DNA of 64,000 bases, taken from the NCBI GenBank assembly GCA_945893145.1, contig CAMDDZ010000010.1:1-64000 (forward strand). Direction: 5' to 3'. The stretch is from Rhodoplanes serenus (GTDB lineage: Bacteria; Pseudomonadota; Alphaproteobacteria; Rhizobiales; Xanthobacteraceae). The translations under genes were made by a program, and so were the position numbers. Position 1 is the first letter of the stretch. Each line of letters begins with the position of its first letter. Below the pieces are notes generated by a model. The model was not told the DNA's origin, made no database searches, and was given only the letters and a program-made list of their open reading frames with translations. Below are positions 1 to 64,000 of the stretch, piece after piece.

Positions 1-30
1 CTTCAGGGATAGATGCAGCGCGGATCGCGT

Positions 31-1164
31 TCAACGCAAGCCCGACTGCTGGACCAGCGGGTAGACGTGCTTCTGGAACCAGCGCTGATCGCTGACATAG
101 CGCGGCCAGTTCAGCAGTGTGCCGTCGAGCCCCATCTTCGACATGGTGATGAGCCCGTCCACGACCTGCTCCGGCGTGCCGATGATCGGATAGCCGCCCC
201 AGCCGGCGATGAAGTGCTTCTTCATCTCGGCCAGCACCTCCTTGGGCAGCGTCTTGGCGTTGGCGATCATGGTGTTGACGAGGTTCTCCGCCGCGTCCCA
301 GTCGCCCTTCTGATTGACGTATTCGTCGTAGTAGGCACGCGCCTCCTTCTCGGTCTCGCCCTGGACCACGTAGGCGTAGCTCCAGATCTGGATTTCGCGG
401 CCGTATTCCTTGCGCGCAAGCTCGCGATAGGCGTCGACTTTAGCCTTGCAATCCGCGAAGTCGTGCGAGCCGAACACCACGTAGACCATGTCGCAATGCT
501 TGGCGGCGAAATGCTGGCCGCGCTCGGAACCGCCGGCGTTCATCACCGCCGGAAATGGACGCTGGATCGGCTTGGGCTGCAGATAGCCCTTCTTGATGTT
601 GTAGAACTTGCCCTCGAAATCGAACGGCTCGTCACGCGTCCAGAGCTGCTTGAGGATGTGCAGCCATTCGATGGCGCAATTGTAGCGGTCGTCATGCTCC
701 ATCAGCGGCGAGCCGAACATCTCGATCTCGGGGCGGTTCCAGCCGGTGACGATGTTGAGCGCGAAGCGGCCGTTGGTCACATGATCGATGGTGGCCGCCT
801 GCTTCGCCGCCATCACCGGATGGATGGTCGGAACGTGCGAGGTGGCGAAGATGCCGGAGTATTTGGTCGAAGCGCCGATAGCGGACGCCCAGGAGAAGCA
901 CTCGAAGCCCGGGCCGTTGAAATTGGTGTGACTGCCGAAGCCATGCCAACGCCCGATCGGAACCAGCGCCTCGAATTCCATCTCCTCGGAACAGCGCGCA
1001 AGCTCGAGCGTATTCGGCCAATTGATCTCCAGCACGCCGTCGATGGTCGAGATCGCGCAGCCGCGGTCCAGATTGGTGCCGAATGTGCCAAGCTTGAGCT
1101 TGCGGTCGTTGAACACCGGGTTGGTGTTGCGGCGATCCTGCCGCAGCATCGCATTTGCAGTCAT
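31..1164 (-). CDS. LLM-class flavin-dependent monooxygenase
   Basis: This 377-residue protein has the luciferase-like monooxygenase fold. Seen directly are the N-terminal KLGTFGTN strand, the PIGRWHGFG segment near residue 70, the HPVMAAKQAATIDH helix and the NIVTGWNRPE motif that lies near the FMN site in this family. Family members use reduced FMN and oxygen to oxidise sulfonates, sulfones, pyrimidines or other small molecules; the substrate here is unknown. It is the last gene of the minus-strand run that begins with the ABC importer, 36 bases after the acyl-CoA-dehydrogenase-like gene. The nearest named relatives by motif are RutA- and SfnG-type enzymes, but I would not assign either name. 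No flavin reductase lies beside it. Confidence 0.88.
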   Translation of the reverse strand: MTANAMLRQDRRNTNPVFNDRKLKLGTFGTNLDRGCAISTIDGVLEINWPNTLELARCSEEMEFEALVPIGRWHGFGSHTNFNGPGFECFSWASAIGASTKYSGIFATSHVPTIHPVMAAKQAATIDHVTNGRFALNIVTGWNRPEIEMFGSPLMEHDDRYNCAIEWLHILKQLWTRDEPFDFEGKFYNIKKGYLQPKPIQRPFPAVMNAGGSERGQHFAAKHCDMVYVVFGSHDFADCKAKVDAYRELARKEYGREIQIWSYAYVVQGETEKEARAYYDEYVNQKGDWDAAENLVNTMIANAKTLPKEVLAEMKKHFIAGWGGYPIIGTPEQVVDGLITMSKMGLDGTLLNWPRYVSDQRWFQKHVYPLVQQSGLR

Positions 1165-1200
1165 GATTGCTTCCCCCGGCGCGATTGAACGAAAATACGA

Positions 1201-2412
1201 TCAGAACATCGGATAGGCCGGGTTGATGCCGAGCCCGAACTCAGACCGTCCGAAGTTTTCCGCCGGGACATCCCAGTTCATCACGACGTGCGATGAAATC
1301 GCGTGCACATCGCGCCAGCACCGCTGCACGGAATTTCCCTCCATAAGCCCACTCGATCCGCTGATCTTGATCAGCCCATCCATCGCGTCACGCAGCATCT
1401 TCATGGCATAGGTCCAGTCGCGTCGCAGCAGCGTCCGCGTCTCCATCGACATGCCCGTGTAGTCCTTCCGCGCGGTCGCAAGGCAGCGGCGCGCTAGCAG
1501 CTCGGCCGCGTCGATCTGCGCCGCGATCTCGGCGACCTTCAGCTGCACCGGGACGTGTTGGGCGATATTGAGCTGGGTGTAGGTCAGGTAGCGCTGGCGC
1601 GTCCAATGCGTGAAATCGGCATAGCCGCCGCGCGCCACGCCAAGCGCGGGGCCGAGCAGCGCATAGGTGTGCACCGCGATAAACGGGGTGCGATAGATCG
1701 GATTGGTGTTGACCTTCGAGCCCGGCGAATTCGCGTCCCGCAGCGTCGAGAACGACACGCTGCGATGCTCGGGCACGAACACGTTGTCGAGCACCGAGGT
1801 GTTCGACCCGGTCGCACGCAAGCCCGCGCAGTACCAGGTGTCCTCCTGCTTCACCTCGGACACCGGCACGAGGTAGAGCCGCATGTCGGGATGATCCATG
1901 CCTTCGCGGTACACCAGCCCGCCGATCATGATCCACTGCGAGTGCATCAGCCCGCTGCACCATGACCAGCGGCCGTCGAGGCGGTATCCGCCGGGCGCGA
2001 CCGTGACCTTGCCGGTCGGCGCCGCCGAGGTGGCGATGCAGGCTGCCTTGTTCCGGCTCCAGACGTCGTGCTGCGCCTCCTCCGGAAAATGCGCCAGGAT
2101 GCAGGCGTGATCGCCAAGATAGTTCAGGCACCAGGCCGAGGAGCCACAGGTCGACTTGCCGAGTTCGATCGCGATGTCAAACATCACCTCGTGGTCGTGC
2201 TCGTAGCCGCCCCAGCGCTTGGGCTGAAGCGTGTGGATCAGGCCGGCTTCGATGTATTCCTCGACCGACTCGCGCGGAATATTGCGGTCGCGCTCGGCCT
2301 TGATCGCGCGCTCGCGCAGCTTGGGAGCAAGCGCGCGGGCGCGGGCGATCAGCTCATCGGCTGCCGGTGTCTTCCCCGCCGCGGCGGGCGGCTTCGCTTC
2401 GGCGAGGCTCAT
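1201..2412 (-). CDS. acyl-CoA dehydrogenase-fold flavin monooxygenase
   Basis: The 403-residue product has the acyl-CoA dehydrogenase fold as used by two-component flavin monooxygenases (HpaH, HsaA and DszC types). Support comes from the LQPKRWGGYEHD segment near residue 60, STCGSSAWCLNYLGDHA, the GRWSWCSGLMHSQW stretch and the GLRATGSNTSVLDNVFVP region that follows the flavin site. Real acyl-CoA dehydrogenases normally carry a catalytic glutamate that I do not see, so oxygenation of a small molecule is more likely than beta-oxidation. The start is an ATG preceded by GGAGGA at about 7 bases. It sits between the ABC ATPase gene and the LLM monooxygenase and is probably co-transcribed with both. 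Confidence 0.82.
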   Translation of the reverse strand: MSLAEAKPPAAAGKTPAADELIARARALAPKLRERAIKAERDRNIPRESVEEYIEAGLIHTLQPKRWGGYEHDHEVMFDIAIELGKSTCGSSAWCLNYLGDHACILAHFPEEAQHDVWSRNKAACIATSAAPTGKVTVAPGGYRLDGRWSWCSGLMHSQWIMIGGLVYREGMDHPDMRLYLVPVSEVKQEDTWYCAGLRATGSNTSVLDNVFVPEHRSVSFSTLRDANSPGSKVNTNPIYRTPFIAVHTYALLGPALGVARGGYADFTHWTRQRYLTYTQLNIAQHVPVQLKVAEIAAQIDAAELLARRCLATARKDYTGMSMETRTLLRRDWTYAMKMLRDAMDGLIKISGSSGLMEGNSVQRCWRDVHAISSHVVMNWDVPAENFGRSEFGLGINPAYPMF

Positions 2413-2474
2413 GACGCTTCCTCCGACTGTTCCGAGATTGTGCCCGGGGCTGGCGCGAAATCAAGCGTTGCCGG

Positions 2475-3185
2475 CTAGCCGGCGCCGAGATAGGCCTTTC
2501 TCACCTTCTCGTCGTTGGACAAAGCCTCTGCGCTGTCCGAACCCGTGACATGGCCATTGTCCAGGAGATAGCCGCGATCCGCGATCGCGAGACCCTGCTT
2601 GGCATTCTGCTCCACCAGCAGGATGCCGACGCCGGTTTCCTTGATCCGCGCAAGCGAACGAAACAGCTCGCCGCACACCAATGGCGCCAAGCCCAGCGAC
2701 GGTTCGTCCAGCATGAGGATCGACGGCGCCGACATCATGGCCCGGCCGACCGCCACCATCTGCCGCTCGCCGCCGCTCATGGTCCGCACCAGCTGCTTGC
2801 GCCGGGCAGCCAGCTTGGGAAACAGCGTCAGCACGCGCTCCATGTTCGCCACCTCGTGCGGCCGCGCGCGCTTCGGATGCGCCCCGAGCACAAGGTTCTC
2901 GTGCACGGTCAGGTCGGCAAAAACGCCGCGATCCTCGGGCACCAGCGCAATCCCGGTCTCGACGATTTCGTGCGGCGGACGATGCGTGATATCGGACCCG
3001 TCCATCACAACCGAGCTGCCCGGCATCGCGGGCGTCTGACCGGCAATCGCGCGCAGGAAGGTGCTCTTGCCGGCGCCATTCGCGCCGAGCATCACGACGA
3101 TCTCGCCCGGCGAGACCTGCGCCGCAACATTCTCCACCGCGCGGTGGCGGCCGTAGAATACCGACAGGTTCTTCACCTCAAGCAT
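2475..3185 (-). CDS. livF: branched-chain amino acid-type ABC transporter ATPase (LivF)
   Basis: This 236-residue ATP-binding subunit belongs to a HAAT-family importer. It has a Walker A GANGAGKS near residue 36, the ABC signature MSGGERQMVAVGRAM, Walker B ILMLDEPSLGLAP and a switch histidine region LVEQNAKQGL, all in LivF order. It would power uptake with the neighbouring LivG at the cytoplasmic face. Its start overlaps the end of livG by 8 bases, so translation is probably coupled. The solute is unknown. HAAT systems also carry amides, urea and aromatic acids, and the two monooxygenases downstream suggest a non-amino-acid substrate. Confidence 0.93.
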   Translation of the reverse strand: MLEVKNLSVFYGRHRAVENVAAQVSPGEIVVMLGANGAGKSTFLRAIAGQTPAMPGSSVVMDGSDITHRPPHEIVETGIALVPEDRGVFADLTVHENLVLGAHPKRARPHEVANMERVLTLFPKLAARRKQLVRTMSGGERQMVAVGRAMMSAPSILMLDEPSLGLAPLVCGELFRSLARIKETGVGILLVEQNAKQGLAIADRGYLLDNGHVTGSDSAEALSNDEKVRKAYLGAG

Positions 3186-3921
3186 CGGCGTCCCCGAGAT
3201 AGGCGCGGATCACCTCTGGGTCGGCGAGCACCTCGCGCGGCGTGCCTTCGGCGATCTTGGCGCCGCTGTTCATGACGATGCAGCGGTCGCACAGGCTGCG
3301 GATCGCATCCATGACATGCTCGACGATGATGATGGTGCGGCCCTCGGCGCGAAGCTGCTCGATCAGCGCGATCCCGGTGCGAAGCTCCGTCGGGTTGAGG
3401 CCGGCGAGCCACTCGTCGAGCAGCAGCACCTTCGGATCGGATGCGAGCGCGCGGGCAAGCTCGACGCGCTTCTGGTCGATGTAGGTCAGCGCCGACACCG
3501 AGGCGTCGCCGGCCCCTTGCAGACCGACGCGGCGCAGGAGGTCGCGGGCGTGATCCTCGAGGTCGCGGCCCCAGCGCCGGCTGTGGCCGAACACACCGCC
3601 GGCCGAGACATTCTCCAGCACCGTCAGCGACGGCAGCATGCGCACGATCTGGAACGTGCGGGCCACGCCGCGCCGCGCGATCTCGCTCGCGGGCGTGGCC
3701 GAGATATCGTGCTCGTAAAGCCGGATCGCGCCGCCGCTCGGTTTCGTTGCGCCGGAAATCAGGTTCAGCATGGTGGTCTTGCCGGAGCCGTTCGGCCCGA
3801 TCAGCCCGAGCACCTCGTTCTCCGCGAGTGCGAACGACATGCCGTCGACGGCGACGAGGCCGCCGAAGCGCTTGCTGACGCCTTCGGCGCGAAGCGCCAC
3901 GGTTGCGGTCGCGCTAGGCAT
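3178..3921 (-). CDS. livG: branched-chain amino acid-type ABC transporter ATPase (LivG)
   Basis: The 247-residue second ATPase of the importer has Walker A GPNGSGKT and the long LivG-type segment GVARTFQIVRMLPSLTVLENV. Two motifs depart from the usual form. The signature region reads TYIDQKRVELARAL rather than an SGGQ-like string, and Walker B ends LLLDEWLAGLNPTE, with Trp in place of the usual Pro after DE. The catalytic Glu is kept, so activity is expected. It overlaps livM and livF by 8 bases each, giving a tightly coupled cassette. The ATG start follows directly from the overlap. Confidence 0.92.
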   Translation of the reverse strand: MPSATATVALRAEGVSKRFGGLVAVDGMSFALAENEVLGLIGPNGSGKTTMLNLISGATKPSGGAIRLYEHDISATPASEIARRGVARTFQIVRMLPSLTVLENVSAGGVFGHSRRWGRDLEDHARDLLRRVGLQGAGDASVSALTYIDQKRVELARALASDPKVLLLDEWLAGLNPTELRTGIALIEQLRAEGRTIIIVEHVMDAIRSLCDRCIVMNSGAKIAEGTPREVLADPEVIRAYLGDADA

Positions 3922-4900
3922 GCCCGCCCGTCCAGCGTTTCAGCAGGTCGCGGATCGCGCCGCCGCGCTCCCTGGTGAAGTCTTCGATCAGTCCGACCAC
4001 ACCACGCGGGATGAAATAGACGATCAGCAGGAAGCAGGCGCCGAGCAGCAGCGTGGTCTGCGACGGGAACTTGGCCGAGATGAACTCCCACAGCAGCGTG
4101 AACGGGATGACGCCGACCAGCGGTCCCCACAGGCGATGCACGCCACCGAGCAGCGCCATGATTACGACTTCGAACGACAAAAAGGGGCTGAACGCGATCG
4201 ACGGCTCGACGTAGCTCCAGCGCGGCGCCACCAAGGCTCCGGTCATCGCGGCGAACGTGCTGGAGATCACGAACAGCACCACCTTCGCGCGCGCGGTGTT
4301 GATCCCGCTGTGCACGGCCACAACCTCGTCGTTACCGATGATGCGGAGCGCAAAGCCGAGCCGCGAGCGGCCAATCGCCCAGCCGACCAGAAAAACCAGC
4401 GCGGCCAAACCCAGCAGCAGCCAGTACATGGCCTGGTCGGAAATCCCAATCAGCACGTAAAGTCCGCTGCTCGTGCCCATGACGTGCTGCGCCCAGGCCA
4501 CGACCTGCCGTACCAGCTCGGCGAGGCCCAGCGTGAAAATGACGAAATAGACGCCGGAAATTCGCAGCGTCGCCAGCCCGACCACGGCCGAGAACAGCGC
4601 GCCGGCCAGCGCTGCCACCAGCACCAGCGCCGGGAACGGCAGGTAAGGCAGCCCGCCGCCGACAATATACATGCCGATGCCGAAGAACGCCGCGGTGGAA
4701 AGCGCGATGTAGTTGGTCGGCCCCGAGAACAAGGCCCACGACGTCGCCAGCACTGTGAACATGGCTATCGATATGCCGATCGAGAGCCAATAGGTCGTGT
4801 TGAAGAACGGCAACAGTGCGGCCGCGCCGAAGATCAGTACGCCGGCCAGCAGCTTGATCTGCTCGCGGTGGGACAAGGCAATCGCCGCGGGAAGGTTCAC
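3914..4900 (-). CDS. livM: branched-chain amino acid-type ABC transporter permease (LivM)
   Basis: This 328-residue inner-membrane permease has about ten hydrophobic segments. It carries the LivM hallmarks ALSTAAFFGIGMY, RISGVYFVIFTLGLAEL and GRSRLGFALRIIGNDEVVAVHSG, the last being the cytoplasmic coupling loop, and a late GGVHRLWGPLVG motif. The start is a GTG that overlaps the livH stop as GTGA, implying translational coupling. A positively charged C-terminal tail follows the last membrane segment. Together with LivH it forms the translocation pore for the substrate delivered by the binding protein encoded at 5829-7037. Confidence 0.91.
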   Translation of the reverse strand: MNLPAAIALSHREQIKLLAGVLIFGAAALLPFFNTTYWLSIGISIAMFTVLATSWALFSGPTNYIALSTAAFFGIGMYIVGGGLPYLPFPALVLVAALAGALFSAVVGLATLRISGVYFVIFTLGLAELVRQVVAWAQHVMGTSSGLYVLIGISDQAMYWLLLGLAALVFLVGWAIGRSRLGFALRIIGNDEVVAVHSGINTARAKVVLFVISSTFAAMTGALVAPRWSYVEPSIAFSPFLSFEVVIMALLGGVHRLWGPLVGVIPFTLLWEFISAKFPSQTTLLLGACFLLIVYFIPRGVVGLIEDFTRERGGAIRDLLKRWTGGHA

Positions 4901-5763
4901 GACGAGCGTCTTCCGAACAAGCCCTCGGGCCGTACCAGCAGGATGACAATGAACAGGACGTAGGCGGCGGCGAGCGTCAGGCCCGGATCGAGATAGGTGG
5001 CGACTGCCGTCTCCGTCAGGCCAAGGATAAATGAGGCGACGATTGCACCGCGGATATCGCCGACGCCGCCCATGATGACGATCACCAGCGCCTTCAGCGT
5101 GAAGATAACGCCAAGCGAGGCGTCAAAGTTCAGGAACATGCTGAGCAAAGTGCCGCCGGATGCGCTCACCGCTCCGCCCAACGCAAAAGCAAGCGCGGAG
5201 GTGCTCGCTACGTTGATGCCAACAAGACCCGCGGCCGACGGATTGACCGAAACTGCGCGCAACGTGAGCCCGGCGCGGGTGTGGTGAAGCCAGATGTAGA
5301 GTCCCACGCACACAACGGCGGCACCGAGGAATGCCACGATCCGGTTGAGTGCGTAAGGCTGGCCAAGGATCGAGAACGGCGTTGCCAGATAGGAATAAGC
5401 GAGGAACTCACCGCCGAATAACGCCAGCAGGATGCCGATGGCCACGAAGCTCAGCCCAAAGGTCGCCAGAATGGAATCGACCTCGAGCTGGCCCTGATTC
5501 TTCGCGCGCCGCACCAGTGGCAACATCATGAAGCGATAGATCGCCCAGTTGGCGAAGAAGGCCGCCGGCACGACGCCGATCAGCGCGTAGAGCGGGCTCA
5601 TCTTGTAGGCGGTGAAAAACCAGACCGCGCCGAACGCGCCGCAGACCAGCGTCTCGCCACTCGCCAGATTCATGATGCGGGCAACGCCATATTGCAGTTG
5701 CAGCCCCACCGCCATCAGCGCGTAGGTGCCGCCGAGCAACAGGCCGATGATGATGACATCCAT
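4897..5763 (-). CDS. livH: branched-chain amino acid-type ABC transporter permease (LivH)
   Basis: The 288-residue permease begins MDVIIIGLLLGGTYALMAVG, the standard LivH opening. It contains GVARIMNLASGE and the TRAGLTLRAVSVNPSAAGLVGI coupling loop, then IMGGVGDIRGAIV near the end. The reading frame is open for 51 more codons upstream, but that part has no membrane character and would run through a terminator-like hairpin and into the binding-protein gene. I therefore place the start at the ATG at 5763. The 65-base gap to the binding-protein gene contains the hairpin at 5786-5816, which should lower permease expression relative to the binding protein. Confidence 0.9.
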   Translation of the reverse strand: MDVIIIGLLLGGTYALMAVGLQLQYGVARIMNLASGETLVCGAFGAVWFFTAYKMSPLYALIGVVPAAFFANWAIYRFMMLPLVRRAKNQGQLEVDSILATFGLSFVAIGILLALFGGEFLAYSYLATPFSILGQPYALNRIVAFLGAAVVCVGLYIWLHHTRAGLTLRAVSVNPSAAGLVGINVASTSALAFALGGAVSASGGTLLSMFLNFDASLGVIFTLKALVIVIMGGVGDIRGAIVASFILGLTETAVATYLDPGLTLAAAYVLFIVILLVRPEGLFGRRSS

Positions 5764-5785
5764 CGGGAACGCGCACCGTATGGAG

Positions 5786-5816
5786 AAAAAGACCGGCGCC
5801 GGTTTGGGCCGGCGCC
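5786..5816 (-). terminator. intrinsic terminator between binding protein and permease genes
   Basis: On the minus strand an 8-base-pair GC stem (GGCGCCGG with CCGGCGCC, arms 5809-5816 and 5795-5802) closes a six-base loop and is followed after four bases by five T residues. It begins 12 bases after the stop codon of the binding-protein gene. Partial termination here would give more binding protein than permease, a common arrangement in ABC importers. Confidence 0.7.
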
Positions 5817-5828
5817 AGATGGAATGAA

Positions 5829-7037
5829 CTACGTTCCCCAGCCGGTCTTCAACCGAACCGGCTTGTAGTTGTCGAAGCCGACGCCGGAGACCGCGTGGAA
5901 GAATCCGTCCTGCCACTGGCCGACGGTCCAGTATCGCGCGAGCCGCTGCTTGCGGATATCGGTGTTGTCGCCGACAACGGTCTTGAACGTGTGGGTCTTG
6001 AGGTGGTTGATGATGGCTTCGCGATCGAACGAGCCAACCGCCTCGAAGGTCTGCGTCAGGATCTGAAGGAACGTGTAGTACAGCGGGCTCGCCCAGTAGT
6101 CGGCGTCGACGCCGGTCACTTCCTTGTGCTTTCTGTAGTACTCGCGGATTTCCGGCGAGTCCTGGATGCCGCCTGCGCCAAGCACGTTCTCGATCGAGTT
6201 ACCGAACTTCGCCCTGAACGCTGGGAATGCAACCGCGACCGCGCTGTAATAGGCCTTCACGTTCAACCCTTCGATTTTGGCCTGCTCGGCCAGCCCGAAG
6301 GTGTCCGGCGGATAAGACCACGCGACGAATGCGTCCGGGTTGGCGGCCTTCGCCGCCTTCATCACCGGCGAGTAGTCCTGCGTGCCGAGCGGATACGATT
6401 TGTCGTAAACGATTTCGAAGCCGGCTTGCTGAAAGATCGGCCGGCCGGCGTTGGCGAGTTCGATGCCGAACGCGTCCGCTACGTTCACGATCGCGACCTT
6501 GTTGCCGATCTTGCCTTCGTCTTTCAGCTTCTTCAGCACGTTGGCAGCACTCTGCGCAAACGCGCTGGTGGAGCCCTGGACGAAGAACAGGCCTGGATAG
6601 CGCTGCGTCAGCGTGTCGATCTGGTCGGTGACCGCCGCCTGCGTGACCTGCGGATAGCCGTACTTGGCGTAGATCGGCGCCGCGGCGAGGTTATAGCCGG
6701 TGCCGTACACCGGCATGATGAAGTCGACCTTGTCCTGAGCGGCCAGCCGCTCCACCGCCTTGATGGTTTCGCCCGGCTGACTGCGGTCATCGTATTCGAT
6801 CAGTTCGACCTTGCGCTGGCCGCTCTTCATCTTGAGCCCGCCGCGCGCGTTGACCTCATGTTCCCACAACTTGAAATTCGGAAAGTGGCTGACCGCGGCG
6901 CCGCTTGCCATCACGCCGGTGCGCGGCCCGATCACGCCGATCTTGACGGTGGCGTCCTGTGCCCTCGCAGCCCGAAAGCCGAATGGTCCAGCCAGAGCCG
7001 CCGCGCCAGCACCCTTGAGTACGGTTCTTCGATGCAT
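5829..7037 (-). CDS. ABC transporter substrate-binding protein, LivK/Peripla_BP_6 family
   Basis: This 402-residue protein starts with an RR-containing signal peptide (MHRRTVLKGAGAAALAGPFG, cleavage near AARAQ) compatible with Tat or Sec export. The mature part opens ATVKIGVIGPRTGVMASG and contains YDDRSQPGETIKAVERLAAQDKVDFIMPVYG, typical of the type I periplasmic binding fold of HAAT systems. It would capture the solute in the periplasm for LivHMGF. It is the first gene of the operon and has a strong GGGAGG ribosome-binding site six bases before its ATG. Leu/Ile/Val binding cannot be assumed. The downstream monooxygenases favour an aromatic or xenobiotic ligand. Confidence 0.92.
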   Translation of the reverse strand: MHRRTVLKGAGAAALAGPFGFRAARAQDATVKIGVIGPRTGVMASGAAVSHFPNFKLWEHEVNARGGLKMKSGQRKVELIEYDDRSQPGETIKAVERLAAQDKVDFIMPVYGTGYNLAAAPIYAKYGYPQVTQAAVTDQIDTLTQRYPGLFFVQGSTSAFAQSAANVLKKLKDEGKIGNKVAIVNVADAFGIELANAGRPIFQQAGFEIVYDKSYPLGTQDYSPVMKAAKAANPDAFVAWSYPPDTFGLAEQAKIEGLNVKAYYSAVAVAFPAFRAKFGNSIENVLGAGGIQDSPEIREYYRKHKEVTGVDADYWASPLYYTFLQILTQTFEAVGSFDREAIINHLKTHTFKTVVGDNTDIRKQRLARYWTVGQWQDGFFHAVSGVGFDNYKPVRLKTGWGT

Positions 7038-7093
7038 TTTGTCCTCCCAGACAACGTGACAATTTTATTTGGGTAGCTGCCCACCCATTGAGG

Positions 7094-7123
7094 ATAGCGT
7101 GATCGTGGGAGGCCGCAAGTCAA
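7094..7123 (-). promoter_or_regulatory. possible sigma-70-type promoter of the importer operon
   Basis: On the minus strand TTGACT (7118-7123) lies 18 bases before CGCTAT (7094-7099), about 57 bases ahead of the binding-protein start. The -35 match is good and the -10 match is weak, so this is tentative. Confidence 0.3.
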
Positions 7124-7341
7124 GTAACCACCTGTAGCAACTGTGATTGTGTAAGCGTTCAGGATCGTCCTGACGGCCATGGCCGATGCCGGCTGTTGGC
7201 ACTTTTCAGACTTGCGCACATCGCCGGCTTCACGAGCCAAGCGGACAATCCCCAATCCCCAGCCGGCGCGAATTTACCGGTTTACAAATCGAACGAATAA
7301 GTGCACTAGGTTTACTGTCCTATCCATCCGAGGGCGTTCTC
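7124..7341. other. intergenic stretch without recognisable gene
   Basis: This AT-richer segment lies upstream of both the importer operon (minus) and the small reading frame at 7342 (plus). I find no coding frame with a ribosome-binding site. A TTTACA at 7281-7286 could be a -35 element for a plus-strand transcript, but no convincing -10 follows it. Confidence 0.4.
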
Positions 7342-7395
7342 ATGAGACGTCATTTGAGCGGGGTGGGATGCGGCGCCTGCGGATTGGCCTCGTAA
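7342..7395 (+). CDS. putative 17-residue cysteine-containing leader peptide
   Basis: An ATG at 7342 preceded by GAGGG with a 7-base spacer opens a frame for MRRHLSGVGCGACGLAS. The peptide is short and basic at its N-terminus, with two cysteines in a C-x-x-C arrangement (residues 10 and 13). It sits at the head of a strongly structured segment that ends in a second ribosome-binding site and ATG, which is the layout of a regulatory upstream reading frame. No homologue is known to me. The call rests on the ribosome-binding site and on context, so it could be a chance frame. Confidence 0.35.
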   Translation: MRRHLSGVGCGACGLAS

Positions 7396-7782
7396 CCCAA
7401 TTCCCGGGAGGCCTCGGGTAACCGTCCCCCCTACTATGAGGGGCGCCCAGCTTTGGGTGACACGGGGACCGGATGAACGGCGGCGTAAGCCGCCGGGATC
7501 AAGGCGAGCGCGAGCTCGCTGCCGGTTCTTGTCAGTTACGGTTCCGAGACGCCCAAAATCGCCGCGATGGAGCGTCGGCCGGCGACGCGCCCACGAATTT
7601 GGGCGCCACGCCGGTTAGTCCCCGGCGGAGCAATCCGCCTGCGGATGAGGCGTGATCGAGATGTGGCGTCGACCGGCGCTCCATCCCCTCGGGTTTTTCC
7701 GAGGGACCACCGACACGGCGCCCGGGCGCCGAACCAATCCCGGCGATCGCGCACGTCTGCAGCACAAAGGAACCACGAGATG
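7396..7782 (+). ncRNA. candidate structured leader RNA, orphaned from its gene
   Basis: The plus strand can fold into at least three hairpins capped by GNRA tetraloops: 7478-7495 (7 bp, GTAA), 7504-7519 (6 bp, GCGA) and 7624-7639 (6 bp, GCAA). A 7-bp hairpin with loop GTTTTT lies at 7686-7705 and a 16-base perfect palindrome at 7716-7731. Two 8-bp long-range pairings cross each other (7550-7557 with 7598-7605, and 7567-7574 with 7677-7684), and the second competes with a local hairpin at 7572-7588, as in a switch. AAAGG at 7766 then precedes an ATG at 7780, but that frame only runs antisense through the YbjN-like gene. It does not match RNase P, tmRNA, SRP or 6S RNA consensus strings that I know. 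Confidence 0.42.
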
Positions 7783-7830
7783 GATGCTCGCCACCTCGAC
7801 CAACGATGGCGCAAGGAGCAACGCTTGATA

Positions 7831-7871
7831 ATAAAAAGCTCGCGGGCGGCGTCCGATAGCGGCCGCCCGCG
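7831..7871 (-). terminator. intrinsic terminator of the YbjN-like gene
   Basis: On the minus strand a perfect 10-bp stem (7862-7871 with 7841-7850) closes an 11-base loop and is followed by AGC and a T-rich run. It starts 10 bases after the stop codon of the YbjN-like gene and should end minus-strand transcription before the structured region. Confidence 0.8.
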
Positions 7872-7881
7872 GATGCTGCGA

Positions 7882-8421
7882 CTAGAAGCCGATGTGCTTG
7901 CGGAACGACGCGGCCTGCCGCTTCATGATGCTGAAGTAGGCGCGGAACGCTTCGGCCGGCTTGGACCCGGTGTCCTCGAACAAGGCATCGACCTCGATGC
8001 GTGCGCTGTGCTTGCCGTCGTTCTGCTTGCGATAGTAGGCCCGTGCATAGCGCTGATCGGTGTTCCAGCTGTTGATGGTCGCAAGCGGGATCGCATTGTC
8101 CATGATGTAGGACGTATAGAACTGCAGGCTTCGGCAGCCCCGCCGCTCCAATTCGCCGCTCTTGTCGCAATTGAAGAAGAAGATCACCCAGAGAAAATTA
8201 TCGACGCGCACGCGGATCTGCGGATCGCCGTCCTCGCTGGGCTCGACGTCGGGCTTGAGGTTCAAGTCGCGCAGCTCGTTGGCGACGACGCGCGCGGTGA
8301 CGCGATCGGATTGTGCGTGAGCGGCGCCCGCGGTGAACAGCCAGGCGAGGCATGCGACAGCAATCGAAAGCCGCAGGCCCAACCGGTTCAGTTTGAAGTC
8401 GCGACCAATATGCAGTGTCAC
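7882..8421 (-). CDS. YbjN domain-containing exported protein
   Basis: The 179-residue product begins with a signal peptide (hydrophobic run IAVACLAWLFTAG, likely cleavage after AAHA). The mature part resembles the YbjN fold: VTARVVANELRDLNLKPDV, then DPQIRVRVDNFLWVIFFFNC, a cysteine-containing turn and the helical NSWNTDQRYARAYYRKQ segment that characterises the family. YbjN proteins resemble type III secretion chaperones and have no settled biochemical role. The start is a GTG with GGGAGG seven bases upstream. It lies 27 bases after the decarboxylase beta gene and could share its transcript. A strong terminator follows. Confidence 0.75.
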   Translation of the reverse strand: MTLHIGRDFKLNRLGLRLSIAVACLAWLFTAGAAHAQSDRVTARVVANELRDLNLKPDVEPSEDGDPQIRVRVDNFLWVIFFFNCDKSGELERRGCRSLQFYTSYIMDNAIPLATINSWNTDQRYARAYYRKQNDGKHSARIEVDALFEDTGSKPAEAFRAYFSIMKRQAASFRKHIGF

Positions 8422-8448
8422 TGTCTCCTCCCTGGGTTTTAAAAAATG

Positions 8449-9024
8449 CTAGCTCACCTTTTCGACCGCACGGCGGACGCGGTCCTTGATGATGACGCCG
8501 TCTTTCTCCGGCAACGCTCGCGGCGGATCGTCTGGCATGATCGGCACCCGCGCGAACAGCGTGCGGTCGGACGTGCCGAGCAATCCAGCAAGCTCCCGCA
8601 ATTGCGCCTCGGTCTCCACGTTCAGCACGCGTTCGATGCCGCAGCCGCGCGCCACGTCGATCAGATCGACGCCGCTTTGCGTGTGGCTCGCCTGCATGCC
8701 GGTTTCGCCATAGAGGCCGTTGTCGAATACCACGATGGCAAGATTGTGTGGCCGCTGCACCCCGATGGTGGCGAGGCTGCCAAGGCCCATCAGCATCTCG
8801 CCGTCGCCGGTGATAACGGCGACGCGAATCTTCGGCTTCGCGAGCGCGAGCCCAAGCCCGATCATCGCCGCGCCACCCATGGCGCCCCAGAGATAAAAAT
8901 TCCGGTCGTCGTCGCCGGCCGCAAAGGCGTCCCAGGTGCACGAGCCAAGACCCGGGACCACGAACAGATCCTTCGGCCGATTGGCCAGCAGCGTTGCCAT
9001 CGCGGCGCGGCGTTCGAACGTCAT
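8449..9024 (-). CDS. thiamine-diphosphate decarboxylase, beta (TPP-binding) subunit
   Basis: This 191-residue protein is the C-terminal TPP-binding half of a small two-subunit decarboxylase. The ThDP and metal motif GDGE is at residues 73-76, with the matching FDNGLYGETG about 26 residues later. FVVPGLGSCTWDAF and LWGAMGGAAMIGLGLALA precede it. Length and order match the beta subunits of sulfopyruvate decarboxylase (ComE) and phosphonopyruvate decarboxylase. The ATG overlaps the alpha-subunit stop as ATGA, so a stoichiometric complex is expected. Which 2-oxo acid it decarboxylates cannot be read from the sequence. Confidence 0.85.
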   Translation of the reverse strand: MTFERRAAMATLLANRPKDLFVVPGLGSCTWDAFAAGDDDRNFYLWGAMGGAAMIGLGLALAKPKIRVAVITGDGEMLMGLGSLATIGVQRPHNLAIVVFDNGLYGETGMQASHTQSGVDLIDVARGCGIERVLNVETEAQLRELAGLLGTSDRTLFARVPIMPDDPPRALPEKDGVIIKDRVRRAVEKVS

Positions 9025-9557
9025 TTCACCCACACCTTGCGGCCGATCAGCTTTTGCGAGAGCAGCACGGCCGCGGCGCGGTCGCCGCCAAAGGCCAATT
9101 GCACCGCGTTCTGCGCCGCCGGCGCCACCTGGTCGGGCGTCTCGACCTTGGTGACGCTGGTGTCGCAAAGCTTCAACGCCGGCTCGACGATCGAGCCCAT
9201 CGGCACCTGCCACGGATTGAACTCCTCCCACTCGCCGCGCATCGTCACCAGCATCAGCATGGGAAAGCGGCAGGCGCGGATCAGCGACAGCATGTTGATG
9301 CAATTGCCGACGCCACTCGACTGCATCAGCAGCGCCGAGCGCTGTCCGCCGAGCCAGGCGCCGGCGGCGAGCGCGATACCCTCCTCCTCGGTGGTCAGCA
9401 CCACGTCGCGGATTTCGGGATCGGCCTTGCAGCGCGCGATGAGCCGCGAATGACCGGCATCCGGCACGTAGCCGACCTGGCGAATGTCCGCACGCTTGAG
9501 GACGTCGAACAACTCGTCCGGCCAGGTGACGGCCGTATCTTGTACTGGCGCGCTCAA
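9021..9557 (-). CDS. thiamine-diphosphate decarboxylase, alpha (pyrimidine-binding) subunit
   Basis: This is the N-terminal PYR-domain half of the same enzyme. It contains IRQVGYVPDAGHSRLIARC, the TTEEEGIALAAGAWLGG segment holding the glutamate that activates the ThDP pyrimidine ring, and ALLMQSSGVGNCINMLSL. The frame is open for 27 codons upstream with no good ribosome-binding site. I place the start at the TTG at 9557, because GGGAG lies exactly seven bases before it. That gives 178 residues, the usual size for ComD-like subunits. The likely role is non-oxidative decarboxylation of sulfopyruvate or a related 2-oxo acid. Confidence 0.82.
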   Translation of the reverse strand: MSAPVQDTAVTWPDELFDVLKRADIRQVGYVPDAGHSRLIARCKADPEIRDVVLTTEEEGIALAAGAWLGGQRSALLMQSSGVGNCINMLSLIRACRFPMLMLVTMRGEWEEFNPWQVPMGSIVEPALKLCDTSVTKVETPDQVAPAAQNAVQLAFGGDRAAAVLLSQKLIGRKVWVK

Positions 9558-9592
9558 TGAAAATCTCCCGCGGGATTCATAATCGGGCGGCC

Positions 9593-10495
9593 TCAAACGC
9601 GCCAGGGCAGATCGGCGGCATTTTCGGCAAACAGCCATGCGCCCGTGCCAAGCGGCCCGGGAAACGGCACGGCGAGTGCGGCGCCGATGCGCCTTGCCGG
9701 CAACGACGCCGCTTGCAGCCGGTTTTCCAGCGCGGCCAGCGACTGCACCTCGATCGCGTAGGCGCCCATGAACGGCAGGCGCGGAATTTCAATCTCCGGG
9801 AGCAGAGCCGTGAACGCATCCGCTGTCATGATTTGGATCGCGCCGCGATCGAGCCGGATCGCCTGCCCGAACCGGGTCGGCTCGGCCTTGCGGCCGGTAA
9901 AGCGCGCAAAGCGCCCGGCCGCCTCCGCAACGTCGGCAGATACCACCAGCAATTCGGCGAGCCCCAGCGCGCCGTTCGGATGCGTCAGCCAGCGCGGCTG
10001 CCAGACCGTCTTCTCGGTGCGATGGGTGAGCAGCTGGATGCGGCCTTCCGCCATGGCGCCGCGTTCAAACCGCACCACCGTGAACGCCGCAATGCCGGGG
10101 CCCTCACCGGTGTCGACCGGCCGCTGGAACTGCACCAGCGGGCGCATCGCGAAACCGGCTTCCGTCAGCCGCTGGTGCTCCTTGGCGGCGTCCGCAATCG
10201 AGCAGGCGGCGAGATGAACGCCCGCAAAGCCGGCAATCGCCGTCTCGAACTCTCGCGCCAGTGGTGTGTCCGCGGTCGTGAACAACACCTCGATATAGCC
10301 GCGCGAAAACATCGCAGTGACATTGCCGGTTCCGGTCGGCGTGCCATCCGGGTTGACCTGCACCGAAACCGGCGCGGGCGCAAAGCCCACGCGCTCAAGC
10401 GCTGCGCTCGCCACCTTGGCGTCGTGCACAAAATGGCCGACGTGATCGAGGAAAATCTCGTCGCCGGTTGGCAGTTGGCGAGTGGCTTCAGACAT
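9593..10495 (-). CDS. VOC superfamily (glyoxalase-like domain) protein
   Basis: About 300 residues form two vicinal-oxygen-chelate halves. The first opens FLDHVGHFVHDAKVASAALERVGF, with NVTAMFSRGYIEVLFTTADTP carrying the typical metal-ligand glutamate. The second spans about residues 165-290 with LAELLVVSADVAEAAGRFARFTG. This is the large glyoxalase-like family often annotated VOC family protein, and its reaction is unknown. It lies 35 bases upstream of the decarboxylase alpha gene and probably heads that operon. The start is uncertain: ATGs at 10495, 10498 and 10555 are in frame and none has a strong ribosome-binding site. I chose the one just before conserved sequence. Confidence 0.75.
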   Translation of the reverse strand: MSEATRQLPTGDEIFLDHVGHFVHDAKVASAALERVGFAPAPVSVQVNPDGTPTGTGNVTAMFSRGYIEVLFTTADTPLAREFETAIAGFAGVHLAACSIADAAKEHQRLTEAGFAMRPLVQFQRPVDTGEGPGIAAFTVVRFERGAMAEGRIQLLTHRTEKTVWQPRWLTHPNGALGLAELLVVSADVAEAAGRFARFTGRKAEPTRFGQAIRLDRGAIQIMTADAFTALLPEIEIPRLPFMGAYAIEVQSLAALENRLQAASLPARRIGAALAVPFPGPLGTGAWLFAENAADLPWRV

Positions 10496-10588
10496 CATGG
10501 CAGCCATTGGCGGGTGCGACACGCGCGACAGTTTGCAAGGCAACGTTGTTAGCATAGGACAGGGGCATTCGCAGAGCTTGAGGACAGC

Positions 10589-11563
10589 ATGAACCGCCGC
10601 AACTTCATTACATCGGGTCTGGCCTGTGTTTCAGCGGCGGCCCTGCCGCGCCCGGCCTTCGCCTATCCGGACCGGCCGATCAAGCTGATCGTGCCGTTCT
10701 CGCCCGGTGGCGCGACCGATGTGGCGGCGCGGCTGTGGGCTGAGAAGGTCAAGCCCGTGCTCGGCACCGTGGTGATCGAGAACAAAGGCGGTGGTGGCGG
10801 CGTCATCGGCGCGACCGAAGTCGCACGCTCACCGGCCGATGGCCACACCTTCGTGTTCGGCAACACCAGCACGCAGGTCATCCTGCCGGCGATCATGGCG
10901 CATCCGCCCTACGATGCGCTGAAGGATTTCGCCGGCGTCTATATCGTGTGTCTGTCGCCGACCTGCATCGTGGTGCACGAGTCGGTGCCGGTTCGTACGC
11001 TCGCCGAGTTCGTCACTTACGCCAAAGCCAACGCCACGAAGCTTTCGTATGGCACCGCGGGCGCCGGCACCATGACCAACCTCTCCGGCGAACTGTTCAA
11101 GCAGCTGATCGGCGCGCCCGGGATCACGCACGTTCCCTACAAAGGCTCCGCGCCCGGCGTGACCGATCTTGCGGCCGGGCACATCCCGATGATGACGCCG
11201 AACGTCGGCGGGCCGCTGCTGCAATTCCACCGCACCGGCAAGGTGCGCATCCTGGCGATTGCCTCCGAGCGCCGCATCAAGGCCGCGCCCGACATTCCGA
11301 CGGCGATTGAAGCGGGCCTGCCCGGCATGGTCGCCGCCAATTTCAACGGCCTGTTCGCGCCCGCGGGCGTGCCGAAACCATTGCTCGATCAGGTCGCAAA
11401 GCTCACCCGCTCGATCCTCGCCGAGGACGAGGTGCAGAAATCGCTGGTGACGTCCGGGTTCGAGCCGGTGCTGGATTCGGGGCCGGAGGAAGCGCAGCAG
11501 ATGGCTGCGAGCGAGCTGGCGCGCTGGACCCCAATCATCAAGAAGATCGGATTTACGCAGTGA
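10589..11563 (+). CDS. Bug-family tripartite tricarboxylate transporter binding protein (orphan)
   Basis: The 324-residue product has a signal peptide (MNRRNFITSGLACVSAAALP, cleavage after AFA). It then shows the Bug hallmark YPDRPIKLIVPFSPGGATDVAARLWAE, NKGGGGGVIGATEVARSPADGHTF and the later THVPYKGSAPGVTDLAAGHI. Bug proteins bind carboxylates in the periplasm between two loops near residues 35-45 and 150-160. No TctA or TctB gene is adjacent, so it is an orphan that must pair with a distant transporter or act as a sensor. It is divergent from the VOC gene. A repeat palindrome overlaps its stop codon. Confidence 0.92.
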   Translation: MNRRNFITSGLACVSAAALPRPAFAYPDRPIKLIVPFSPGGATDVAARLWAEKVKPVLGTVVIENKGGGGGVIGATEVARSPADGHTFVFGNTSTQVILPAIMAHPPYDALKDFAGVYIVCLSPTCIVVHESVPVRTLAEFVTYAKANATKLSYGTAGAGTMTNLSGELFKQLIGAPGITHVPYKGSAPGVTDLAAGHIPMMTPNVGGPLLQFHRTGKVRILAIASERRIKAAPDIPTAIEAGLPGMVAANFNGLFAPAGVPKPLLDQVAKLTRSILAEDEVQKSLVTSGFEPVLDSGPEEAQQMAASELARWTPIIKKIGFTQ

Positions 11564-11610
11564 GCATGATCCCGAAAAGTGGGTACCGGTTTTCGGAAAA
11601 GATCATGCTC
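11562..11610. repeat. Hyphomicrobiales-type intergenic palindrome
   Basis: Terminal inverted arms GAGCATGATC (11562-11571) and GATCATGCTC (11601-11610) bracket an inner imperfect palindrome around CCGGTTTTCGGAAAA. This sequence type recurs in intergenic regions of Bradyrhizobium and Mesorhizobium relatives. It lies between convergent genes and overlaps the stop codon of the Bug gene. Confidence 0.75.
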
Positions 11611-11621
11611 AAACAAAAAAC

Positions 11622-13136
11622 TTACGTCTTCGCGGCCGCGGCGACGCGCTCCTGCGCCAGCCGGCGCAGCGCCACGCGATCGACCTTGTTGGTCGAGGCG
11701 AGCGGCAACTCCTCCATGAACCAGACGAAGCGCGGGTGCTGGTAGGCCGGCGCGTTCTTCAAAGCGAATTGCTTGATCTCGTCCTCGGCCGGATGCTGCC
11801 CGGCCTTCGCAATCACGAACGCAACCGGCTTGGTGCCCTTGATGTCGTCATCGACCGGCACCACCACGGCTTGCCCGACGCCAGGATGGCGCTCCAGCAT
11901 GCGCTCAACATCAGCCGGGTAGATGTTCTCGCCGCCGGAGACGAACATGTCGTCGGTGCGGCCGACGAAATAATGAAAGCCGTCAGCGTCGCGCCGGAAC
12001 ACGTCGCCGGTGGCATAGAAGCCGTCCGGCGTGATCGGCGGCGGCACATCGGGCCGGTTGTGATAGCCGTTCATGGTGGCGGGCGACTTCATTTCCAGCA
12101 CGCCCTGTTCGGCGTTACGGTTTTCGCCATCGACGAGGCGAAGCTCGACTTTGGGATGCGGATAGCCGACCGACGCCTCGGGCTGCGGCAAGCCTTTCGG
12201 GTGCGGACCGAACACGATCATGCCGGCTTCGGTCGTGCCATAGGCGTTGGTGACCGCAGCCTTCGGGAACGCACGATGGGTCGCCGCCATCAGGCTGGTG
12301 CTCACCGGCGCCGAGCCCATGCGGATAGCCTCGACGCTCGATAAATCGGTGTTCGCGAGCGCGTCGCTCTCGCGCAGCATCATGGCAATCATCGGCGGCA
12401 CAGCGGTCAGCCAAGTCGGGCGATAGCGGCCGATGGCCTCGATATAGGCGCGCGCCTCGAAGCGCGGCAGCAGCACGATGGTGGCGTGCGCCGCACAGGC
12501 GAGCTTGGCGAGAGCCAGCGCGTTCATGTGATAGAGCGGCGCCGCGATCAGGTAGCGATGCCGCTCGAGCCCCGGCACAAGCCGCGTCTCAATCACCCAA
12601 AGGTGGCTTTGGTGCGAGAGCACCACACCCTTCGGCGTGCCGGTCGAGCCTGAGGTGTAGAGGAACATCGCGGGCTCGCGTGGCCCTGGCACGACGGTCT
12701 CGAACGACCCGGGATCGACGAACTCATCGAAGCACTCCGCACCATCGCCGCCGAACACCACGGCGGGCAAGCCAGGCGGGCCATCCTCGCGCCGCGCGCG
12801 GTCGCAAAACAAAAGCTTCGCGCCGCAATCGGCCAGGATCAGATGGATGGTCTGGCGCGGAAACCTGTGGTTCACCGGCACCGCGACAAACCCCGCGCGC
12901 ATGATGCCGTAATAGGCCGCGAGATATTCGGTGCGGTTCTGCGACAGGATCGCGACCCGATCACCGCGCGCGAGGCCGCGCTTGGCGAGCGCACGCGACA
13001 CGCCCATCGTCATCGCATCCAATTCGGCGAAGGTGTATTCGCACGGAACCTCCTCGCCGCCGAGGTCGATAATGGCGAGCTTCGACAGATCAAGATCGCG
13101 ACGGATGAGGTCGCCGAGGTTGGTGAAGCCGTTCAT
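11622..13136 (-). CDS. class I adenylate-forming acyl-CoA ligase
   Basis: The 504-residue enzyme has all core ANL-superfamily motifs: the P-loop YTSGSTGTPKG near residue 160, NAYGTTEAGM, the hinge region YATGDVFRRDADGFHYFVGRTDDMFVSGGENIYP and the C-terminal catalytic Lys region LASTNKVDRVAL. It activates a carboxylic acid with ATP and transfers it to CoA, but the acid is unknown. The C-terminal NKVDR differs from the more common GK(I/V)xR, and Lys is retained. The start is the ATG four bases after the cytochrome gene. It is the last of four genes transcribed from 15535 downwards. Confidence 0.9.
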   Translation of the reverse strand: MNGFTNLGDLIRRDLDLSKLAIIDLGGEEVPCEYTFAELDAMTMGVSRALAKRGLARGDRVAILSQNRTEYLAAYYGIMRAGFVAVPVNHRFPRQTIHLILADCGAKLLFCDRARREDGPPGLPAVVFGGDGAECFDEFVDPGSFETVVPGPREPAMFLYTSGSTGTPKGVVLSHQSHLWVIETRLVPGLERHRYLIAAPLYHMNALALAKLACAAHATIVLLPRFEARAYIEAIGRYRPTWLTAVPPMIAMMLRESDALANTDLSSVEAIRMGSAPVSTSLMAATHRAFPKAAVTNAYGTTEAGMIVFGPHPKGLPQPEASVGYPHPKVELRLVDGENRNAEQGVLEMKSPATMNGYHNRPDVPPPITPDGFYATGDVFRRDADGFHYFVGRTDDMFVSGGENIYPADVERMLERHPGVGQAVVVPVDDDIKGTKPVAFVIAKAGQHPAEDEIKQFALKNAPAYQHPRFVWFMEELPLASTNKVDRVALRRLAQERVAAAAKT

Positions 13137-13140
13137 CTTT

Positions 13141-14073
13141 CTACGGATCGCGCGAACCGAGATACGCCGCGAGCGCAATCATATCGTCCTGCGACAGCTT
13201 CTCGACGATCGGCTTCATCAGCTCGGTCCCCGGACCCTTGCGCGCTCCGGTTTTCATGTCGTTGAGCTGGCGGAACATATAGGTCGCGGGCCGGCCGGTA
13301 ATGCCCGGCACGTCGGCCAATCCTTGCAGCGTCGGCCCATGACACACCGTGCAGGCGACGAACCGGCCGTTGGCGCCGGCCGCGAGCGCCGCGCCCTTGG
13401 CGATGCTGCCGCGCGGCACGAAATCCGTAAACCCGGACTTGGGATCACGCAACGAAGCGCGTTCGGGATTGTCCGGCAGCACGATGATGCGCGGGCCGAT
13501 CGGCTCGATCCCGCCATCGGTCAGTGCGAACCGCATGCCGCCCGGCCCGACATAGGTCGCCATCACCCGATCGGCCTCGATGACCTTGTTGAAGCCCGGC
13601 GTCGGTTTGAGTGCCGCGTAATATTCGGCGGCCGCGCGGATATCCGCATCCGACCACGCCTTGGCGATGAGAATCATGACGGCGGCGCGCACGCCGGTGC
13701 GGTCGCCGTTCTTGAACGCATCCATCTGGCGGGCGATGTAGTTCACCGGCAGGCCGGCGAGGCTCGACGATTCCGGATGGCCGTCGCCGGTCGGCAGGTG
13801 GCACTGCGCGCAAGCACGTGCCGCGGGCTTGGTCCCCCGCGCGACGCTTGTCGGCATCGGCGGGTGTTCGTTGGGGAACCAGTCGGGCGGATTGAACGGA
13901 TCGTCGATCTGCGCCTGGGTGTATTTGCGCGTGCTGCCTGGCACCTGCTTCAGCGCGACGCTGTCGTGCGGCTCGGCCGGCGGCGTTTTGGGATAGGCCC
14001 AATCCAGATTGCCCTGCGCAAGCGCCGCGAGCGGCAGCGTGGCGAGCAGAGGCAGCAGCAGGAGCTTGCGCAT
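13141..14073 (-). CDS. exported di-heme cytochrome c
   Basis: This 310-residue protein begins MRKLLLLPLLATLPLAALA, a Sec signal peptide. It carries two CxxCH heme sites, CAQCH near residue 90 and CTVCH near residue 240, each followed by a helical domain ending in PxxYxxRQ or PATYMFRQLNDMK. This is the cytochrome c4 or class I cytochrome layout, acting as a periplasmic electron carrier. It is translated between a thioesterase and an acyl-CoA ligase, which suggests electrons from a periplasmic oxidation step of the same pathway. No partner dehydrogenase is encoded nearby. The upstream in-frame extension overlaps the thioesterase gene and is not part of it. Confidence 0.88.
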   Translation of the reverse strand: MRKLLLLPLLATLPLAALAQGNLDWAYPKTPPAEPHDSVALKQVPGSTRKYTQAQIDDPFNPPDWFPNEHPPMPTSVARGTKPAARACAQCHLPTGDGHPESSSLAGLPVNYIARQMDAFKNGDRTGVRAAVMILIAKAWSDADIRAAAEYYAALKPTPGFNKVIEADRVMATYVGPGGMRFALTDGGIEPIGPRIIVLPDNPERASLRDPKSGFTDFVPRGSIAKGAALAAGANGRFVACTVCHGPTLQGLADVPGITGRPATYMFRQLNDMKTGARKGPGTELMKPIVEKLSQDDMIALAAYLGSRDP

Positions 14074-14078
14074 CGCGG

Positions 14079-14522
14079 TTACGCCTTCGGAGGCGGCGCG
14101 GTGAAATAGGTGCCGCGTCCGCTGGCCAAGAGCTTGCCGTCGGCGCTGAAAATTTGCGCTTCGGCGGTCGAGAACTGGCTGCCCATGCGCACGATCTTGC
14201 CCTTGATGGTGAGATCGCCCGGCAGCGCCACCGCGTGATAGTCCACCCGCATGTCGATGGTCGGCACGCCGCGGCCGAGCTTCTTCACCATCGCCCAATC
14301 GGCGCCCAGATCGATCAGCGTCGCCAGGATGCCGCCGTGGGTGAAACGGCGCTCCAGGTTGACCACCCATTCCTCGCGCCACGTTGCCTTGATCTCGATG
14401 CCGTCGTCATGCACGGCAATGACCTTGAGGCCGAGCCACTTGTGATAGGGCGCGCGGGTGACAATCTCCTGCACCTGTTCGAGCGTCAGCGATGCCGGAT
14501 CGCTCTTGGTCGCGTCATTCAT
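14079..14522 (-). CDS. PaaI-type hotdog-fold thioesterase
   Basis: This 147-residue protein belongs to the hotdog family. LGLKVIAVHDDGIEIKATW is followed by the catalytic-helix segment RRFTHGGILATLIDLGADWAM, whose HGG and following Asp are the usual PaaI and YbgC-like residues. Then come DMRVDYHAVALPGDLTIKG and AEAQIFSADGKLLASGRGTY. It would hydrolyse a thioester made in this pathway, consistent with the acyl-CoA ligase two genes downstream. Its ATG overlaps the stop of the MDR dehydrogenase as ATGA, and five bases separate it from the cytochrome gene. Confidence 0.87.
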   Translation of the reverse strand: MNDATKSDPASLTLEQVQEIVTRAPYHKWLGLKVIAVHDDGIEIKATWREEWVVNLERRFTHGGILATLIDLGADWAMVKKLGRGVPTIDMRVDYHAVALPGDLTIKGKIVRMGSQFSTAEAQIFSADGKLLASGRGTYFTAPPPKA

Positions 14523-15535
14523 GGCGTCACCACAACCTTGCCGAAAATCTCACGATCGCGGATCAGGCGCAGGCCTTCGGCGGCCTGTTCAAGCGGCAGC
14601 ACCTTGTCGACCACCGGCTTGATCTTCTTTTGCTGGATCAGGCTCATCAAAGCCGCGAGGTCGTCGTCGTAGAAGCTGTTGGAGCCGATGATCTTGATCT
14701 CGAAGCTCCAGACGTAGCGCAGATCTTCCTTCGGATCGTAGCCGGCCGTCGCGCCGCACACGAGCAGCTTGCCGCCACGCTTGAGGCAACGCAGCGACGG
14801 CACCCAGGTGTCGCCGCCGGTAAAGTTCACCACCACATCGACGCCGCCCTCGTGAGTGCGCCGCTGCGGCTTGCCGTATTTCTCCACCGCCCACTTCGAC
14901 CAGTCGGTCTTGGTGTAATCGACCACCTCGTCGGCGCCGAGCTCCTTCAGCCGCCGCAGCTTGTCGTCGCTCGACGCGCAGGCGATCACCTCGGCGCCGA
15001 GCATCTTGGCGAGCAGCACGCAGCCGGTGCCGACGCCGCCCGAGGCGCCGAGCACAAGCACACGCTCGCCCTTCTCGACCGTCTTGTGGGTGATCAGCAT
15101 GCGGTGCGCGGTGCCATAGGCGACCGGCAGCGCGGCCGCGTCCTCAAAGCTCACGCCGTCCGGCATCGCGACCAGCTGGTCGGCGGCGACGAGGCAATAT
15201 TGCGCCATGCCACCGTCGAGCATTTCGCCCATCAGGCCCTTTTTGCGGTTGAGCGGATTGACCAGCACGCGGTCGCCGGCCTTCCATTTCGCAACGCCCG
15301 CGCCGACCTCGGAAATCTCGCCCGCCATGTCGAGGCCGGGGATTACCGGCAGCGGCACCTTGATTCCCGGCATGCCTTTGACCGTAAACACGTCGTGGTA
15401 GTTGAACGACGAGGCGCGCACCCGGATCACCACATGGCCTTCGGCCACCTGCGGGACGGGATAGTCGTTGATCACCTCGAGCTCTTCGAGGCCGCCGTGC
15501 TTGCGCAGCACCAAGGCCCTCATCGTCTTGCTCAC
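14519..15535 (-). CDS. zinc-type alcohol dehydrogenase / quinone oxidoreductase (MDR family)
   Basis: The 338-residue medium-chain dehydrogenase/reductase has MRALVLRKHGGLEELEV, the catalytic-domain segment SSFNYHDVFTVKGMPGIKVPLPVIPGLDMAGEI, the nucleotide-binding LVLGASGGVGTGCVLLAKMLGAEV and VVVNFTGGDTW. The cysteine cluster of structural zinc ADHs is absent, which favours the quinone oxidoreductase-like branch using NADPH. The start is a GTG with GAGGGA five bases before it. It heads the operon MDR, thioesterase, cytochrome c, acyl-CoA ligase and is divergent from the ubiD-like gene. The substrate is unknown. Confidence 0.88.
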   Translation of the reverse strand: MSKTMRALVLRKHGGLEELEVINDYPVPQVAEGHVVIRVRASSFNYHDVFTVKGMPGIKVPLPVIPGLDMAGEISEVGAGVAKWKAGDRVLVNPLNRKKGLMGEMLDGGMAQYCLVAADQLVAMPDGVSFEDAAALPVAYGTAHRMLITHKTVEKGERVLVLGASGGVGTGCVLLAKMLGAEVIACASSDDKLRRLKELGADEVVDYTKTDWSKWAVEKYGKPQRRTHEGGVDVVVNFTGGDTWVPSLRCLKRGGKLLVCGATAGYDPKEDLRYVWSFEIKIIGSNSFYDDDLAALMSLIQQKKIKPVVDKVLPLEQAAEGLRLIRDREIFGKVVVTP

Positions 15536-15633
15536 TTTGTTCCCTCGCCGGCCGGATTGCTGAATTTGCCCAGTCTAAGTAGCTTAACAACCGGGCCGCC
15601 AACAACCTCCTATCCGGTCTGGAGACAACTGAA

Positions 15634-17232
15634 ATGCAAGAGAATTTCCGCCAATTCCTGGACCGGCTGCGGCAAAAGGGCGAACTCATCGACCTGCATC
15701 AGGCGGTCGACATCCGCCACATCGCGACGCTGGTCGATCAGGCCAAGACTGCGCTCTATTTCCACAACGTGATTGGCTACGACGTCCCGGTAGTCTCCGG
15801 CATCATCCGCTCGAAAGAGCGCGCCACCATGTCGATGGGATGCGATGACTTCAGCGAGATCGAGCACAAGCTCGCCGCCGCCATCGCCAAGCCCATTCCG
15901 CCCAGGCACGTGCAAGGCTCGCCAACCCGCGAGGTGGTTCTGGTCGGCGACGACGTCGATCTCTACAAGCTGCCGATTCCGATGTCGTCGATCTATGACG
16001 GCGGGCCAATGATCACGGCAGGCGTCGTCATCGCCCGTGATCCCGAGCTCGGGATGAACTCCGGCATCTACCGCTTCATCGTCAAGGAAAAGGCGCTGAC
16101 CGGCATCGATATCGTGACGCCAAACAACATGCGGCTGTTCGCGCAGCGCGCCTTCGAGCGGGGGGAACCGCTGCCGATCTCGATCTCGATCGGCACGCAT
16201 CCGTTCGAGATCACCGGCTCGGGCTTCCGGGCGCCGCTCGGCGTCGACGAGATGTCGATTGCCGGTGGCTTGCGCGGCGAGGCGGTGGAGCTGGCGCCCT
16301 GCTCAACCATCGACATGCCCTACATCGCCGACGCCGAGATCGTGCTGGAGGCGGAAATCCTGCCGACCGGATGGACCTGGCCGGAGGGCCGCTTCGGCGA
16401 GTTCACCCGCCTGATGGGCGGGCTGCACTGGAATCCGCTGGTGCGCATCAAGGCGATCGCGATGCGCAAAGACGCGGTCTACTACAATTTGCACATGCCG
16501 TGGGAGAACACCTGGCTCGCGGCGCCGACGCGCTACACCGCGATCCGGCAGGCGCTGAAGATCGCCAACGTCCAGGTCACTGGCCTCAATGTCACGCTGG
16601 GCGGCTGCGCGTTCTGGCATGCCGTCATCGCGATCAAGAAGGGCGCGGCCGGCGATGGCAAGAATGCGCTGCTCGCGGCACTGTCGGTGATGGACCTCAA
16701 GCATGTCGTCGTGGTGGATGACGATATCGACATCAACAATCCGACCGACGTGGAATGGGCGATCGCCACGCGGGTGCAGGGCGACAAGGACATCGTCATC
16801 GTTTCGGGCGCGCGCGCGAAGCCGCTCGATCCGAGCCTTCTGCAAGGCGCAGGCGTGGTGCCGATCGGCGCCAAGGTCGGCATTGACGCGACCATCCCCG
16901 AACACATCCCGAAGGAGCACTACGAGCGCATCACCTATGCGTACGCCGACACCGCCAAGGTGGACGACTACGTGAAGGGCAAGAAGGACCCAGCCGGCAA
17001 ATCGGGCGATGAGCGCGAGATCGAGCTGCTGGCGGGGCGCATCCTCGCGGCGGTCGACAAGGAGCCGCTCTACTACACCGACATCGCCGAGCGCTTCGCC
17101 GAATATGATTTCAACAGCGTCGCCCGCGCGCTCGGCCATCTGCACAAGACCGAGAAGCTCTGGCAGGACCCGCGCGGCAAGATGTGCGTGCGCGGCAGCA
17201 AGTTCGCGGCGGTGTTGCCGGTGAAGAAGTGA
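15634..17232 (+). CDS. UbiD-family (prenylated-FMN) decarboxylase with C-terminal extension
   Basis: The 532-residue protein matches the UbiD/Fdc fold. FRQFLDRLRQKGEL opens it, DDVDLYKLPIPM and GGPMITAGVVIARDPELG follow, and PEGRFGEFTRL at residues 250-260 holds the two acidic residues (Glu251, Glu256) of the catalytic network. KHVVVVDDDIDINNPTDVEWAIATR is the C-terminal family signature. It would decarboxylate or carboxylate an aromatic or unsaturated acid using prenylated FMN. The last 70 or so residues (about 460-532) form an extra domain that looks helix-turn-helix-like and is not normal for UbiD. No UbiX prenyltransferase lies in the window. Confidence 0.88.
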   Translation: MQENFRQFLDRLRQKGELIDLHQAVDIRHIATLVDQAKTALYFHNVIGYDVPVVSGIIRSKERATMSMGCDDFSEIEHKLAAAIAKPIPPRHVQGSPTREVVLVGDDVDLYKLPIPMSSIYDGGPMITAGVVIARDPELGMNSGIYRFIVKEKALTGIDIVTPNNMRLFAQRAFERGEPLPISISIGTHPFEITGSGFRAPLGVDEMSIAGGLRGEAVELAPCSTIDMPYIADAEIVLEAEILPTGWTWPEGRFGEFTRLMGGLHWNPLVRIKAIAMRKDAVYYNLHMPWENTWLAAPTRYTAIRQALKIANVQVTGLNVTLGGCAFWHAVIAIKKGAAGDGKNALLAALSVMDLKHVVVVDDDIDINNPTDVEWAIATRVQGDKDIVIVSGARAKPLDPSLLQGAGVVPIGAKVGIDATIPEHIPKEHYERITYAYADTAKVDDYVKGKKDPAGKSGDEREIELLAGRILAAVDKEPLYYTDIAERFAEYDFNSVARALGHLHKTEKLWQDPRGKMCVRGSKFAAVLPVKK

Positions 17233-17279
17233 GAGGCATGCTGCTGAGCTTCGGTTGCGCAACAGGCACAGCACGTTTC

Positions 17280-17299
17280 CTCCCCCGCTTGCGGGGGAG
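17280..17299. repeat. short GC hairpin repeat
   Basis: The arms CTCCCCCGC and GCGGGGGAG pair around two bases (7 bp with a GCTTGC loop in practice). It lies between the ubiD-like and amidohydrolase genes. Sequences of this kind are frequent in Hyphomicrobiales intergenic DNA. There is no T-tract, so it is not a clear terminator. Confidence 0.5.
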
Positions 17300-17351
17300 A
17301 GAGCTGGCCGCGACTTGCGGTACCGCCTGAAATCAATCGCATAGAGTCACA

Positions 17352-18200
17352 ATGATCATCGACGCCCACTGCCACGTCATCGCCACCGACACCAAGAAAT
17401 ACCCGCTCAAGCCGCTGTTCGGAAAACAGTCGGACTGGTCGGCCGAGCATCCGCTCGACTATCCGGACATGGTGAAGGCCGACGTCGCCGCGGGCGTCGA
17501 TAAGGCTGTTCTGGTACAGGCGTCGTCAGCCTATGCGTTCGACAATTCCTACGTGGCGGATTCGGTTGCGGCGCACCCCGAGCGCTTCACCGGCGTATTC
17601 TCGATCGACGTGGTGGCACCTGATGCCGTCGCCAAGATGAAACATTGGATGGGGCGGGGCCTCACCGGCATGCGCATCTTCACCTCCGGCTCGACCCACG
17701 CCGAGCAGGAGACTTTTTTTGCCGAGGACGCAGCCTCTCCGGTGTGGCAATACGCCAGCGACCAGGGCCTTTCGGTCTGCATGCAGATGCGGGTGGTCGG
17801 CCTGCCGCTATTGGAAAAGGTCGTCCAGCGATTTCCGAACACCCGCATCATCCTCGACCATTTCGCACGCGCCGAAGCGGCCGACGGGCCACCCTTCCCT
17901 TCGGCTGCGCCACTGTGGGCACTGTCGAAATATCGCAACGTTTATCTCAAGCTCACCCACCGCCCGATCGAACAATCGGTGAAAGGCGCGTCGACGCCGG
18001 AATTGTTCCTTGGCAAGGCCATCAAGGAGTTCGGCGCGCCGCGCGTGATGTGGGGCTCGAACTTCCCGGCCGCCAAGCCGCCGCTGCCCGAACTGATCGC
18101 GATGGCGCGCAAGGCGCTTTCCTTCCTGCCGCCAGGCGATCAAGATCAAATCTTCTACAAGACCGCGCTCGCGCTCTATCCGGCGCTGGCGAAGAAATAA
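17352..18200 (+). CDS. amidohydrolase-2 family metal-dependent hydrolase
   Basis: The 282-residue TIM-barrel hydrolase begins MIIDAHCHVIATD, the HxH metal motif at the first strand. ILDHFARAE carries the metal-binding histidine of strand 6, and VMWGSNFPAAKPP carries the C-terminal segment, where Asp is more usual than the Asn seen here. The family includes lactone hydrolases such as LigI and decarboxylases such as ACMSD. The D-to-N change could affect metal use. It lies about 120 bases after the ubiD-like gene and 12 bases before the Pht5-like gene, all plus strand, suggesting one aromatic-acid pathway. Confidence 0.85.
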   Translation: MIIDAHCHVIATDTKKYPLKPLFGKQSDWSAEHPLDYPDMVKADVAAGVDKAVLVQASSAYAFDNSYVADSVAAHPERFTGVFSIDVVAPDAVAKMKHWMGRGLTGMRIFTSGSTHAEQETFFAEDAASPVWQYASDQGLSVCMQMRVVGLPLLEKVVQRFPNTRIILDHFARAEAADGPPFPSAAPLWALSKYRNVYLKLTHRPIEQSVKGASTPELFLGKAIKEFGAPRVMWGSNFPAAKPPLPELIAMARKALSFLPPGDQDQIFYKTALALYPALAKK

Positions 18201-18212
18201 GGGAGAAATGCC

Positions 18213-19109
18213 GTGCTGACCCGTCCCGACAAAGTGAAGCTGCACACGCTGCTCGGCAATTATCCCAACGTCATGGCGATGAAGGACGGGCGCGTGAAAT
18301 CCGACCTCATCGAATGGGATTTTCCGGACTTTCCGGTGCCGAACCGCGGCTTCAAGCCGATGGTGCGCGAGCACAAATTCGACTGCGGCGAGTTGGCCAT
18401 CGTGACGTTCTTGCAAGCCAAGGTCTATGGCCTGCCTTACGTGCTGCTGCCCGCAACCGTTTTGGGCCGCGGCCAGCTTCACACCGTCGCCTACAATTCC
18501 GAACGCGGCACGATGAAGCCGTCGGACCTCAACGGCAAAAAGTTCGGCGTGCGTTCCTACACACAGACCACCGGCATCTGGGTGCGCGGCATCCTGGCGG
18601 AAAGCTACGGCGTCGATTGGTCGAAGGTGGAGATCACCACCATGGAGGACCCGCACGTCGCGCAATACAAGGACCCGTCGTTCGTCAAGCGCGCGCCGGA
18701 AAGCAAGCAGCTTCCACAGATGCTGATCGACGGCGAGGTGGACGCGGCGCTGCTTGGCGACAAATTCCCCGATCCGCGCTTCAAAACGCTGGTGCCGGAC
18801 GCCGAGGCCGCCAGCAAGAAATGGGCCGAACAAAACGGCGGCGTGCCGGTCAACCACATGGTGATCGTGCGCGAGAAGATCGCCAAGGAGCGCCCGGAGA
18901 TCGTCCAGGAAATCTTCCGCGTGTTCAAGGAAGCCCGCAAGCTCGACACGTCGGCGCCGACCGGCGCGCAAGACCCGTATCGGTTTGGCGTCGAAGCCAA
19001 CCGCGCGGCGCTGGAGCGGATCATCGACTATTCGGTCAAGCAGCAGATGATCCCGAAGAAGATTTCGGTCGACAGCCTGTTCGACGACGTGACGCGACGG
19101 CTCGCGTGA
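18213..19109 (+). CDS. 4,5-dihydroxyphthalate decarboxylase-like / periplasmic-binding-fold protein
   Basis: The 298-residue protein lacks a signal peptide. It resembles Pht5-type proteins: VKLHTLLGNYPNVMAMKDGRV at the start, FKPMVREHKFDCGELAIVTFLQAK, then LNGKKFGVRSYTQTTGIWVRGILAESYGVD and EVDAALLGDKFPDPR. The fold is that of type II solute-binding proteins, but known relatives decarboxylate 4,5-dihydroxyphthalate in the cytoplasm. Its start is a GTG with GGGAG seven bases upstream. The adjacency of a UbiD-like decarboxylase and an amidohydrolase supports an aromatic-acid role. A cytoplasmic ligand sensor is an alternative reading. Confidence 0.75.
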   Translation: MLTRPDKVKLHTLLGNYPNVMAMKDGRVKSDLIEWDFPDFPVPNRGFKPMVREHKFDCGELAIVTFLQAKVYGLPYVLLPATVLGRGQLHTVAYNSERGTMKPSDLNGKKFGVRSYTQTTGIWVRGILAESYGVDWSKVEITTMEDPHVAQYKDPSFVKRAPESKQLPQMLIDGEVDAALLGDKFPDPRFKTLVPDAEAASKKWAEQNGGVPVNHMVIVREKIAKERPEIVQEIFRVFKEARKLDTSAPTGAQDPYRFGVEANRAALERIIDYSVKQQMIPKKISVDSLFDDVTRRLA

Positions 19110-19122
19110 GGGGTTTGAGAAC

Positions 19123-20001
19123 CTAGCGCACCCTCGGTTCGGGACGCGGCTGCTCGCGCATCGCCGCAGGCGCGCGAGACGCATCGCCCGGCAAGACCAC
19201 CACGCGTGTACCAACTTTCACGCGGCGATAAAGATCTTCGATATCGGCGTTGACCAGACGGATGCAGCCTGAGGACACGAACGTGCCGATGGTCGAGGGC
19301 TGATTGGTGCCGTGAATGCGATAGAGCGTTTTGCCCAGGTAAAGGGCGCGCGCACCCAGCGGATTGCCTTCGCTGCCGGCCATGAACCGCGGCAGGTACG
19401 GCTGACGCTCGATCATCTCCGCTGGAGGATGCCAATCGGGCCACTCCGCCATGCGCGAGATGCGCTCGGCGCCAGCCCAGGTAAATCCCTCGCGGCCGAC
19501 GCCGATGCCGTAGCGCATCGCGCTGCCGTCCCCGAGCACCAGATAGAGATACGTGTTTTTCGTATCGATCACGATCGTACCGGCCGGCTCGCGGGTCGGG
19601 TATTGAACGAGCTGGCGCTTGAGGTTCGCCGGCAGCTCGGGCGCCGCGTTCTCCTCCGGCTGATACTCGCGCGGGAGTGACGAGTAGCTGGACGATGGTG
19701 GCGCGGGCTCGTATCGCGAATCCGGCACTGCCTGCTGATAGCGGTTGCCGGGGAAAATCTCGGCAGGCGGCCGCAGGATCGGCTCGAGCGGCGGCAAAAG
19801 CGGTAGGAACGGTCCGGGAGGCCTGTCGTAAGTCGTGCCTGGAGGGGGTAGCGGCGGCGGCCGATAGCCCGGCGGCATGGGTTGCCAATCGTCGTCCCCC
19901 GGGGCGACCGGCGGCGGCGGATAGTCCCGATATTGCGCTGTTGCGGGCCCGCACACCGCAAGGCTCAGGCCGACCAACAACGAAAGCACACGAATTCGCA
20001 T
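19123..20001 (-). CDS. L,D-transpeptidase (YkuD domain), proline-rich
   Basis: This 292-residue exported protein has a signal peptide (MRIRVLSLLVGLSLAVCGP, cleavage after ATAQ). About 100 low-complexity Pro-rich residues follow, as expected for a spacer across the periplasm, and then a YkuD domain from about residue 135. The catalytic signature is present as HGTNQPSTIGTFVSSGCIRL, with the nucleophile Cys near residue 243. Such enzymes form 3-3 peptidoglycan crosslinks or attach proteins to peptidoglycan. It is convergent with the Pht5-like gene, with 13 bases between them, and has no operon partner. Confidence 0.9.
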   Translation of the reverse strand: MRIRVLSLLVGLSLAVCGPATAQYRDYPPPPVAPGDDDWQPMPPGYRPPPLPPPGTTYDRPPGPFLPLLPPLEPILRPPAEIFPGNRYQQAVPDSRYEPAPPSSSYSSLPREYQPEENAAPELPANLKRQLVQYPTREPAGTIVIDTKNTYLYLVLGDGSAMRYGIGVGREGFTWAGAERISRMAEWPDWHPPAEMIERQPYLPRFMAGSEGNPLGARALYLGKTLYRIHGTNQPSTIGTFVSSGCIRLVNADIEDLYRRVKVGTRVVVLPGDASRAPAAMREQPRPEPRVR

Positions 20002-20055
20002 GATGTCTCCACTCCCAGGCCATTCGGTCTGCAGATGGCGGCAGATTGATGACCG

Positions 20056-20133
20056 GCTAGTGTCCCGGACCCGAAGTTCGCATCATTGCTCGGCAAGCAC
20101 CTTTGCGAACTTCGGGTCCAGAGGGACACTAGC
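20056..20133. repeat. long palindromic repeat, copy A
   Basis: Arms of 27 paired bases (20056-20082 and 20104-20133) enclose about 21 bases; the pairing is interrupted only by a small asymmetric bulge. The outer 11 bp read GCTAGTGTCCC and the inner 16 bp end in GAAGTTCGCA. It lies between the L,D-transpeptidase gene and a Bug gene. The left arm recurs exactly at 30976-31002. Confidence 0.85.
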
Positions 20134-20145
20134 ATTATAGACTTT

Positions 20146-20221
20146 CGAGTGTCGCTTTGGTTCGGAAGTTCGCTCCCGAGCAAGCCGAGAATTCAAGCGA
20201 ACTTCCGAACCGCGACACTCG
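20146..20221. repeat. long palindromic repeat, copy B (diverged)
   Basis: A second palindrome lies immediately downstream. CGAGTGTCGC (20146-20155) pairs with 20212-20221, and GGTTCGGAAGTTCGCT (20159-20174) pairs with 20196-20211, leaving TTT bulged. It shares the GTGTC and GAAGTTCGC words with copy A, so the two are related elements in tandem. Confidence 0.8.
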
Positions 20222-20287
20222 CGCGCTTCACACCCCTCGATTAAGAGCTAGGATATCAGCCATCACACACGTCGGGGAGACCAGTTG

Positions 20288-21265
20288 ATGCGAACCGCCG
20301 CGCGATTGGCCGTTATGGCATTGTTGACCTTCGCGGCCAGCGCGCCCGCCAGCGCGCAAAGCGACTTCCCCAATAGGCCGGTCCGGATCGTGGTGCCGTT
20401 CCCGGCCGGCGGGCCGACCGACGTCAACATGCGTATCCTCGGGCAGAAATTGTCCGAGATCTGGGGCCAGGGCGTGGTGATCGAGAACCGGCCGGGCGCC
20501 AACACCGGCATCGGCGCCACGATGGTCGCCAAGGCGCCGGCCGACGGCTACACGCTGCTCGCCGCCATGGACACCACGCTGGTGATGAATCCGGCGACCG
20601 GCACCAGCATGTCCTACGATCCGTTCAAGGACTTCGCGGCGATCACGCTGACCGCCAAGAACACCTCATTGCTCACCGTGCGGGCGAGCGACGGACCGAA
20701 GTCGGTGCAGGAGCTGATCGCGCGCGGGAAAGCGAGCGCCGCCAAGCTCAACTACGGCGCCGGCATCATTACGACGCGGCTCGCCGGTTATCAGTTCGCC
20801 CGCGCGGCAGGATTCGGCGTGGTGCTGGTGCCTTACAAGGGCAGCGCTGAAGTGGTGCAGGCTCTTCTCACCGGCAGCGTCGATTTCATTGTCGACGGCG
20901 TGGCGCCGAGTCTTTCACTGATCCGCAATGGGCAGTTCCGTGCGCTCGCCAAGCTCAACGATCGCCCGTTGACGCCGCTGCCCGATCTGCCGTCGCTGGC
21001 GGCGGCTTCGGGAATTCCGGAGCTCACCGACATGTCGAGCTGGATCGGCCTCGTCGCGCCGGCCGGCACGCCGCCCGCGATCGTGCAGAAAATCCAGGCC
21101 GACGTGGTGCGCGCCTACGCGGACGCGACCGTCGCAGACAAGCTCGACAAGGCCGGTATCAACGCCGTGACCATGACACCGTCCGAGTTCGACGGCTTCT
21201 TCCGCTCAGAGGCAGCGCGCTGGACCAAGGCCTACAAGGAAATCGGCATCAAGCTCGACGAGTAG
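20288..21265 (+). CDS. Bug-family tripartite tricarboxylate transporter binding protein (orphan)
   Basis: This binding protein of about 325 residues has a Sec signal peptide (RLAVMALLTFAASAPASAQ). It shows the Bug motifs FPNRPVRIVVPFPAGGPTDVNMRI, NRPGANTGIGATMVAKAPADGYTLL and VLVPYKGSAEVVQALLTGSVDF. The start is taken at the ATG at 20288; a TTG lies directly before it in frame. GGGGA lies about 9 bases upstream. No membrane partners are adjacent. The CoA-transferase and HMG-CoA-lyase-like genes converge on it from the other strand, so a short branched dicarboxylate is a possible ligand, by context only. Confidence 0.91.
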   Translation: MRTAARLAVMALLTFAASAPASAQSDFPNRPVRIVVPFPAGGPTDVNMRILGQKLSEIWGQGVVIENRPGANTGIGATMVAKAPADGYTLLAAMDTTLVMNPATGTSMSYDPFKDFAAITLTAKNTSLLTVRASDGPKSVQELIARGKASAAKLNYGAGIITTRLAGYQFARAAGFGVVLVPYKGSAEVVQALLTGSVDFIVDGVAPSLSLIRNGQFRALAKLNDRPLTPLPDLPSLAAASGIPELTDMSSWIGLVAPAGTPPAIVQKIQADVVRAYADATVADKLDKAGINAVTMTPSEFDGFFRSEAARWTKAYKEIGIKLDE

Positions 21266-22454
21266 GCGCCTCCACGCCGAGCACGCCCTCCTGTACCAAC
21301 TCCTCGATCTGCGCCGGCGCGCAGCCGAGCTCCGCCGCGATCGCCAAGCTGTGTTCGCCGGCGCGCGGCACGTCGAGCCGCCGCGGCAGGCGCCGGCCGT
21401 CCATTTCGAGCGGCAGTGCCGGCAGCGATGTGGTGCGGCCGTTTGACATGGTCACCTCCACCATCGCGCCCGGACACGCCAGCTGCGGGTCGTCGAACAG
21501 CTCGTGCGGCTTGGTGATCGGCGCAAAGCCGAGGCTGGCGCGCTCACAAGTTTCGGCAATTTCGGCACGCGTGTAGCGGCGGAACAGTTCGCGCAGCTTC
21601 GGGATCATCCAGTCGCGGGCCGCGACCCGCAATGGATTGCTCGAGAGCTTTTCGTCGGCCAACCATTTCGGCTGATCGAAGGCCTGGCAGAACGAGCGCC
21701 ATTGCGTGTCGCTCACCACCGCGATGAAAATCTGCTCATCGTCCTTGGTCTCGAACACGTCGTAGATCGCCCAGGCTGAGATGCGGTTTGGCATCGGATC
21801 GGGCGCCTTGCCGGTGAAGGCGTATTGCGCCATGTGCGGCGACACCAGATACGCGTTGTTCTCAAACAGCGCGCTCTTCACGAGCTGCCCCACGCCGGTT
21901 TGGTGCCGCTGGTTGATCGCCGCCAAAATGCCGATGGCGGCGAACATGCCGCCCATCATGTCGTTCACCGGCGCGCCGGCGCGCAGCGGCCGGCCGGGCG
22001 GCCCGGTCATATAGGCGAGCCCGCCCATCATCTGCACCACCTCGTCGAGTGCGGCGCGGTGCTCATAGGGGCCGGACAGAAACCCTTTTAGCGAGCAATA
22101 GATCAGCCGCGGGTTGTCGGCCTTCAGCGCGTCGTAGCCCAGGCCCAGTGCATCGAGACTGCCGGGGCGGAAATTCTCGGTCATGACATCGGCGCGCTTG
22201 ATCAGGTGCTTGACCAGCGCCCGGCCCTTGGCCGACTTGAGATCGAGCGCGAGGCTGCGCTTGTTGCGGTTGAACGCGAAAAAGAATCCCGCGCCGGTGC
22301 CCGGCAATCGCCGCGTGTTGTCGCCCTCGCCAACCGGCTCGACCTTCACGACGTCGGCGCCGAGGTCGCCCAGCACCAGGCCGCAGCTCGGCCCCATCAC
22401 CATGTGCGAGAATTCGACGACGCGGATGCCTGCGAGCGGCAGCGCCTGGTTCAT
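21249..22454 (-). CDS. CaiB/BaiF-type (family III) CoA-transferase
   Basis: The 401-residue product opens LAGIRVVEFSHMVMGPSCGLVLGDLGADVVKVEPVGEGD, the standard family III N-terminus. FFFAFNRNKRSLALDLKSAKG and ENFRPGSLDALGLGYDALKADNPRLIYCSLKGF follow, and the catalytic Asp is expected in PVNDMMGGMFA. It transfers CoA between organic acids. The ATG at 22454 overlaps the stop of the lyase gene as ATGA. The pairing suggests that it makes the CoA ester cleaved by the lyase. The 3-prime end overlaps the convergent Bug gene by 17 bases. Confidence 0.92.
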   Translation of the reverse strand: MNQALPLAGIRVVEFSHMVMGPSCGLVLGDLGADVVKVEPVGEGDNTRRLPGTGAGFFFAFNRNKRSLALDLKSAKGRALVKHLIKRADVMTENFRPGSLDALGLGYDALKADNPRLIYCSLKGFLSGPYEHRAALDEVVQMMGGLAYMTGPPGRPLRAGAPVNDMMGGMFAAIGILAAINQRHQTGVGQLVKSALFENNAYLVSPHMAQYAFTGKAPDPMPNRISAWAIYDVFETKDDEQIFIAVVSDTQWRSFCQAFDQPKWLADEKLSSNPLRVAARDWMIPKLRELFRRYTRAEIAETCERASLGFAPITKPHELFDDPQLACPGAMVEVTMSNGRTTSLPALPLEMDGRRLPRRLDVPRAGEHSLAIAAELGCAPAQIEELVQEGVLGVEAPTRRA

Positions 22455-23386
22455 GCCGGGCCTCCGGCCGAAGCCGGAACGAAGCCTTTGGGCAAGCCGG
22501 CGTCGGGCACATGACCGTACAGCGTCTCGCCCGGCAAGCCGTCTTGCAGGACACGGCGCGCCTCGAACAGCTTTTCGAAATCGATGCCGGTGCGAAACCC
22601 CATCGCCTCCAGCAGGAACACCAAATCCTCGGTCACGATGTTGCCGGTCGCGCCTGGTGCATAAGGACAGCCGCCGATGCCGCCTTGCGAGGAATCGAAG
22701 GTGCGGATGCCGACGTCGAGCGCCGCCACCACGTTGGCAAGCCCCTGCCCGCGCGTGTTGTGCAGGTGCGCGCTGTTGCACTTTTCGCCAACCTCTGCGC
22801 GTACGCTTTTGAACACGCGGCGGATCTGCGCCGGATTGGCGACGCCGACGGTGTCGGCGAGCCCGATGGTGTCGACGCCGATCTCCGCCATCGTTGCCGC
22901 CATCCTGACCGTGTCGGCCTCCGGCACGACGCCCTGAATGGTGCAGCCGAAGGCGGTCGCGAGCCCCGCTTCGATTTCGGTGCCGGGATAGCGCTCGTTG
23001 CGCAGTTTCACGATGGCGCGCACGTCGGCGATGATCTCGGCGTGGTTCTTGCGGATGTTGCTGATCGAATGCGGCTCGCTCACCGACACCGGAATGGTGA
23101 TCAGGTGCGCGCCGGCGGCGAACGCCAGCTCGGCGTATTTCAAATTCGGCACCAGCACGGCGACGCGGAGATTGGGAAGCGTCAGTGCATGCGCCACGAC
23201 GGCAGCGCAATCCGCCATCTGCGGCAGCGCCTTGGGCGAGACGAACGATCCGACCTCGATCTCGCGCAAGCCCGCTTCGGCGAGCGCCGAAATCCACCGA
23301 TGCTTGCGATCGGTCGGCATCGTGCGCTTGACGCTTTGCAGCCCGTCGCGCGGGCCGACTTCGCTTACCAACACGTCAACCGCCAT
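22451..23386 (-). CDS. hydroxymethylglutaryl-CoA lyase-like enzyme
   Basis: The 311-residue enzyme belongs to the DRE-TIM metallolyases. VSEVGPRDGLQSVKR carries the metal-binding Asp and the catalytic Arg, IEVGSFVSPKALPQMAD follows, and LHNTRGQGLANVVAAL carries the metal-ligand His region. GGIGGCPYAPGATGN carries the catalytic Cys loop. Known members split HMG-CoA or related 3-hydroxy-3-methyl acyl-CoAs. The start is the ATG at 23386 with AAAGGA upstream; the open extension beyond it is not conserved. With the CoA-transferase it could degrade a branched dicarboxylic acid such as citramalate, itaconate or 3-methylglutaconate derivatives. That choice is inference. Confidence 0.9.
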   Translation of the reverse strand: MAVDVLVSEVGPRDGLQSVKRTMPTDRKHRWISALAEAGLREIEVGSFVSPKALPQMADCAAVVAHALTLPNLRVAVLVPNLKYAELAFAAGAHLITIPVSVSEPHSISNIRKNHAEIIADVRAIVKLRNERYPGTEIEAGLATAFGCTIQGVVPEADTVRMAATMAEIGVDTIGLADTVGVANPAQIRRVFKSVRAEVGEKCNSAHLHNTRGQGLANVVAALDVGIRTFDSSQGGIGGCPYAPGATGNIVTEDLVFLLEAMGFRTGIDFEKLFEARRVLQDGLPGETLYGHVPDAGLPKGFVPASAGGPA

Positions 23387-23461
23387 GGCAGCATCCTTTC
23401 GGCCCTCAGAACGACGACTATAGCCAGCCCCGGCCATGCGCCTCAATGCGCCGAGCCGCTT

Positions 23462-24055
23462 CTATGGCCCGGACTTTGGCCGCTGGGCGACGATCTCAAA
23501 ACGGACCACGACTTCGTCGGCCACAATGGCGATGTCGTGCCATTGTCCTTGCCCGATACCGAATGCGGTGCGGCTGATCGGGATATCGCCACTGGCCTGC
23601 GCGCGCAGCACGCCGGGTCGCCCCGGATCGTCGGTCACGCGAATGGTCGCCGGCAATGTGACCGTTTTGGTAACGCCGCGCAGCGTGAGTTGGCCGGCGA
23701 CATCGTAGCGATCGCCACTCACATACGTGAAGGCGGCAGACTCGAAGCGGGCGATCGGGTGACGTGCGGCGTCGAACCACGGCTCGCGCTTGATTTCCGT
23801 CTCGATGTCCTGATTTGGCGTCGATGTGCTGGACACGTCGATTTCGATCAGGACCTTGCTGCCGGGAAGATCCTTGGCGTCGAAGCGGATCGTGGCGGAG
23901 AACCGCTCGAACCGGCCGGGGACGGCGACGCCCATCTGCTTCGCCGTAAAGCTGATGCGGCTGCTCTTGGCATCGACGGTCCAAAACGGAACCTCGGCCA
24001 TGGCAGGCCCGGCGCCGAGCGCAACCAGGATCACAACCGCACGGAGTGCCTTCAT
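23462..24055 (-). CDS. YceI-family exported lipid-binding protein
   Basis: The 197-residue product has a signal peptide (MKALRAVVILVALGAGPAMA). The YceI beta-barrel pattern follows: FWTVDAKSSRISFTAKQMGVAVPGRFERFSATIRFD, then IDVSSTSTPNQDIETEIKREPWFDAARHPIARFES and LRGVTKTVTLP. YceI proteins bind polyprenyl-like lipids in a hydrophobic pocket and are often linked to cytochrome b561 or quinone processes. Its ATG overlaps the end of the cytochrome b561 gene by four bases. A second YceI protein is encoded on the other side of that cytochrome. Confidence 0.9.
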   Translation of the reverse strand: MKALRAVVILVALGAGPAMAEVPFWTVDAKSSRISFTAKQMGVAVPGRFERFSATIRFDAKDLPGSKVLIEIDVSSTSTPNQDIETEIKREPWFDAARHPIARFESAAFTYVSGDRYDVAGQLTLRGVTKTVTLPATIRVTDDPGRPGVLRAQASGDIPISRTAFGIGQGQWHDIAIVADEVVVRFEIVAQRPKSGP

Positions 24056-24621
24056 GGATTGATTTTCCCGCCTCGCGTCGTGAAGGGCAGCATCCGCATA
24101 GCGATGTGGTCGCGCAGAACGAAATGGTGATAGGCCGCCGCCCCGACATGAACGCCGATCAGGATCGCTAGCGCCAGACCCAGCGCGTGGTGAAGCTGGA
24201 TCAGCGATTGGCCCAACGCTCGGTCCGGCGCCACCAAATCAGGCAGCGGAAGCAACCCGAAATAGACCGTCGTGAGACCGAGCGCCGAACTCATCACCCA
24301 TCCCGAAATGGGTATGACTAAGAGCAGCCCATAAAGACCGGCGTGCGACAGCCGCGCAGCGCCCCTCTGCCAACCCGGCATCGCGTCCGGCAATCGCGGA
24401 GGAGGATTGGCGCATCGCCATCCCAGACGCAGGATCGTGACCAGGAAGACCGTCACGCCGACCCATTTGTGCCAGGAATAGGCCTGCAGCTTGCGTGGCC
24501 CAAACGGCAGGTCGACCATCGTCAATCCGATTCCGAACGAGGCGAGCAGTAGCGCGAAGGTCGCCCAGTGGAACACCTTGGCGAATGTCCCAAACCGTTC
24601 CGACCCGACGCCTTCACGCAT
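24052..24621 (-). CDS. cytochrome b561 family membrane protein
   Basis: This 189-residue membrane protein has four hydrophobic segments. Histidines expected to bind two b hemes lie in FHWATFALLLASFGIGL, YSWHKWVGVTVFLVTILRL, RLSHAGLYGLLLVIPISGWVMSSA and LHHALGLALAILIGVHVGAAAYHH. It belongs to the prokaryotic b561 group that passes electrons to or from quinones in the inner membrane. It is flanked by two YceI genes on the same strand. A combined role in handling isoprenoid quinones or oxidative damage is plausible but unproven. Confidence 0.9.
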   Translation of the reverse strand: MREGVGSERFGTFAKVFHWATFALLLASFGIGLTMVDLPFGPRKLQAYSWHKWVGVTVFLVTILRLGWRCANPPPRLPDAMPGWQRGAARLSHAGLYGLLLVIPISGWVMSSALGLTTVYFGLLPLPDLVAPDRALGQSLIQLHHALGLALAILIGVHVGAAAYHHFVLRDHIAMRMLPFTTRGGKINP

Positions 24622-24649
24622 AGTGCCGCTCGCCTCGGCTCAATCCGAA

Positions 24650-25255
24650 CTATTTTTGCCGGACGAACTCTGCCGAGATCACCATCTCCACAACGTCGCC
24701 GGTGAGCGCAGGCGGAGACTTCGAGCTGAACGCCGTGATGTCCCAGTCCAACCGATTAAGCGAGGCGGTTGCGGAGAAGCCGATGTAATCCTCGCCGCTG
24801 GGGCGTTTGCTCGCTTTGTTGAAGGTGACGTTCAGCGTCACCGGCTTGGTTACGCCATGCATGGTGAGATCGCCTGTCACCGTGCCGGTCTTGTCGCCGG
24901 TCTTGGTCACCTTGGTGCTCTTGAAGGTGATAAAGCGATGCTTGACGGCGTCGAGAAACTGCGGGCCCCGGACGAAGTTGTCGCGATAGGCATGGCCGGT
25001 GTCGAGGCTTGCCGATTCGATCCGGATCGACAGCTCACTCGCCTCCGGTTTGCTTTCGTCGAAAATGAGCTCCCCCGACAACTCCCGGAAGCTGCCTCTG
25101 GTCGGCGACATGCCGCCATGGTCGATCGTAAAATGAACCGTCAAATGCCCCTCGTAGGGCAGCCATCGATTGCTTTGGGCGTGAGCCCCGACCGGCACAA
25201 AATGCAAGGCAACCGCAACCGCGGCCACGAGCATGCTTCGTAAACCCAGCGACAT
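24650..25255 (-). CDS. YceI-family exported lipid-binding protein
   Basis: The second YceI protein (201 residues) has its own signal peptide (VAAVAVALHFVPVGAHAQ). The core begins LPYEGHLTVHFTIDHGGMSPTRGSFRELSGELIFDESKPE and includes SASLDTGHAYRDNFVRGPQFLDAVKHRFITFKST and MHGVTKPVTLNVTFNK. The start is the ATG at 25255, which has GGAGG eight bases upstream; the longer frame runs into the opposite-strand racemase gene. It is 28 bases before the cytochrome b561 gene and probably heads that three-gene operon. The sequence is clearly diverged from the other YceI copy. Confidence 0.9.
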   Translation of the reverse strand: MSLGLRSMLVAAVAVALHFVPVGAHAQSNRWLPYEGHLTVHFTIDHGGMSPTRGSFRELSGELIFDESKPEASELSIRIESASLDTGHAYRDNFVRGPQFLDAVKHRFITFKSTKVTKTGDKTGTVTGDLTMHGVTKPVTLNVTFNKASKRPSGEDYIGFSATASLNRLDWDITAFSSKSPPALTGDVVEMVISAEFVRQK

Positions 25256-25383
25256 CGTATGATCCTCCCAGATCCGGGGTGCCCCGGATGAACCTCCGGT
25301 GGCGTTCCGGCAGGCGGCCTCATCGCGACCGACGACAGCGCGCCAACCGGCCGGTATGATGGCGGCAACCGGGAGGAAGCGCA

Positions 25384-26145
25384 ATGAACGTTGCAACGAC
25401 AGTGAACCAAAGCAACGCCGTCCCGTTGGCGCAGGCGCGCGCCAAGGTCGGCCTCATCATCCCTTCGGTGAACACCTACAGCGAACCGCAGTTCAACCAC
25501 TTCGCGCCGGAGGGCCTTGGCATCCACGTGGCGCGGGCGCGCGTCGCCGGCCCCTGGAAACGGCCGCTGCCCGACATGGCGGGCGAGATCGCGGATGCGG
25601 CGAAGCTCCTCTCCGACGCCCATCCCGACTTCATCGTGTTTCATTGCACCGACACATCGATGACGCAGGGGCCGACCGGCGAAGGCCGCATCCTCGACAT
25701 CGTGCGCGAAGCAACCGGCATCGACGCGATGGCGACCAGCCGCCTGGTGCTGCAAGCCTTGCAGACGATGGGGATGAAGAAATTCATTCTGCTGACGCCG
25801 TATCGCAGCAACAAGGCGGTGATCGATTATCTGGACGCCGCCGGCCTCACGGTGTTGCGCGATCGCGCGATGGGACTTGAAGCGAAAGACTTTGGCTCGG
25901 TGACGCCAGCGCAATGGGCCGCGATGGCGAAGGAAATGGACGGGCCGGATTCGGACGGCGTGTTCTTAAGTTGCACCAACACCACCCAGATCGAGGCGAT
26001 CCCGGAGATCGAGCGCCTGCTCGGCAAGCCAGTGGTCAATTCGAACCAGGCGGTGCTGTGGGGCTGCGTGAAACGGTTGCAAGGCTCGCTCGCGCCGCTC
26101 AAGCCGATGCCGGAGCTCGGCCGGCTGATGCAGCATTTGAACTAA
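25384..26145 (+). CDS. Asp/Glu racemase-fold protein (maleate isomerase / arylmalonate decarboxylase-like)
   Basis: The 253-residue enzyme shows the two-cysteine layout of the Asp/Glu racemase superfamily. Cys88 is in FHCTDTSMTQGP and Cys197 is in LSCTNTTQIEAIPEIE. ARAKVGLIIPSVNTYSEPQF at the N-terminus and KKFILLTPYRSNKAVIDYL are typical of maleate cis-trans isomerases. It probably isomerises or decarboxylates a C4 dicarboxylic or arylmalonic acid. It is followed, about 80 bases later, by two Bug binding proteins, fitting a route that takes up and converts a dicarboxylate. Racemase activity on amino acids is less likely. Confidence 0.83.
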   Translation: MNVATTVNQSNAVPLAQARAKVGLIIPSVNTYSEPQFNHFAPEGLGIHVARARVAGPWKRPLPDMAGEIADAAKLLSDAHPDFIVFHCTDTSMTQGPTGEGRILDIVREATGIDAMATSRLVLQALQTMGMKKFILLTPYRSNKAVIDYLDAAGLTVLRDRAMGLEAKDFGSVTPAQWAAMAKEMDGPDSDGVFLSCTNTTQIEAIPEIERLLGKPVVNSNQAVLWGCVKRLQGSLAPLKPMPELGRLMQHLN

Positions 26146-26225
26146 AGCGGCGCCGCGCCTTCCTGATCGAGACCGCCGGGACAAGCCCGGCGATGACGCA
26201 GAGCAAGAACAAAGGGAGAGGAAAC

Positions 26226-27197
26226 ATGCGGAAGATGATCGCACACCTAGCCTGCGCGATAGCCTGTCTCATGGCCCTCGCCTTCCCAGGCTTCGCGCAA
26301 ACCTACCCGTCACGCTCAATCACCTTGATCGTGCCGTTCGCGCCGGGCGGCCCTGCGGACTTCCTCGGCCGACTGATCGGGCTCAAGCTCGGCGAGCAAC
26401 TCGGCCAACAGATCATCGTCGACAACCGTCCGTCCGGCGCAACCACCATCGTGGGCGCACAGGCCGTGGCTCGGGCCAAGCCCGACGGCTACACGCTGCT
26501 GATGGCGATCGACGGCACGCTGGTGATGAACCCGTTCCTGTTCGCCACTCTGCCCTATGATCCGTTCAAGGATTTCACGCCAATCACGCAGATCGCGGCC
26601 GTGCCGTCCGCGATGGTCGCCAACGTCAAGGTGCCGGCCAACACGCTGCGAGAGGTCATCGCCATTGAGAAGGCCAAGCCCGGCACCTTCAACATCGGGT
26701 TCAGCACGCCGACGTCGCAAGTCGCGATCGGGCTCCTCAACCAGCTTGCCGGCATCAACATGGTGATGGTGCCCTATCGTGGCGGCGCCACCCAGATCAC
26801 CGGACTGCTGGCTGGCGACATTCCGCTCGGCCACGAAAGCGTCAACGTTTCGCTGCCGCTTTATCGCGACCAGAAGATCAAGATCATCGCGCTCACCGGC
26901 CAGAAGCGGCTGTCACTGGCACCCGAAATCCCGATCATCGCCGAGACGTTCCCGGGCTTCGACCTTGGCATCTGGCAGAGCATCATGGCGCCGGCCGGAA
27001 CGCCAAAGGAGATCGTCGACAAGCTCCACGCCGCGCTGAAGAAGGTGCTCGAAACGCCCGACGTGCGCGCGCGCATCCTCGCGGCCGGCATCGAGCCCGT
27101 GGTCAGCGATAGCCCGGAGGCCTTTGCGGCCTTCATCAAGTCGCAAGCCGAGGTGCGCCAAAAGGTCATCAAGGCCGTTGGCATGAAGATCGAGTGA
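26226..27197 (+). CDS. Bug-family binding protein, first of tandem pair
   Basis: The 323-residue protein has a signal peptide (MRKMIAHLACAIACLMALAF, cleavage after GFAQ). The motifs are YPSRSITLIVPFAPGGPADFLGRLIG, NRPSGATTIVGAQAVARAKPDGYTLL and MVMVPYRGGATQITGLLAGDIPLG. The ATG at 26226 has GGGAGAGG close upstream, so the longer in-frame opening through the racemase gene is rejected. Its stop lies six bases before the ATG of the next Bug gene. The two are co-transcribed, but they differ in the pocket-forming loops and so may bind different carboxylates. No TctA or TctB gene follows. Confidence 0.92.
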   Translation: MRKMIAHLACAIACLMALAFPGFAQTYPSRSITLIVPFAPGGPADFLGRLIGLKLGEQLGQQIIVDNRPSGATTIVGAQAVARAKPDGYTLLMAIDGTLVMNPFLFATLPYDPFKDFTPITQIAAVPSAMVANVKVPANTLREVIAIEKAKPGTFNIGFSTPTSQVAIGLLNQLAGINMVMVPYRGGATQITGLLAGDIPLGHESVNVSLPLYRDQKIKIIALTGQKRLSLAPEIPIIAETFPGFDLGIWQSIMAPAGTPKEIVDKLHAALKKVLETPDVRARILAAGIEPVVSDSPEAFAAFIKSQAEVRQKVIKAVGMKIE

Positions 27198-27202
27198 GCG
27201 GC

Positions 27203-28174
27203 ATGCGGTACACCCGCCGCACCATTCTGGCCGGACTGGCGCTCGCCGCGATCCGTCCCGCCGCCGCGCAGGCCGATTATCCGAGCCGCCCGATCCGGCT
27301 GATTGTGCCGTTCCCGCCCGGCGGGCCGGCCGACCTGATCGCACGCTTCGTCGGCCAACGCATCGGCGAGCGCTGGGGCCAGCCCGTGGTGATCGAGAAC
27401 CGGCCCGGCGCCAACACCGCGATCGGCGCGCAGCTGGTGGCAAAGTCGGCGCCCGATGGCCACACGCTGCTGGTCGGCATGGACACCACGATGGTGATGA
27501 ACCCGATCCTGTCGGCAAACCTGCCCTATGACGCCGCGAAGGACTTCGTGCCGGTCACGCTGCTCACCAAGAACGTTTCGCTGCTGGTGGTGCGCAGCGA
27601 CGGACCGAAAACCGCGGCCGAGCTGATTGCCACCGCAAAGGCCAGCGCCGGCAAGCTCAACATGGGCGCCGGCACCATCACGTCGCGGCTCGGCGCGCTA
27701 TTGTTTGCCAAAACGGCGGGCTTCCAGGCGCAGCTCATTCCCTACAAGGGCAGCGCCGAAATCGTGCAAGGCTTGCTCTCCGGCAGCGTCGATTTCGCGC
27801 TCGACAGCGTGGGCTCGAGCCTGCCGATAATCCAAGCGGGTCAGTTTCGCGCGCTGGCCAAATACAGCCGCCGCCCATTGCCACAGCTTCCCGATGTGCC
27901 AAGCCTCGCCGACGTCACCGGCCTGCCCACGCTCGACGAAAGCTCGACCTGGATCGGACTGATGGCGCCCGCTGGAACGCCCGCTGCGATCGTGGGCAAG
28001 ATTCAGCGCGAGGTCGCGTCGATCTACGCGGATCCCGCGACGCAGGATCGCCTGGAGAAGGCCGGAGTGTTTCCGGTCAGCAGCACGCCGTCTGAATTCG
28101 CAAGCTTCATCCAGAGCGAAACGGCCCGCTGGTCGGCTGTCATCAAGGACAGCGGCGGCTTCAAATTGGACTAA
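27203..28174 (+). CDS. Bug-family binding protein, second of tandem pair
   Basis: This Bug protein of about 323 residues starts with an RR signal sequence (MRYTRRTILAGLALAAIRPA, cleavage after AAAQ). It contains YPSRPIRLIVPFPPGGPADLIARFVG, NRPGANTAIGAQLVAKSAPDGHTLL and LIPYKGSAEIVQGLLSGSVDFALD. It is closer in these motifs to the Bug at 20288 than to its tandem neighbour, so the pair probably did not arise by recent local duplication. A GTG at 27194 overlapping the previous stop is an alternative start. The ATG at 27203 has GAG eight bases upstream and gives a cleaner signal peptide. Confidence 0.92.
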   Translation: MRYTRRTILAGLALAAIRPAAAQADYPSRPIRLIVPFPPGGPADLIARFVGQRIGERWGQPVVIENRPGANTAIGAQLVAKSAPDGHTLLVGMDTTMVMNPILSANLPYDAAKDFVPVTLLTKNVSLLVVRSDGPKTAAELIATAKASAGKLNMGAGTITSRLGALLFAKTAGFQAQLIPYKGSAEIVQGLLSGSVDFALDSVGSSLPIIQAGQFRALAKYSRRPLPQLPDVPSLADVTGLPTLDESSTWIGLMAPAGTPAAIVGKIQREVASIYADPATQDRLEKAGVFPVSSTPSEFASFIQSETARWSAVIKDSGGFKLD

Positions 28175-28245
28175 CCTCCCCATTGCATCCGCACGCACTG
28201 GTTGCCATCTTTGCGGTCCAGGGTGCGGCGAATGGAGGCCATCCA

Positions 28246-28809
28246 ATGTCTGACCCGGCAAATATCCAAGCTGCTATGAGAAGCTCGCTTCGCGAGCATT
28301 CCACAATGCTGCTGGCCGAGGCTGTCATCCTCATGCTGCTCGGCGTGCTGGCGATCCTGCTGCCGCAATTCGCAACGCTTGGCGCAACCATCATCATCGG
28401 CTGGCTGTTTCTTGCGAGCGGCGTTCTGGGGCTGATCGCAACGTTCGGCGCAAGGGGCGCGCCGGGCTTCTGGTGGTCGCTGATTTCGGCCGTGCTGGCA
28501 ATTGCGGCTGGCCTCGTGGTTCTCGTGAACCCAGCGAGCGGAGCACTGTCGCTAACTCTGGTCATGATTGCCTTCTTCATCATCGAGGGCATCGCCACCA
28601 TCATGTACGCGCTGGAGCATCGCCGCGAGCTGTCGGGGCGCTGGGAATGGATGCTGCTGAGCGGCGTTGTCGATCTGGTCTTGGCCGCCATCATCCTGTC
28701 GGGCTATCCCGGCACCGCGACCTGGGCGCTGGGACTGATGCTCGGCATCAACCTGATCTTTGGCGGGGCTGCGCTCCTGGCCATCGCGTTGCACGCGCGG
28801 CGAGCCTGA
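28246..28809 (+). CDS. HdeD-family (DUF308) membrane protein
   Basis: The 187-residue integral membrane protein has six hydrophobic segments: MLLAEAVILMLLGVLAILLP, ATIIIGWLFLASGVLGLIA, WWSLISAVLAIAAGLVVLV, SLTLVMIAFFIIEGIATIMYAL, WMLLSGVVDLVLAAIIL and ALGLMLGINLIFGGAALLAI. This is the pattern of HdeD, linked to acid resistance in Escherichia coli but of unknown mechanism. The start is the ATG at 28246 with GGAGG seven bases upstream. It stands alone between the tandem Bug genes and the convergent LLM monooxygenase gene. Confidence 0.88.
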   Translation: MSDPANIQAAMRSSLREHSTMLLAEAVILMLLGVLAILLPQFATLGATIIIGWLFLASGVLGLIATFGARGAPGFWWSLISAVLAIAAGLVVLVNPASGALSLTLVMIAFFIIEGIATIMYALEHRRELSGRWEWMLLSGVVDLVLAAIILSGYPGTATWALGLMLGINLIFGGAALLAIALHARRA

Positions 28810-28816
28810 CGAAGGC

Positions 28817-29968
28817 TTAGCCGCGGCGCTTCTCGCGGATGCCCATGCGTTCGAGGCGCGGCAGCACCTCGTCGCAAAAGAACGGCAGCTCTTTGAGGTA
28901 ATTCACGAACGAGAAGCCAATGCCGCGCAGGCCAGCACGGCTGAGGTCCGCGAGCGTCTGCGCGATCTGGTCCGGATCGCCGATCATGACCAGGCCGCCC
29001 ATGCCGTTGATGTAGCCCTGGCGCTGCCGCTGGAATTCCGCCTCGCCGACACTCGCGACCGAGATTTTCTTCTTGGCCAGGATGCCATCCACCGCCGACC
29101 AGTCGCCCTTCTCCATCAAGGCGTAGCGGTAATATTCCTCGGCTTCCTTCTGGGTGCGCCGGCAGGTGACGACGCCGACGCCATAGACGTCGAGCTCACG
29201 GCCATGAGCCCGCGCGTCGTCCTTGGCGGCCTTCACGCGCTTGGCGTTGTCCTCCATCGAGGTGCGTGACGCATTGGTGAAGAAGGCGTCGCAATTGCGG
29301 ATGGCAAACGAACGGCCGACGTCGGACGCACCGGCGTTCATGATCAGCGGCCGGGTGCCGCCGAACGGCTTGGGCTTGGCGCGGATCTTCTTGAGCTTGA
29401 TGAACTGGCCGTCGAAGTCGACGTCGTCGCCCGCGGTCCACGCCATCTTGACCGCGTCAATCCAGTCCTGGGCGTAGTCATAACGCGCATCGTGGTCGCG
29501 CTGCGACACGCCGAACATCTGGAACTCGTCCTCGTTCCAGCCGACCACGATGTTGAGGCCGAAGCGCCCGCTGCTGATCTGGTCGGCGGTGACCATCTGC
29601 TTCGCTGCGATAATCGGATGGAACAGCGGGGCATGCACGGTGCCGAAGGCAATCAGCCGTTTCGTGCTGGCGAGAAGCCCGGTCGCCCAGGTGATCGTCT
29701 CGAGTGTCGTGCCCATATAGTCGGTGTCGCCGCCATAGCCCTTCCAGCGCCCAACCGGAAGCATGAATTCGATGCCGGCCTCGTCAGCCATGCGGGCGAG
29801 CGCGAGATTGTCCTCCCAGTTGCCGGTCCAGCGCTCGGGCACGGTGGTGACGGCGCGGCCGGAAGAGCAGTTCGAGCCGAACAGCCCGATCTTGAGGGCA
29901 TTGTCGTTGTACATCGCCATGCGGTCGCGCATGGAATGCGAGGAATGATCTGCGCTCATGTCGTTCAT
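28817..29968 (-). CDS. LLM-class flavin-dependent monooxygenase
   Basis: The 383-residue luciferase-like monooxygenase has [70 protein letters not shown] and the C-terminal [30 protein letters not shown]. It is related to, but clearly distinct from, the LLM enzyme at 31-1164. Its ATG overlaps the stop of the UDP-glucuronate decarboxylase gene as ATGA. That is an unexpected pairing of an FMN monooxygenase with nucleotide-sugar metabolism, so the overlap may reflect compact packing rather than a shared pathway. An ATG three codons later is an alternative start. Confidence 0.88.
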
Positions 29969-30942
29969 GCGTCTGCCAACGTACTGCGCACGGCCTGATC
30001 GCTCAACAATTCTTCGAAATAGCCGATGGTGCGCTTGAGGCCTTGATCGAGCCGCACGCGCGGCGCCCAGCCAAGCAGGGCGTGGGCCTTGGAGATATCT
30101 GGCCGCCGCTGGCGCGGATCATCTTCGGGCATCGGCCGGTGCACCACACGCGAGCGCGCTCCGGTGAGCTCGATCACGCGCGTCGCCAATTGCAGGATCG
30201 AAAATTCCTCAGGATTGCCGATGTTGATGGGGCCGATGACCTCGTCCTTCGACGCCATCAGCCGCATCAGGCCATCCACCAGATCATCGACGTAGCAGAA
30301 CGAGCGGGTTTGCTGGCCGTCGCCATAGACCGTGATGTCGCGGCCAAGCAGCGCCTGCACGATGAAGTTCGACACCACGCGGCCGTCGTTCGGGTGCATG
30401 CGCGGGCCATAGGTGTTGAAGATGCGCGCCACCTTGATGCGCAGCCGATGCTGCCGCCAATAATCGAAAAACAACGTCTCAGCGCAACGCTTGCCCTCGT
30501 CGTAGCAGGAGCGCACACCGATCGGGTTGACGTGACCCCAGTAGTCCTCGGCCTGCGGGCTGACGCTCGGATCGCCATAGACCTCGGAAGTCGAGGCCTG
30601 CAGGATTTTGGCGCGCACGCGCTTGGCCAGCCCCAGCATGTTGATCGCGCCGTGCACCGAGGTCTTGGTGGTCTGCACGGGGTCGCGCTGGTAATGGATC
30701 GGCGAAGCCGGGCAGGCCAGATTGTAGATTTCATCGACCTCAACGTAATACGGAAACGTCACGTCGTGGCGGACCAGCTCGAAGCGCTTGTGGCCGATCA
30801 GGTGCTCGATGTTGCGGCGCGCGCCGGTGAAGAAATTATCGACGCAGAGCACCTCGGCACCCTGCTCGAGCAGGCGGTCGCAGAGGTGCGAGCCGAGAAA
30901 GCCCGACCCGCCGGTCACCAGAATGCGGCCCTGCAAATGCAT
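29965..30942 (-). CDS. uxs: UDP-glucuronate decarboxylase (UDP-xylose synthase)
   Basis: This 325-residue short-chain dehydrogenase-type enzyme has the NAD motif GGSGFLG at residues 11-17, [16 protein letters not shown] and [22 protein letters not shown]. The STSEVYGDP loop carries the catalytic Ser, YDEGKR is the YxxxK pair and the end has [10 protein letters not shown]. These match UXS enzymes that convert UDP-glucuronate to UDP-xylose. Length is as expected for the soluble bacterial form. It is divergent from the nucleotidyltransferase-HAD gene, and together they suggest a surface polysaccharide role. It probably drives the downstream LLM gene. Confidence 0.92.
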
Positions 30943-30975
30943 TAGCCGGCATGATGCTATGGGCGGCCCTGAATC

Positions 30976-31002
30976 GCTAGTGTCCCGGACCCGAAGTTCG
31001 CA
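30976..31002. repeat. solo arm of the palindromic repeat
   Basis: These 27 bases match the left arm of the palindrome at 20056-20082 exactly, but the right arm is missing. It lies in the divergent gap between the UDP-glucuronate decarboxylase and nucleotidyltransferase-HAD genes, as a truncated copy of the element. Confidence 0.8.
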
Positions 31003-31084
31003 CTTTCAGCCCGGCTCTTGTCTCTCGCTCTTGGAGATCGCAACCACGGCCTGTAGAAGATCGCACCATGCCGGAGAGAGAATT

Positions 31085-32176
31085 GTGCGCGTCAACCAAG
31101 GGCTGATCCTGATCGAGGGTCAGGGCTCCGAGCCCGGCGCACCCGCACGCGACTTGTCCGCCAGAGACTTGCCGCGGCCGATGCTGGAGGTCGCGGGCCG
31201 GCCGTTCATCGAGCATGTGATCGCGCAGCTCGCGCGCTTCGGCGTGCGCGACATCGTTCTGGTCGCCGACCATCCCAAGGTACGCAGCCGCTATGACGGC
31301 GCGCGAATGTTCGGCGCCGACGTGTCGGTGCTGGACGCCGCTGGCGTGAACGCCGAACGGCTGGAGGAGATTTGTTTCATCGCCAACGGCGATGTGTTCT
31401 TCGATGCGGACCTGCTGCCGCTGATCCACGCTTCGCGGCAGCCGCACTGGACCGCTTCCGCACTGCTGCCGAAATCCGGCTCGACACCTGGCGTTTATCT
31501 GGCGCGCCGCGACGCGCTGCTCGGAACCGCACAGCCGGGCGCATTGGGCCAAGCCGCACTCGCGCGTCTCGTCGCGACGCCGATACACGCCGACGGCTAT
31601 TTTGCCGACATCGCAACACCGCAAGGCCTGCATACGGCGCAAGCCGAACTGGCAGCGCGCCGGACCCGGCCGACCGCCTTTCTCGACCGTGACGGCACCA
31701 TCAACGTCGATCGCGGCTGGACCCACCGCGCCGAGGACTTGGTGTGGATCGACAACGCGCCGGCCGCGGTCCGCCTGCTTAATCGCGCCGGCTATTACGT
31801 GGTCGTCGTGACCAACCAGGGCGGTGTGGCGCGCGGTTTCTACGACGAAGCCGCCATCGACCGGCTGCATGAGCACATGCAATCGCACCTGATCGCCGCG
31901 GGCGCGCATATCGATGCGTTCTATCATTGCCCACATCACCCCGAGGGCGTCGTCAAGCCATTCGCCATCGAGTGCCTGTGCCGCAAGCCCGGCATCGGCA
32001 TGCTGGAGCAGGCGGCACGCGATTGGCCGATCGAACGTGCGCGGAGCTTCATGGTTGGCGACCGCGACGGCGACATGGAGGCGGCGGCGGCGTTTCAGAT
32101 TCCGGGCCTGCGCTTCGACTTGCAGACACAATCGCTGCTGGATCTGATCTCGCGGCAGCTTGCCGAGAAGACCTAA
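31085..32176 (+). CDS. nucleotidyltransferase-like domain fused to HAD-IIIA phosphatase (GmhB-like)
   Basis: This 363-residue fusion starts at a GTG with GGAGAG six bases upstream. Residues 1-195 resemble sugar-1-phosphate nucleotidyltransferases (RPMLEVAGRPFIEHVIAQLARFG, ICFIANGDVFFD). The usual GGxGTRLxP nucleotide-binding signature is replaced by EGQGSEPGAPARDL, so this half is probably not a normal transferase. Residues 198-363 form a HAD-IIIA phosphatase: LDRDGT with Asp201 and Asp203, VVTNQGG, a Cys/His zinc-loop FYHCPHHPEG...CLCRKP and VGDRDGDMEA. That is the D-glycero-D-manno-heptose 1,7-bisphosphate phosphatase pattern. Its stop codon overlaps the convergent radical SAM stop. Confidence 0.85.
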   Translation: MRVNQGLILIEGQGSEPGAPARDLSARDLPRPMLEVAGRPFIEHVIAQLARFGVRDIVLVADHPKVRSRYDGARMFGADVSVLDAAGVNAERLEEICFIANGDVFFDADLLPLIHASRQPHWTASALLPKSGSTPGVYLARRDALLGTAQPGALGQAALARLVATPIHADGYFADIATPQGLHTAQAELAARRTRPTAFLDRDGTINVDRGWTHRAEDLVWIDNAPAAVRLLNRAGYYVVVVTNQGGVARGFYDEAAIDRLHEHMQSHLIAAGAHIDAFYHCPHHPEGVVKPFAIECLCRKPGIGMLEQAARDWPIERARSFMVGDRDGDMEAAAAFQIPGLRFDLQTQSLLDLISRQLAEKT

Positions 32177-33753
32177 AGCGCCGCCATCGCGAGCGGCTCG
32201 GCCGCGGCTTTTTGGCTGGTGCGATGGATGAAATCGGGCAGCCCCTGCCCCATCGAGTGCTCGTAACGCAGCGCCGCTGCACCGGCATTAAATGGAATCT
32301 TCAGCGCGCTGCGGACCTCGCGCTCGACCGCGTCGCGCAGTTTGACGATTCGCTCGGACGACAGGTGATCGGTGAACACGAACGCCCGATAGCCGCCGTT
32401 GGGATCGCCTTTATAGTAATCCGCGCAGAGCGTGTAATCGATCTCGTGGCTGTGCAGGCGGTCGCCGGTTTTCGGCTGCGTGTAGGTCCACACCGTGGGC
32501 TCGCTCGGGTGCGGCACCGCCAGATCGTAATAGGGCGTGCCCGGATAGGTCGTGATGATCGTGCAGTCGAATTCATCGACCTCGCGGCGGATCAGCCAAT
32601 CGCGGATGCGCTCAATGGTGCCCTCCGACTCGCCCGGATGGCCGCACGACATCAGCGCTTTGATCTTCAGGCCGTGCTGCTTGGCGATATCGACGCAGCG
32701 GTCGTTGTCGGCGAGCGCCGCCTTCTTGTTGATGTTGGTCAGGATGCGCTCGTCCGCCGCTTCGAAGCCGCAGAGCAGCCAGCGGAAGCCCGCGCGATAC
32801 ATCGCGGCCGCCTGCGCCTGCGTGAACAGCTCGGCCTTGACGAAGCCGCGCAGCCGGAAATCGACGCCGAGCCGCGATTGCATGTCGCTCAAGCCGTCCA
32901 TCAGTTCGACCAGGCTTTTGCTGACGTTGAGCTCGTCGTCGTAGAACATGAAGCCGGTGTAGCCGTGATCGAGATGCAGGCCCTCGATCTCGTTTAAGAT
33001 CGACTGCACCGAACGATTGCGGATCAGCCGCAGGCTCTTGCTGTTGCGGCCACCGCAGAACCCGCACTCGAACGGGCAGCCGAGCTGGGCGACCACGCTG
33101 GTCGCGCGATGGCCTTCGATGCTGTAACGGTAGGACTTCAGGTCCACCAGATGCAGCGCCGGCGTCGGCCCCTCGGTGAACATGGCGTCGGTGAGGAACA
33201 GCTTGCCCTTGGGATCGTCGCCATCGACCATCTTCGGCGCATCGGGCTTAAGCGCCTCGAAGATCGCAAGCTCGCCATCGCCGCTGCACAGCACGTCGAA
33301 GACGGCTTCGAGCTGCGCCGCCGCACGCGCGCCGCGGCCATTGGTGACGCCGCGTTTGCGTTCGAGTTTCTGGGCCGAATAAACCAGGGTGACGTGCGGT
33401 CCGCCGAGGATCAGCTTGAGGTCAGGACGCAGCCGGCGGATCGTCGTCGCGATCCGCATCACGGCCGGAAGCTGCGGCGTCGTGGCGGTGATGCCGATCG
33501 CCTCGTCGCGGCAATCGGCCAAATAATCCGCAAGCGGCGCGATGTAGTTCTCGACGCCGGACAGATCGAGGAAGTTGACCTGGTAGTTGCGCGACTCAAG
33601 GCTCGACGCGACCTTCAGCACACCGAGGCTGACGAACACGCGCTCATCGAGCAGAAAGGCCGACGGCGGCGTGATCAGGCCAATGGAGCCGCGGACGGCC
33701 GGCGCAGGCCTGGACCGGCGCGGCGAGGTAACCGAATCCAATAATAGAGACAT
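32173..33753 (-). CDS. B12-binding-domain radical SAM protein
   Basis: The 526-residue enzyme has an N-terminal cobalamin-binding-like Rossmann domain (SIGLITPPSAFLLDERVFVSLGVLKVAS, then RRLRPDLKLILGGPHVTLV). The radical SAM motif CPFECGFC follows at Cys226, Cys230 and Cys233, then YDDELNVSKSLVELMDG and LMSCGHPGESEGTI. The B12 DxHxxG base-off motif is not seen, as is common in this class. Members methylate unreactive carbons or form rings in natural products and lipids. The substrate is unknown. Its position beside sugar-nucleotide genes hints at modification of a glycan or lipid. Confidence 0.87.
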   Translation of the reverse strand: MSLLLDSVTSPRRSRPAPAVRGSIGLITPPSAFLLDERVFVSLGVLKVASSLESRNYQVNFLDLSGVENYIAPLADYLADCRDEAIGITATTPQLPAVMRIATTIRRLRPDLKLILGGPHVTLVYSAQKLERKRGVTNGRGARAAAQLEAVFDVLCSGDGELAIFEALKPDAPKMVDGDDPKGKLFLTDAMFTEGPTPALHLVDLKSYRYSIEGHRATSVVAQLGCPFECGFCGGRNSKSLRLIRNRSVQSILNEIEGLHLDHGYTGFMFYDDELNVSKSLVELMDGLSDMQSRLGVDFRLRGFVKAELFTQAQAAAMYRAGFRWLLCGFEAADERILTNINKKAALADNDRCVDIAKQHGLKIKALMSCGHPGESEGTIERIRDWLIRREVDEFDCTIITTYPGTPYYDLAVPHPSEPTVWTYTQPKTGDRLHSHEIDYTLCADYYKGDPNGGYRAFVFTDHLSSERIVKLRDAVEREVRSALKIPFNAGAAALRYEHSMGQGLPDFIHRTSQKAAAEPLAMAAL

Positions 33754-33861
33754 GCAGGTTGGCCCGACCTGCCGCCAACCTAGGCGAGTGACCTGAAAGA
33801 AATGGTAAACGGGCGATAAATTCGGCTGTAAGTCCGACCGCCAAGGTGCCGCCTCGACCGA

Positions 33862-34590
33862 TCAGGTTGAAAGAAACCTGCGGTTTTCGCCCTCGATCGC
33901 CAGGCAGGTGAGCCGGCCGGTGATGCACGCTCCGGTGTCGATATTGATCCGGTTCGGCCGCACCTCGGGCTCTTCGGTGGGCGTGTGGCCGTGAATCACC
34001 AGCTTGCCGTGATCCACCGTGCTGCCGAGGAACTCGTCGCGAATCCAAAACAAGTCTTCGTCACTCTGCTGGTCGAACGGCACGCCCGGCCGGATGCCGG
34101 CGTGACAGAGGAAGTATCGGTCAACCGTCAACGACGACTTCAGGTCGAGCAGGAATTCCACATGCTCGCGCGGAATCGCCTTGGGCAACACCTTGCTGAC
34201 CATTTGATAGCTCTGTTCCAGATCGGTGCCGGTTGCCTTCCGCAGCGGGCCGACCGGAAGTCCATACGATTTGAGCGTTTCCAGACCGCCGAGTGCGCGC
34301 AGATGCGGGCCGATCGCGGGATCGATCAGGAACGATAGGAACAAGTCTTCGTGGTTGCCCTTGAGCCCCACGTAAGGCGTCGGAAACGGATTGCGCACCA
34401 GACGATCCAGCACGCCGCGAGAATCGGGGCCGCGATCGATGTAGTCGCCCAAAGTTACGGTCAGGCAATCGTCGCCGGCACCGCCCAGATCGTCGCGAAT
34501 CAGGCGCGCCATGTCGTCCAACAGGTCGGCGCGGCCATGAATGTCGCCGATGACATAGATCCGCCGGTAGCTCTGCGATGCTGCCGCCAT
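33862..34590 (-). CDS. PPP-family metallophosphoesterase (serine/threonine phosphatase-like)
   Basis: The 242-residue protein has the full calcineurin-like set: GDIHGRADLLDDM, GDYIDRGPDS, GLKGNHEDLFL, FLCHAGIRPGVP and VIHGHTP. This matches bacterial PrpA, PrpB and ApaH-like phosphatases acting on phosphoproteins or dinucleoside polyphosphates with two metal ions. The start is set at the ATG at 34590 just before SYRRIYVIGDIHG; the 64-codon open extension upstream has no family similarity. It stands alone, divergent from nasT, with about 230 bases between them. Confidence 0.88.
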   Translation of the reverse strand: MAAASQSYRRIYVIGDIHGRADLLDDMARLIRDDLGGAGDDCLTVTLGDYIDRGPDSRGVLDRLVRNPFPTPYVGLKGNHEDLFLSFLIDPAIGPHLRALGGLETLKSYGLPVGPLRKATGTDLEQSYQMVSKVLPKAIPREHVEFLLDLKSSLTVDRYFLCHAGIRPGVPFDQQSDEDLFWIRDEFLGSTVDHGKLVIHGHTPTEEPEVRPNRINIDTGACITGRLTCLAIEGENRRFLST

Positions 34591-34787
34591 CGTCCCGAAC
34601 GCCGCCGCCGGCGGCCCCTGTGAATCGGGACTATTGCCCAGGAGTAAGGCGACTTGATGCAACGCACATAATGCGAGCGCCCTGCATCGAATGCGGGCAT
34701 AAGGTGTTGCCGGCGTAAGCCGTGGGCAATCGTCCAACCAGCCCCTACCCCGCTGAAATCCCTTAAAAAACGCGCCATGCACCGGCT

Positions 34788-34803
34788 TGGCACGGTGCTT
34801 GAA
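34788..34803 (+). promoter_or_regulatory. possible sigma-54-type promoter of nasT
   Basis: TGGCACG (34788-34794), four bases, then TTGAA (34799-34803) matches the -24 element perfectly and the -12 element partly (GA instead of GC). Predicted initiation would fall only a few bases before the nasT ATG, so the call is weak. It overlaps an inverted repeat, GCACCG/CGGTGC at 34779-34798. Confidence 0.25.
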
Positions 34804-34819
34804 CTTTACTCAGAGACCC

Positions 34820-35404
34820 ATGGACCCCTCCTTCAAGATCGTCATCGTCGACAAGAACCCGGTCCGGGCAGCAATCCTGGAGGACGGGCTGCGCGAGGCC
34901 GGCCACGTGCAGGTGGTGCGGATCGAGGAAACCTCGCACCTGCTCGCCCGGATCTACGCCATCGATCCCGACGTCATCCTGATCGACTTGGAAAACCCCA
35001 GCCGCGACGTGCTGGAGCAGATGTTCCAAATGAGCCGCGCCGTGAAGCGGCCGATCGCCATGTTCGTCGATCAGAGCGACAGCGCCTCGATAGAGGCCGC
35101 GGTCGATGCCGGCGTCTCCGCCTATATCGTCGGCGGATTGCGCAAGGAGCGCGTCAAGAACGTGCTCGATCTGTGCATCTCGCGGTTCAACGCCTTCTCG
35201 CGCCTGCAGGACGAGCTCGACCGCACGCGCTCAGCGCTGGACGAGCGCAAGGCGATCGACCGCGCCAAGGGAATTCTGATGAAGGTCAAGAACCTCAGCG
35301 AGCCGGACGCTTATGCGCTGCTGCGCAAGACCGCGATGAATGAAAACAAGAAGATCGCCGAAGTCGCCCAATCGGTGATCATGGCGGCGGAGCTGTTCAA
35401 ATGA
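34820..35404 (+). CDS. nasT: NasT, ANTAR-domain transcription antiterminator
   Basis: The 194-residue protein has an N-terminal receiver-like domain (FKIVIVDKNPVRAAILEDGLREAGHVQVV, DPDVILIDLENPS) and a C-terminal ANTAR RNA-binding domain from about residue 125. The latter includes ALDERKAIDRAKGILMKVKNLSEPDAYALLRKTAM. In NasST systems NasT binds paired hexaloop hairpins in the leader of nitrate genes and prevents termination; NasS holds it inactive without nitrate. Its stop overlaps the nasS ATG. A matching leader RNA lies at 36769-36878, which strongly supports the name. The ATG at 34820 is the conserved start. Confidence 0.92.
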   Translation: MDPSFKIVIVDKNPVRAAILEDGLREAGHVQVVRIEETSHLLARIYAIDPDVILIDLENPSRDVLEQMFQMSRAVKRPIAMFVDQSDSASIEAAVDAGVSAYIVGGLRKERVKNVLDLCISRFNAFSRLQDELDRTRSALDERKAIDRAKGILMKVKNLSEPDAYALLRKTAMNENKKIAEVAQSVIMAAELFK

Positions 35405-36570
35405 GCGAGCAGCACCTGCGCATCGGCTTCATTCCACTGTGTGACGCCACCGCACTGCTGATCGCGGTCGATAAGGGCTTTGCGGCGGCCGAGGGGCTCG
35501 ACATCGAGCTGGTGCGCGAGGTGTCGTGGTCGAACATTCGCGACAAGCTCAACATCGGCCTGTTCGATGCCGCGCATCTGATCGCGCCGGTTGCGATTGC
35601 CTCGAGTCTCGGCCTCGGCCACGTCAAGGTGCCGATCGTGGCGCCGTTCGGGCTCGGCGTGAACGGCAACGCCATCACGGTGTCGCCCGCGCTTTACGCC
35701 TCGATCGCGGCTGCGGCCGACGGCGAAAACATCGCCGATCCAATGGTTTCGGCGCGGGCACTGGCGCGTGTGGTGGCGCGGCGCAAGAGCCGGGGCGAGC
35801 CACCGCTCACCTTCGGCATGACGTTTCCGTTCTCGACCCACAACTATCACCTGCGGTTCTGGATGGCGGCCGGCGGCGTCGATCCCGACGAGGATGTGCG
35901 GCTCGTGGTGCTGCCGCCGCCCTATATGGTCGACAGCCTCGCCAGCAATCACGTCGATGGCTTTTGCGTCGGCGCGCCGTGGAATTCAGTCGCGGTCGAT
36001 CTCGGCATCGGGTTCATCCTGCATCCGGTGTCCGAAATCCTGTCGCGCGCGGCCGAGAAAATGCTCGGCGTGCGCGCGAGCTGGGCACAAGAGCATCCGG
36101 ACACGCTGCGGCGGCTGATCCGCGCGCACGGCTTCGCGGCGGCTTACGCCGAAGACCCCGCCAACCGCGAAGAGGTCTGCGCCATGCTCGCGGCGCCCAA
36201 TCGGATCGGCGCGTCCGCCGAAGTGATCCGCCGCACGCTCGATGGCCGCATCAAGGTCGCGCCCGACGGCACACTACGCGTCAGCGACCGCTACCTGATG
36301 GTCGGGCGCAACGGCGCCGGCCGGCCGGACCCTGCGCAAGCCGCGTGGCTCTACGCGCAGATGGTGCGCTGGGGTCAGGCGCCGCTGTCGAACGATCTGT
36401 TGGCGGCGGCGAAGCGCGTCTGGCGTCCAGATCTTTATGACGCGGCGCTGCCCGGCGAGGCCGCGACCTACGATAGTGAACCACGCGACGGCATCGGGGC
36501 ATTTGCAGGCCCGGCGTTCGACCCCAACGACGTCGCGACTCACCTCGCAGCCTGGGACATCAAACGCTAG
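35401..36570 (+). CDS. nasS: NasS, nitrate-sensing NrtA-like protein
   Basis: The 389-residue product is homologous to nitrate ABC binding proteins but lacks any signal peptide, as expected for the cytoplasmic sensor NasS. Motifs include LRIGFIPLCDATALLIAVDKGFAAAEGLDIELV, WSNIRDKLNIGLFDAAHLIAP, LTFGMTFPFSTHNYHLRFWMAAGGVDPDEDV and HVDGFCVGAPWNSVAVDLG. It is translationally coupled to nasT through ATGA, consistent with equimolar NasS-NasT complex formation. Binding of nitrate or nitrite is known in homologues to release NasT. Confidence 0.93.
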   Translation: MSEQHLRIGFIPLCDATALLIAVDKGFAAAEGLDIELVREVSWSNIRDKLNIGLFDAAHLIAPVAIASSLGLGHVKVPIVAPFGLGVNGNAITVSPALYASIAAAADGENIADPMVSARALARVVARRKSRGEPPLTFGMTFPFSTHNYHLRFWMAAGGVDPDEDVRLVVLPPPYMVDSLASNHVDGFCVGAPWNSVAVDLGIGFILHPVSEILSRAAEKMLGVRASWAQEHPDTLRRLIRAHGFAAAYAEDPANREEVCAMLAAPNRIGASAEVIRRTLDGRIKVAPDGTLRVSDRYLMVGRNGAGRPDPAQAAWLYAQMVRWGQAPLSNDLLAAAKRVWRPDLYDAALPGEAATYDSEPRDGIGAFAGPAFDPNDVATHLAAWDIKR

Positions 36571-36609
36571 GCAACGGTCATTGCCCAAAATTTCGCGCCG
36601 CTGCCTAAA

Positions 36610-36626
36610 TTTGTGCACTGCACAAA
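36610..36626. promoter_or_regulatory. 17-bp perfect palindrome upstream of the nitrate operon
   Basis: TTTGTGCA and TGCACAAA flank a single C, about 118 bases upstream of the -24 element at 36744. The distance suits an enhancer-type activator site for sigma-54. The arms contain TGCAC/GTGCA words as in NtrC sites, but the arrangement is not the canonical one. Confidence 0.4.
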
Positions 36627-36665
36627 GCTTGCGCAGTCTGCGGCCCTGATGAGCAATCCGGCCAC

Positions 36666-36684
36666 CGTTAACCTGTTGTTAACG
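36666..36684. promoter_or_regulatory. 19-bp palindrome upstream of the nitrate operon
   Basis: CGTTAAC and GTTAACG, 7-bp arms with a 5-base spacer, lie about 60 bases upstream of the sigma-54-like promoter. The binding protein is unknown. Confidence 0.4.
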
Positions 36685-36743
36685 ATTGTGGCGATCCGCC
36701 TTACCACCCTGGAATCATTCCGAAATCTCCAAAACCGTCGTTC

Positions 36744-36759
36744 TGGCACGAAGCTTGTA
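36744..36759 (+). promoter_or_regulatory. probable sigma-54 promoter of the nitrate operon
   Basis: TGGCACG (36744-36750), four bases, then TTGTA (36755-36759) keeps the correct 10-base spacing between the -24 GG and the -12 G; the -12 C is replaced by T. Initiation is predicted near 36769, directly before the first leader hairpin at 36775. That fit raises confidence. Control by NtrC and RpoN would couple nitrate use to nitrogen limitation. Confidence 0.5.
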
Positions 36760-36768
36760 ATGGACTAG

Positions 36769-36878
36769 TCGAGACGGTGCCCCGGCAACGAAGGCACCGC
36801 GGTCCAACGACGGGCCAACAAGCAACGCCGCTGTCCTGGGGAGGCTGCCAATGGCCGGCTTCAGGCTGCGGTTTTTTT
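36769..36878 (+). ncRNA. ANTAR-responsive nitrate leader RNA
   Basis: Two adjacent hairpins precede a terminator. Hairpin 1 pairs 36775-36781 with 36793-36799 around an 11-base loop containing AACGAA. Hairpin 2 pairs 36801-36805 with 36812-36816 around the hexaloop AACGAC, which has A at position 1 and G at position 4 as required for ANTAR recognition. The terminator follows at 36828. GCGG at 36799-36802 can alternatively pair with CCGC at 36828-36831, which is the left terminator arm, giving a plausible switch. Located between nasS and the nitrate importer genes, it is the expected target of NasT. Confidence 0.68.
36828..36878 (+). terminator. leader terminator controlled by NasT
   Basis: CCGC(T)GTC at 36828-36835 pairs with 36862-36870, with a stacked inner hairpin 36841-36847 with 36856-36862 approximately, followed by seven T residues (36872-36878). 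It lies before the importer genes, so transcripts would stop here unless antitermination occurs. Confidence 0.72.
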
Positions 36879-36943
36879 GTTGGTCACAGGGAGAACGCCC
36901 GGCGGGTGCCCATGACGCACCACTCGGCAACAAGGACAACACA

Positions 36944-38272
36944 ATGACCTCGACCAGCGACAACGGAAGTACGAAGAGGCGCGGCATCAGCCGCCGCGCG
37001 TTCCTGAAATCGACCGCGGGTACCGCCGCCCTGCTCGGCGCCGTGCAGACGCAATTCCCCGCCGGCGCGTTCGCGCAAGGCGCAGGCCCCGAGGTGAAGG
37101 GCGCCAAGCTCGGCTTCATCGCGCTCACTGACGCGGCCCCGCTGTTCGTCGCCAAGGAGAAAGGCATGTTCGCCAAATACGGCGTGCCCGACACCGAAGT
37201 GCTGAAGCAGGCGTCATGGGGCGCAACGCGCGACAACCTCGTGCTCGGCGGCGACGGCAACGGCATCGATGGCGCACACATCCTGACGCCGATGCCCTAC
37301 CTCATCAGCGCCGGCAAGGTGACGCAGAACAACGTGCCGACGCCGATGTACATCTTGGCGCGGCTACAGGTGAACGGTCAGTGCATCTCGGTCGGCAAGG
37401 AATACAGCGACCTCGCCGTCGGCCTTGACACCAAGCCATTCAAGGTGGCGCTGGACAAGAAAAAGGCCTCCGGCAAGTCGATCAAGGCCGCGATGACCTT
37501 CCCGGGCGGCACGCACGATCTCTGGATCCGCTATTGGCTCGCCGCCGGCGGCATCGATCCCGACAAGGACATCGAGACCATCACGGTGCCGCCGCCGCAA
37601 ATGGTGGCCAACATGAAGGTCGGCACGATGGACTGCTTCTGCGTCTGCGAGCCGTGGAACCTGCAGCTCATCCACCAGAACATCGGCTACACGGCGATCA
37701 CCACCGGCGAGCTCTGGAACAATCATCCGGAAAAGGCGCTCGGCATGCGTGCGTCCTTCGTCGACAAGAATCCGAACACGTCGAAGGCCATCCTGATGGC
37801 GACGATGGAAGCGCAGATGTGGTGCGACAAGCCGGAGAACTACGCCGAGGTCGCGGCGATCTGCGCCAAGCGGCAATGGATCAATGCACCGGTCGAGGAC
37901 ATCACCGATCGCGTCAAGGGCAAGTTCGACTACGGCATCCCCGGCAAGGTGGTCGAGAAGCATCCGCAGATGATGCGCTACTGGAATGACTTCGCGTCCT
38001 ATCCGTTCCAGAGCCACGACCTCTGGTTCCTCACCGAGGACATCCGCTGGGGCAAGTTCGAGGTCGGCGCCGACACCAAGGGGCTGATCAAGAAGGTCAA
38101 CCGCGAGGACATGTGGCGCGATGCAGCCAAGGCGCTATCGGTGCCGGCGGCGCAAATCCCGACCTCGACGTCGCGCGGCAAGGAGACGTTCTTCGACGGC
38201 AAGGTGTTCGATCCGGAAAACCCAATGGCTTACCTCAAGAGCCAGCCGATCAAGCGCGCGGAAATCGGATGA
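36944..38272 (+). CDS. nrtA: nitrate ABC transporter substrate-binding protein (NrtA)
   Basis: The 442-residue protein has a Tat signal (RRGISRRAFLKSTAGTAALLG, mature start near FAQGAG) and a CmpA/NrtA nitrate-binding domain. The domain shows KLGFIALTDAAPLFVAKEKGMFAKYGV, SWGATRDNLVLGGDGNGIDGAHILTPMPYL, MTFPGGTHDLWIRYWLAAGGIDPDKD and DCFCVCEPWN. It captures nitrate in the periplasm for the NrtB/NrtD complex. The ATG at 36944 has AAGGA upstream; the open frame further upstream belongs to the leader. A stable hairpin directly after its stop may raise its mRNA level over that of the permease. Confidence 0.93.
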   Translation: MTSTSDNGSTKRRGISRRAFLKSTAGTAALLGAVQTQFPAGAFAQGAGPEVKGAKLGFIALTDAAPLFVAKEKGMFAKYGVPDTEVLKQASWGATRDNLVLGGDGNGIDGAHILTPMPYLISAGKVTQNNVPTPMYILARLQVNGQCISVGKEYSDLAVGLDTKPFKVALDKKKASGKSIKAAMTFPGGTHDLWIRYWLAAGGIDPDKDIETITVPPPQMVANMKVGTMDCFCVCEPWNLQLIHQNIGYTAITTGELWNNHPEKALGMRASFVDKNPNTSKAILMATMEAQMWCDKPENYAEVAAICAKRQWINAPVEDITDRVKGKFDYGIPGKVVEKHPQMMRYWNDFASYPFQSHDLWFLTEDIRWGKFEVGADTKGLIKKVNREDMWRDAAKALSVPAAQIPTSTSRGKETFFDGKVFDPENPMAYLKSQPIKRAEIG

Positions 38273-38278
38273 CAGCGC

Positions 38279-38300
38279 GGGCCGCCCGCAAGGGCGGCCC
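38279..38300 (+). other. stable stem-loop between nrtA and nrtB
   Basis: A perfect 9-bp GC stem (38279-38287 with 38292-38300) is capped by a GCAA tetraloop, seven bases after the nrtA stop. No T-tract follows, so it is more likely an mRNA 3-prime-end stabiliser or processing site than a terminator. Confidence 0.6.
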
Positions 38301-38335
38301 GTTCCCTGCCCTGCAGATCACTGGAGCAAGACGAC

Positions 38336-39229
38336 ATGAACATGCCGGTCAGAAAAACTGAAGCCGTGATTGCGCTCCCGCCGACGGCCGCAAAAATCTT
38401 GCCGCTGCCGCCGAAACGAAGCGCCTGGACGAGCCGTCTGATGGCCCGCCTCGCCGCCATCGCGGCGCACGTGGTACCGCCGATCGTGGTGCTCGCGCTG
38501 ATCCTGGCGATCTGGGAGGTGTTGTGCCGCAAGGCGGGCGCGACGCTGCCGCCGCCGTCGCGCGTGTTGTCCGAAACCTGGGAACTGATCGTCGATCCAT
38601 TCTTCGACCGCGGCGGCATCGACAAAGGCCTGTACTGGCACATGTCGGCAAGCCTGCAGCGTGTCGCGTTCGGCTATGCGCTGGCTTCGGTCGTAGGCGT
38701 CGCGCTCGGCACGCTGGTCGGCCAATCGACCTGGGCGATGCGCGGACTCGATCCGATCTTCCAAGTGCTGCGCACCGTGCCGCCGCTCGCCTGGCTGCCG
38801 CTGTCGCTCGCGGCATTCCGCAACGGCCAGCCCTCGGCGATTTTCGTGATCTTCATCACGGCGATCTGGCCGGTCATCATCAACACCGCGGTCGGCATCC
38901 GCAACATCCCACAGGATTATCGCAACGTCGCGAAGGTGCTGCGGCTCAATCACGCCGAGTTCTTCTTCAAGATCATGGTGCCGGCGGCAGCGCCTTACAT
39001 CTTTACCGGGCTGCGCATCGGCATCGGCCTGTCGTGGCTCGCCATCGTCGCGGCCGAAATGTTGATCGGCGGCGTCGGCATCGGCTTCTTCATCTGGGAT
39101 GCCTGGAACTCGTCGCACATCAGCGAAATCATCCTGGCGCTGATCTACGTCGGCTTGGTCGGCTTCGTGCTCGACCGCATCGTCGCCGCCGCCGCCTCCA
39201 TCGTCACCCGCGGCACCGCCGCGAGCTAA
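38336..39229 (+). CDS. nrtB: nitrate ABC transporter permease (NrtB)
   Basis: The 297-residue permease has about six membrane segments and the NrtB/SsuC fold. VVLALILAIWEVLCRKAGATLPPPSRVLSETW is followed by LQRVAFGYALASVVGVALGTLVG and LDPIFQVLRTVPPLAWLPLSLAAF, then the EAA loop region NIPQDYRNVAKVLRLNHAEFFFKIMVPAAAPYIFTGLRIG. It forms the inner-membrane channel for nitrate. It follows nrtA after a stable hairpin and is 11 bases before the ATPase gene. Confidence 0.93.
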   Translation: MNMPVRKTEAVIALPPTAAKILPLPPKRSAWTSRLMARLAAIAAHVVPPIVVLALILAIWEVLCRKAGATLPPPSRVLSETWELIVDPFFDRGGIDKGLYWHMSASLQRVAFGYALASVVGVALGTLVGQSTWAMRGLDPIFQVLRTVPPLAWLPLSLAAFRNGQPSAIFVIFITAIWPVIINTAVGIRNIPQDYRNVAKVLRLNHAEFFFKIMVPAAAPYIFTGLRIGIGLSWLAIVAAEMLIGGVGIGFFIWDAWNSSHISEIILALIYVGLVGFVLDRIVAAAASIVTRGTAAS

Positions 39230-39240
39230 AGGGGCTTACG

Positions 39241-40041
39241 ATGTCCAGCTATCCCTATCTGAAGCTCGATCACATCGACAAAGTGTTCGTCCGCGGCTCG
39301 ACCGAGACCGAGGTGTTGAAAGACATCACGCTCGGCATCGAGAAGGGCGAGTACGTCTCGATCATCGGCCACTCCGGCTGCGGCAAGAGCACGCTGCTCA
39401 ACATCATCGCGGGCCTCCTGCCGGTCACGACTGGCGGCGTGCTGTTGGAGAACCGCGAGGTGAACGATCCAGGCCCCGACCGCGCCGTGGTGTTCCAGAA
39501 CCATTCGCTGCTGCCGTGGCTCACCGTCTACGGAAACGTCCGGCTTGCGGTCGACAAAGTGTTCTCGGGCGTGAAGTCGCGCGCCGACCGGCACGCCTGG
39601 ACCCTGCACAATCTCGATCTCGTGCAAATGACGCATGCCAAGGACAAACGGCCGGCGGAAATTTCCGGCGGCATGAAGCAGCGCGTCGGCTTGGCCCGCG
39701 CGCTCGCCATGGAGCCGAAGGTGCTCCTCCTCGACGAGCCGTTCGGCGCGCTCGACGCGCTGACGCGCGCGCACCTGCAGGATTCGGTCATGGCGATTCA
39801 CGGCAAGCTCAACAACACCGTGCTGATGATCACCCATGACGTGGACGAAGCCGTGCTGCTGTCCGACCGTATCGTGATGATGACCAATGGGCCGTCGGCG
39901 CGCATTGGCGAGGTGCTCGATGTGCCGCTCGCGCGGCCGCGCAAGCGGCTGCAGGTTGCGGCCGACGCCACCTACCTGAAATGCCGCCAACGCGTGCTCG
40001 AATTCCTCTACGAGCGGCATCACTTCGTCGAAGCGGCCTGA
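39241..40041 (+). CDS. nrtD: nitrate ABC transporter ATPase (NrtD)
   Basis: The 266-residue ATPase has Walker A GHSGCGKST near residue 44, the Q-loop VVFQNHSLLPWLTVYGNVRLAV, signature ISGGMKQRVGLARAL, Walker B VLLLDEPFGALDALT and the switch ITHDVDEAVLLSDRI. It lacks the NrtA-like C-terminal domain of NrtC, so it is NrtD-type and presumably works as a homodimer. The ATG at 39241 has AAGGGG nine bases upstream. The nirA gene follows after 11 bases. Confidence 0.93.
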   Translation: MSSYPYLKLDHIDKVFVRGSTETEVLKDITLGIEKGEYVSIIGHSGCGKSTLLNIIAGLLPVTTGGVLLENREVNDPGPDRAVVFQNHSLLPWLTVYGNVRLAVDKVFSGVKSRADRHAWTLHNLDLVQMTHAKDKRPAEISGGMKQRVGLARALAMEPKVLLLDEPFGALDALTRAHLQDSVMAIHGKLNNTVLMITHDVDEAVLLSDRIVMMTNGPSARIGEVLDVPLARPRKRLQVAADATYLKCRQRVLEFLYERHHFVEAA

Positions 40042-40052
40042 CGGGATAGGTC

Positions 40053-41819
40053 ATGTCCGGCGACTTCTCACCCGAGCAGAAACGCTACCTCGAAGGCTTC
40101 ACTGCGGGCCTTCAGATTGCGCGCACGGGGCGCGGAGCCGCTGGTCCTGGCGCCGCGGCGCCGGGCAAGCCGTCCGGGCCGGACGCCGAACACATCGCGG
40201 CGCAGGACCGCACCGTTGCGGCCTGCGGCAAGCTCAACGAGCAGGAGCGCATCAAGCGCGAGCAACATCCGTTCGACGCCTATGCGCGTCTGCAGGAGCA
40301 GGCCGCCAAAAACGAATTTCCCAAGCCCGCCGACACGTTCCGCTGGAAATACCACGGCCTGTTTTACGTCTCGCCGGCGCAAAACTCTTTTATGTGCCGG
40401 CTGCGCATCCCTAATGGCATCCTCAAGCACTGGCAGCTGTCCGGTCTCGCCGATCTCGCCGAGCGTTATGGCGGCGGCTATTCGCACGTCACCACTCGCG
40501 CCAATCTGCAAATCCGCGAGATTGAGCCGAATAACGCCGTCGCGCTGCTGGAAGGGATCCAGGACCTCGGCCTGTGCGCACGCGGTTCCGGCGCCGACAA
40601 CATCCGCAACGTTACGGGCACGCCGACCGCGGGCATCGACCCGCAGGAGCTGATCGACACCCGCGCCTACGCGCGCGCGTGGCACTTCCACATCCTCAAC
40701 GACAGGTCGCTTTACGGCCTGCCGCGCAAGTTCAACGTCGGGTTCGACGGCGCAGGCCTGATCCCGGTGCTGGAGGATACCAACGACATCGGCTTCCAGG
40801 CGGTCGAGGTCAAAGAGGGCTTCGGCCTCGAGCCGGGCGTCTGGTTCCGGCTCGCGCTCGGAGGCATCACCGGTCACAAGGATTTCGCGCGCGATACGGG
40901 CGTGGTGGTGAAGCCGGAGAGCGCCACCAAGCTCGCCGACGCCATCGTGCGCGTGTTCACCGATCACGGCAACCGCACCGATCGCAACAAGGCGCGGATG
41001 AAATACGTGCTCGACGCCATGGGTTTTGAGAAATATCTCACACTGGTCGAGGACAAGCTTGGCGCCAAGCTCGCGCGCGTCCCAGCTGAGGCCATCGCGC
41101 CGCGTCCGGTGTTCGACCGCAGCGCGCACATCGGTGTGCACGAGCAAAAGCAGAAGGGGCTGCACTGGATCGGCGTCGTGCTGCCGGTCGGCAAGCTCAC
41201 GGCGGCGCAGATGTGCGGCCTTGCTGCCGTCGCGCAGCAGATGGGCGACGGCGATATCCGCCTGACGGTTTGGCAGAACCTGCTGATCTCCGGCATCCCG
41301 GCCTGCAAGCTTGAGGCGGCCGAGACCGCGATCGAAAAGCTCGGGCTCTCGATCAAGGCGAGCTCAGTCCGCGCCGGGCTCGTGGCCTGCACCGGCAACA
41401 CCGGTTGCCGCTTCGCTGCCTCCGACACCAAACGCCATGCCGAGGAGATCGCGCACTGGTGCGAGACGCGCGTCAAACTCGACGGACCGGTGAACATTCA
41501 TCTCACCGGCTGCCATCATTCGTGCGCGCAGCACTACATTGGCGACATTGGCCTGCTCGCCTGCAAGGTGCAGACCTCGGAGGATAGCGACGCCATCGAG
41601 GGCTACCATATCCTCGTGGGGGGTGGCTTCGGTCCAGATGCGGCGCTGGCGCGCGACATCTATCGCGACGTCAAGGCCGAAGACGCACCGGCCACCATCG
41701 AGCGCATGCTCCGCTGTTATCTGGCTCACCGCGCCTCGCGCGAGGAAACCTTCCAGGCATTCACGCGACGTCACGATATTGCCGCGCTCACCACGATGTT
41801 CGCGGAGGCCGCGCGATGA
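40053..41819 (+). CDS. nirA: NirA-type siroheme nitrite reductase
   Basis: The 588-residue enzyme has the two-fold repeated ferredoxin-like and siroheme domains of the nitrite/sulfite reductase family. The first repeat contains NGILKHWQLSGLADLAERYGGGYSHVTTRANLQIREI, and SVRAGLVACTGNTGCRFA leads the second. The [4Fe-4S]-siroheme ligands are Cys446, Cys452, Cys487 and Cys491, the standard spacing. It reduces nitrite to ammonium with six electrons, in the cytoplasm. The N-terminal extension of about 60 residues is typical of alphaproteobacterial NirA. Its stop overlaps the next ATG, linking it to the flavoprotein that is its likely electron donor. Confidence 0.92.
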   Translation: MSGDFSPEQKRYLEGFTAGLQIARTGRGAAGPGAAAPGKPSGPDAEHIAAQDRTVAACGKLNEQERIKREQHPFDAYARLQEQAAKNEFPKPADTFRWKYHGLFYVSPAQNSFMCRLRIPNGILKHWQLSGLADLAERYGGGYSHVTTRANLQIREIEPNNAVALLEGIQDLGLCARGSGADNIRNVTGTPTAGIDPQELIDTRAYARAWHFHILNDRSLYGLPRKFNVGFDGAGLIPVLEDTNDIGFQAVEVKEGFGLEPGVWFRLALGGITGHKDFARDTGVVVKPESATKLADAIVRVFTDHGNRTDRNKARMKYVLDAMGFEKYLTLVEDKLGAKLARVPAEAIAPRPVFDRSAHIGVHEQKQKGLHWIGVVLPVGKLTAAQMCGLAAVAQQMGDGDIRLTVWQNLLISGIPACKLEAAETAIEKLGLSIKASSVRAGLVACTGNTGCRFAASDTKRHAEEIAHWCETRVKLDGPVNIHLTGCHHSCAQHYIGDIGLLACKVQTSEDSDAIEGYHILVGGGFGPDAALARDIYRDVKAEDAPATIERMLRCYLAHRASREETFQAFTRRHDIAALTTMFAEAAR

Positions 41820-43432
41820 ACTCGCCCGTGCGCCCGCCGCTTTCCGCCATCATCCCGGAAAACGCGCCATTCACGCCGGATCAGCGGCAATGGCTCAACG
41901 GCTTCTTCGCAGGCCTCCTGGAGAGCGACACCGCTGCGCTGTCGCCGCAGGATGCAGCGGCGCTGATGCCGGGCGTGCAGATCAATCTTCCGGCCGACGG
42001 CGACGATGGCACGGCGCCATGGCATGACCAGACGCTGCCGATTACTGAGCGCATGAAGCTTGCCGAGGACCGTCCAGTCCGCCGCAAGATGATGGCGGCG
42101 ATGGGCCAGCAGGACTGCGGCCAGTGCGGTTACAACTGCGAAGACTATGCCGAGGCGCTGTTTGCGAAAAAGGAAGAGCGACTGAACCTCTGTGTACCGG
42201 GCGGCAAGGACACCGCCCGCATGCTGAAGACGCTCTACGCCGAGATCGGCGCCGCGCCAGCCGTCGTGGTCGTAAAAGCCGCTGACGCAACGCAAGCCAA
42301 GCTTGCGCCAGCCGTTGCGGCCGGCACGTCACGCGACAATCCGGCGCTCGCAACCTTCGTGTCGCGCACGCGGCTGAACAAAGAGAGCTCTGAGAAGGAG
42401 ACTTGGCACATCGAGTTCGATCTCACCGAGAGCAAGCTCGATTACGCGGTCGGCGACTCGTTCGGGCTGTTCCCGACCAACGATCCAGCGCTGGTCGATG
42501 CGGTGATCAAGGCGCTCGGCGCTCCGCCTGACTTCCCGATCGGCGGACGCACGCTGCGCGAGGTGCTGCTTGATGGCGTGTCACTGTCGCCCGCGCCCGA
42601 CATGCTGTTCCAACTGTTCTCCTACATCAGCGGCGGCGAGCGGCGGAAACTGGCGAAGGCGCTGGCGGCCGGCGAGGATCCCGACGGCGATGCCGCCACG
42701 CTCGACGTGCTGGCGGCGATCCAGAAGTTTGCCGGCGTGCGGCCCGATCCCGAAGCGCTGATCGAGGCGCTCGACCCGCTGCAGCCGCGGCTCTATTCGA
42801 TCTCGTCGTCGCCCAAGGTCCATCGCGGGCGCGTTTCGCTGACGGTCGATACCGTGCGCTACGACATCGCCAAGCGCACGCGGTTCGGCGTCGCCTCGAC
42901 GTTTCTGGCAAGCCGCGTGAAAGCCGGCGACAAAATTGGAGTCTACGTGCAGAAGGCGCATGCCTTCGGGCTCCCGGCCGATCCCTCCGTGCCGGTGATC
43001 ATGATTGGCCCCGGCACCGGCATCGCGCCGTTCCGTGCCTTCCTGCATGAGCGCATGGCGACCAAGGCGCCCGGCCGCAACTGGCTGTTCTTCGGCCATC
43101 AGCGGCGCGACCGCGACTTTTTCTACGAAGACGAGCTCACCGGGATGCGCGCGGCCGGCGTGCTGACACGGCTGTCGCTCGCCTGGTCGCGCGACGCCGA
43201 ACAAAAATTCTACGTGCAGCACCGCATGACCGAGGTCGGCCGCGACCTGTGGTCGTGGATCGCCGACGGCGCACACATCTATGTCTGCGGCGATGCTCAG
43301 CGCATGGCGAAAGACGTGGAGCGCGCCCTGGTCGATATCGTGGCGCAGCACGGCGCCCGTTCGGCCAATGATGCGATTGCGTTTGTCGGCGAACTGAAGA
43401 AACAGGGCCGCTACCAGACGGACGTGTACTGA
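41816..43432 (+). CDS. iron-sulfur flavoprotein reductase (CysJ-like FAD/NADPH module)
   Basis: The 538-residue protein has an N-terminal helical part and then a four-cysteine cluster (Cys101, Cys104, Cys108, Cys126 in CGQCGYNCEDYAEALFAKKE...LCVPGG), typical of a [4Fe-4S] domain. From about residue 175 it is a CysJ/CPR-type reductase. FAD binding is shown by PRLYSISSSPKVHRGRVSLTV and GVASTFLASRVKAGD, and NADPH binding by IMIGPGTGIAPFRAFLHER and IYVCGDAQRMAKDVERAL. The FMN flavodoxin domain of CysJ is absent, so the iron-sulfur domain probably replaces it. It is translationally coupled to nirA and nasA and likely feeds electrons to one or both. Confidence 0.85.
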   Translation: MNSPVRPPLSAIIPENAPFTPDQRQWLNGFFAGLLESDTAALSPQDAAALMPGVQINLPADGDDGTAPWHDQTLPITERMKLAEDRPVRRKMMAAMGQQDCGQCGYNCEDYAEALFAKKEERLNLCVPGGKDTARMLKTLYAEIGAAPAVVVVKAADATQAKLAPAVAAGTSRDNPALATFVSRTRLNKESSEKETWHIEFDLTESKLDYAVGDSFGLFPTNDPALVDAVIKALGAPPDFPIGGRTLREVLLDGVSLSPAPDMLFQLFSYISGGERRKLAKALAAGEDPDGDAATLDVLAAIQKFAGVRPDPEALIEALDPLQPRLYSISSSPKVHRGRVSLTVDTVRYDIAKRTRFGVASTFLASRVKAGDKIGVYVQKAHAFGLPADPSVPVIMIGPGTGIAPFRAFLHERMATKAPGRNWLFFGHQRRDRDFFYEDELTGMRAAGVLTRLSLAWSRDAEQKFYVQHRMTEVGRDLWSWIADGAHIYVCGDAQRMAKDVERALVDIVAQHGARSANDAIAFVGELKKQGRYQTDVY

Positions 43433-46065
43433 TGAACGCGCCGGTGCAGCGTCCGCCTGCAGCGCGCACCACCTGCCCTTATTGTGGTGTCGGTTGCGGC
43501 GTTCTGGCGCGCCCCAACGAGAACGGCGGCGCGATTATCATCGGCGATCCCGACCATCCAGCCAATCTCGGACGGCTGTGCTCGAAGGGATTTGCACTCG
43601 ACGAAACACTGGGACTCAACGGCCGCCTGCTTCACCCCATGCTGAGGCAGGCCGACGGCACGCACGCGCGCGCCGATTGGGACGCCGCGCTGACGACTGT
43701 TGCGGACGGTTTCGGCCGCACCATCGAGCGCGATGGACCGGGCGCCATCGCGTTTTATCTCTCCGGCCAGCTTTTGACCGAGGACTATTACGTCGCCAAC
43801 AAGCTGGCGAAGGGCTTCCTCGGCTCGGCCAATGTCGATACCAACTCGCGGCTCTGCATGGCCTCGACGGTCGCCGGCCACCGTCGCGCCTTCGGCGAGG
43901 ATGTGGTGCCCGGCTGCTACGAGGACCTCGATCAGGCCGATCTGATCGTGCTGGTCGGCTCGAATGCCGCGTGGTGCCATCCCGTGCTGTTCCAGCGCAT
44001 GGTGCGCAACCGGCGCGAACGTGGCGCCAAGCTTGTCGTGATCGATCCGCGCCGGACCGTGACAGCGGACGACGCCGATCTGTTTCTTGCCATCGCGCCC
44101 GGCACCGACACCGCGCTGTTCTCCGGTCTGCTGTCTTATCTGGCCGGCGCTGGTACGCTCGACCGATCCTACATCGAGGCGCACACCACGGATTTCGATG
44201 CCGCGCTCGCGCGAGCGAGCGAGATCGCACTCGATCTCGCCGCAACGGCTGCCGCCACTGGCCTCGACGAAGGCACGGTCGCGCGGTTCTTCGATCTGTT
44301 CCGCGCAACGCCGCGTGCGGTGACCTGCTTCTCGCAAGGTGTGAACCAGTCCGCGCAGGGCACCGACAAGGTCAACGCCATCGTCAACTGCCACCTCGCA
44401 ACCGGACGCATCGGCAAGCCGGGGATGGGGCCGTTCTCGCTCACCGGCCAGCCCAACGCCATGGGCGGCCGCGAGGTCGGCGGCCTGGCCAATCAGCTTG
44501 CGGCCCATATGGGCTTTGCACCTGACGACGTGGATCGCGTGCGCCGGTTCTGGGATGCGCCACGCATGGCCGAGCGCGAAGGCCTCAAGGCCGTGCAGAT
44601 GTTCGAGGCGATCGAACGCGGCGAGATCAAGGCGCTGTGGGTGATGGCGACCAATCCGGCGCTGTCGCTGCCGCGCGCGGCGGCGATGCAAGCTGCACTC
44701 CGCAAGCTCGACCTGTTCGTGGTGTCCGACAACGTGCTATCGAACGACACCATTGCGGCTTCGCCGCATGTGCTCCTGCCCGCCACCGCCTGGGGTGAGA
44801 AGGACGGCACCGTCACCAATTCAGAGCGGTGCATCTCGCGCCAGCGCGCCTTCCTGCCGCCGCCCGGCGAGGCGAGGCCGGACTGGCGGATCGTGGCCGA
44901 TGTCGCGGCGCGCATGGGTTTCGCCGAAGCCTTCGCGTTCCGCACCGCGGGTGACGTGTTCCGCGAGCATGCGGCGCTCTCGGCCTTCGAGAACGACGGC
45001 GCACGCGCCTTCGATCTCGGCGCGCTGGCGAGCCTGTCGGACGCAGAATTCGACGCATTCGCACCGACGCAATGGCCGGCACCGGCCAACCACAGCGCCA
45101 CCTCCGAGCGCCTGTTCGCGAACGGCGGCTTCTCCACGCCCGACCGCAAGGCGCGCTTCATCGCGCCGGAGCACCCGGCGCTGCGGCAGGCGGTAACCGC
45201 CAAATTTCCGCTGCGGCTCAACACCGGGCGGCTGCGCGACCAGTGGCACAGCATGACGCGCACAGGTGCGAGTCCCCGCCTTGCCGCGCACCGGCCCGAG
45301 CCATTCGTCGAAATCCATCCGCTCGACGCCAAACAGCATGGGCTTGCGCACAACGGCTTCGCGCGCGTGCGCACCCAGCATGGCGAATGCGTGCTCAAGG
45401 TCGTGACCTGCGCGGGCCAGCAGCGCGGCTCGATCTTCGTGCCGATCCATTGGAGCGCCGAGAACGCATCCGCGGCGCGTGTCGGCGACCTTGTCGCGCC
45501 CGACACCGATCCGTTCTCCGGTCAACCGGAGGCGAAGGCGACGCCGGCCGCGGTCGCGCCGGTCGCATTTGCGTATCGGGGCTTTGCGCTGTCGCGCGAG
45601 CCGTTGTCATGGCCGGTTGACGTGTGGTGGGCCCGTGTCGCCATGCCGGACGCATCGGGTTGCCTGATCGCGACCAACGACGTGCCGATGACCTGGCACG
45701 ACCGCGCGCCAGCGCTGTTCTCCGATGCGGTGCTCACCGAATACATCGACCGGGCGCACGGCATCTATCGCGTTGCGGCCTTCACCGACGGCCGGCTTGC
45801 CGGAGCGCTGTTCCTTGGCCCAGCGGCGACGCCACCGCAGTGGAGCGATCTGCGCAGCATGACCGGCGGCGCCGGCATCGCTGAATCCGGGCCCGCGATC
45901 TGCGCCTGCTTCAACGTCGGCGTCTCTGCCATTCGCGACGCGCTCACCTCGCGCAAGGCCGCGAGCGTCGATGACATCGGCACGGCGCTGCGCGCCGGCA
46001 CCAAATGCGGAACCTGTCTGCCCGAACTGCGGAGCATCCTGCATGACCACGCGCACGCCCATTGA
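43432..46065 (+). CDS. nasA: assimilatory nitrate reductase, molybdenum catalytic subunit (NasA/NasC)
   Basis: The 877-residue cytoplasmic enzyme has an N-terminal [4Fe-4S] site (Cys15, Cys18, Cys22, Cys50), no Tat signal and the bis-MGD core. The core carries the Mo-proximal segment VDTNSRLCMASTVAGHRRAFG, FSQGVNQSAQGTDKVNAIVNCHLATGRIGKPGMGPF and the C-terminal MGD domain starting LRLNTGRLRDQWHSMTRTG. A C-terminal BFD-like [2Fe-2S] domain has Cys824, Cys826, Cys859 and Cys862. It reduces nitrate to nitrite. The extra [2Fe-2S] domain is known in NasA of Klebsiella type and takes electrons from a partner reductase, here probably the gene just upstream. Confidence 0.93.
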   Translation: MNAPVQRPPAARTTCPYCGVGCGVLARPNENGGAIIIGDPDHPANLGRLCSKGFALDETLGLNGRLLHPMLRQADGTHARADWDAALTTVADGFGRTIERDGPGAIAFYLSGQLLTEDYYVANKLAKGFLGSANVDTNSRLCMASTVAGHRRAFGEDVVPGCYEDLDQADLIVLVGSNAAWCHPVLFQRMVRNRRERGAKLVVIDPRRTVTADDADLFLAIAPGTDTALFSGLLSYLAGAGTLDRSYIEAHTTDFDAALARASEIALDLAATAAATGLDEGTVARFFDLFRATPRAVTCFSQGVNQSAQGTDKVNAIVNCHLATGRIGKPGMGPFSLTGQPNAMGGREVGGLANQLAAHMGFAPDDVDRVRRFWDAPRMAEREGLKAVQMFEAIERGEIKALWVMATNPALSLPRAAAMQAALRKLDLFVVSDNVLSNDTIAASPHVLLPATAWGEKDGTVTNSERCISRQRAFLPPPGEARPDWRIVADVAARMGFAEAFAFRTAGDVFREHAALSAFENDGARAFDLGALASLSDAEFDAFAPTQWPAPANHSATSERLFANGGFSTPDRKARFIAPEHPALRQAVTAKFPLRLNTGRLRDQWHSMTRTGASPRLAAHRPEPFVEIHPLDAKQHGLAHNGFARVRTQHGECVLKVVTCAGQQRGSIFVPIHWSAENASAARVGDLVAPDTDPFSGQPEAKATPAAVAPVAFAYRGFALSREPLSWPVDVWWARVAMPDASGCLIATNDVPMTWHDRAPALFSDAVLTEYIDRAHGIYRVAAFTDGRLAGALFLGPAATPPQWSDLRSMTGGAGIAESGPAICACFNVGVSAIRDALTSRKAASVDDIGTALRAGTKCGTCLPELRSILHDHAHAH

Positions 46066-47521
46066 AACGCGCCCACCGCGTATGGACGCGCTAGCGCGCC
46101 TGCCGGTGTTCCTCGCGCTTGAAGGCCGCCGCGCCGTTGTTGCGGGCGGCACTCCGGCCGCCGCCTGGAAGGCGGAACTGTTGTCCGCCGCCGGCGCCCA
46201 TGTGACTGTCTATGCGAGCGAGCCATGCGACGAACTGCTGAGCCTCGCCGCCGATCCGCCGCGCGGCGCCATCTTGATCGAGCGCCGTGAATGGCAAGCG
46301 AACGACCTCGCGGGCGCAGCGATCGCTATCGGCGGCTTCGAGCATGACAGCGCGGCGGCACTGTTCGCCAGCGCGGCGCGCGCCGCAGGCGTGCCCGTGA
46401 ACGTGATCGACAAGCCGAAGTTCTGCGATTTCGCCTTCGGCGCCATCGTCAACCGTTCCCCGCTCGTGATCGGAATTTCAACCGACGGCGCCGCCCCTGT
46501 GTTTGGCCAAGCCGTCCGCGCCAAACTCGAAGCGCTGATCCCGCGTGGCTTCGCGCAATGGGCCAACGCGGCGCGCCGCTGGCGCGATGCCGTGAAAATG
46601 TCCGGCCTATCGTTCAACGCCCGCCGCCGCTTCTGGCAGCTCTTCACGGCGCAAGCCATGACGCAGCCCAACAGCGCGCCGGAGCCCGCCGACTACAACC
46701 GCCTGCTGGCTACGACCCAGGCCGAAGGCACCGCGCCCGACAAGGGCTCGGTGACGCTGGTCGGCGCTGGCCCCGGCGATCCCGAACTGCTGACGCTGCG
46801 CGCGGTGCGCGCCCTGCAATCGGCCGACATCATCCTGTTCGACGATCTGGTGTCGTCCGAAATCCTCGACTACGCCCGCCGCGAAGCCAAGAAGATGCTG
46901 GTCGGCAAAACCGGTCACGGCCCGGCCTGCAAACAGGACGAAATCAACGCGCTGGTGATCGGCCTCGCCAAGGCAGGCCGCCGCGTGGTGCGGCTCAAGG
47001 GCGGCGACCCGATGATCTTCGGCCGCGCCGGCGAGGAGATCGCGGCCTGCCGCGAGGCGGGCATCGCGTTCGAGGTGGTGCCCGGCATCACGGCAGCGCA
47101 GGGCGCGGCGGCGCGGCTTGGCGTGCCGCTGACGCACCGCAAAGAGGCGCGGCGCGTGCAATATGTCACCGGCCACGGCGCCGACGGAAAATTGCCGGCC
47201 GATCTCGATTGGCGAAGTCTCGCCGATCCCACCGTCACCACGGTGGTCTATATGCCGGTGAAGACACTTGCCGAGCTTGCGGCGGGCGCAATCGCTGCGG
47301 GCCTCGATCCCGCGACGCCTGCAGCTGCGGTTTCCTGCGCGACGCGTCCCAATCAAGCGATGGTCGCCGGGCCGATCGCCGAGCTGCCGGGGCTACTCGC
47401 CGGCGCGGGCCTGCCCGGTCCCGTGGTGGTGATGATTGGACGCACGTTCGGAGAACTTGCCGCCGTTCAGGGCCGCACGGCGGACGCGTCGAGCGAAAGC
47501 ACCTTCAGAATTTCATCCTGA
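46043..47521 (+). CDS. cysG: siroheme synthase (CysG-type, trifunctional or bifunctional)
   Basis: The 492-residue protein joins an N-terminal dehydrogenase/ferrochelatase-like domain (LPVFLALEGRRAVVAGGTPAAAWKAELLSAAGA, VPVNVIDKPKFCDFAFGAIVNRSPLVIGISTDGAAPV) to a uroporphyrinogen III methyltransferase domain from about residue 235. The latter shows VTLVGAGPGDPELLTLRAVRALQSADIILFDDLVS, VRLKGGDPMIFGRAGEE and VVPGITAAQGAAARLGVPLTHR. It makes siroheme for the nitrite reductase of the same operon. The ATG at 46043 has GGAG eight bases upstream and overlaps the nasA end by 23 bases. ATG 46082 is a possible alternative. Its 3-prime end overlaps the convergent ABC ATPase gene by 55 bases. Confidence 0.92.
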   Translation: MTTRTPIETRPPRMDALARLPVFLALEGRRAVVAGGTPAAAWKAELLSAAGAHVTVYASEPCDELLSLAADPPRGAILIERREWQANDLAGAAIAIGGFEHDSAAALFASAARAAGVPVNVIDKPKFCDFAFGAIVNRSPLVIGISTDGAAPVFGQAVRAKLEALIPRGFAQWANAARRWRDAVKMSGLSFNARRRFWQLFTAQAMTQPNSAPEPADYNRLLATTQAEGTAPDKGSVTLVGAGPGDPELLTLRAVRALQSADIILFDDLVSSEILDYARREAKKMLVGKTGHGPACKQDEINALVIGLAKAGRRVVRLKGGDPMIFGRAGEEIAACREAGIAFEVVPGITAAQGAAARLGVPLTHRKEARRVQYVTGHGADGKLPADLDWRSLADPTVTTVVYMPVKTLAELAAGAIAAGLDPATPAAAVSCATRPNQAMVAGPIAELPGLLAGAGLPGPVVVMIGRTFGELAAVQGRTADASSESTFRISS

Positions 47522-48240
47522 ATGGCCTGGCGGCCGCCGCCGCGTGCCGCCTCGTCGATGCGCGCCTCGTAGGCGATGCGCGCCGGCCGGTGGAACACCA
47601 GGATGCGATCGCCGACCTCCATCGCCTCGTTGATGTGATGGGTGATGAACACCGCGGTCTTGCCGTTCTGCCGCACCAGGCGAAGAAACTCCGCCCGCAG
47701 GTCGCGCGCCGTCATCTCGTCGAGCGATGAGAACGGCTCGTCGCACAGCAGAATGTCGGGATCGACCGCAAAGGCGCGCGCAATCGAGACGCGCTGGCGC
47801 ATGCCACCCGAAAGCGCGTGCGGATAATCGTTCTCGTGGCCGGATAGTCCGAGCCGTTCGAGCCAGCGCCGCGCCACGGCCTCGGCCTGCTCGCGCGGGG
47901 TGTCGAGAATTTCCAGCCCCAGCACGACGTTATCGAGCGCGGTGCGCCACGGCATCAGCCGGTCGTTCTGGAACACGATGCCGATCTTGCCGCGAAAGAA
48001 ATTGAATTCCTTGAACGGATCGTGGCCCGTCACCTCGACGGCGCCGCGGGTCGGCTCGATCAGGCCCGACAGCAGGTTGAACATCGTGGATTTGCCGCAG
48101 CCGGTCTTGCCCAGCACGGCAACGATCTCGCCCTTCGCGATCTCGAACGATAGCTTGTCCACCGCAACGAAATTACCGGTGCCGTCGGGGCGCGGGAACT
48201 CCTTGGTGACCTCGCGAAAGCGGATCAGCGGCTCGGCCAT
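47467..48240 (-). CDS. SsuB/TauB-type ABC transporter ATPase
   Basis: The 257-residue ATPase has Walker A GKTGCGKST, Q-loop IVFQNDRLMPWRTALDNV, signature LSGGMRQRVSIARAF, Walker B ILLCDEPFSSLDEMT and FITHHINEAMEVGDRI. It belongs to the nitrate/sulfonate/taurine importer group, whose ATPases are all alike, so the solute cannot be named. It is the last gene of an eight-gene minus-strand run and lies six bases after the permease gene. Its 3-prime end overlaps cysG in antisense by 55 bases, without loss of motifs in either. Confidence 0.9.
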   Translation of the reverse strand: MAEPLIRFREVTKEFPRPDGTGNFVAVDKLSFEIAKGEIVAVLGKTGCGKSTMFNLLSGLIEPTRGAVEVTGHDPFKEFNFFRGKIGIVFQNDRLMPWRTALDNVVLGLEILDTPREQAEAVARRWLERLGLSGHENDYPHALSGGMRQRVSIARAFAVDPDILLCDEPFSSLDEMTARDLRAEFLRLVRQNGKTAVFITHHINEAMEVGDRILVFHRPARIAYEARIDEAARGGGRQAIQDEILKVLSLDASAVRP

Positions 48241-48245
48241 CAGCG

Positions 48246-49013
48246 TCACGCCGCCCGCTCCGAGACCGGCCGGTAGCGCAACAGCCAAGTCTCGGTCCAC
48301 ACGATGAGCTGTTGCACGACCAGCACGAACAGCACGAGCTGAATCGTCCAGGCCAGCGCGCCGGCCATGTCGAACAATTGCTGCTGGCGGAGCAGTTCAT
48401 AGCCGACCCCGCCGGTCGCGCCGACGAGCTCGGCCACCACCACCACGCGCGCCGAGCTGCCGAGATTGATCTTCCAGGCGGTCAAGATGCCGGGAACGAT
48501 GGTCGGCACGATCAGCACACGGAACAGCACCCAGCCGCTCGGCCGAAACGCCATGGTCATCTCGAACAGATCCTTCGACATCGAGCGATAGGAGTCGAGC
48601 ACCTGGAAGGTGAACGCCGGCAGCGTCGTCACCACCATGATGAAGAAGATGCGAAACTCCGTGCCGTGGAACCAGATGATGGCGACAATCACCCAGGACA
48701 GCGCCGGAATGCCCTGAAGGAAAATCAAGAACGGATTGACGTAACTCTCGATACGCGGATAGCGGCCAATCGGGATCGCGATCAGCGAGCCCAGCAAGAA
48801 CGCGCCGGCAAGGCCGGCAAAGATCCGCAGCGCGGTTTCCAGCACCTGCGACAGCTCCGCCCAGTTGAGCAGGATTTTCACCGTTCGGGCGATGACATCC
48901 TGCACGGGCGGAAACAGATAGTGCGGAAAGAAAAGCGACGCGATCTGCCAGGCGGCCAGCAGCACTGCGATGCTGGCGGACGCCTGGAGGAACTTCGTAA
49001 CCCGCTGGTTCAT
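48246..49013 (-). CDS. SsuC/TauC-type ABC transporter permease
   Basis: The 255-residue permease has about six membrane segments: ASIAVLLAAWQIASLFF, LRIFAGLAGAFLLGSLIAIPIG and YVNPFLIFLQGIPALSWVIVAIIWF, among others. The coupling loop is MSKDLFEMTMAFRPSGWVLFRVLIVPTIVPGILTAWKINLGSS. It would form the channel for the solute bound by the protein encoded directly upstream. The ATG start lies 13 bases after that gene. The family handles sulfonates, nitrate, thiamine precursors and aromatic acids. Confidence 0.9.
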   Translation of the reverse strand: MNQRVTKFLQASASIAVLLAAWQIASLFFPHYLFPPVQDVIARTVKILLNWAELSQVLETALRIFAGLAGAFLLGSLIAIPIGRYPRIESYVNPFLIFLQGIPALSWVIVAIIWFHGTEFRIFFIMVVTTLPAFTFQVLDSYRSMSKDLFEMTMAFRPSGWVLFRVLIVPTIVPGILTAWKINLGSSARVVVVAELVGATGGVGYELLRQQQLFDMAGALAWTIQLVLFVLVVQQLIVWTETWLLRYRPVSERAA

Positions 49014-49026
49014 CGAAGCGCGATGA

Positions 49027-50004
49027 TCACTTCAGCGGTTTGTCGTAGATCGACGAACCCGACGGCATGCTCGGCAGATAGTTGATCTCCATGCCCGCCT
49101 TGTAGACCGCCTCGATCTCCTTCTTGATGGCGCTTGCGCCTCCGATCTTCATCGCCAGCCGCTCATTGGAGCGGATCATCGCGGCAACCGCCGTCAACTC
49201 TTCCGGCGGCGCGCCCTTGGCCAGCAGCGGCGCGGCGGCATCCGGGTTCTTCTGCACCCACTCCACCGCCGCTTTGTAGATCGTGTAGAGCTTTTGCACC
49301 TTGTCAGGGTTGGCATCCGCCCAATCGGAGTGCGCACCGACGCCGAGATAGGGAATGGTGCCGCCTCCGGCGAAGGCCTGCCAGGTCTTGGCGATGTTGA
49401 GGTCTATGGTGCGGATGCTCGGCTTCTTCGCCAGCATCAGCGTGTAGGCCGGCTCCCAGATTTGGATCGCGTCGGCGCGATCGGCGACGGCATAGCCGAT
49501 CAGGCCGGGCGGCGCAGTGTTTACCACCTTGATCTTGCCGATATCGACGCCCTGCCGTTTGGCGAAGAACTCGTACATCTGATAGTTCGTGGTTGAGCGC
49601 GCGCCGGCGAGCTCCTTGCCTTCCAAATCCTTAAGCGTCTTGACGGTGTCGCGTGAGGTGACAACCGCGCCCCAATAGTCGAACAGATTGAAGAGGTATT
49701 TCACCTTGACGCCGCGCACGTCGGCAAGCCCCAGCGTGGTAAGGGAGGCGCTGCCACCGATCTTGAACTCGCCGGAGTTGAATTGCGTCACGTAGGCGTC
49801 CGGCGGGCGCTCCTCGAACGTGATGTCGAGCCCGTTGGCGATGTCGAACTTCTGCGCCTTGATCACCGGCGGCAGCAGCGCGCCGAGCGACGGCGGCGAG
49901 AAGATCACGATGGTGAGCTTTTCCTGGGCGTTAGCGCCAGAGTTGGCGCCCAACGTCAGCGCCGCTACCAAGGCTGGCGCTAACCATTTGAGGCTGAGTT
50001 TCAT
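49027..50004 (-). CDS. NMT1/SsuA-like ABC transporter substrate-binding protein
   Basis: The 325-residue protein has a Sec signal (MKLSLKWLAPALVAALTLGA, cleavage after ANAQ). The mature part is of the NMT1/THI5-like type: KLTIVIFSPPSLGALLPPVIKAQKFDIANGLDITFEERPPDAY, FNSGEFKIGGSASLTTLGLADVRG, LEGKELAGARSTTNYQMYEFFAKRQGVD and WEPAYTLMLAKKP. It would deliver its ligand to the permease/ATPase pair downstream. The amidohydrolase and molybdenum hydroxylase in the same run suggest an N-heterocyclic or aromatic ligand. This is context only. Confidence 0.9.
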   Translation of the reverse strand: MKLSLKWLAPALVAALTLGANSGANAQEKLTIVIFSPPSLGALLPPVIKAQKFDIANGLDITFEERPPDAYVTQFNSGEFKIGGSASLTTLGLADVRGVKVKYLFNLFDYWGAVVTSRDTVKTLKDLEGKELAGARSTTNYQMYEFFAKRQGVDIGKIKVVNTAPPGLIGYAVADRADAIQIWEPAYTLMLAKKPSIRTIDLNIAKTWQAFAGGGTIPYLGVGAHSDWADANPDKVQKLYTIYKAAVEWVQKNPDAAAPLLAKGAPPEELTAVAAMIRSNERLAMKIGGASAIKKEIEAVYKAGMEINYLPSMPSGSSIYDKPLK

Positions 50005-50030
50005 CCCGTCGCTCCCACTTTACGTTTGTC

Positions 50031-51008
50031 TCATTGAATGCGGAACAGCTTGCGAGCCGTCCCCCCGCTGATCGCGGCAACCTGGTCCGGCTGGAGGCCG
50101 GCATTCTTCACAATCGTCATCGGCTCATGGTCGCCGATCGGAAACGGCATGTCGGAACCGAGCATAACGCGGTCCGCGCCCATCATCTCGATGACAAATC
50201 GCAGCACCCTCGGATCGTGCTCGATCGTGTCGGTGTACATCAGGTTCATGGCCTCGACCGGATCGTGGGTGCCGGGCGTAATCGCGTGGTTGCGCTTGAG
50301 GCGTCCCACCACAAACGGCAGGCCAGCCGCGCCAATCGGGGCGAAGAACTTGGCATTGCGGTAGCGCGCAATGTGGCCGCTCATGGCCAGCCGTGACATG
50401 GCGACGATGGCGTCGCTGACCCGGCCGACGCCGTTGGCGAGGCCGTAATCGTGCACGCGGCTCTCGCCAGCGTCAAAGGCGGGATGGATGTGAATGACCG
50501 CGCCGGTTTCGTCCGCGGCCTTCCAGAACGGGTCCAGATCGGGCGCATCGAGCACACTGCCAATGCCGCGCGGCAGCGTGGAAATCATGGCACCGGGGAA
50601 GCCTGCCGCCACGGCGGCCTTGAGCACGGCCGCGGCGCGAGCGCCATCCTGCATCGGCACCAGGCAGAGCGGCACGAAACGCGGTTCGGCCCGGCAGGCC
50701 GACTGCAGCGCCTCGTTGAACATTCTGCACCAGGCCTCGCCCTCCTCGGGCGGCAGGTCGCTGGCAAACCAATCGGGCCAGCCGCCATTCACCTGCTTGT
50801 CGATGCCCTGCTTCTGCATCCAGGCTGTACGGCCCGCGACATCGCTGAGGCCCTTCATCACCGGCCGGCTCGGCTTGCTGTTGCCAAACGCAAGCGACAG
50901 GCCCGCGGGGTCCTCGACGATGCGCAGCGACGGAAACCGCCCCGCCTCCTTGCGGACGGTGTTCAAAAGCTCCGGCGGCACCAGATGGCCGTGGGTGTCG
51001 ATGATCAC
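50031..51008 (-). CDS. amidohydrolase-2 family enzyme (ACMSD-like fold)
   Basis: The 325-residue metal-dependent hydrolase or decarboxylase begins MIIDTHGHLVPPELL (HxH metal motif) and has GAVIHIHPAFDAGESRVHDYGLAN with the strand-5 histidine. A C-terminal VMLGSDMPFPIGDHEP carries the conserved Asp, which is retained here unlike in the relative at 17352. Related enzymes decarboxylate aminocarboxymuconate semialdehyde or 2,3-dihydroxybenzoate-type acids. The start is a GTG directly abutting the stop of the molybdenum hydroxylase large subunit, so co-translation is likely. It probably acts on the hydroxylated or ring-opened product. Confidence 0.87.
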   Translation of the reverse strand: MIIDTHGHLVPPELLNTVRKEAGRFPSLRIVEDPAGLSLAFGNSKPSRPVMKGLSDVAGRTAWMQKQGIDKQVNGGWPDWFASDLPPEEGEAWCRMFNEALQSACRAEPRFVPLCLVPMQDGARAAAVLKAAVAAGFPGAMISTLPRGIGSVLDAPDLDPFWKAADETGAVIHIHPAFDAGESRVHDYGLANGVGRVSDAIVAMSRLAMSGHIARYRNAKFFAPIGAAGLPFVVGRLKRNHAITPGTHDPVEAMNLMYTDTIEHDPRVLRFVIEMMGADRVMLGSDMPFPIGDHEPMTIVKNAGLQPDQVAAISGGTARKLFRIQ

Positions 51009-53414
51009 TTAGTTGCCTTTTTTGTTGTCGCGCGCGGCCGCGATCATATCGCCAAGCTGCGCCACTTTGATAGGAAGCGAATTGACCACGATGCCGAGCG
51101 GGCGCACCGCGTCATTGACGGCGCTGGCGATGACGGCCGGTGCGCCAAGATAGCCGCTCTCACCTGAACCCTTCTGGCCGAACACGGTGTGCGGCGATGG
51201 CGTCTCGTGATGCACGATCTCGACCGGCGGCACCTCATGCGACGACGGCAAGAGGTAATCCATGAAGCTCTGCGTCATCAGGAGGCCGTCGTTGCTGTAG
51301 GCAAACTCCTCGTAAAGTGCCGCCCCGATGCCGTGGGCTATGCCGCCGATCGTCATGCCGCGCACGATCTTGGGATTGATCACCGTTCCGCAGTCGTGGC
51401 CAACGACGTAGCGCTTGATCTGCGGCTTGCCGAGATCGGGATCGATCGCGATCAGCACCAAATGGAATTCGAATGAGAAGCACGGATACATCTGCACCCG
51501 CCCGTCGGCGGTCGGCAATGCGCCACCGGTCGGCACCGGCATGATGTGGCTCACCGACAGGCCGGGCTCCATGCCGACCGGCAGGCGATGGATGTGCCGA
51601 TGGGCAATGGTCACGAGCTCGACCCAGGTTCGCTTCTTGTCGGGCGCGGCGGTGTCGAAGGCGTTGCCGTCTTTGTAGGCAATGCGCTCGACTGGCATGC
51701 CGAGTTCGTGCGCCGCGATCGCGATGAGCTTGTCTTTCAGCTTGTTGGCGGCATGGAATGCCGCACCGCCCAGCATGATCGCCATGCGGCTGCCGACCGG
51801 GCTGTTGCTCGGCAGTGAGTTGAGCGAGTCGGCGCGCACGACGCGGACACGCTCGGGATCGACCTCCAGCACCTCGCCGACGACCGTGCCAACCATCGTT
51901 TCGTGGCCCTGTCCGGCCGAGGTCGTGTGCATGGTGGCGGTGATCGAGCCGACTAGATCGATGCTGATCCGGCAGGAATCCATCCAAGTGGTGGTGCCGA
52001 CCTTGGGATTGAGCAGCGGCTCGAACGATGAATTACCACCGCTGGGCTCAAGGCACGCCGCGATGCCGATGCCCGCCAGCATCCCCTGCCCGCGCAGCCG
52101 GTCGCGTTCGGCGATCAGATCGCCATAGCCCGCATGCGCCAAGACTTTATCGATCACGACGTGATAGTCGCCGCTGTCGTAGGTCGAACCGCTGGGGATC
52201 AGGTAGGGAAATTCCTCGTGCCGGATCAGGTTGCGGCGGCGGACTTCCAGCCGGTCGAGGCCGAGCCGGTTGGCCACTTCGTCGATGGTGCGTTCGATGG
52301 CGTAATTGGTCGGCGCCTGGCCGAAGGCGCGCACCGCCTCCTGCACGGTCTTGTTGGTGACGACCGCGATGGCCTGATACGCCACGCTCTTGATCTTGTA
52401 GGGCCCGACGATGGCGCCGATCGGCTTGCCGAGCTGAAACGGCGAGCGGCCCGCATAGGCGCCGACGTTGTCGAGCGCGCGCATCTTCATCGAGCGGATC
52501 ACGCCTTGATCGTCGAACGCCACCTCGACATCGAAATTGCGCTCAGGCCCATGCATGTCGCCGCCACGCATGTTCTCCATGCGGTCTTCGATCAGCCGCA
52601 CCGGCACGCCGAGCCGCCGCGACAGATAGCCAACCAGCACAGTGTGTTTGATGCCGCGCTTGACGCCGTAGCTGCCGCCCACATCGACGTCGTAGTGCAC
52701 GCGGACCGACGACATCGGCAGCTTCAGCGCCATCGCGGTCTGGTCGGGATATTTCGGCATCTGGATCGAGGCCCAGATGTCGAGCATCTCGCGCCAGGGA
52801 TCCCAGCTTGCCGTCACGCCAAACGTCTCGATCGGCACCGTCGAGCTGCGGCCCCAGGTGACGCGGTGCTTGAGCGTGTGCGGGCTCGCGGCGAAATCCC
52901 TTTCCACCTCGCCCCAGACGAAGGTGCGATCGAGCAGCACGTTCGAGCCGTGCGCCTGATGCACCAGCGGACTGCCGGGCCGATAGGCTTCCTCGCCGTC
53001 GAGCACAAACGGCAGTGGCTCGTATTCGATCTGCACGGCCTCCGCCGCGTCTTCGGCGAGTGCGCGGGTGTCTGCCACCACGGCCGCGACCCATTCGCCA
53101 GAATAGCGCGCCACATCGGACGCCAGCGGCCAACGCGCCACGTTCGGCGTATCGAGGCCCATGGCGAGCGGGTTGGTGGCGCCCGCGAGCTCCGCGCCAT
53201 CGAGCACATAGGCTACGCCCGGCATGGCGAGCGCCGCGGCTTTGTCGATCGACACGATGCGGGCGGCTGGATGCGGGCAATGCACCAGCGCGACGTGCTT
53301 GGTGCCCGCCGGCACGATATCGGCAACGAAACGTCCTTTGCCGGCAACGAAGCGGCGGTCCTCGCGCACCCGGCGGTCGGCCGAGACGAAACGGAATTTG
53401 CCGGGCGCACTCAT
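51009..53414 (-). CDS. molybdenum hydroxylase large subunit (xanthine dehydrogenase family)
   Basis: The 801-residue molybdopterin-binding subunit has the N-terminal a/b hammerhead domain (GRFVADIVPAGTKHVALVHCPHPAARIVSIDKAAAL), DVDVGGSYGVKRGIKHTVL and the active-site loop VRAFGQAPTNYAIERTIDEVANRLGLD. It ends with the GSGESG motif bearing the catalytic Glu and EEFAYSNDGLLMTQSFMDYLLPSS. The active-site loop is not the AYxCSFR loop of form I CO dehydrogenase, so CO oxidation is unlikely. Hydroxylation of an N-heterocycle or aromatic acid is more likely. With the two genes upstream it forms the L-M-S complex. Confidence 0.92.
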   Translation of the reverse strand: MSAPGKFRFVSADRRVREDRRFVAGKGRFVADIVPAGTKHVALVHCPHPAARIVSIDKAAALAMPGVAYVLDGAELAGATNPLAMGLDTPNVARWPLASDVARYSGEWVAAVVADTRALAEDAAEAVQIEYEPLPFVLDGEEAYRPGSPLVHQAHGSNVLLDRTFVWGEVERDFAASPHTLKHRVTWGRSSTVPIETFGVTASWDPWREMLDIWASIQMPKYPDQTAMALKLPMSSVRVHYDVDVGGSYGVKRGIKHTVLVGYLSRRLGVPVRLIEDRMENMRGGDMHGPERNFDVEVAFDDQGVIRSMKMRALDNVGAYAGRSPFQLGKPIGAIVGPYKIKSVAYQAIAVVTNKTVQEAVRAFGQAPTNYAIERTIDEVANRLGLDRLEVRRRNLIRHEEFPYLIPSGSTYDSGDYHVVIDKVLAHAGYGDLIAERDRLRGQGMLAGIGIAACLEPSGGNSSFEPLLNPKVGTTTWMDSCRISIDLVGSITATMHTTSAGQGHETMVGTVVGEVLEVDPERVRVVRADSLNSLPSNSPVGSRMAIMLGGAAFHAANKLKDKLIAIAAHELGMPVERIAYKDGNAFDTAAPDKKRTWVELVTIAHRHIHRLPVGMEPGLSVSHIMPVPTGGALPTADGRVQMYPCFSFEFHLVLIAIDPDLGKPQIKRYVVGHDCGTVINPKIVRGMTIGGIAHGIGAALYEEFAYSNDGLLMTQSFMDYLLPSSHEVPPVEIVHHETPSPHTVFGQKGSGESGYLGAPAVIASAVNDAVRPLGIVVNSLPIKVAQLGDMIAAARDNKKGN

Positions 53415-53902
53415 GGCTGCCCCGTCTTGATGTTCTGACCGCGCATGCGTTCGGCCGCGAGCGCAATGGCTTCCACGATTTGCGCGTAGCCGGTGCAGCG
53501 GCAAATGTTGCCGGAGATCGCTTCGACGATCTCGTCACGCGTCGGCTGCGAATTTTTCGACAGCAGTGCGTGCGCGGCGAGGATCATGGCCGGCGTGCAA
53601 TAACCGCACTGCATGCCGTGCGTTTCGCAGAACGCGTCTTGAATGGGCGACAGCTCGCCCGGTCCGGGCGACAGGCCCTCGATTGTGGTGATGGCATAGC
53701 CGTCAGCCTGCACAGCGAACATCAGACACGAGCGCACCGCGGCGCCGTCAATCAGCACCGTGCAGGCGCCGCAGACGCCGTGCTCGCAGCCCGCGTGGGC
53801 GCCGTTCAACAACAGCTTGTCGCGCAGACAGTCGAGCAGGCTCATGCGCGGCTCAACCTCAACCGCATGCTTTTCGTTGTTGATGTCGAGTTCGACCTTC
53901 AT
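53411..53902 (-). CDS. molybdenum hydroxylase [2Fe-2S] subunit
   Basis: The 163-residue small subunit carries both expected clusters: a plant-ferredoxin-type site CEHGVCGACTVLIDGAAVRSC and the helical site with MQCGYCTPAMILAAHALL and GNICRCTGY. The opening VELDINNEKHAVEVEPRMSLLDCLRDKL is typical of CoxS/NdhS proteins. It passes electrons from the molybdenum centre to FAD. Its ATG overlaps the stop of the FAD subunit gene, and its stop overlaps the large-subunit ATG, so all three are coupled. Confidence 0.94.
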   Translation of the reverse strand: MKVELDINNEKHAVEVEPRMSLLDCLRDKLLLNGAHAGCEHGVCGACTVLIDGAAVRSCLMFAVQADGYAITTIEGLSPGPGELSPIQDAFCETHGMQCGYCTPAMILAAHALLSKNSQPTRDEIVEAISGNICRCTGYAQIVEAIALAAERMRGQNIKTGQP

Positions 53903-54774
53903 GAACGCCTCGCGGCGGCCCGGAAGGCATCGCCGATGGCGCGAACCGCAAGCGTCGCGGCGACGCGCCGGCGGTAAGCCGCGGAGGCGTGCAGGTCGGC
54001 CATCGGCTCGATCCCGGCGAGTGCGGCCTTCACGGCATCGCGAACCTTGCTCTCGTCGAACCGCGCGCCGTGCAGCGATTGCGCGACGCCATCGAGCCGA
54101 AGCGGAATGGCGGTCGCGGCGCCGATGCCGATCGCGGCGCGCGTGCAGCGGCCCTCGGCATCGAGCGCAACCTGGGCGGCTGCCGACACGAAGGCGAAAT
54201 CGCTCGCCCGCGCATTGATCTCGTGGAAGCCAACGCCGACGTGCGGCTCGGACCACGCTGGGAAACGAGCTTCGACCAGACATGCGGTCTGCGGCAGCGC
54301 CGTCACCATCGGGCCAACGAAGAAGTCCGCGGCCGCGATGTCGCGCGCTTCTCCGCCATCGCGCCAGCGCAGCGTGGCGCCGAGCGTTGCCGCGACCAGC
54401 ACGATCTCGGCCGCGGAATCCGCATTGGCGAGCGAGCCGCCCACAGTGCCGCGAGCGCGGGTCGCCGTGTGCCCGACATGCGGCATGGCCATGGCGAGCA
54501 GCGGCAGCTTGGCGCGAACCAGTGGATCGCTTTCGACCACGTGCTGTTTGGTGATCGCGCCAATGGCGATTTCGCCGCCTTGTTCGTGGATATAGGCGAG
54601 CCCCGGCAGCCGCGCGATGTCGATCAGCCGCGTCGGGCGCGCCAGCCGCATTGCCATCAGCGGCACCAGCGTCTGGCCGCCCGCGATCAGCCGCGCGCTG
54701 TCGTCGGCTTTGAGCAGCGCGCATGCTTCATCGAGGCTTGCGGGTCGCGAATATTCAAACGGCGCAGGTTTCAT
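53899..54774 (-). CDS. molybdenum hydroxylase FAD-binding subunit
   Basis: The 291-residue medium subunit begins FEYSRPASLDEACALLKADDSARLIAGGQTLVPLMAMRLARP, containing the AGGQTL FAD-pyrophosphate motif. It has the second FAD motif TRARGTVGGSLANADSAAE near residue 110 and a C-terminal CoxM domain ending in RRRVAATLAVRAIGDAF. It hands electrons from the iron-sulfur subunit to the final acceptor. It is the first of the three coupled subunit genes and follows the aldolase-like gene by 35 bases. Confidence 0.93.
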   Translation of the reverse strand: MKPAPFEYSRPASLDEACALLKADDSARLIAGGQTLVPLMAMRLARPTRLIDIARLPGLAYIHEQGGEIAIGAITKQHVVESDPLVRAKLPLLAMAMPHVGHTATRARGTVGGSLANADSAAEIVLVAATLGATLRWRDGGEARDIAAADFFVGPMVTALPQTACLVEARFPAWSEPHVGVGFHEINARASDFAFVSAAAQVALDAEGRCTRAAIGIGAATAIPLRLDGVAQSLHGARFDESKVRDAVKAALAGIEPMADLHASAAYRRRVAATLAVRAIGDAFRAAARRS

Positions 54775-54809
54775 CGACCCGGAACAACCCGACGGTTAAG
54801 CGTGGCGGC

Positions 54810-55598
54810 TCAGTGCCAGTACGGCGGATGGCCGGAATTCTTCTGCTCGGCATCGAGCAGACGGATCATCGCCGGCCACTCCAGGACGCCGTAGGGCCGC
54901 CGCGTGCCCGGCTGGTAGAGATGCGCGGTGTGCGCCAGCACGTTCTCGCCCGGCACGTTGAGCTCGGCGCGCGCCGCCATGGCGTCGACCTGCGAGCGGC
55001 AGGACTGTTCGAGCTGATACATCAGATTGAACGCCTCAGGTACCGACGGGCCACAGGTCAGCAAGCCGTGGTTGCGCATGATCAGCGCGTTGTGCGCGCC
55101 GAGATCGTTCACGATGCGCTGGCGCTCTTCGAGATCGACCGCCGGCCCCTCGAAGTCGTGATAGCCGATATGGTTGTGGAAGCGGATCGAGGTCTGAGAC
55201 AACGGCAGGAGCCCGCAGTTCATCGCCGACACTGCGACGCCGGCGCGGGTGTGGGTGTGCAGCACGCACTTCACCTCCGGCCGCGCCGTATGGATCGCGC
55301 CATGGATCACGTAACCCGACTTGTTGATGCCGTAGTCGGTGTCGGGCTTGCTGATGATGGTGCCCTCGACGTCGATCTTCACCAGGCTCGAGGCCGTGAT
55401 CTCCTTGTAAAGCAGGCCATAAAGGTTGATCAGCAGGTGCTCGGTGCCGGGAATGCGCGCGGTGATGTGGTTGTAGATCAGGTCGGTCATCTCATACTGA
55501 TCGACCAGCCGGTAGCAGGCCGCGAGTTCGACCCGGGCCTGCCATTCCTCGGTCGAAACCTGGTCTTTGACCGACTTGAAGTTGGTATCGTACTTCAT
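54810..55598 (-). CDS. class II aldolase/adducin family protein
   Basis: The 262-residue protein matches the class II aldolase/adducin fold: ARVELAACYRLVDQYEMTDLIYNHITARIPG, then the zinc-site segments VLHTHTRAGVAVSAM (HTH) and NALIMRNHGLLTCGPSVPEAFN (third His). Members cleave or epimerise sugar phosphates or decarboxylate small hydroxy acids, and many family III members are uncharacterised. The true start is the ATG at 55598 (MKYDTNFKSVKDQ); the long upstream opening is antisense to the next gene. It heads the minus-strand run with the molybdenum hydroxylase. Confidence 0.88.
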   Translation of the reverse strand: MKYDTNFKSVKDQVSTEEWQARVELAACYRLVDQYEMTDLIYNHITARIPGTEHLLINLYGLLYKEITASSLVKIDVEGTIISKPDTDYGINKSGYVIHGAIHTARPEVKCVLHTHTRAGVAVSAMNCGLLPLSQTSIRFHNHIGYHDFEGPAVDLEERQRIVNDLGAHNALIMRNHGLLTCGPSVPEAFNLMYQLEQSCRSQVDAMAARAELNVPGENVLAHTAHLYQPGTRRPYGVLEWPAMIRLLDAEQKNSGHPPYWH

Positions 55599-55712
55599 GA
55601 GACTTCGAGCCTTATGAGATTTCCAGCCTTGCCGGGGTTGCCTGACCGCGAGCATACCCCCTCCCTGTAGACCAGGCCAAGCGGATTGGCCGCATAGCCG
55701 GAGTGCATCGCT

Positions 55713-56516
55713 TTGACCCAGGCGGCCCGAGACATCCTGCGCAACAACGTCAAGGAAAAGCTCGCCCGCGGCGAGGTCGTGTCCTCGATGACGGTACGGC
55801 TCGTCCGCACCATCGAGATCGCCCGCATCGCCAAGACGGCGGGCTTCGACATGCTCTACATCGACCTGGAGCATTCGCCGCTGACGATCGACGCCACCGG
55901 CCAGATCTGCCTCGCCTGCATCGACCAGGGCATCATGCCGGCGGTGCGAGTGCCGGCGAACACGCCGGAATACATCGGCCGCGTGCTCGACGCCGGTGCG
56001 CTTGGCATCATCGCGCCGGGCGTGCGTTCCGCTGCGGAAGCACGCGAGGTCGTGAAGGCCGCCAAGTTCGCGCCGCAGGGCGAACGCGGCAATGTCGCGC
56101 CGATTGCTGCGCTGGGCTACCGCTCGTTCCCGGCCACGGAGGCCGCCCAGGCGGTCAACGACGCCACCATGGTGATCGTGCAGTTCGAGTCCAAGGAGGC
56201 GGTTGAGCACGCCGAAGAGATTATCGCCGTCGACGGCGTTGACATCGTGCTGATCGGGCTCAACGACTACCTGGCCGATTGCGGCCTGCAAGGGCAGTAC
56301 GATCATCCGCAGGTGCGGGAGGTGTACGGACGCACCATCGCGGCATGCCGCAAGCACGGCAAGTATTGCGGCGTCGGCGGGCTCGCGAGCCGTTCCGATC
56401 TGATGGCCGAGTACGTGCGGATGGGCGCGCGCTACGTCTCGACCGGAACCGATCTCGGTTTCCTGCTCGGCGTCGCGGCACAGAAGGCCAAGGAGATCCG
56501 GGAGATCAAAACCTGA
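55713..56516 (+). CDS. HpcH/HpaI-family aldolase
   Basis: The 267-residue TIM-barrel aldolase has FDMLYIDLEHSPLTID, the catalytic Arg/His region and VPANTPEYIGRVLDAGALGIIAPGVRSAAEAREVVKAAKF. QFESKEAVEHAEEIIAVDGVDIVLIGLNDYLADCGL (metal ligands Glu and Asp) completes the pattern. It would cleave 4-hydroxy-2-oxo acids to pyruvate or glyoxylate plus an aldehyde. The start is a TTG about ten bases after GGAG; no ATG is available before conserved sequence. The Ldh-like gene begins at its last base (TGATG), so the pair is coupled. Confidence 0.88.
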   Translation: MTQAARDILRNNVKEKLARGEVVSSMTVRLVRTIEIARIAKTAGFDMLYIDLEHSPLTIDATGQICLACIDQGIMPAVRVPANTPEYIGRVLDAGALGIIAPGVRSAAEAREVVKAAKFAPQGERGNVAPIAALGYRSFPATEAAQAVNDATMVIVQFESKEAVEHAEEIIAVDGVDIVLIGLNDYLADCGLQGQYDHPQVREVYGRTIAACRKHGKYCGVGGLASRSDLMAEYVRMGARYVSTGTDLGFLLGVAAQKAKEIREIKT

Positions 56517-57607
56517 TGGCCACGCCGCAAGTCAAAGCCGGAATGATCTATGCGAGCGCCGTTGCGGCGGATGCCTTCGCGCGTTCGCTGCTGGAAGCAT
56601 GCGGCGTTCCGGTCGAGGACGCCGCAACGGTCGCCGGCTGTCTGGTCAAAGCCGACCTGCGTGGCGTCGACACGCACGGCCTCTGCCGCCTGCCGATCTA
56701 CCTCGACCGGGTGCGCCGTGGCCTGATCAATCCGAAACCGGAACTCAGCCCGCAACGCGTGACGCCGGTCGCCGCCACGCTCGACGGCCAGAACGGCTTC
56801 GGCTTCGTGATCGGTATGCGCGCCATGGCAGAAGCCATTGCGATGGCGCGCGAGTTCGGCATCGGCATCGTCTCGGCGCGCCGAAGCACGCATTTCGGCA
56901 TGGCGGCATCCTACGCGCTGCCCGCAGTCGAGGCCGGCCTGATGGCCATGGTGTTCTCCAACGCCTCGCAGGCCATGCCGCCGTGGGGTGGCCGCAAGAT
57001 GCTGCTCGGCACCAACCCGTTCTGCATGGCGGCGCCTGCAGGCTCTCATCCGCCGATCATCCTCGACATGTCGCCTGCGGTCGCAGCGCGCGGCAAAATC
57101 CGCAAAGCCGAGCGCCGCGGCGAGAAAATCCCGCTCGGCTATGCGCTCGATGCGCAGGGCCGCCCCACCACCGATCCGACCGCCGCGATGGCCGGCGTGG
57201 TGTTGCCGATCGGCGAGCACAAGGGCTCTGGCATCTCGATGTTCATGGACATTTTTGGCGGCGTGATCTCGGGCGCCAACTTCGGCGGCGACGTCGGCGA
57301 CCAGTACAAAGACAACCGGCCGCAGGACGTCGGCCATTTCTTCCTGGCGATGAAGCCCAACCTGTTCGTGCCGGAGACCGACTATCGGGCCCGCATGGAA
57401 ACGCTGATCGAGCGCGTGCGCGCGGTGCCGACCGCGGAGGGCGTGAGCGAAATCTTGCTGCCGGGCGAACCGGAAGACCGCACCGAGGCCGAGCGGCGCA
57501 AAGCCGGCATTCCCTATGCGGCGAGCGAGGTTGCGGCCTTGCAGGATGAAGCGAAAAAGGCTGGCATCCAGCCGCTCGTCACCGCGGACCGGCCGATCGG
57601 TTCTTAA
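56516..57607 (+). CDS. Ldh-family NAD(P)-dependent 2-hydroxyacid oxidoreductase
   Basis: The 363-residue enzyme belongs to the malate/L-lactate dehydrogenase (YlbC/ComC/sulfolactate) family, not the classical Rossmann type. Motifs are GVDTHGLCRLPIYLDRVRRGLINP, ATLDGQNGFGFVIGMRAMAEAI, ARRSTHFGMAASYALPAVEAGLMAMVFSNAS and LGTNPFCMAAPAG. It interconverts a 2-hydroxy acid and a 2-oxo acid. Coupled to an HpcH/HpaI aldolase and followed by a complete TTT transporter, it may feed a hydroxydicarboxylate into central metabolism. Sulfolactate is another candidate, given the sulfopyruvate decarboxylase-like pair elsewhere in the window. Confidence 0.9.
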   Translation: MATPQVKAGMIYASAVAADAFARSLLEACGVPVEDAATVAGCLVKADLRGVDTHGLCRLPIYLDRVRRGLINPKPELSPQRVTPVAATLDGQNGFGFVIGMRAMAEAIAMAREFGIGIVSARRSTHFGMAASYALPAVEAGLMAMVFSNASQAMPPWGGRKMLLGTNPFCMAAPAGSHPPIILDMSPAVAARGKIRKAERRGEKIPLGYALDAQGRPTTDPTAAMAGVVLPIGEHKGSGISMFMDIFGGVISGANFGGDVGDQYKDNRPQDVGHFFLAMKPNLFVPETDYRARMETLIERVRAVPTAEGVSEILLPGEPEDRTEAERRKAGIPYAASEVAALQDEAKKAGIQPLVTADRPIGS

Positions 57608-57729
57608 ACACCGCAGTTGCGGCAATTTGCATGTTTGGCTCGTGGCAGGCGGGCCGTTTCACAACGCCCGGGCATGATATACGGTGCCTCGATCCGTAGC
57701 GGCGGCCGGAATTTTTGGAGGAACAAGCG

Positions 57730-58701
57730 ATGCTCACGAAGCGCTCCCTGCTGCTGACGGCGGCTGGGCTCCTGGTTGCACTCACCACATCGGTCGCGGC
57801 GCAGTCGGATTATCCCAACCGGCCGGTGCGGCTGATCATTCCGTTCCCGCCCGGCGGCAGCAACGACGTGGTCGGGCGCGTGATTGCGCAACATCTCGGC
57901 GAAGCGCTCGGCAAACAGGTGATTGTCGACAACCGCTCGGGCGCGGGCGGCGTGGTCGGCACCGAGGTCGCGGCCCATGCGCAGCCCGATGGCTACACCA
58001 TCCTCGGCATCTCGCTGGCGCACGCCGTCAATCCTTGGCTCTACAAGCTGCCCTACGATCCGATCAAGGCGTTCGCGCCGGTTGGCATCATGGGCAAGGG
58101 ACCGGTCGTGCTTTCGGTCCACCCGGGACTCCCGGTCCATTCGGTGAAGGAACTGCTCGCGCTGGCCAAGCAGAAGCCCGGCGACCTGCAGTACGCCTCG
58201 GCCGGCGTCGGCTCGTTCCAGCATCTGAGTGCTGAACTGTTCAAGCTCACGGCCGGCGTCGATATCCTGCACGTCCCGTTCAAGGGCGGCGGCCCAGCCA
58301 TGATCGACGTGATGGGTGGGCACACCAAGGTGATGTTCTCGTCGCTGGTCCAGACCACGCCGAACATCAAGAGCGGCAAGCTGCGCGCGCTCGGCGTCGG
58401 CAGCACGGAGCGCAGCAAGATTCTCCCCGACATCCCGACCATCGCCGAAGCCGGCGTGCCGGGCTACGCGTCGGAGAACTGGTGGGGCATCGTCGCGCCG
58501 GCCGGCACGCCCGCGCCGATCATCGCGAAACTGCACGAGGCTCTGACCAAGGCGCAGGCGAGCCCCGAGGCGCAGAAATATTTCGACACCGAAGGCGCCA
58601 CCATCGTGTCCATGAGTAGCGAGGAGTTCGGCCGCTTCATGGTGAGCGAGATGAACAAGTGGGAGCAGGTGGTGAAGAAGGGCGGCATCAAGGCGGAGTA
58701 G
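57730..58701 (+). CDS. tctC: Bug/TctC-type binding protein of a complete TTT system
   Basis: The 323-residue periplasmic binding protein has a signal peptide (RSLLLTAAGLLVALTTSVAAQ). The Bug motifs are YPNRPVRLIIPFPPGGSNDVVGRVIA, NRSGAGGVVGTEVAAHAQPDGYTILG and HVPFKGGGPAMIDVMGGHTKVMF. The ATG at 57730 has GGAGG eight bases upstream. Unlike the other four Bug genes in the window it is followed by tctB and tctA, although a 128-base repeat element separates them. The ligand is probably a di- or tricarboxylate. Confidence 0.92.
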   Translation: MLTKRSLLLTAAGLLVALTTSVAAQSDYPNRPVRLIIPFPPGGSNDVVGRVIAQHLGEALGKQVIVDNRSGAGGVVGTEVAAHAQPDGYTILGISLAHAVNPWLYKLPYDPIKAFAPVGIMGKGPVVLSVHPGLPVHSVKELLALAKQKPGDLQYASAGVGSFQHLSAELFKLTAGVDILHVPFKGGGPAMIDVMGGHTKVMFSSLVQTTPNIKSGKLRALGVGSTERSKILPDIPTIAEAGVPGYASENWWGIVAPAGTPAPIIAKLHEALTKAQASPEAQKYFDTEGATIVSMSSEEFGRFMVSEMNKWEQVVKKGGIKAE

Positions 58702-58732
58702 TCTTCGTCCCGCTCAAGCAAAGCCCGATCGG

Positions 58733-58860
58733 CCTCATGGTGAGGAGCGACGCGTAGCGTCGCGTCTCGAACCATGGGGCCGCCCCATCCTTCGAGACGC
58801 GCCCCATAGCGCGTCGAAGACGCGCGTAAACGCGCTTATGGTGCGCTCCTCAGGATGAGG
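58733..58860. repeat. 128-bp inverted-repeat element between tctC and tctB
   Basis: The ends match as imperfect inverted repeats, with 15 of 17 bases pairing (58733-58749 with 58844-58860). Inside are a 7-bp hairpin with a GTA loop (58747-58763) and a 17-bp near-perfect hairpin (58761-58801, with ATGGGG/CCCCAT at its tip). Elements of this sequence type (CCTCATGGTGAGGAGCG...) are common between genes in Hyphomicrobiales genomes. Confidence 0.75.
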
Positions 58861-58884
58861 GCGGAACAGGACCAATCCAGTCCA

Positions 58885-59337
58885 ATGCAATTCGAGTTTC
58901 GCAACAACAGGGATGTTTGGGCCGGCGCAATGCTGATTGCGACCGGCGCGGTCGCGATTTTTATGGCGCGCAACTACGCCATGGGCACCACGCTGCGCAT
59001 GGGACCGGGCTATTTCCCGACCGTGCTCGGCGGACTGCTGATTGTGGCCGGCCTCTATCTCGCCGTCATGGGGCTGCGCCGCAACGAGAAGATTGGGGGC
59101 AGCTGGTCGCTGCGCGCGCTCATCATCCTGCCGCTATCGCTCGTGCTGTTCGGCCTTCTGATGGAGCACGCCGGCTTCATTCCGGCACTCCTGGTGCTGA
59201 CGTTCGGCTCGACGATCGCCACCACCGAATCTCGTCCGCTCGAAGCAATGCTGCTATCGGTCGGGCTGACCGCATTCTGCGTCGCGTTGTTCATCTACGG
59301 ACTTGGCCTGCCCTACCCGCTGCTGGCGAGTTGGTGA
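58885..59337 (+). CDS. tctB: TTT transporter small membrane subunit (TctB)
   Basis: The 150-residue protein has four predicted membrane segments: VWAGAMLIATGAVAIFMAR, YFPTVLGGLLIVAGLYLAVMGL, LRALIILPLSLVLFGLLM and a bipartite C-terminal pair ending ALFIYGLGLPYPLLASW. The opening, FRNNRDVWAGAMLI...LRMGPGYFPTVLGGLL, is the TctB signature. It assists TctA in cation-coupled carboxylate import. The ATG at 58885 gives the usual TctB length. The tctA gene starts four bases after its stop. Confidence 0.9.
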   Translation: MQFEFRNNRDVWAGAMLIATGAVAIFMARNYAMGTTLRMGPGYFPTVLGGLLIVAGLYLAVMGLRRNEKIGGSWSLRALIILPLSLVLFGLLMEHAGFIPALLVLTFGSTIATTESRPLEAMLLSVGLTAFCVALFIYGLGLPYPLLASW

Positions 59338-59341
59338 GTCC

Positions 59342-60838
59342 ATGGAGCTGTTCAACAACCTGATCTTCGGCTTCGCAGTCGCGCTGTCCTGGCAGAACCT
59401 GCTCTATTGCATGATCGGCGTGTCGGTCGGCACGCTGATTGGCGTGCTGCCCGGCATCGGCCCGCTCGCCACCATCGCGATGCTGCTGCCGATCACCTTC
59501 AACGTTGCCCCGGTCGGCGCGCTGATCATGCTGGCCGGCATCTATTACGGCGCACAGTATGGCGGGTCGACCACCGCGATCCTGGTGAACCTGCCGGGCG
59601 AAACCTCGGCGGTGGTGACTTGCATCGACGGTTACCAGATGGCGCGCCAAGGCCGCGCCGGGCCCGCACTCGCCATCGCGGCCATCGGCTCATTCTTTGC
59701 CGGCACCGTCGGCACCCTGCTGATCGCGGTTGCGGGTCCGCCGCTCGCCGAACTGGCGTTGAAATTCGGCGCGCCGGAATATTTTTCGTTGATGCTGATG
59801 GGCCTCGTCGCCGCCGCCGTACTGGCGCAAGGCGACATGATCAAGTCGCTCGCCATGGTGGCGATGGGATTGCTGCTCGGCATTGTCGGCACCGATGTCA
59901 ACACCGGCGTGCAGCGGTTCTCCTTCGGTATCACGGAACTCTCGGACGGTATCGGCTTCATCGTGGTGGCAGTCGGGGTGTTCGCGGTCGGCGAGATCGT
60001 CGCCAATCTGGGCGATCCAGAGGAGCGCCGCGTGTTCACCGAGAAGGTGAACAATCTGATGCCGAGTTGGAACGATCTCAAGCAATCGATCATGCCGATC
60101 ATTCGCGGCACCGCGATCGGCTCGTTCTTCGGCGTGCTGCCCGGCACCGGCCCGGCCATTGCGTCGTTCGCCTCCTACATGGTCGAGAAGAAGGTCGCCA
60201 AAGACCCGTCGCGGTTCGGCAAAGGCGCGATCGAGGGCGTGGCCGGCCCGGAATCGGCCAACAACGCCGACGCGCAATGCAAGTTCATCCCGATGCTGAC
60301 GCTTGGCCTGCCGGCGTCAGGCGTCATGGCGCTGATGCTCGGCGCGCTCACCATCCAGGGTATCCAGCCTGGCCCGGACGTGATGACCACGCGCCCCGAA
60401 TTATTCTGGGGCCTGATCGCCAGCATGTGGATCGGCAACGCGCTGCTGGTCGTCCTCAACCTGCCAATGATCGGCATTTGGGTGAAGCTGCTGAAGGTGC
60501 CCTATCGCCTGTTGTTCCCCGCCATCATGGCGTTCTCGGCGGTCGGCATTTACAGCGTGAACACGTCCTCGTTCGAGATTTATCTGACCGCTCTCTTTGG
60601 CGTGATCGGCTTCATCTGGATCAAGCTCGGCTGCAGCCCGGCGCCGATGCTGCTCGGCTTCGTGCTCGGTCCCATGATGGAGGAGCACCTGCGCCGCGCC
60701 ATGCTGATGTCGAAGGGCGACCCGTCGGTGTTCGTAACGCGGCCGATCAGCCTCGGCTTCATGATCGTGACCGCGCTGATTCTCGTGGTGATGATCGCTC
60801 CGGCGGTCCGCCGCCGCCGGGTCGATATTGCGGGCTGA
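59342..60838 (+). CDS. tctA: TTT transporter large membrane subunit (TctA)
   Basis: The 498-residue membrane protein has about twelve hydrophobic segments and the TctA signatures GVLPGIGPLATIAMLLPITF, GIYYGAQYGGSTTAILVNLPGE, GSFFGVLPGTGPAIASFASYMVEKK and ESANNADAQCKFIPMLTLGLPASGVMALMLGALTIQGIQPGP. It forms the transport channel for the solute delivered by the Bug protein encoded at 57730. The start at the ATG at 59342 follows the tctB stop by four bases. The C-terminus is short and basic. Confidence 0.93.
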   Translation: MELFNNLIFGFAVALSWQNLLYCMIGVSVGTLIGVLPGIGPLATIAMLLPITFNVAPVGALIMLAGIYYGAQYGGSTTAILVNLPGETSAVVTCIDGYQMARQGRAGPALAIAAIGSFFAGTVGTLLIAVAGPPLAELALKFGAPEYFSLMLMGLVAAAVLAQGDMIKSLAMVAMGLLLGIVGTDVNTGVQRFSFGITELSDGIGFIVVAVGVFAVGEIVANLGDPEERRVFTEKVNNLMPSWNDLKQSIMPIIRGTAIGSFFGVLPGTGPAIASFASYMVEKKVAKDPSRFGKGAIEGVAGPESANNADAQCKFIPMLTLGLPASGVMALMLGALTIQGIQPGPDVMTTRPELFWGLIASMWIGNALLVVLNLPMIGIWVKLLKVPYRLLFPAIMAFSAVGIYSVNTSSFEIYLTALFGVIGFIWIKLGCSPAPMLLGFVLGPMMEEHLRRAMLMSKGDPSVFVTRPISLGFMIVTALILVVMIAPAVRRRRVDIAG

Positions 60839-60985
60839 CACCCTTAGGGCGGCCTGGAACTCGAAAAACACCCCGACTTTTGGCTCGCTATCAACAGTCC
60901 GGACGCGCTTCAGTCTTCAAATTGGCAACCAATTGGCCTAGGTAATAGAAGGTCTGACGACGATGTGTCCGGGATAGGAACCAAC

Positions 60986-62293
60986 GTGGACGACCGAACC
61001 TCAAAGCCTGCGAAACGCGCCCTGGGCGCCCTCGTCAACGAGGGCAAGACCAAGAAAATCCATCAGCTTTCCGGCCAGCCCGGCATGGTGGCGGTGCTCG
61101 CCAAGGACGACATCACGGCAGGCGATGGCGCCAAGCACGACATCATCCCGGACAAGGGCCGGCTCGCGACGGCGACCACCTGCAACGTTTTCCGCCTGTT
61201 GAAGGCCTGCGGGTTGCCGGTCGCGTTCGAGGAGCAGGACAGCCCGACATCATTCATCGCCCCGCAATGCACGATGCTGCCCTACGAGGTGGTGGTACGG
61301 CGCGAGGCGCACGGCTCGGCGCTCAAGCGCAGCCCGCATTTCAGCAAGGGGCAATTGTTCCCAAAGCTCCTGGTCGAGTTCTATCTCAAGACCAAGGACA
61401 AGAACTGGAACGGCAAGCCACTGGTCGCCGACGACCCGCTGATGGCCTACGAGGACGGCGGCAAAGAGATCAAACTGTTCAATCCGGCCAAGCCAATTCT
61501 CGGCTCGGAGCCGTTTCTGGTGCTGCCAACCGGCGAGGTGTTTTCGCACCCGGATGAATACAAGTTCTTCCCCGAGATGCGGCGCGTCGCGAAGTACGCG
61601 TTCCTGGTACTGGAGAAGGCTTGGCAACTCGAAGGCCGCACGTTGGTCGACTACAAGGTCGAATTCGGCTTCGACAGCAAAAACCGTCTTCTGCTCGCCG
61701 ACGTGATCGACAACGATTCCTGGCGGGTACTGGAAAACGGCTCCTACATCGACAAGCAGGTCTATCGCGACGGCGGCACGCTCGACACCGTGAGCGAGAA
61801 GTACCGGCACGTCGCCGAGATCACAAGCCGCTTCCGGCTGCCGCGGCAGCGCATCATCCTGTGGCGCGGTTCGGAGACCGACAACACCGAGCCGTTCAGC
61901 AAGGCGCTTGGCAGCATGGCCGACCTGATGACGGTCGTGACCTGCTCGATCCACAAGGAGCCGATCGCCGGCGCGGCGACCCTGCACAAGCTCGCGCAGG
62001 AGGTGCCCGACACTCTCGTGATCGCCTATATCGGGCGCTCGAACGGCGCCGGGCCGGTGCTGTCGGCGATGTCCACCGTCCCGGTCATCACGGTGCCGGC
62101 CAGCGCCAAGGATTTTCCCGAGGACGTCTGGTCGTCGCTGCGCGCACCCAGCAAGGTGCCGGTCATGACGGTACTGGAGCCGTCGAACGCGGTGCTGGCG
62201 GCGCTGCAGATTCTGTCGGCGCGCAATCCGCGTCTCTACGCGCATCTGCGCGAGGAGATCGAGGCGCGCACCGTCAACACGTTGATGGTGTGA
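60986..62293 (+). CDS. fused SAICAR synthetase / AIR carboxylase (animal PAICS-like)
   Basis: This protein of about 435 residues has a SAICAR synthetase domain (residues 1-285: ALVNEGKTKKIHQL, DDITAGDGAK, FIAPQCTMLPYEVVVRR, VEFGFDSKNRLLLADVIDNDSWR) fused to a class II PurE-like AIR carboxylase domain (residues 287-435). In the latter, His323-Lys324, GRSNGAGPVLS from residue 350 and DVWSSLR at 380-386 match vertebrate PAICS rather than bacterial PurE. It would catalyse AIR to CAIR to SAICAR in purine synthesis. The start is set at a GTG with AGGA six bases upstream; GTG 60965 is an alternative. It stands alone rather than in a pur operon, so it may be a second, acquired copy. Confidence 0.85.
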   Translation: MDDRTSKPAKRALGALVNEGKTKKIHQLSGQPGMVAVLAKDDITAGDGAKHDIIPDKGRLATATTCNVFRLLKACGLPVAFEEQDSPTSFIAPQCTMLPYEVVVRREAHGSALKRSPHFSKGQLFPKLLVEFYLKTKDKNWNGKPLVADDPLMAYEDGGKEIKLFNPAKPILGSEPFLVLPTGEVFSHPDEYKFFPEMRRVAKYAFLVLEKAWQLEGRTLVDYKVEFGFDSKNRLLLADVIDNDSWRVLENGSYIDKQVYRDGGTLDTVSEKYRHVAEITSRFRLPRQRIILWRGSETDNTEPFSKALGSMADLMTVVTCSIHKEPIAGAATLHKLAQEVPDTLVIAYIGRSNGAGPVLSAMSTVPVITVPASAKDFPEDVWSSLRAPSKVPVMTVLEPSNAVLAALQILSARNPRLYAHLREEIEARTVNTLMV

Positions 62294-62299
62294 CCTCGG

Positions 62300-63256
62300 T
62301 TACTTGGCCTTCTGCTGCGTCGCCGGGAACGGCATCGCCAGCGCTTCCTTCAGGCGCTCCGGATCGACCTTCACGGTAATGCCCGCGCGCTCCTGCTCGA
62401 GCAGCATCACGACGCGCGAGTCGCGGCTGCCCCAGCCGCGATTGAGCGCCTCGGTCATCTCCGCATAGGCCAGTTCGCAGATGCGCATCGGCAGCCCAAG
62501 CTCGCGACCGAGCGCGGTGGCGAGGCCGACGTCCTTGTGGGCGAGCTTCAGCGCGAAGTCGGCCGGATCGTACTTGCCGGGCAGCCACTGATTGATCAGC
62601 GCATCGAACGTGTAGCGCCGCCCGGCTGCGCCCTGGCGCACTGCTTCCCACAGCGCCAGCGGCTCGACGCCGGCCTTCACGCCCATCGCGAAGGTTTCCG
62701 CCAGCGCGCAGACGATGGCGTAGCCCGACATGTTGTGCACGAGCTTCGCGACCGTCGCAGATCCAATCGGCCCGATATAGCGCGCCTGGTCGCCGATGGC
62801 GTCGAGCGCCGCCTTGTGCTGCTCGAACACGGCCCTCTCACCGCCAACCCAGATCGCGAGCTTGCGGCTCGCCGCGCCCTGCGGGCCGCCCGACACCGGC
62901 GCGTCAAGCATATGCGCGCCCTTCTGGGCGGCGAAGGCCGCGGAGAGCTTCTTCACCATGCTGGGCGCGTTGGTGGAAAGGTCGAACCACGCCGCGCCCG
63001 TTTTCATTCCCGCGAGCAGGCCATCGGGCGCGAGCGCCACCTTCTCGACATCGGTCGGCTCCGGCAGCGACGTGAAGATCACGCCGGCCTGCTGCGCCAG
63101 CGCCTTCGGCGAGTCGGCCCAGACGGCGCCGGCGGCCAGATGCGGCGCCGCGGCCTCGCGGCGCAGATCGTTGACCACGATATCGAAGCCGCCCTTTTGC
63201 AAATTTGCCGCCATGCGGGAGCCCATCATTCCAAGCCCAACAAAACCGACCAGCAC
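62300..63256 (-). CDS. 3-hydroxyisobutyrate dehydrogenase-family oxidoreductase
   Basis: The 318-residue beta-hydroxyacid dehydrogenase has the Rossmann motif VGFVGLGMMGSRMAANLQKGGF, DLSTNAPSMVKKLSAAFA, the substrate-binding DAPVSGGPQGAASRKL and the catalytic-Lys segment GSATVAKLVHNMSG (Lys near residue 170). The cofactor pocket residues after strand 2 (VVNDLRRE) fit either NAD or NADP. The start is a GTG preceded by GGGAGG at five bases. The TTG five codons upstream would place that Shine-Dalgarno inside the gene. It is convergent with the PurC-PurE fusion, six bases apart, and divergent from the CoA-transferase gene. Confidence 0.9.
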   Translation of the reverse strand: MLVGFVGLGMMGSRMAANLQKGGFDIVVNDLRREAAAPHLAAGAVWADSPKALAQQAGVIFTSLPEPTDVEKVALAPDGLLAGMKTGAAWFDLSTNAPSMVKKLSAAFAAQKGAHMLDAPVSGGPQGAASRKLAIWVGGERAVFEQHKAALDAIGDQARYIGPIGSATVAKLVHNMSGYAIVCALAETFAMGVKAGVEPLALWEAVRQGAAGRRYTFDALINQWLPGKYDPADFALKLAHKDVGLATALGRELGLPMRICELAYAEMTEALNRGWGSRDSRVVMLLEQERAGITVKVDPERLKEALAMPFPATQQKAK

Positions 63257-63366
63257 CGAAGCCTCCCTCAATTGTCACTGTGGGGCCGATTGTGCGCCCG
63301 GTGGCCGCCGGTCACAATGCGCCCGCAGCCGGTCGCGCCGGCCAAGAATTCACCAAGGAGCTGACG

Positions 63367-64000
63367 ATGCGTCCGTTCGAAGGCATCAGGGTCATCGACG
63401 TCACCCACGTTCTGGCGGGCCCATTCGCGGCCTATCAGTTGGGCGTGCTCGGCGCCGACGTCATCAAGGTCGAGGACCCGAACGATCCGGACCAGAGCCG
63501 TGTGGCCGGCACCGACAAGGCACTCAACAAGAAGCAGATGGGCACCGGATTCCTGACGCAAGCCTCCAACAAGCGCTCGATCGCGCTCGACCTCAAGCAG
63601 GAGAAAGACCGCGAAATCCTGAAAAAGCTCGTCGCCACCGCTGACGTGTTCGTCGAGAACTACCGCCCCGGCGCCTTCGATGCGCTCGGTCTTGGCTACG
63701 ACGACCTGTCGAAGATCAATCCAAAACTGATCTACGCCTCGTTCTCGGCGTTCGGCAGCAAGGGGCCGCGCGGCACCCAGACCGCCTACGACCACGTCAT
63801 CCAGGCCACCTCCGGCATCATGGCGATGACCGGCACCAAGGACGTGCATCCGGTGAAGGTCGGCGCGCCCGCGGTCGACTACGCCACCGGCATGACCGGC
63901 GCGTTTGCGCTTGCCTCCGCGCTCTATCAGCGCGAGAAGACCGGCAAGGGCCAGCGTATCGACATGGCGATGCTCGACGTCGCGATGATCCTGATGAGCT
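63367..64000 (+). CDS. CaiB/BaiF-type (family III) CoA-transferase, cut by window end
   Basis: The first 211 codons are present and the gene runs off the right edge. The N-terminus RPFEGIRVIDVTHVLAGPFAAYQLGVLGADVIKVEDPNDPDQSR is the family III opening. ASNKRSIALDLKQEK, FVENYRPGAFDALGLGYDDLSKINPKLIYASFSAFG and the catalytic-Asp region PAVDYATGMTGAFA follow. AAGGAG lies six bases before the ATG. It is distinct from the CoA-transferase at 21249. Divergent from a 3-hydroxyacid dehydrogenase, it probably handles a hydroxyacyl or dicarboxylic CoA ester. Confidence 0.92.
   Translation, partial: MRPFEGIRVIDVTHVLAGPFAAYQLGVLGADVIKVEDPNDPDQSRVAGTDKALNKKQMGTGFLTQASNKRSIALDLKQEKDREILKKLVATADVFVENYRPGAFDALGLGYDDLSKINPKLIYASFSAFGSKGPRGTQTAYDHVIQATSGIMAMTGTKDVHPVKVGAPAVDYATGMTGAFALASALYQREKTGKGQRIDMAMLDVAMILMS

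Follow-up and report, generated by a model that had tools for sequence, protein, structure and literature searches.

The window analysed here is a stretch of 64,000 nucleotides of Rhodoplanes serenus DNA. On its plus strand, a segment at 7316-7765 lies between two minus-strand genes, a periplasmic binding protein gene (5829-7037) and a YbjN domain gene (7882-8421). A preliminary description of this gap saw a leader-like RNA with several hairpins and crossing long-range stems, and offered two readings, a leader whose regulated gene had been lost or an RNA that now acts in trans. The question raised by this locus is which kind of element the segment represents. The observation is confirmed by the analysis, and the orphan-leader interpretation is mostly not borne out. 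The segment is probably one member of a dispersed family of genes, each specifying a structured, trans-acting noncoding RNA of ~440 nt, a reading to which we assign a probability of about 0.68.

Structure and covariation of the RNA

The features of the element are collected in Table 1. The conserved RNA has its 5' end at ~7316 and not at 7342 as first proposed, and homology stops at ~7765-7780. The three GNRA hairpins, the U-loop hairpin and the 16-base palindrome are all present in the sequence as described. The long-range crossing pairing was also recovered, as a stem that can form across P1, and its 3' strand belongs to the U-loop hairpin too.

Table 1. Positions in the window of the RNA, its predicted helices and its flanking signals.
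Feature	Position	Strand	Basis or remark
Putative promoter, class A, TTTACAAATCGAACGAATAAG...	7281..7315	+	common to type-A copies of the R. serenus genome; weak here
Whole structured noncoding RNA	7316..7765	+	3' limit approximate; R1 match 7316-7416, 108.5 bits
P1, 7317-7325 with 7361-7369	7317..7369	+	covariation helix 1, both-side changes in 6/10 pairs
Crossing stem, 5' strand CCGAGGG; partner 7686-7692 (CCCTCGG)	7328..7334	+	sequence; crosses P1
P2 hairpin CGTTC-TC-ATGA-GACG-TCAT-TT-GAGCG	7335..7360	+	covariation helix 2, both-side changes in 5/8 pairs
Central-domain closing stem, 5' strand GCGGCG; partner CGCCGC 7560-7565	7370..7375	+	sequence
P3/P4 stem and CUCGUAA-loop hairpin	7376..7411	+	covariation helices 4 and 5 (5' domain)
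Long-range stem, 5' strand CCTCGGG...ACCGT; partner 7538-7548	7412..7425	+	central-domain helix 1, both-side changes in 4/10 pairs
Hairpin with conserved ACTAY loop	7428..7443	+	central-domain helix 2, both-side changes in 5/6 pairs
Hairpin GCCCA...TGGGT	7445..7458	+	central-domain helix 3, both-side changes in 2/4 pairs
GNRA hairpin, loop GTAA at 7485, 7-bp stem	7478..7495	+	sequence; central-domain helices 4 and 5
GNRA hairpin, loop GCGA at 7510, 7 bp	7503..7520	+	sequence
Long-range stem, 3' strand ACGGTTCCGAG	7538..7548	+	central-domain covariation count
P10, 5' strand CGATGGAGCGTCGG; partner 7673-7685	7565..7578	+	P10 pattern variants
GNRA hairpin inside P10 arm, loop GCAA at 7630, 6 bp	7624..7639	+	sequence
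P10, 3' strand CCGGCGCTCCATC	7673..7685	+	P10 pattern variants
P11 U-loop hairpin; 5' arm doubles as partner of 7328-7334	7686..7705	+	sequence
16-base palindrome CGGCGCCCGGGCGCCG	7716..7731	+	sequence
3' H-type pseudoknot, stem in palindrome 7716-7731, loop CCGGG with CCCGG 7739-7743	7716..7743	+	pseudoknot scan
RBS-like GGAACCACGAG then ATG	7769..7782	+	by eye in many type-A copies of the R. serenus genome; no shared ORF

The structure goes beyond chance, since the plus strand of the segment has a folding energy of -235.2 kcal/mol (z = -4.0) that none of 100 shuffled sequences reached, and since its helices covary across species. Aligning 82 copies over their full length with MAFFT left too many gaps (1142 columns), so alignments of separate domains were used. 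The 5' domain is represented by a covariance model, R1, with 32 sequences and 101 positions, after L012 and L014 were dropped from 34. Dereplication reduced the 96 central-domain segments to 45, and 37 sequences were aligned after eight were dropped, L241 for an insert near its 3' end and L014, L028, L034, L057, L079, L085 and L111 as other or unlike modules; pairs in this domain were counted on the RNAalifold structure. In R1, 92.9% of cells are paired (slid controls 38-55%) and 17 of 33 pairs have changes on both sides, and in the central domain 95.0% of cells are paired (slid controls 36-56%) with both-side changes in 15 of 25 pairs. The covariation score was reached by none of 500 shuffles in either domain; among the five measures applied to R1, the number of both-side-changed pairs was reached by 1/500 shuffles and the number of pair types by 8/500. 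Relatedness can inflate covariation scores and a structure derived from an alignment favours itself, so most weight is given here to the large number of distinct pair types.

The long-range pairings differ in how far they can be assessed. P10 variants are matched on the opposite strand (GGAGCG/CGCTCC, GGGGCG/CGCCCC and GGCGCG/CGCGCC). A P10 pattern was matched in 63 of the 82 non-redundant copies and in none of the other 19, with a mean of 11.2 of 12 positions paired compared to 10.5 with swapped partners, where the highest of 1000 swaps gave 10.7. The 3' H-type pseudoknot was matched in 43 of 72 anchored copies (10/82 have no anchor) versus 13-18 in five shuffles, these being score-based matches, some of differing kind. 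The window copy is among the matched copies, and in the clear matches the loop and its partner vary together (CCGGG/CCCGG, CCCC/GGGG, GGCCCC/GGGGCC). The crossing stem GAGGG/CCCTC is nearly invariant by eye, with both CGAGGG/CCCTCG and TGAGGG/CCCTCA variants present and a C-A mismatch at the adjoining pair in several Tardiphaga copies; this stem is thus plausible and covariation is barely informative about it. The GCGGCG/CGCCGC stem is mostly invariant and thus weakly tested, and the many invariant candidate pairs of the core are no proof of pairing. As a whole, judged by comparative sequence evidence, the element is a real conserved structured RNA with a fold kept by compensatory changes.

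The same changes bear on the short reading frame that was proposed to lead the RNA from 7342. Its ATG is not conserved and lies in the covarying arm of P2, where ATGA becomes CCGGA in relatives while the partner TCAT becomes TTCGG, which identifies the supposed frame as a hairpin arm. A protein-coding remnant, named beforehand as a finding that would refute the RNA, was not seen either, as two overlapping plus-strand frames gave no Pfam match.

Copies, promoters and gene neighbourhood

The RNA is repeated in the R. serenus genome. A DNA search matched at least 40 places (the best 40 of 91 candidates) with 76-100% identity, and 38 of the 40 places listed, the query included, have at least 86% identity; R1 likewise gave at least 40 matches. 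From this genome 39 copies were fetched with flanks. Type-A copies are homologous across about 7281-7780, while type-B copies have the core in common to ~7692 and feature a different upstream region (TTGACT-N17-TATATT) and a different 3' tail. The frames downstream vary by place. Some copies are partial and located at contig ends, and the RNA repeats may explain why several assembly contigs end inside them. The central module of L057 and L061, both from this genome, differs and resembles that of other species (compare L014 and L034). The family looks mosaic, some copies having swapped their middle or tail modules. A palindromic repeat, GATCCCGAAAAGTGG...CCGGTTTTCGG...AAGATCATGC, is located just 3' of several copies (L044, L049, L061 and also L014).

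Promoter-like sites are frequent at the RNA start. A sigma-70-like promoter with at least 9 of 12 matches lies just 5' of it in 87 of 176 copies, which are related and so are not 176 independent tests, versus 13 of 3500 control positions, and the good promoters end a few bases 5' of the conserved start. In the R. serenus genome this score was reached by 5 of the 27 copies tested, and the window copy has a best score of 8 of 12. A search of 7038-7900 found no consensus promoter and no plus-strand terminator. In class C promoters (L306, L307, L309 and L317) the vicinity of the -35 region contains, by eye, the inverted repeat GGGGATA...ATCCCC, so a dimeric regulator may control them.

The flanks of the copies can be compared in the Tardiphaga group, where 40 loci were taken from Tardiphaga sp. 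P9-11, T. robiniae LMG 26467 and Vaf-07, and Bradyrhizobium sp. NFR13 (5 of its 7 copies). At least one flank is common to a locus of another genome in 37 of these 40 loci, and 37 cross-genome pairs have at least one common flank, 17 of them both. By eye, the promoter hexamers in this group are kept while the surrounding bases differ. L264 combines the left flank of one locus with the right flank of a second (compare L234 and L236), as if by recombination between RNA copies or by misassembly.

Downstream genes show no common pattern. The next gene is co-directional in 33 of 84 copies and opposed in 51, as assigned by a simple home-made gene caller based on codon usage. Clustering of the frames beside 116 copies revealed no convincing shared downstream gene, with one cluster of 99 loci joining unrelated overlapping frames, some of them through the RNA itself. 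Compensatory stem changes and a conserved downstream gene in relatives had been named beforehand as support for the leader-like RNA; the former were found and the latter was not. In L020, L021 and L023 a small Cys-rich protein (FWxxCPxxxCxRAxxC-like) is encoded ~450-700 nt after the RNA start, and weak similar matches occur near L013, L081, L235 and L249. The promoters, the conserved flanks, the often opposed next gene and the lack of a shared downstream gene together indicate that each copy is probably an independent gene for a noncoding RNA that acts in trans, which favours the second option of the preliminary description. Expression of the copies we infer from the promoters and from selection on the structure.

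Distribution, the boxA module and known RNAs

Within the genus, a DNA-level match is present in 9 of 11 genomes, the R. serenus genome included. R1 was found in 42 of 101 genomes of a set of relatives (again including it), in 16 of 397 genomes sampled from the order, spanning six families, and in 1 of 385 sampled from the class, which is the genome of the window itself. As far as searched, the family appears confined to one bacterial order. A DNA pattern gave 81 loci, 80 in named genomes and one in a viral contig, of which 51 were confirmed by the covariance model; confirmed bearers include Tardiphaga robiniae, Bradyrhizobium sp. NFR13, Rhodopseudomonas pseudopalustris and Pseudolabrys MAGs. 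The other 30, among them loci in Cupriavidus, Brucella, Leisingera and Azospirillum and the viral contig (L180), were unconfirmed, with L177-L179 lying outside the model scan. Dispersed copies number from one to at least 40 per bearing genome, with 10, 11, 14, 7, 17 and 2 copies (E up to 0.01) in six genomes found with the pattern, and congeners differ greatly in copy number. Among 20 places from five other families, picked by R1 match, most have the same 5' layout by eye, while L312 and L320 are more divergent and L311 and L313 are interrupted by contig ends. L275, L285, L293 and L295 of T. robiniae Vaf-07 form a divergent subfamily: promoter, P1, 3' pseudoknot and boxA are similar, but the middle is unlike. 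L285 also features, by eye, a frame of ~56 codons and a frame for a basic peptide. In L192, from genome G001, the central domain is broken by unlike sequence after GATGAGGG.

Part of the family carries a word resembling boxA, the antitermination element of rrn operons. It occurs 300-680 nt after the RNA start, mostly at 380-500 nt, in 57 of 148 copies versus 2 of 1430 control stretches, and by group in 0/18 copies of the R. serenus genome, 5/23 of the genus, 11/23 of G001, 19/34 of the Tardiphaga group and 22/50 of others; here too the copies are related and do not count as independent cases. The 12-mer GGCTGTTTGACA occurs 31 times in G001 and T. robiniae Vaf-07 (reversed control 3). Thirty of these occurrences were fetched, 20 of which were scanned for rRNA: 3 lie ~240-250 nt before 16S rRNA, 18 follow an R1 match (E up to 0.01), and the remaining 9 follow a tail of the RNA family by eye, 4 of them judged on 110 nt upstream. 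Searched against nine further genomes, the 11-mer GCTGTTTGACA matched 20 times (reversed control 11): 3 of these matches lie next to an R1 match, 3 are located ahead of 16S rRNA and the other 14 do neither; G036 and G128 contain the RNA without any match to the 11-mer. The exact 11-mer GCTGTTTGACA is absent from the whole R. serenus assembly, in which the rRNA operon is not assembled and a search for 16S rRNA found none. The word was found in none of the 20 other-family places, two of which end within 135 nt. A universal boxA was rejected on the results from the R. serenus genome, the other-family places and the further genomes, and boxA is best described as a frequent putative 3' module in part of the family. 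NusE is S10. In E. coli, NusB and NusE associate with BoxA in rRNA, as described in PMC4807359. For the boxA-bearing copies we infer a corresponding link to NusB and S10.

Comparison with named RNAs agrees with the preliminary finding that the element belongs to none of them. A covariance search with Rfam 15 gave no match above the gathering threshold in the whole window, and in 7000-8100 (E up to 10) only four unrelated matches far below the cut-off. OLE, GOLLD and ROOL have Rfam models, and phages or plasmids often carry the latter two. These large ornate bacterial RNAs are described as hundreds of nucleotides long, with an elaborate conserved fold and unclear function (PMC12286853), and the RNA studied here resembles that description (PMC12286853) in its length, its conserved elaborate fold and the lack of a required coding frame. 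The long fold with compensatory changes expected of a large ornate RNA is found. However, the family has no Rfam covariance match, occurs in one to at least 40 dispersed copies and partly carries boxA. Unlike GOLLD and ROOL, it lacks phage or plasmid matches in the copies tested: the window copy and a Tardiphaga copy matched neither, and a G001 copy matched no plasmid.

HEARO/omega RNA and the group II introns are also modelled in Rfam. HEARO/omega RNA of IscB-IsrB elements is likewise structured, a few hundred nucleotides long and repeated, and some copies share its leader-like layout near a start codon; however, the window RNA has no such Rfam match, no recurring IscB/IsrB-type nuclease ORF was noticed in the neighbour clusters of 116 copies, and with the promoter directly at the RNA start a variable guide stretch is not seen. 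The group II intron models for domain V and the intron ends gave no match. For a riboswitch or cis leader, neither a conserved co-directional downstream gene nor a leader frame was found. An rrn operon leader (boxB-boxA) is similar in that a hairpin (by eye) precedes GGCTGTTTGACA in G001 and Tardiphaga, and the element ahead of 16S rRNA in those genomes has the identical sequence; it differs in that here boxA is 3' of a structured RNA, no rRNA follows, and boxA is missing in many copies including that of the window.

Among described repeats, Br-REP1 and Br-REP2 of Bradyrhizobium also have many intergenic copies in related bacteria (PMC5082802). Their consensuses, as given in that paper, are ~20 and 40 nt and by eye unlike the window RNA, although Br-REP2 is there described as part of a larger element (PMC5082802). 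The Rhizobiales sRNAs SmelA075 and SmelA099 likewise have several copies per genome and hairpin modules; the description consulted (PMC3927594) mentions such modules and no crossing stems with a central domain. The text of a 50-genome ncRNA survey (PMC11109978), in the part consulted, has nothing corresponding, and no matching description was found in the open-licence literature searched. As neither Rfam nor that literature gave a match to a described family, the family appears to be new, with a caveat for the Rhizobiales-1 motif, a 2010 candidate that has no Rfam number in the table of PMC2864571 and so lies outside the Rfam comparison.

Alternative explanations and implications

The copies could instead be non-autonomous mobile elements. 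A transposase, reverse transcriptase or nuclease from another locus would then recognise the folded RNA or DNA, and the copies would spread selfishly, with a structure kept only for mobilisation. The many similar R. serenus copies in differing surroundings, the large copy-number gaps between congeners, the swapped middle or tail modules and the contigs that end inside copies fit such an element. This explanation is nevertheless unlikely, because nearly all Tardiphaga-group loci have a flank in common with another genome and their promoter hexamers persist amid differing bases; moreover, no recurrent transposase was seen in the neighbour clustering, terminal repeats and target duplications were not noticed by eye, and the plasmid and phage searches gave no match. 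Degraded coding sequence or a chance fold can be given almost no weight. Long open frames do cross the segment on both strands, as is usual at high G+C, but the compensatory changes in the 5' and central domains and the lack of a Pfam match oppose this explanation.

A cis-acting riboregulatory leader that has lost its gene in the window is improbable. The RBS-like stretch with an ATG that was taken as the end of a leader is indeed present, and by eye recurs in many type-A copies of this genome, yet it opens onto unrelated sequence; in L020, L021 and L023 the gene for the small Cys-rich protein, ~450-500 nt from the RNA start, would also suit a leader. The supposed leader ORF is a stem, however, the next gene is more often opposed than co-directional, the neighbours of 116 copies contain no shared downstream family, and about half of the copies have promoter-like sites of their own. 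The facing gene in 51/84 copies and the boxA-like word near the 3' end could also be read as a boundary element between genes, whose transcript or antitermination would make antisense RNA or block read-through into the facing gene. This is likewise improbable, as a co-directional gene follows 33/84 copies and a boundary does not need so elaborate a conserved fold.

If the segment is a gene of a trans-acting RNA family, each copy would be transcribed by itself, and its product, a folded RNA or a ribonucleoprotein, would act in trans. In the boxA-bearing part of the family, NusB-S10 would load onto boxA, and this loading may keep the polymerase going through the untranslated transcript or tie the RNA to the rRNA transcription machinery. 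The step may not apply to the R. serenus copies, since those examined have no boxA and many end in an RBS-like stretch. A multicopy stable RNA family wired partly into rRNA antitermination, by NusB-S10 loading on boxA and by borrowed processivity or factor titration, is a tentative proposal, and its standing was lowered by the absence of the boxA word from the other-family places.

Among bacterial RNAs, a length of several hundred nucleotides combined with a strongly conserved fold is uncommon, and several of the large structured examples have turned out to be catalysts, scaffolds or parts of molecular machines. If the wiring into antitermination is true, factor titration could tune ribosome synthesis in the Hyphomicrobiales. 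The presence of the RNA in cultured Tardiphaga and Rhodopseudomonas, together with the rrn boxA in several lineages, offers a direct experimental handle.
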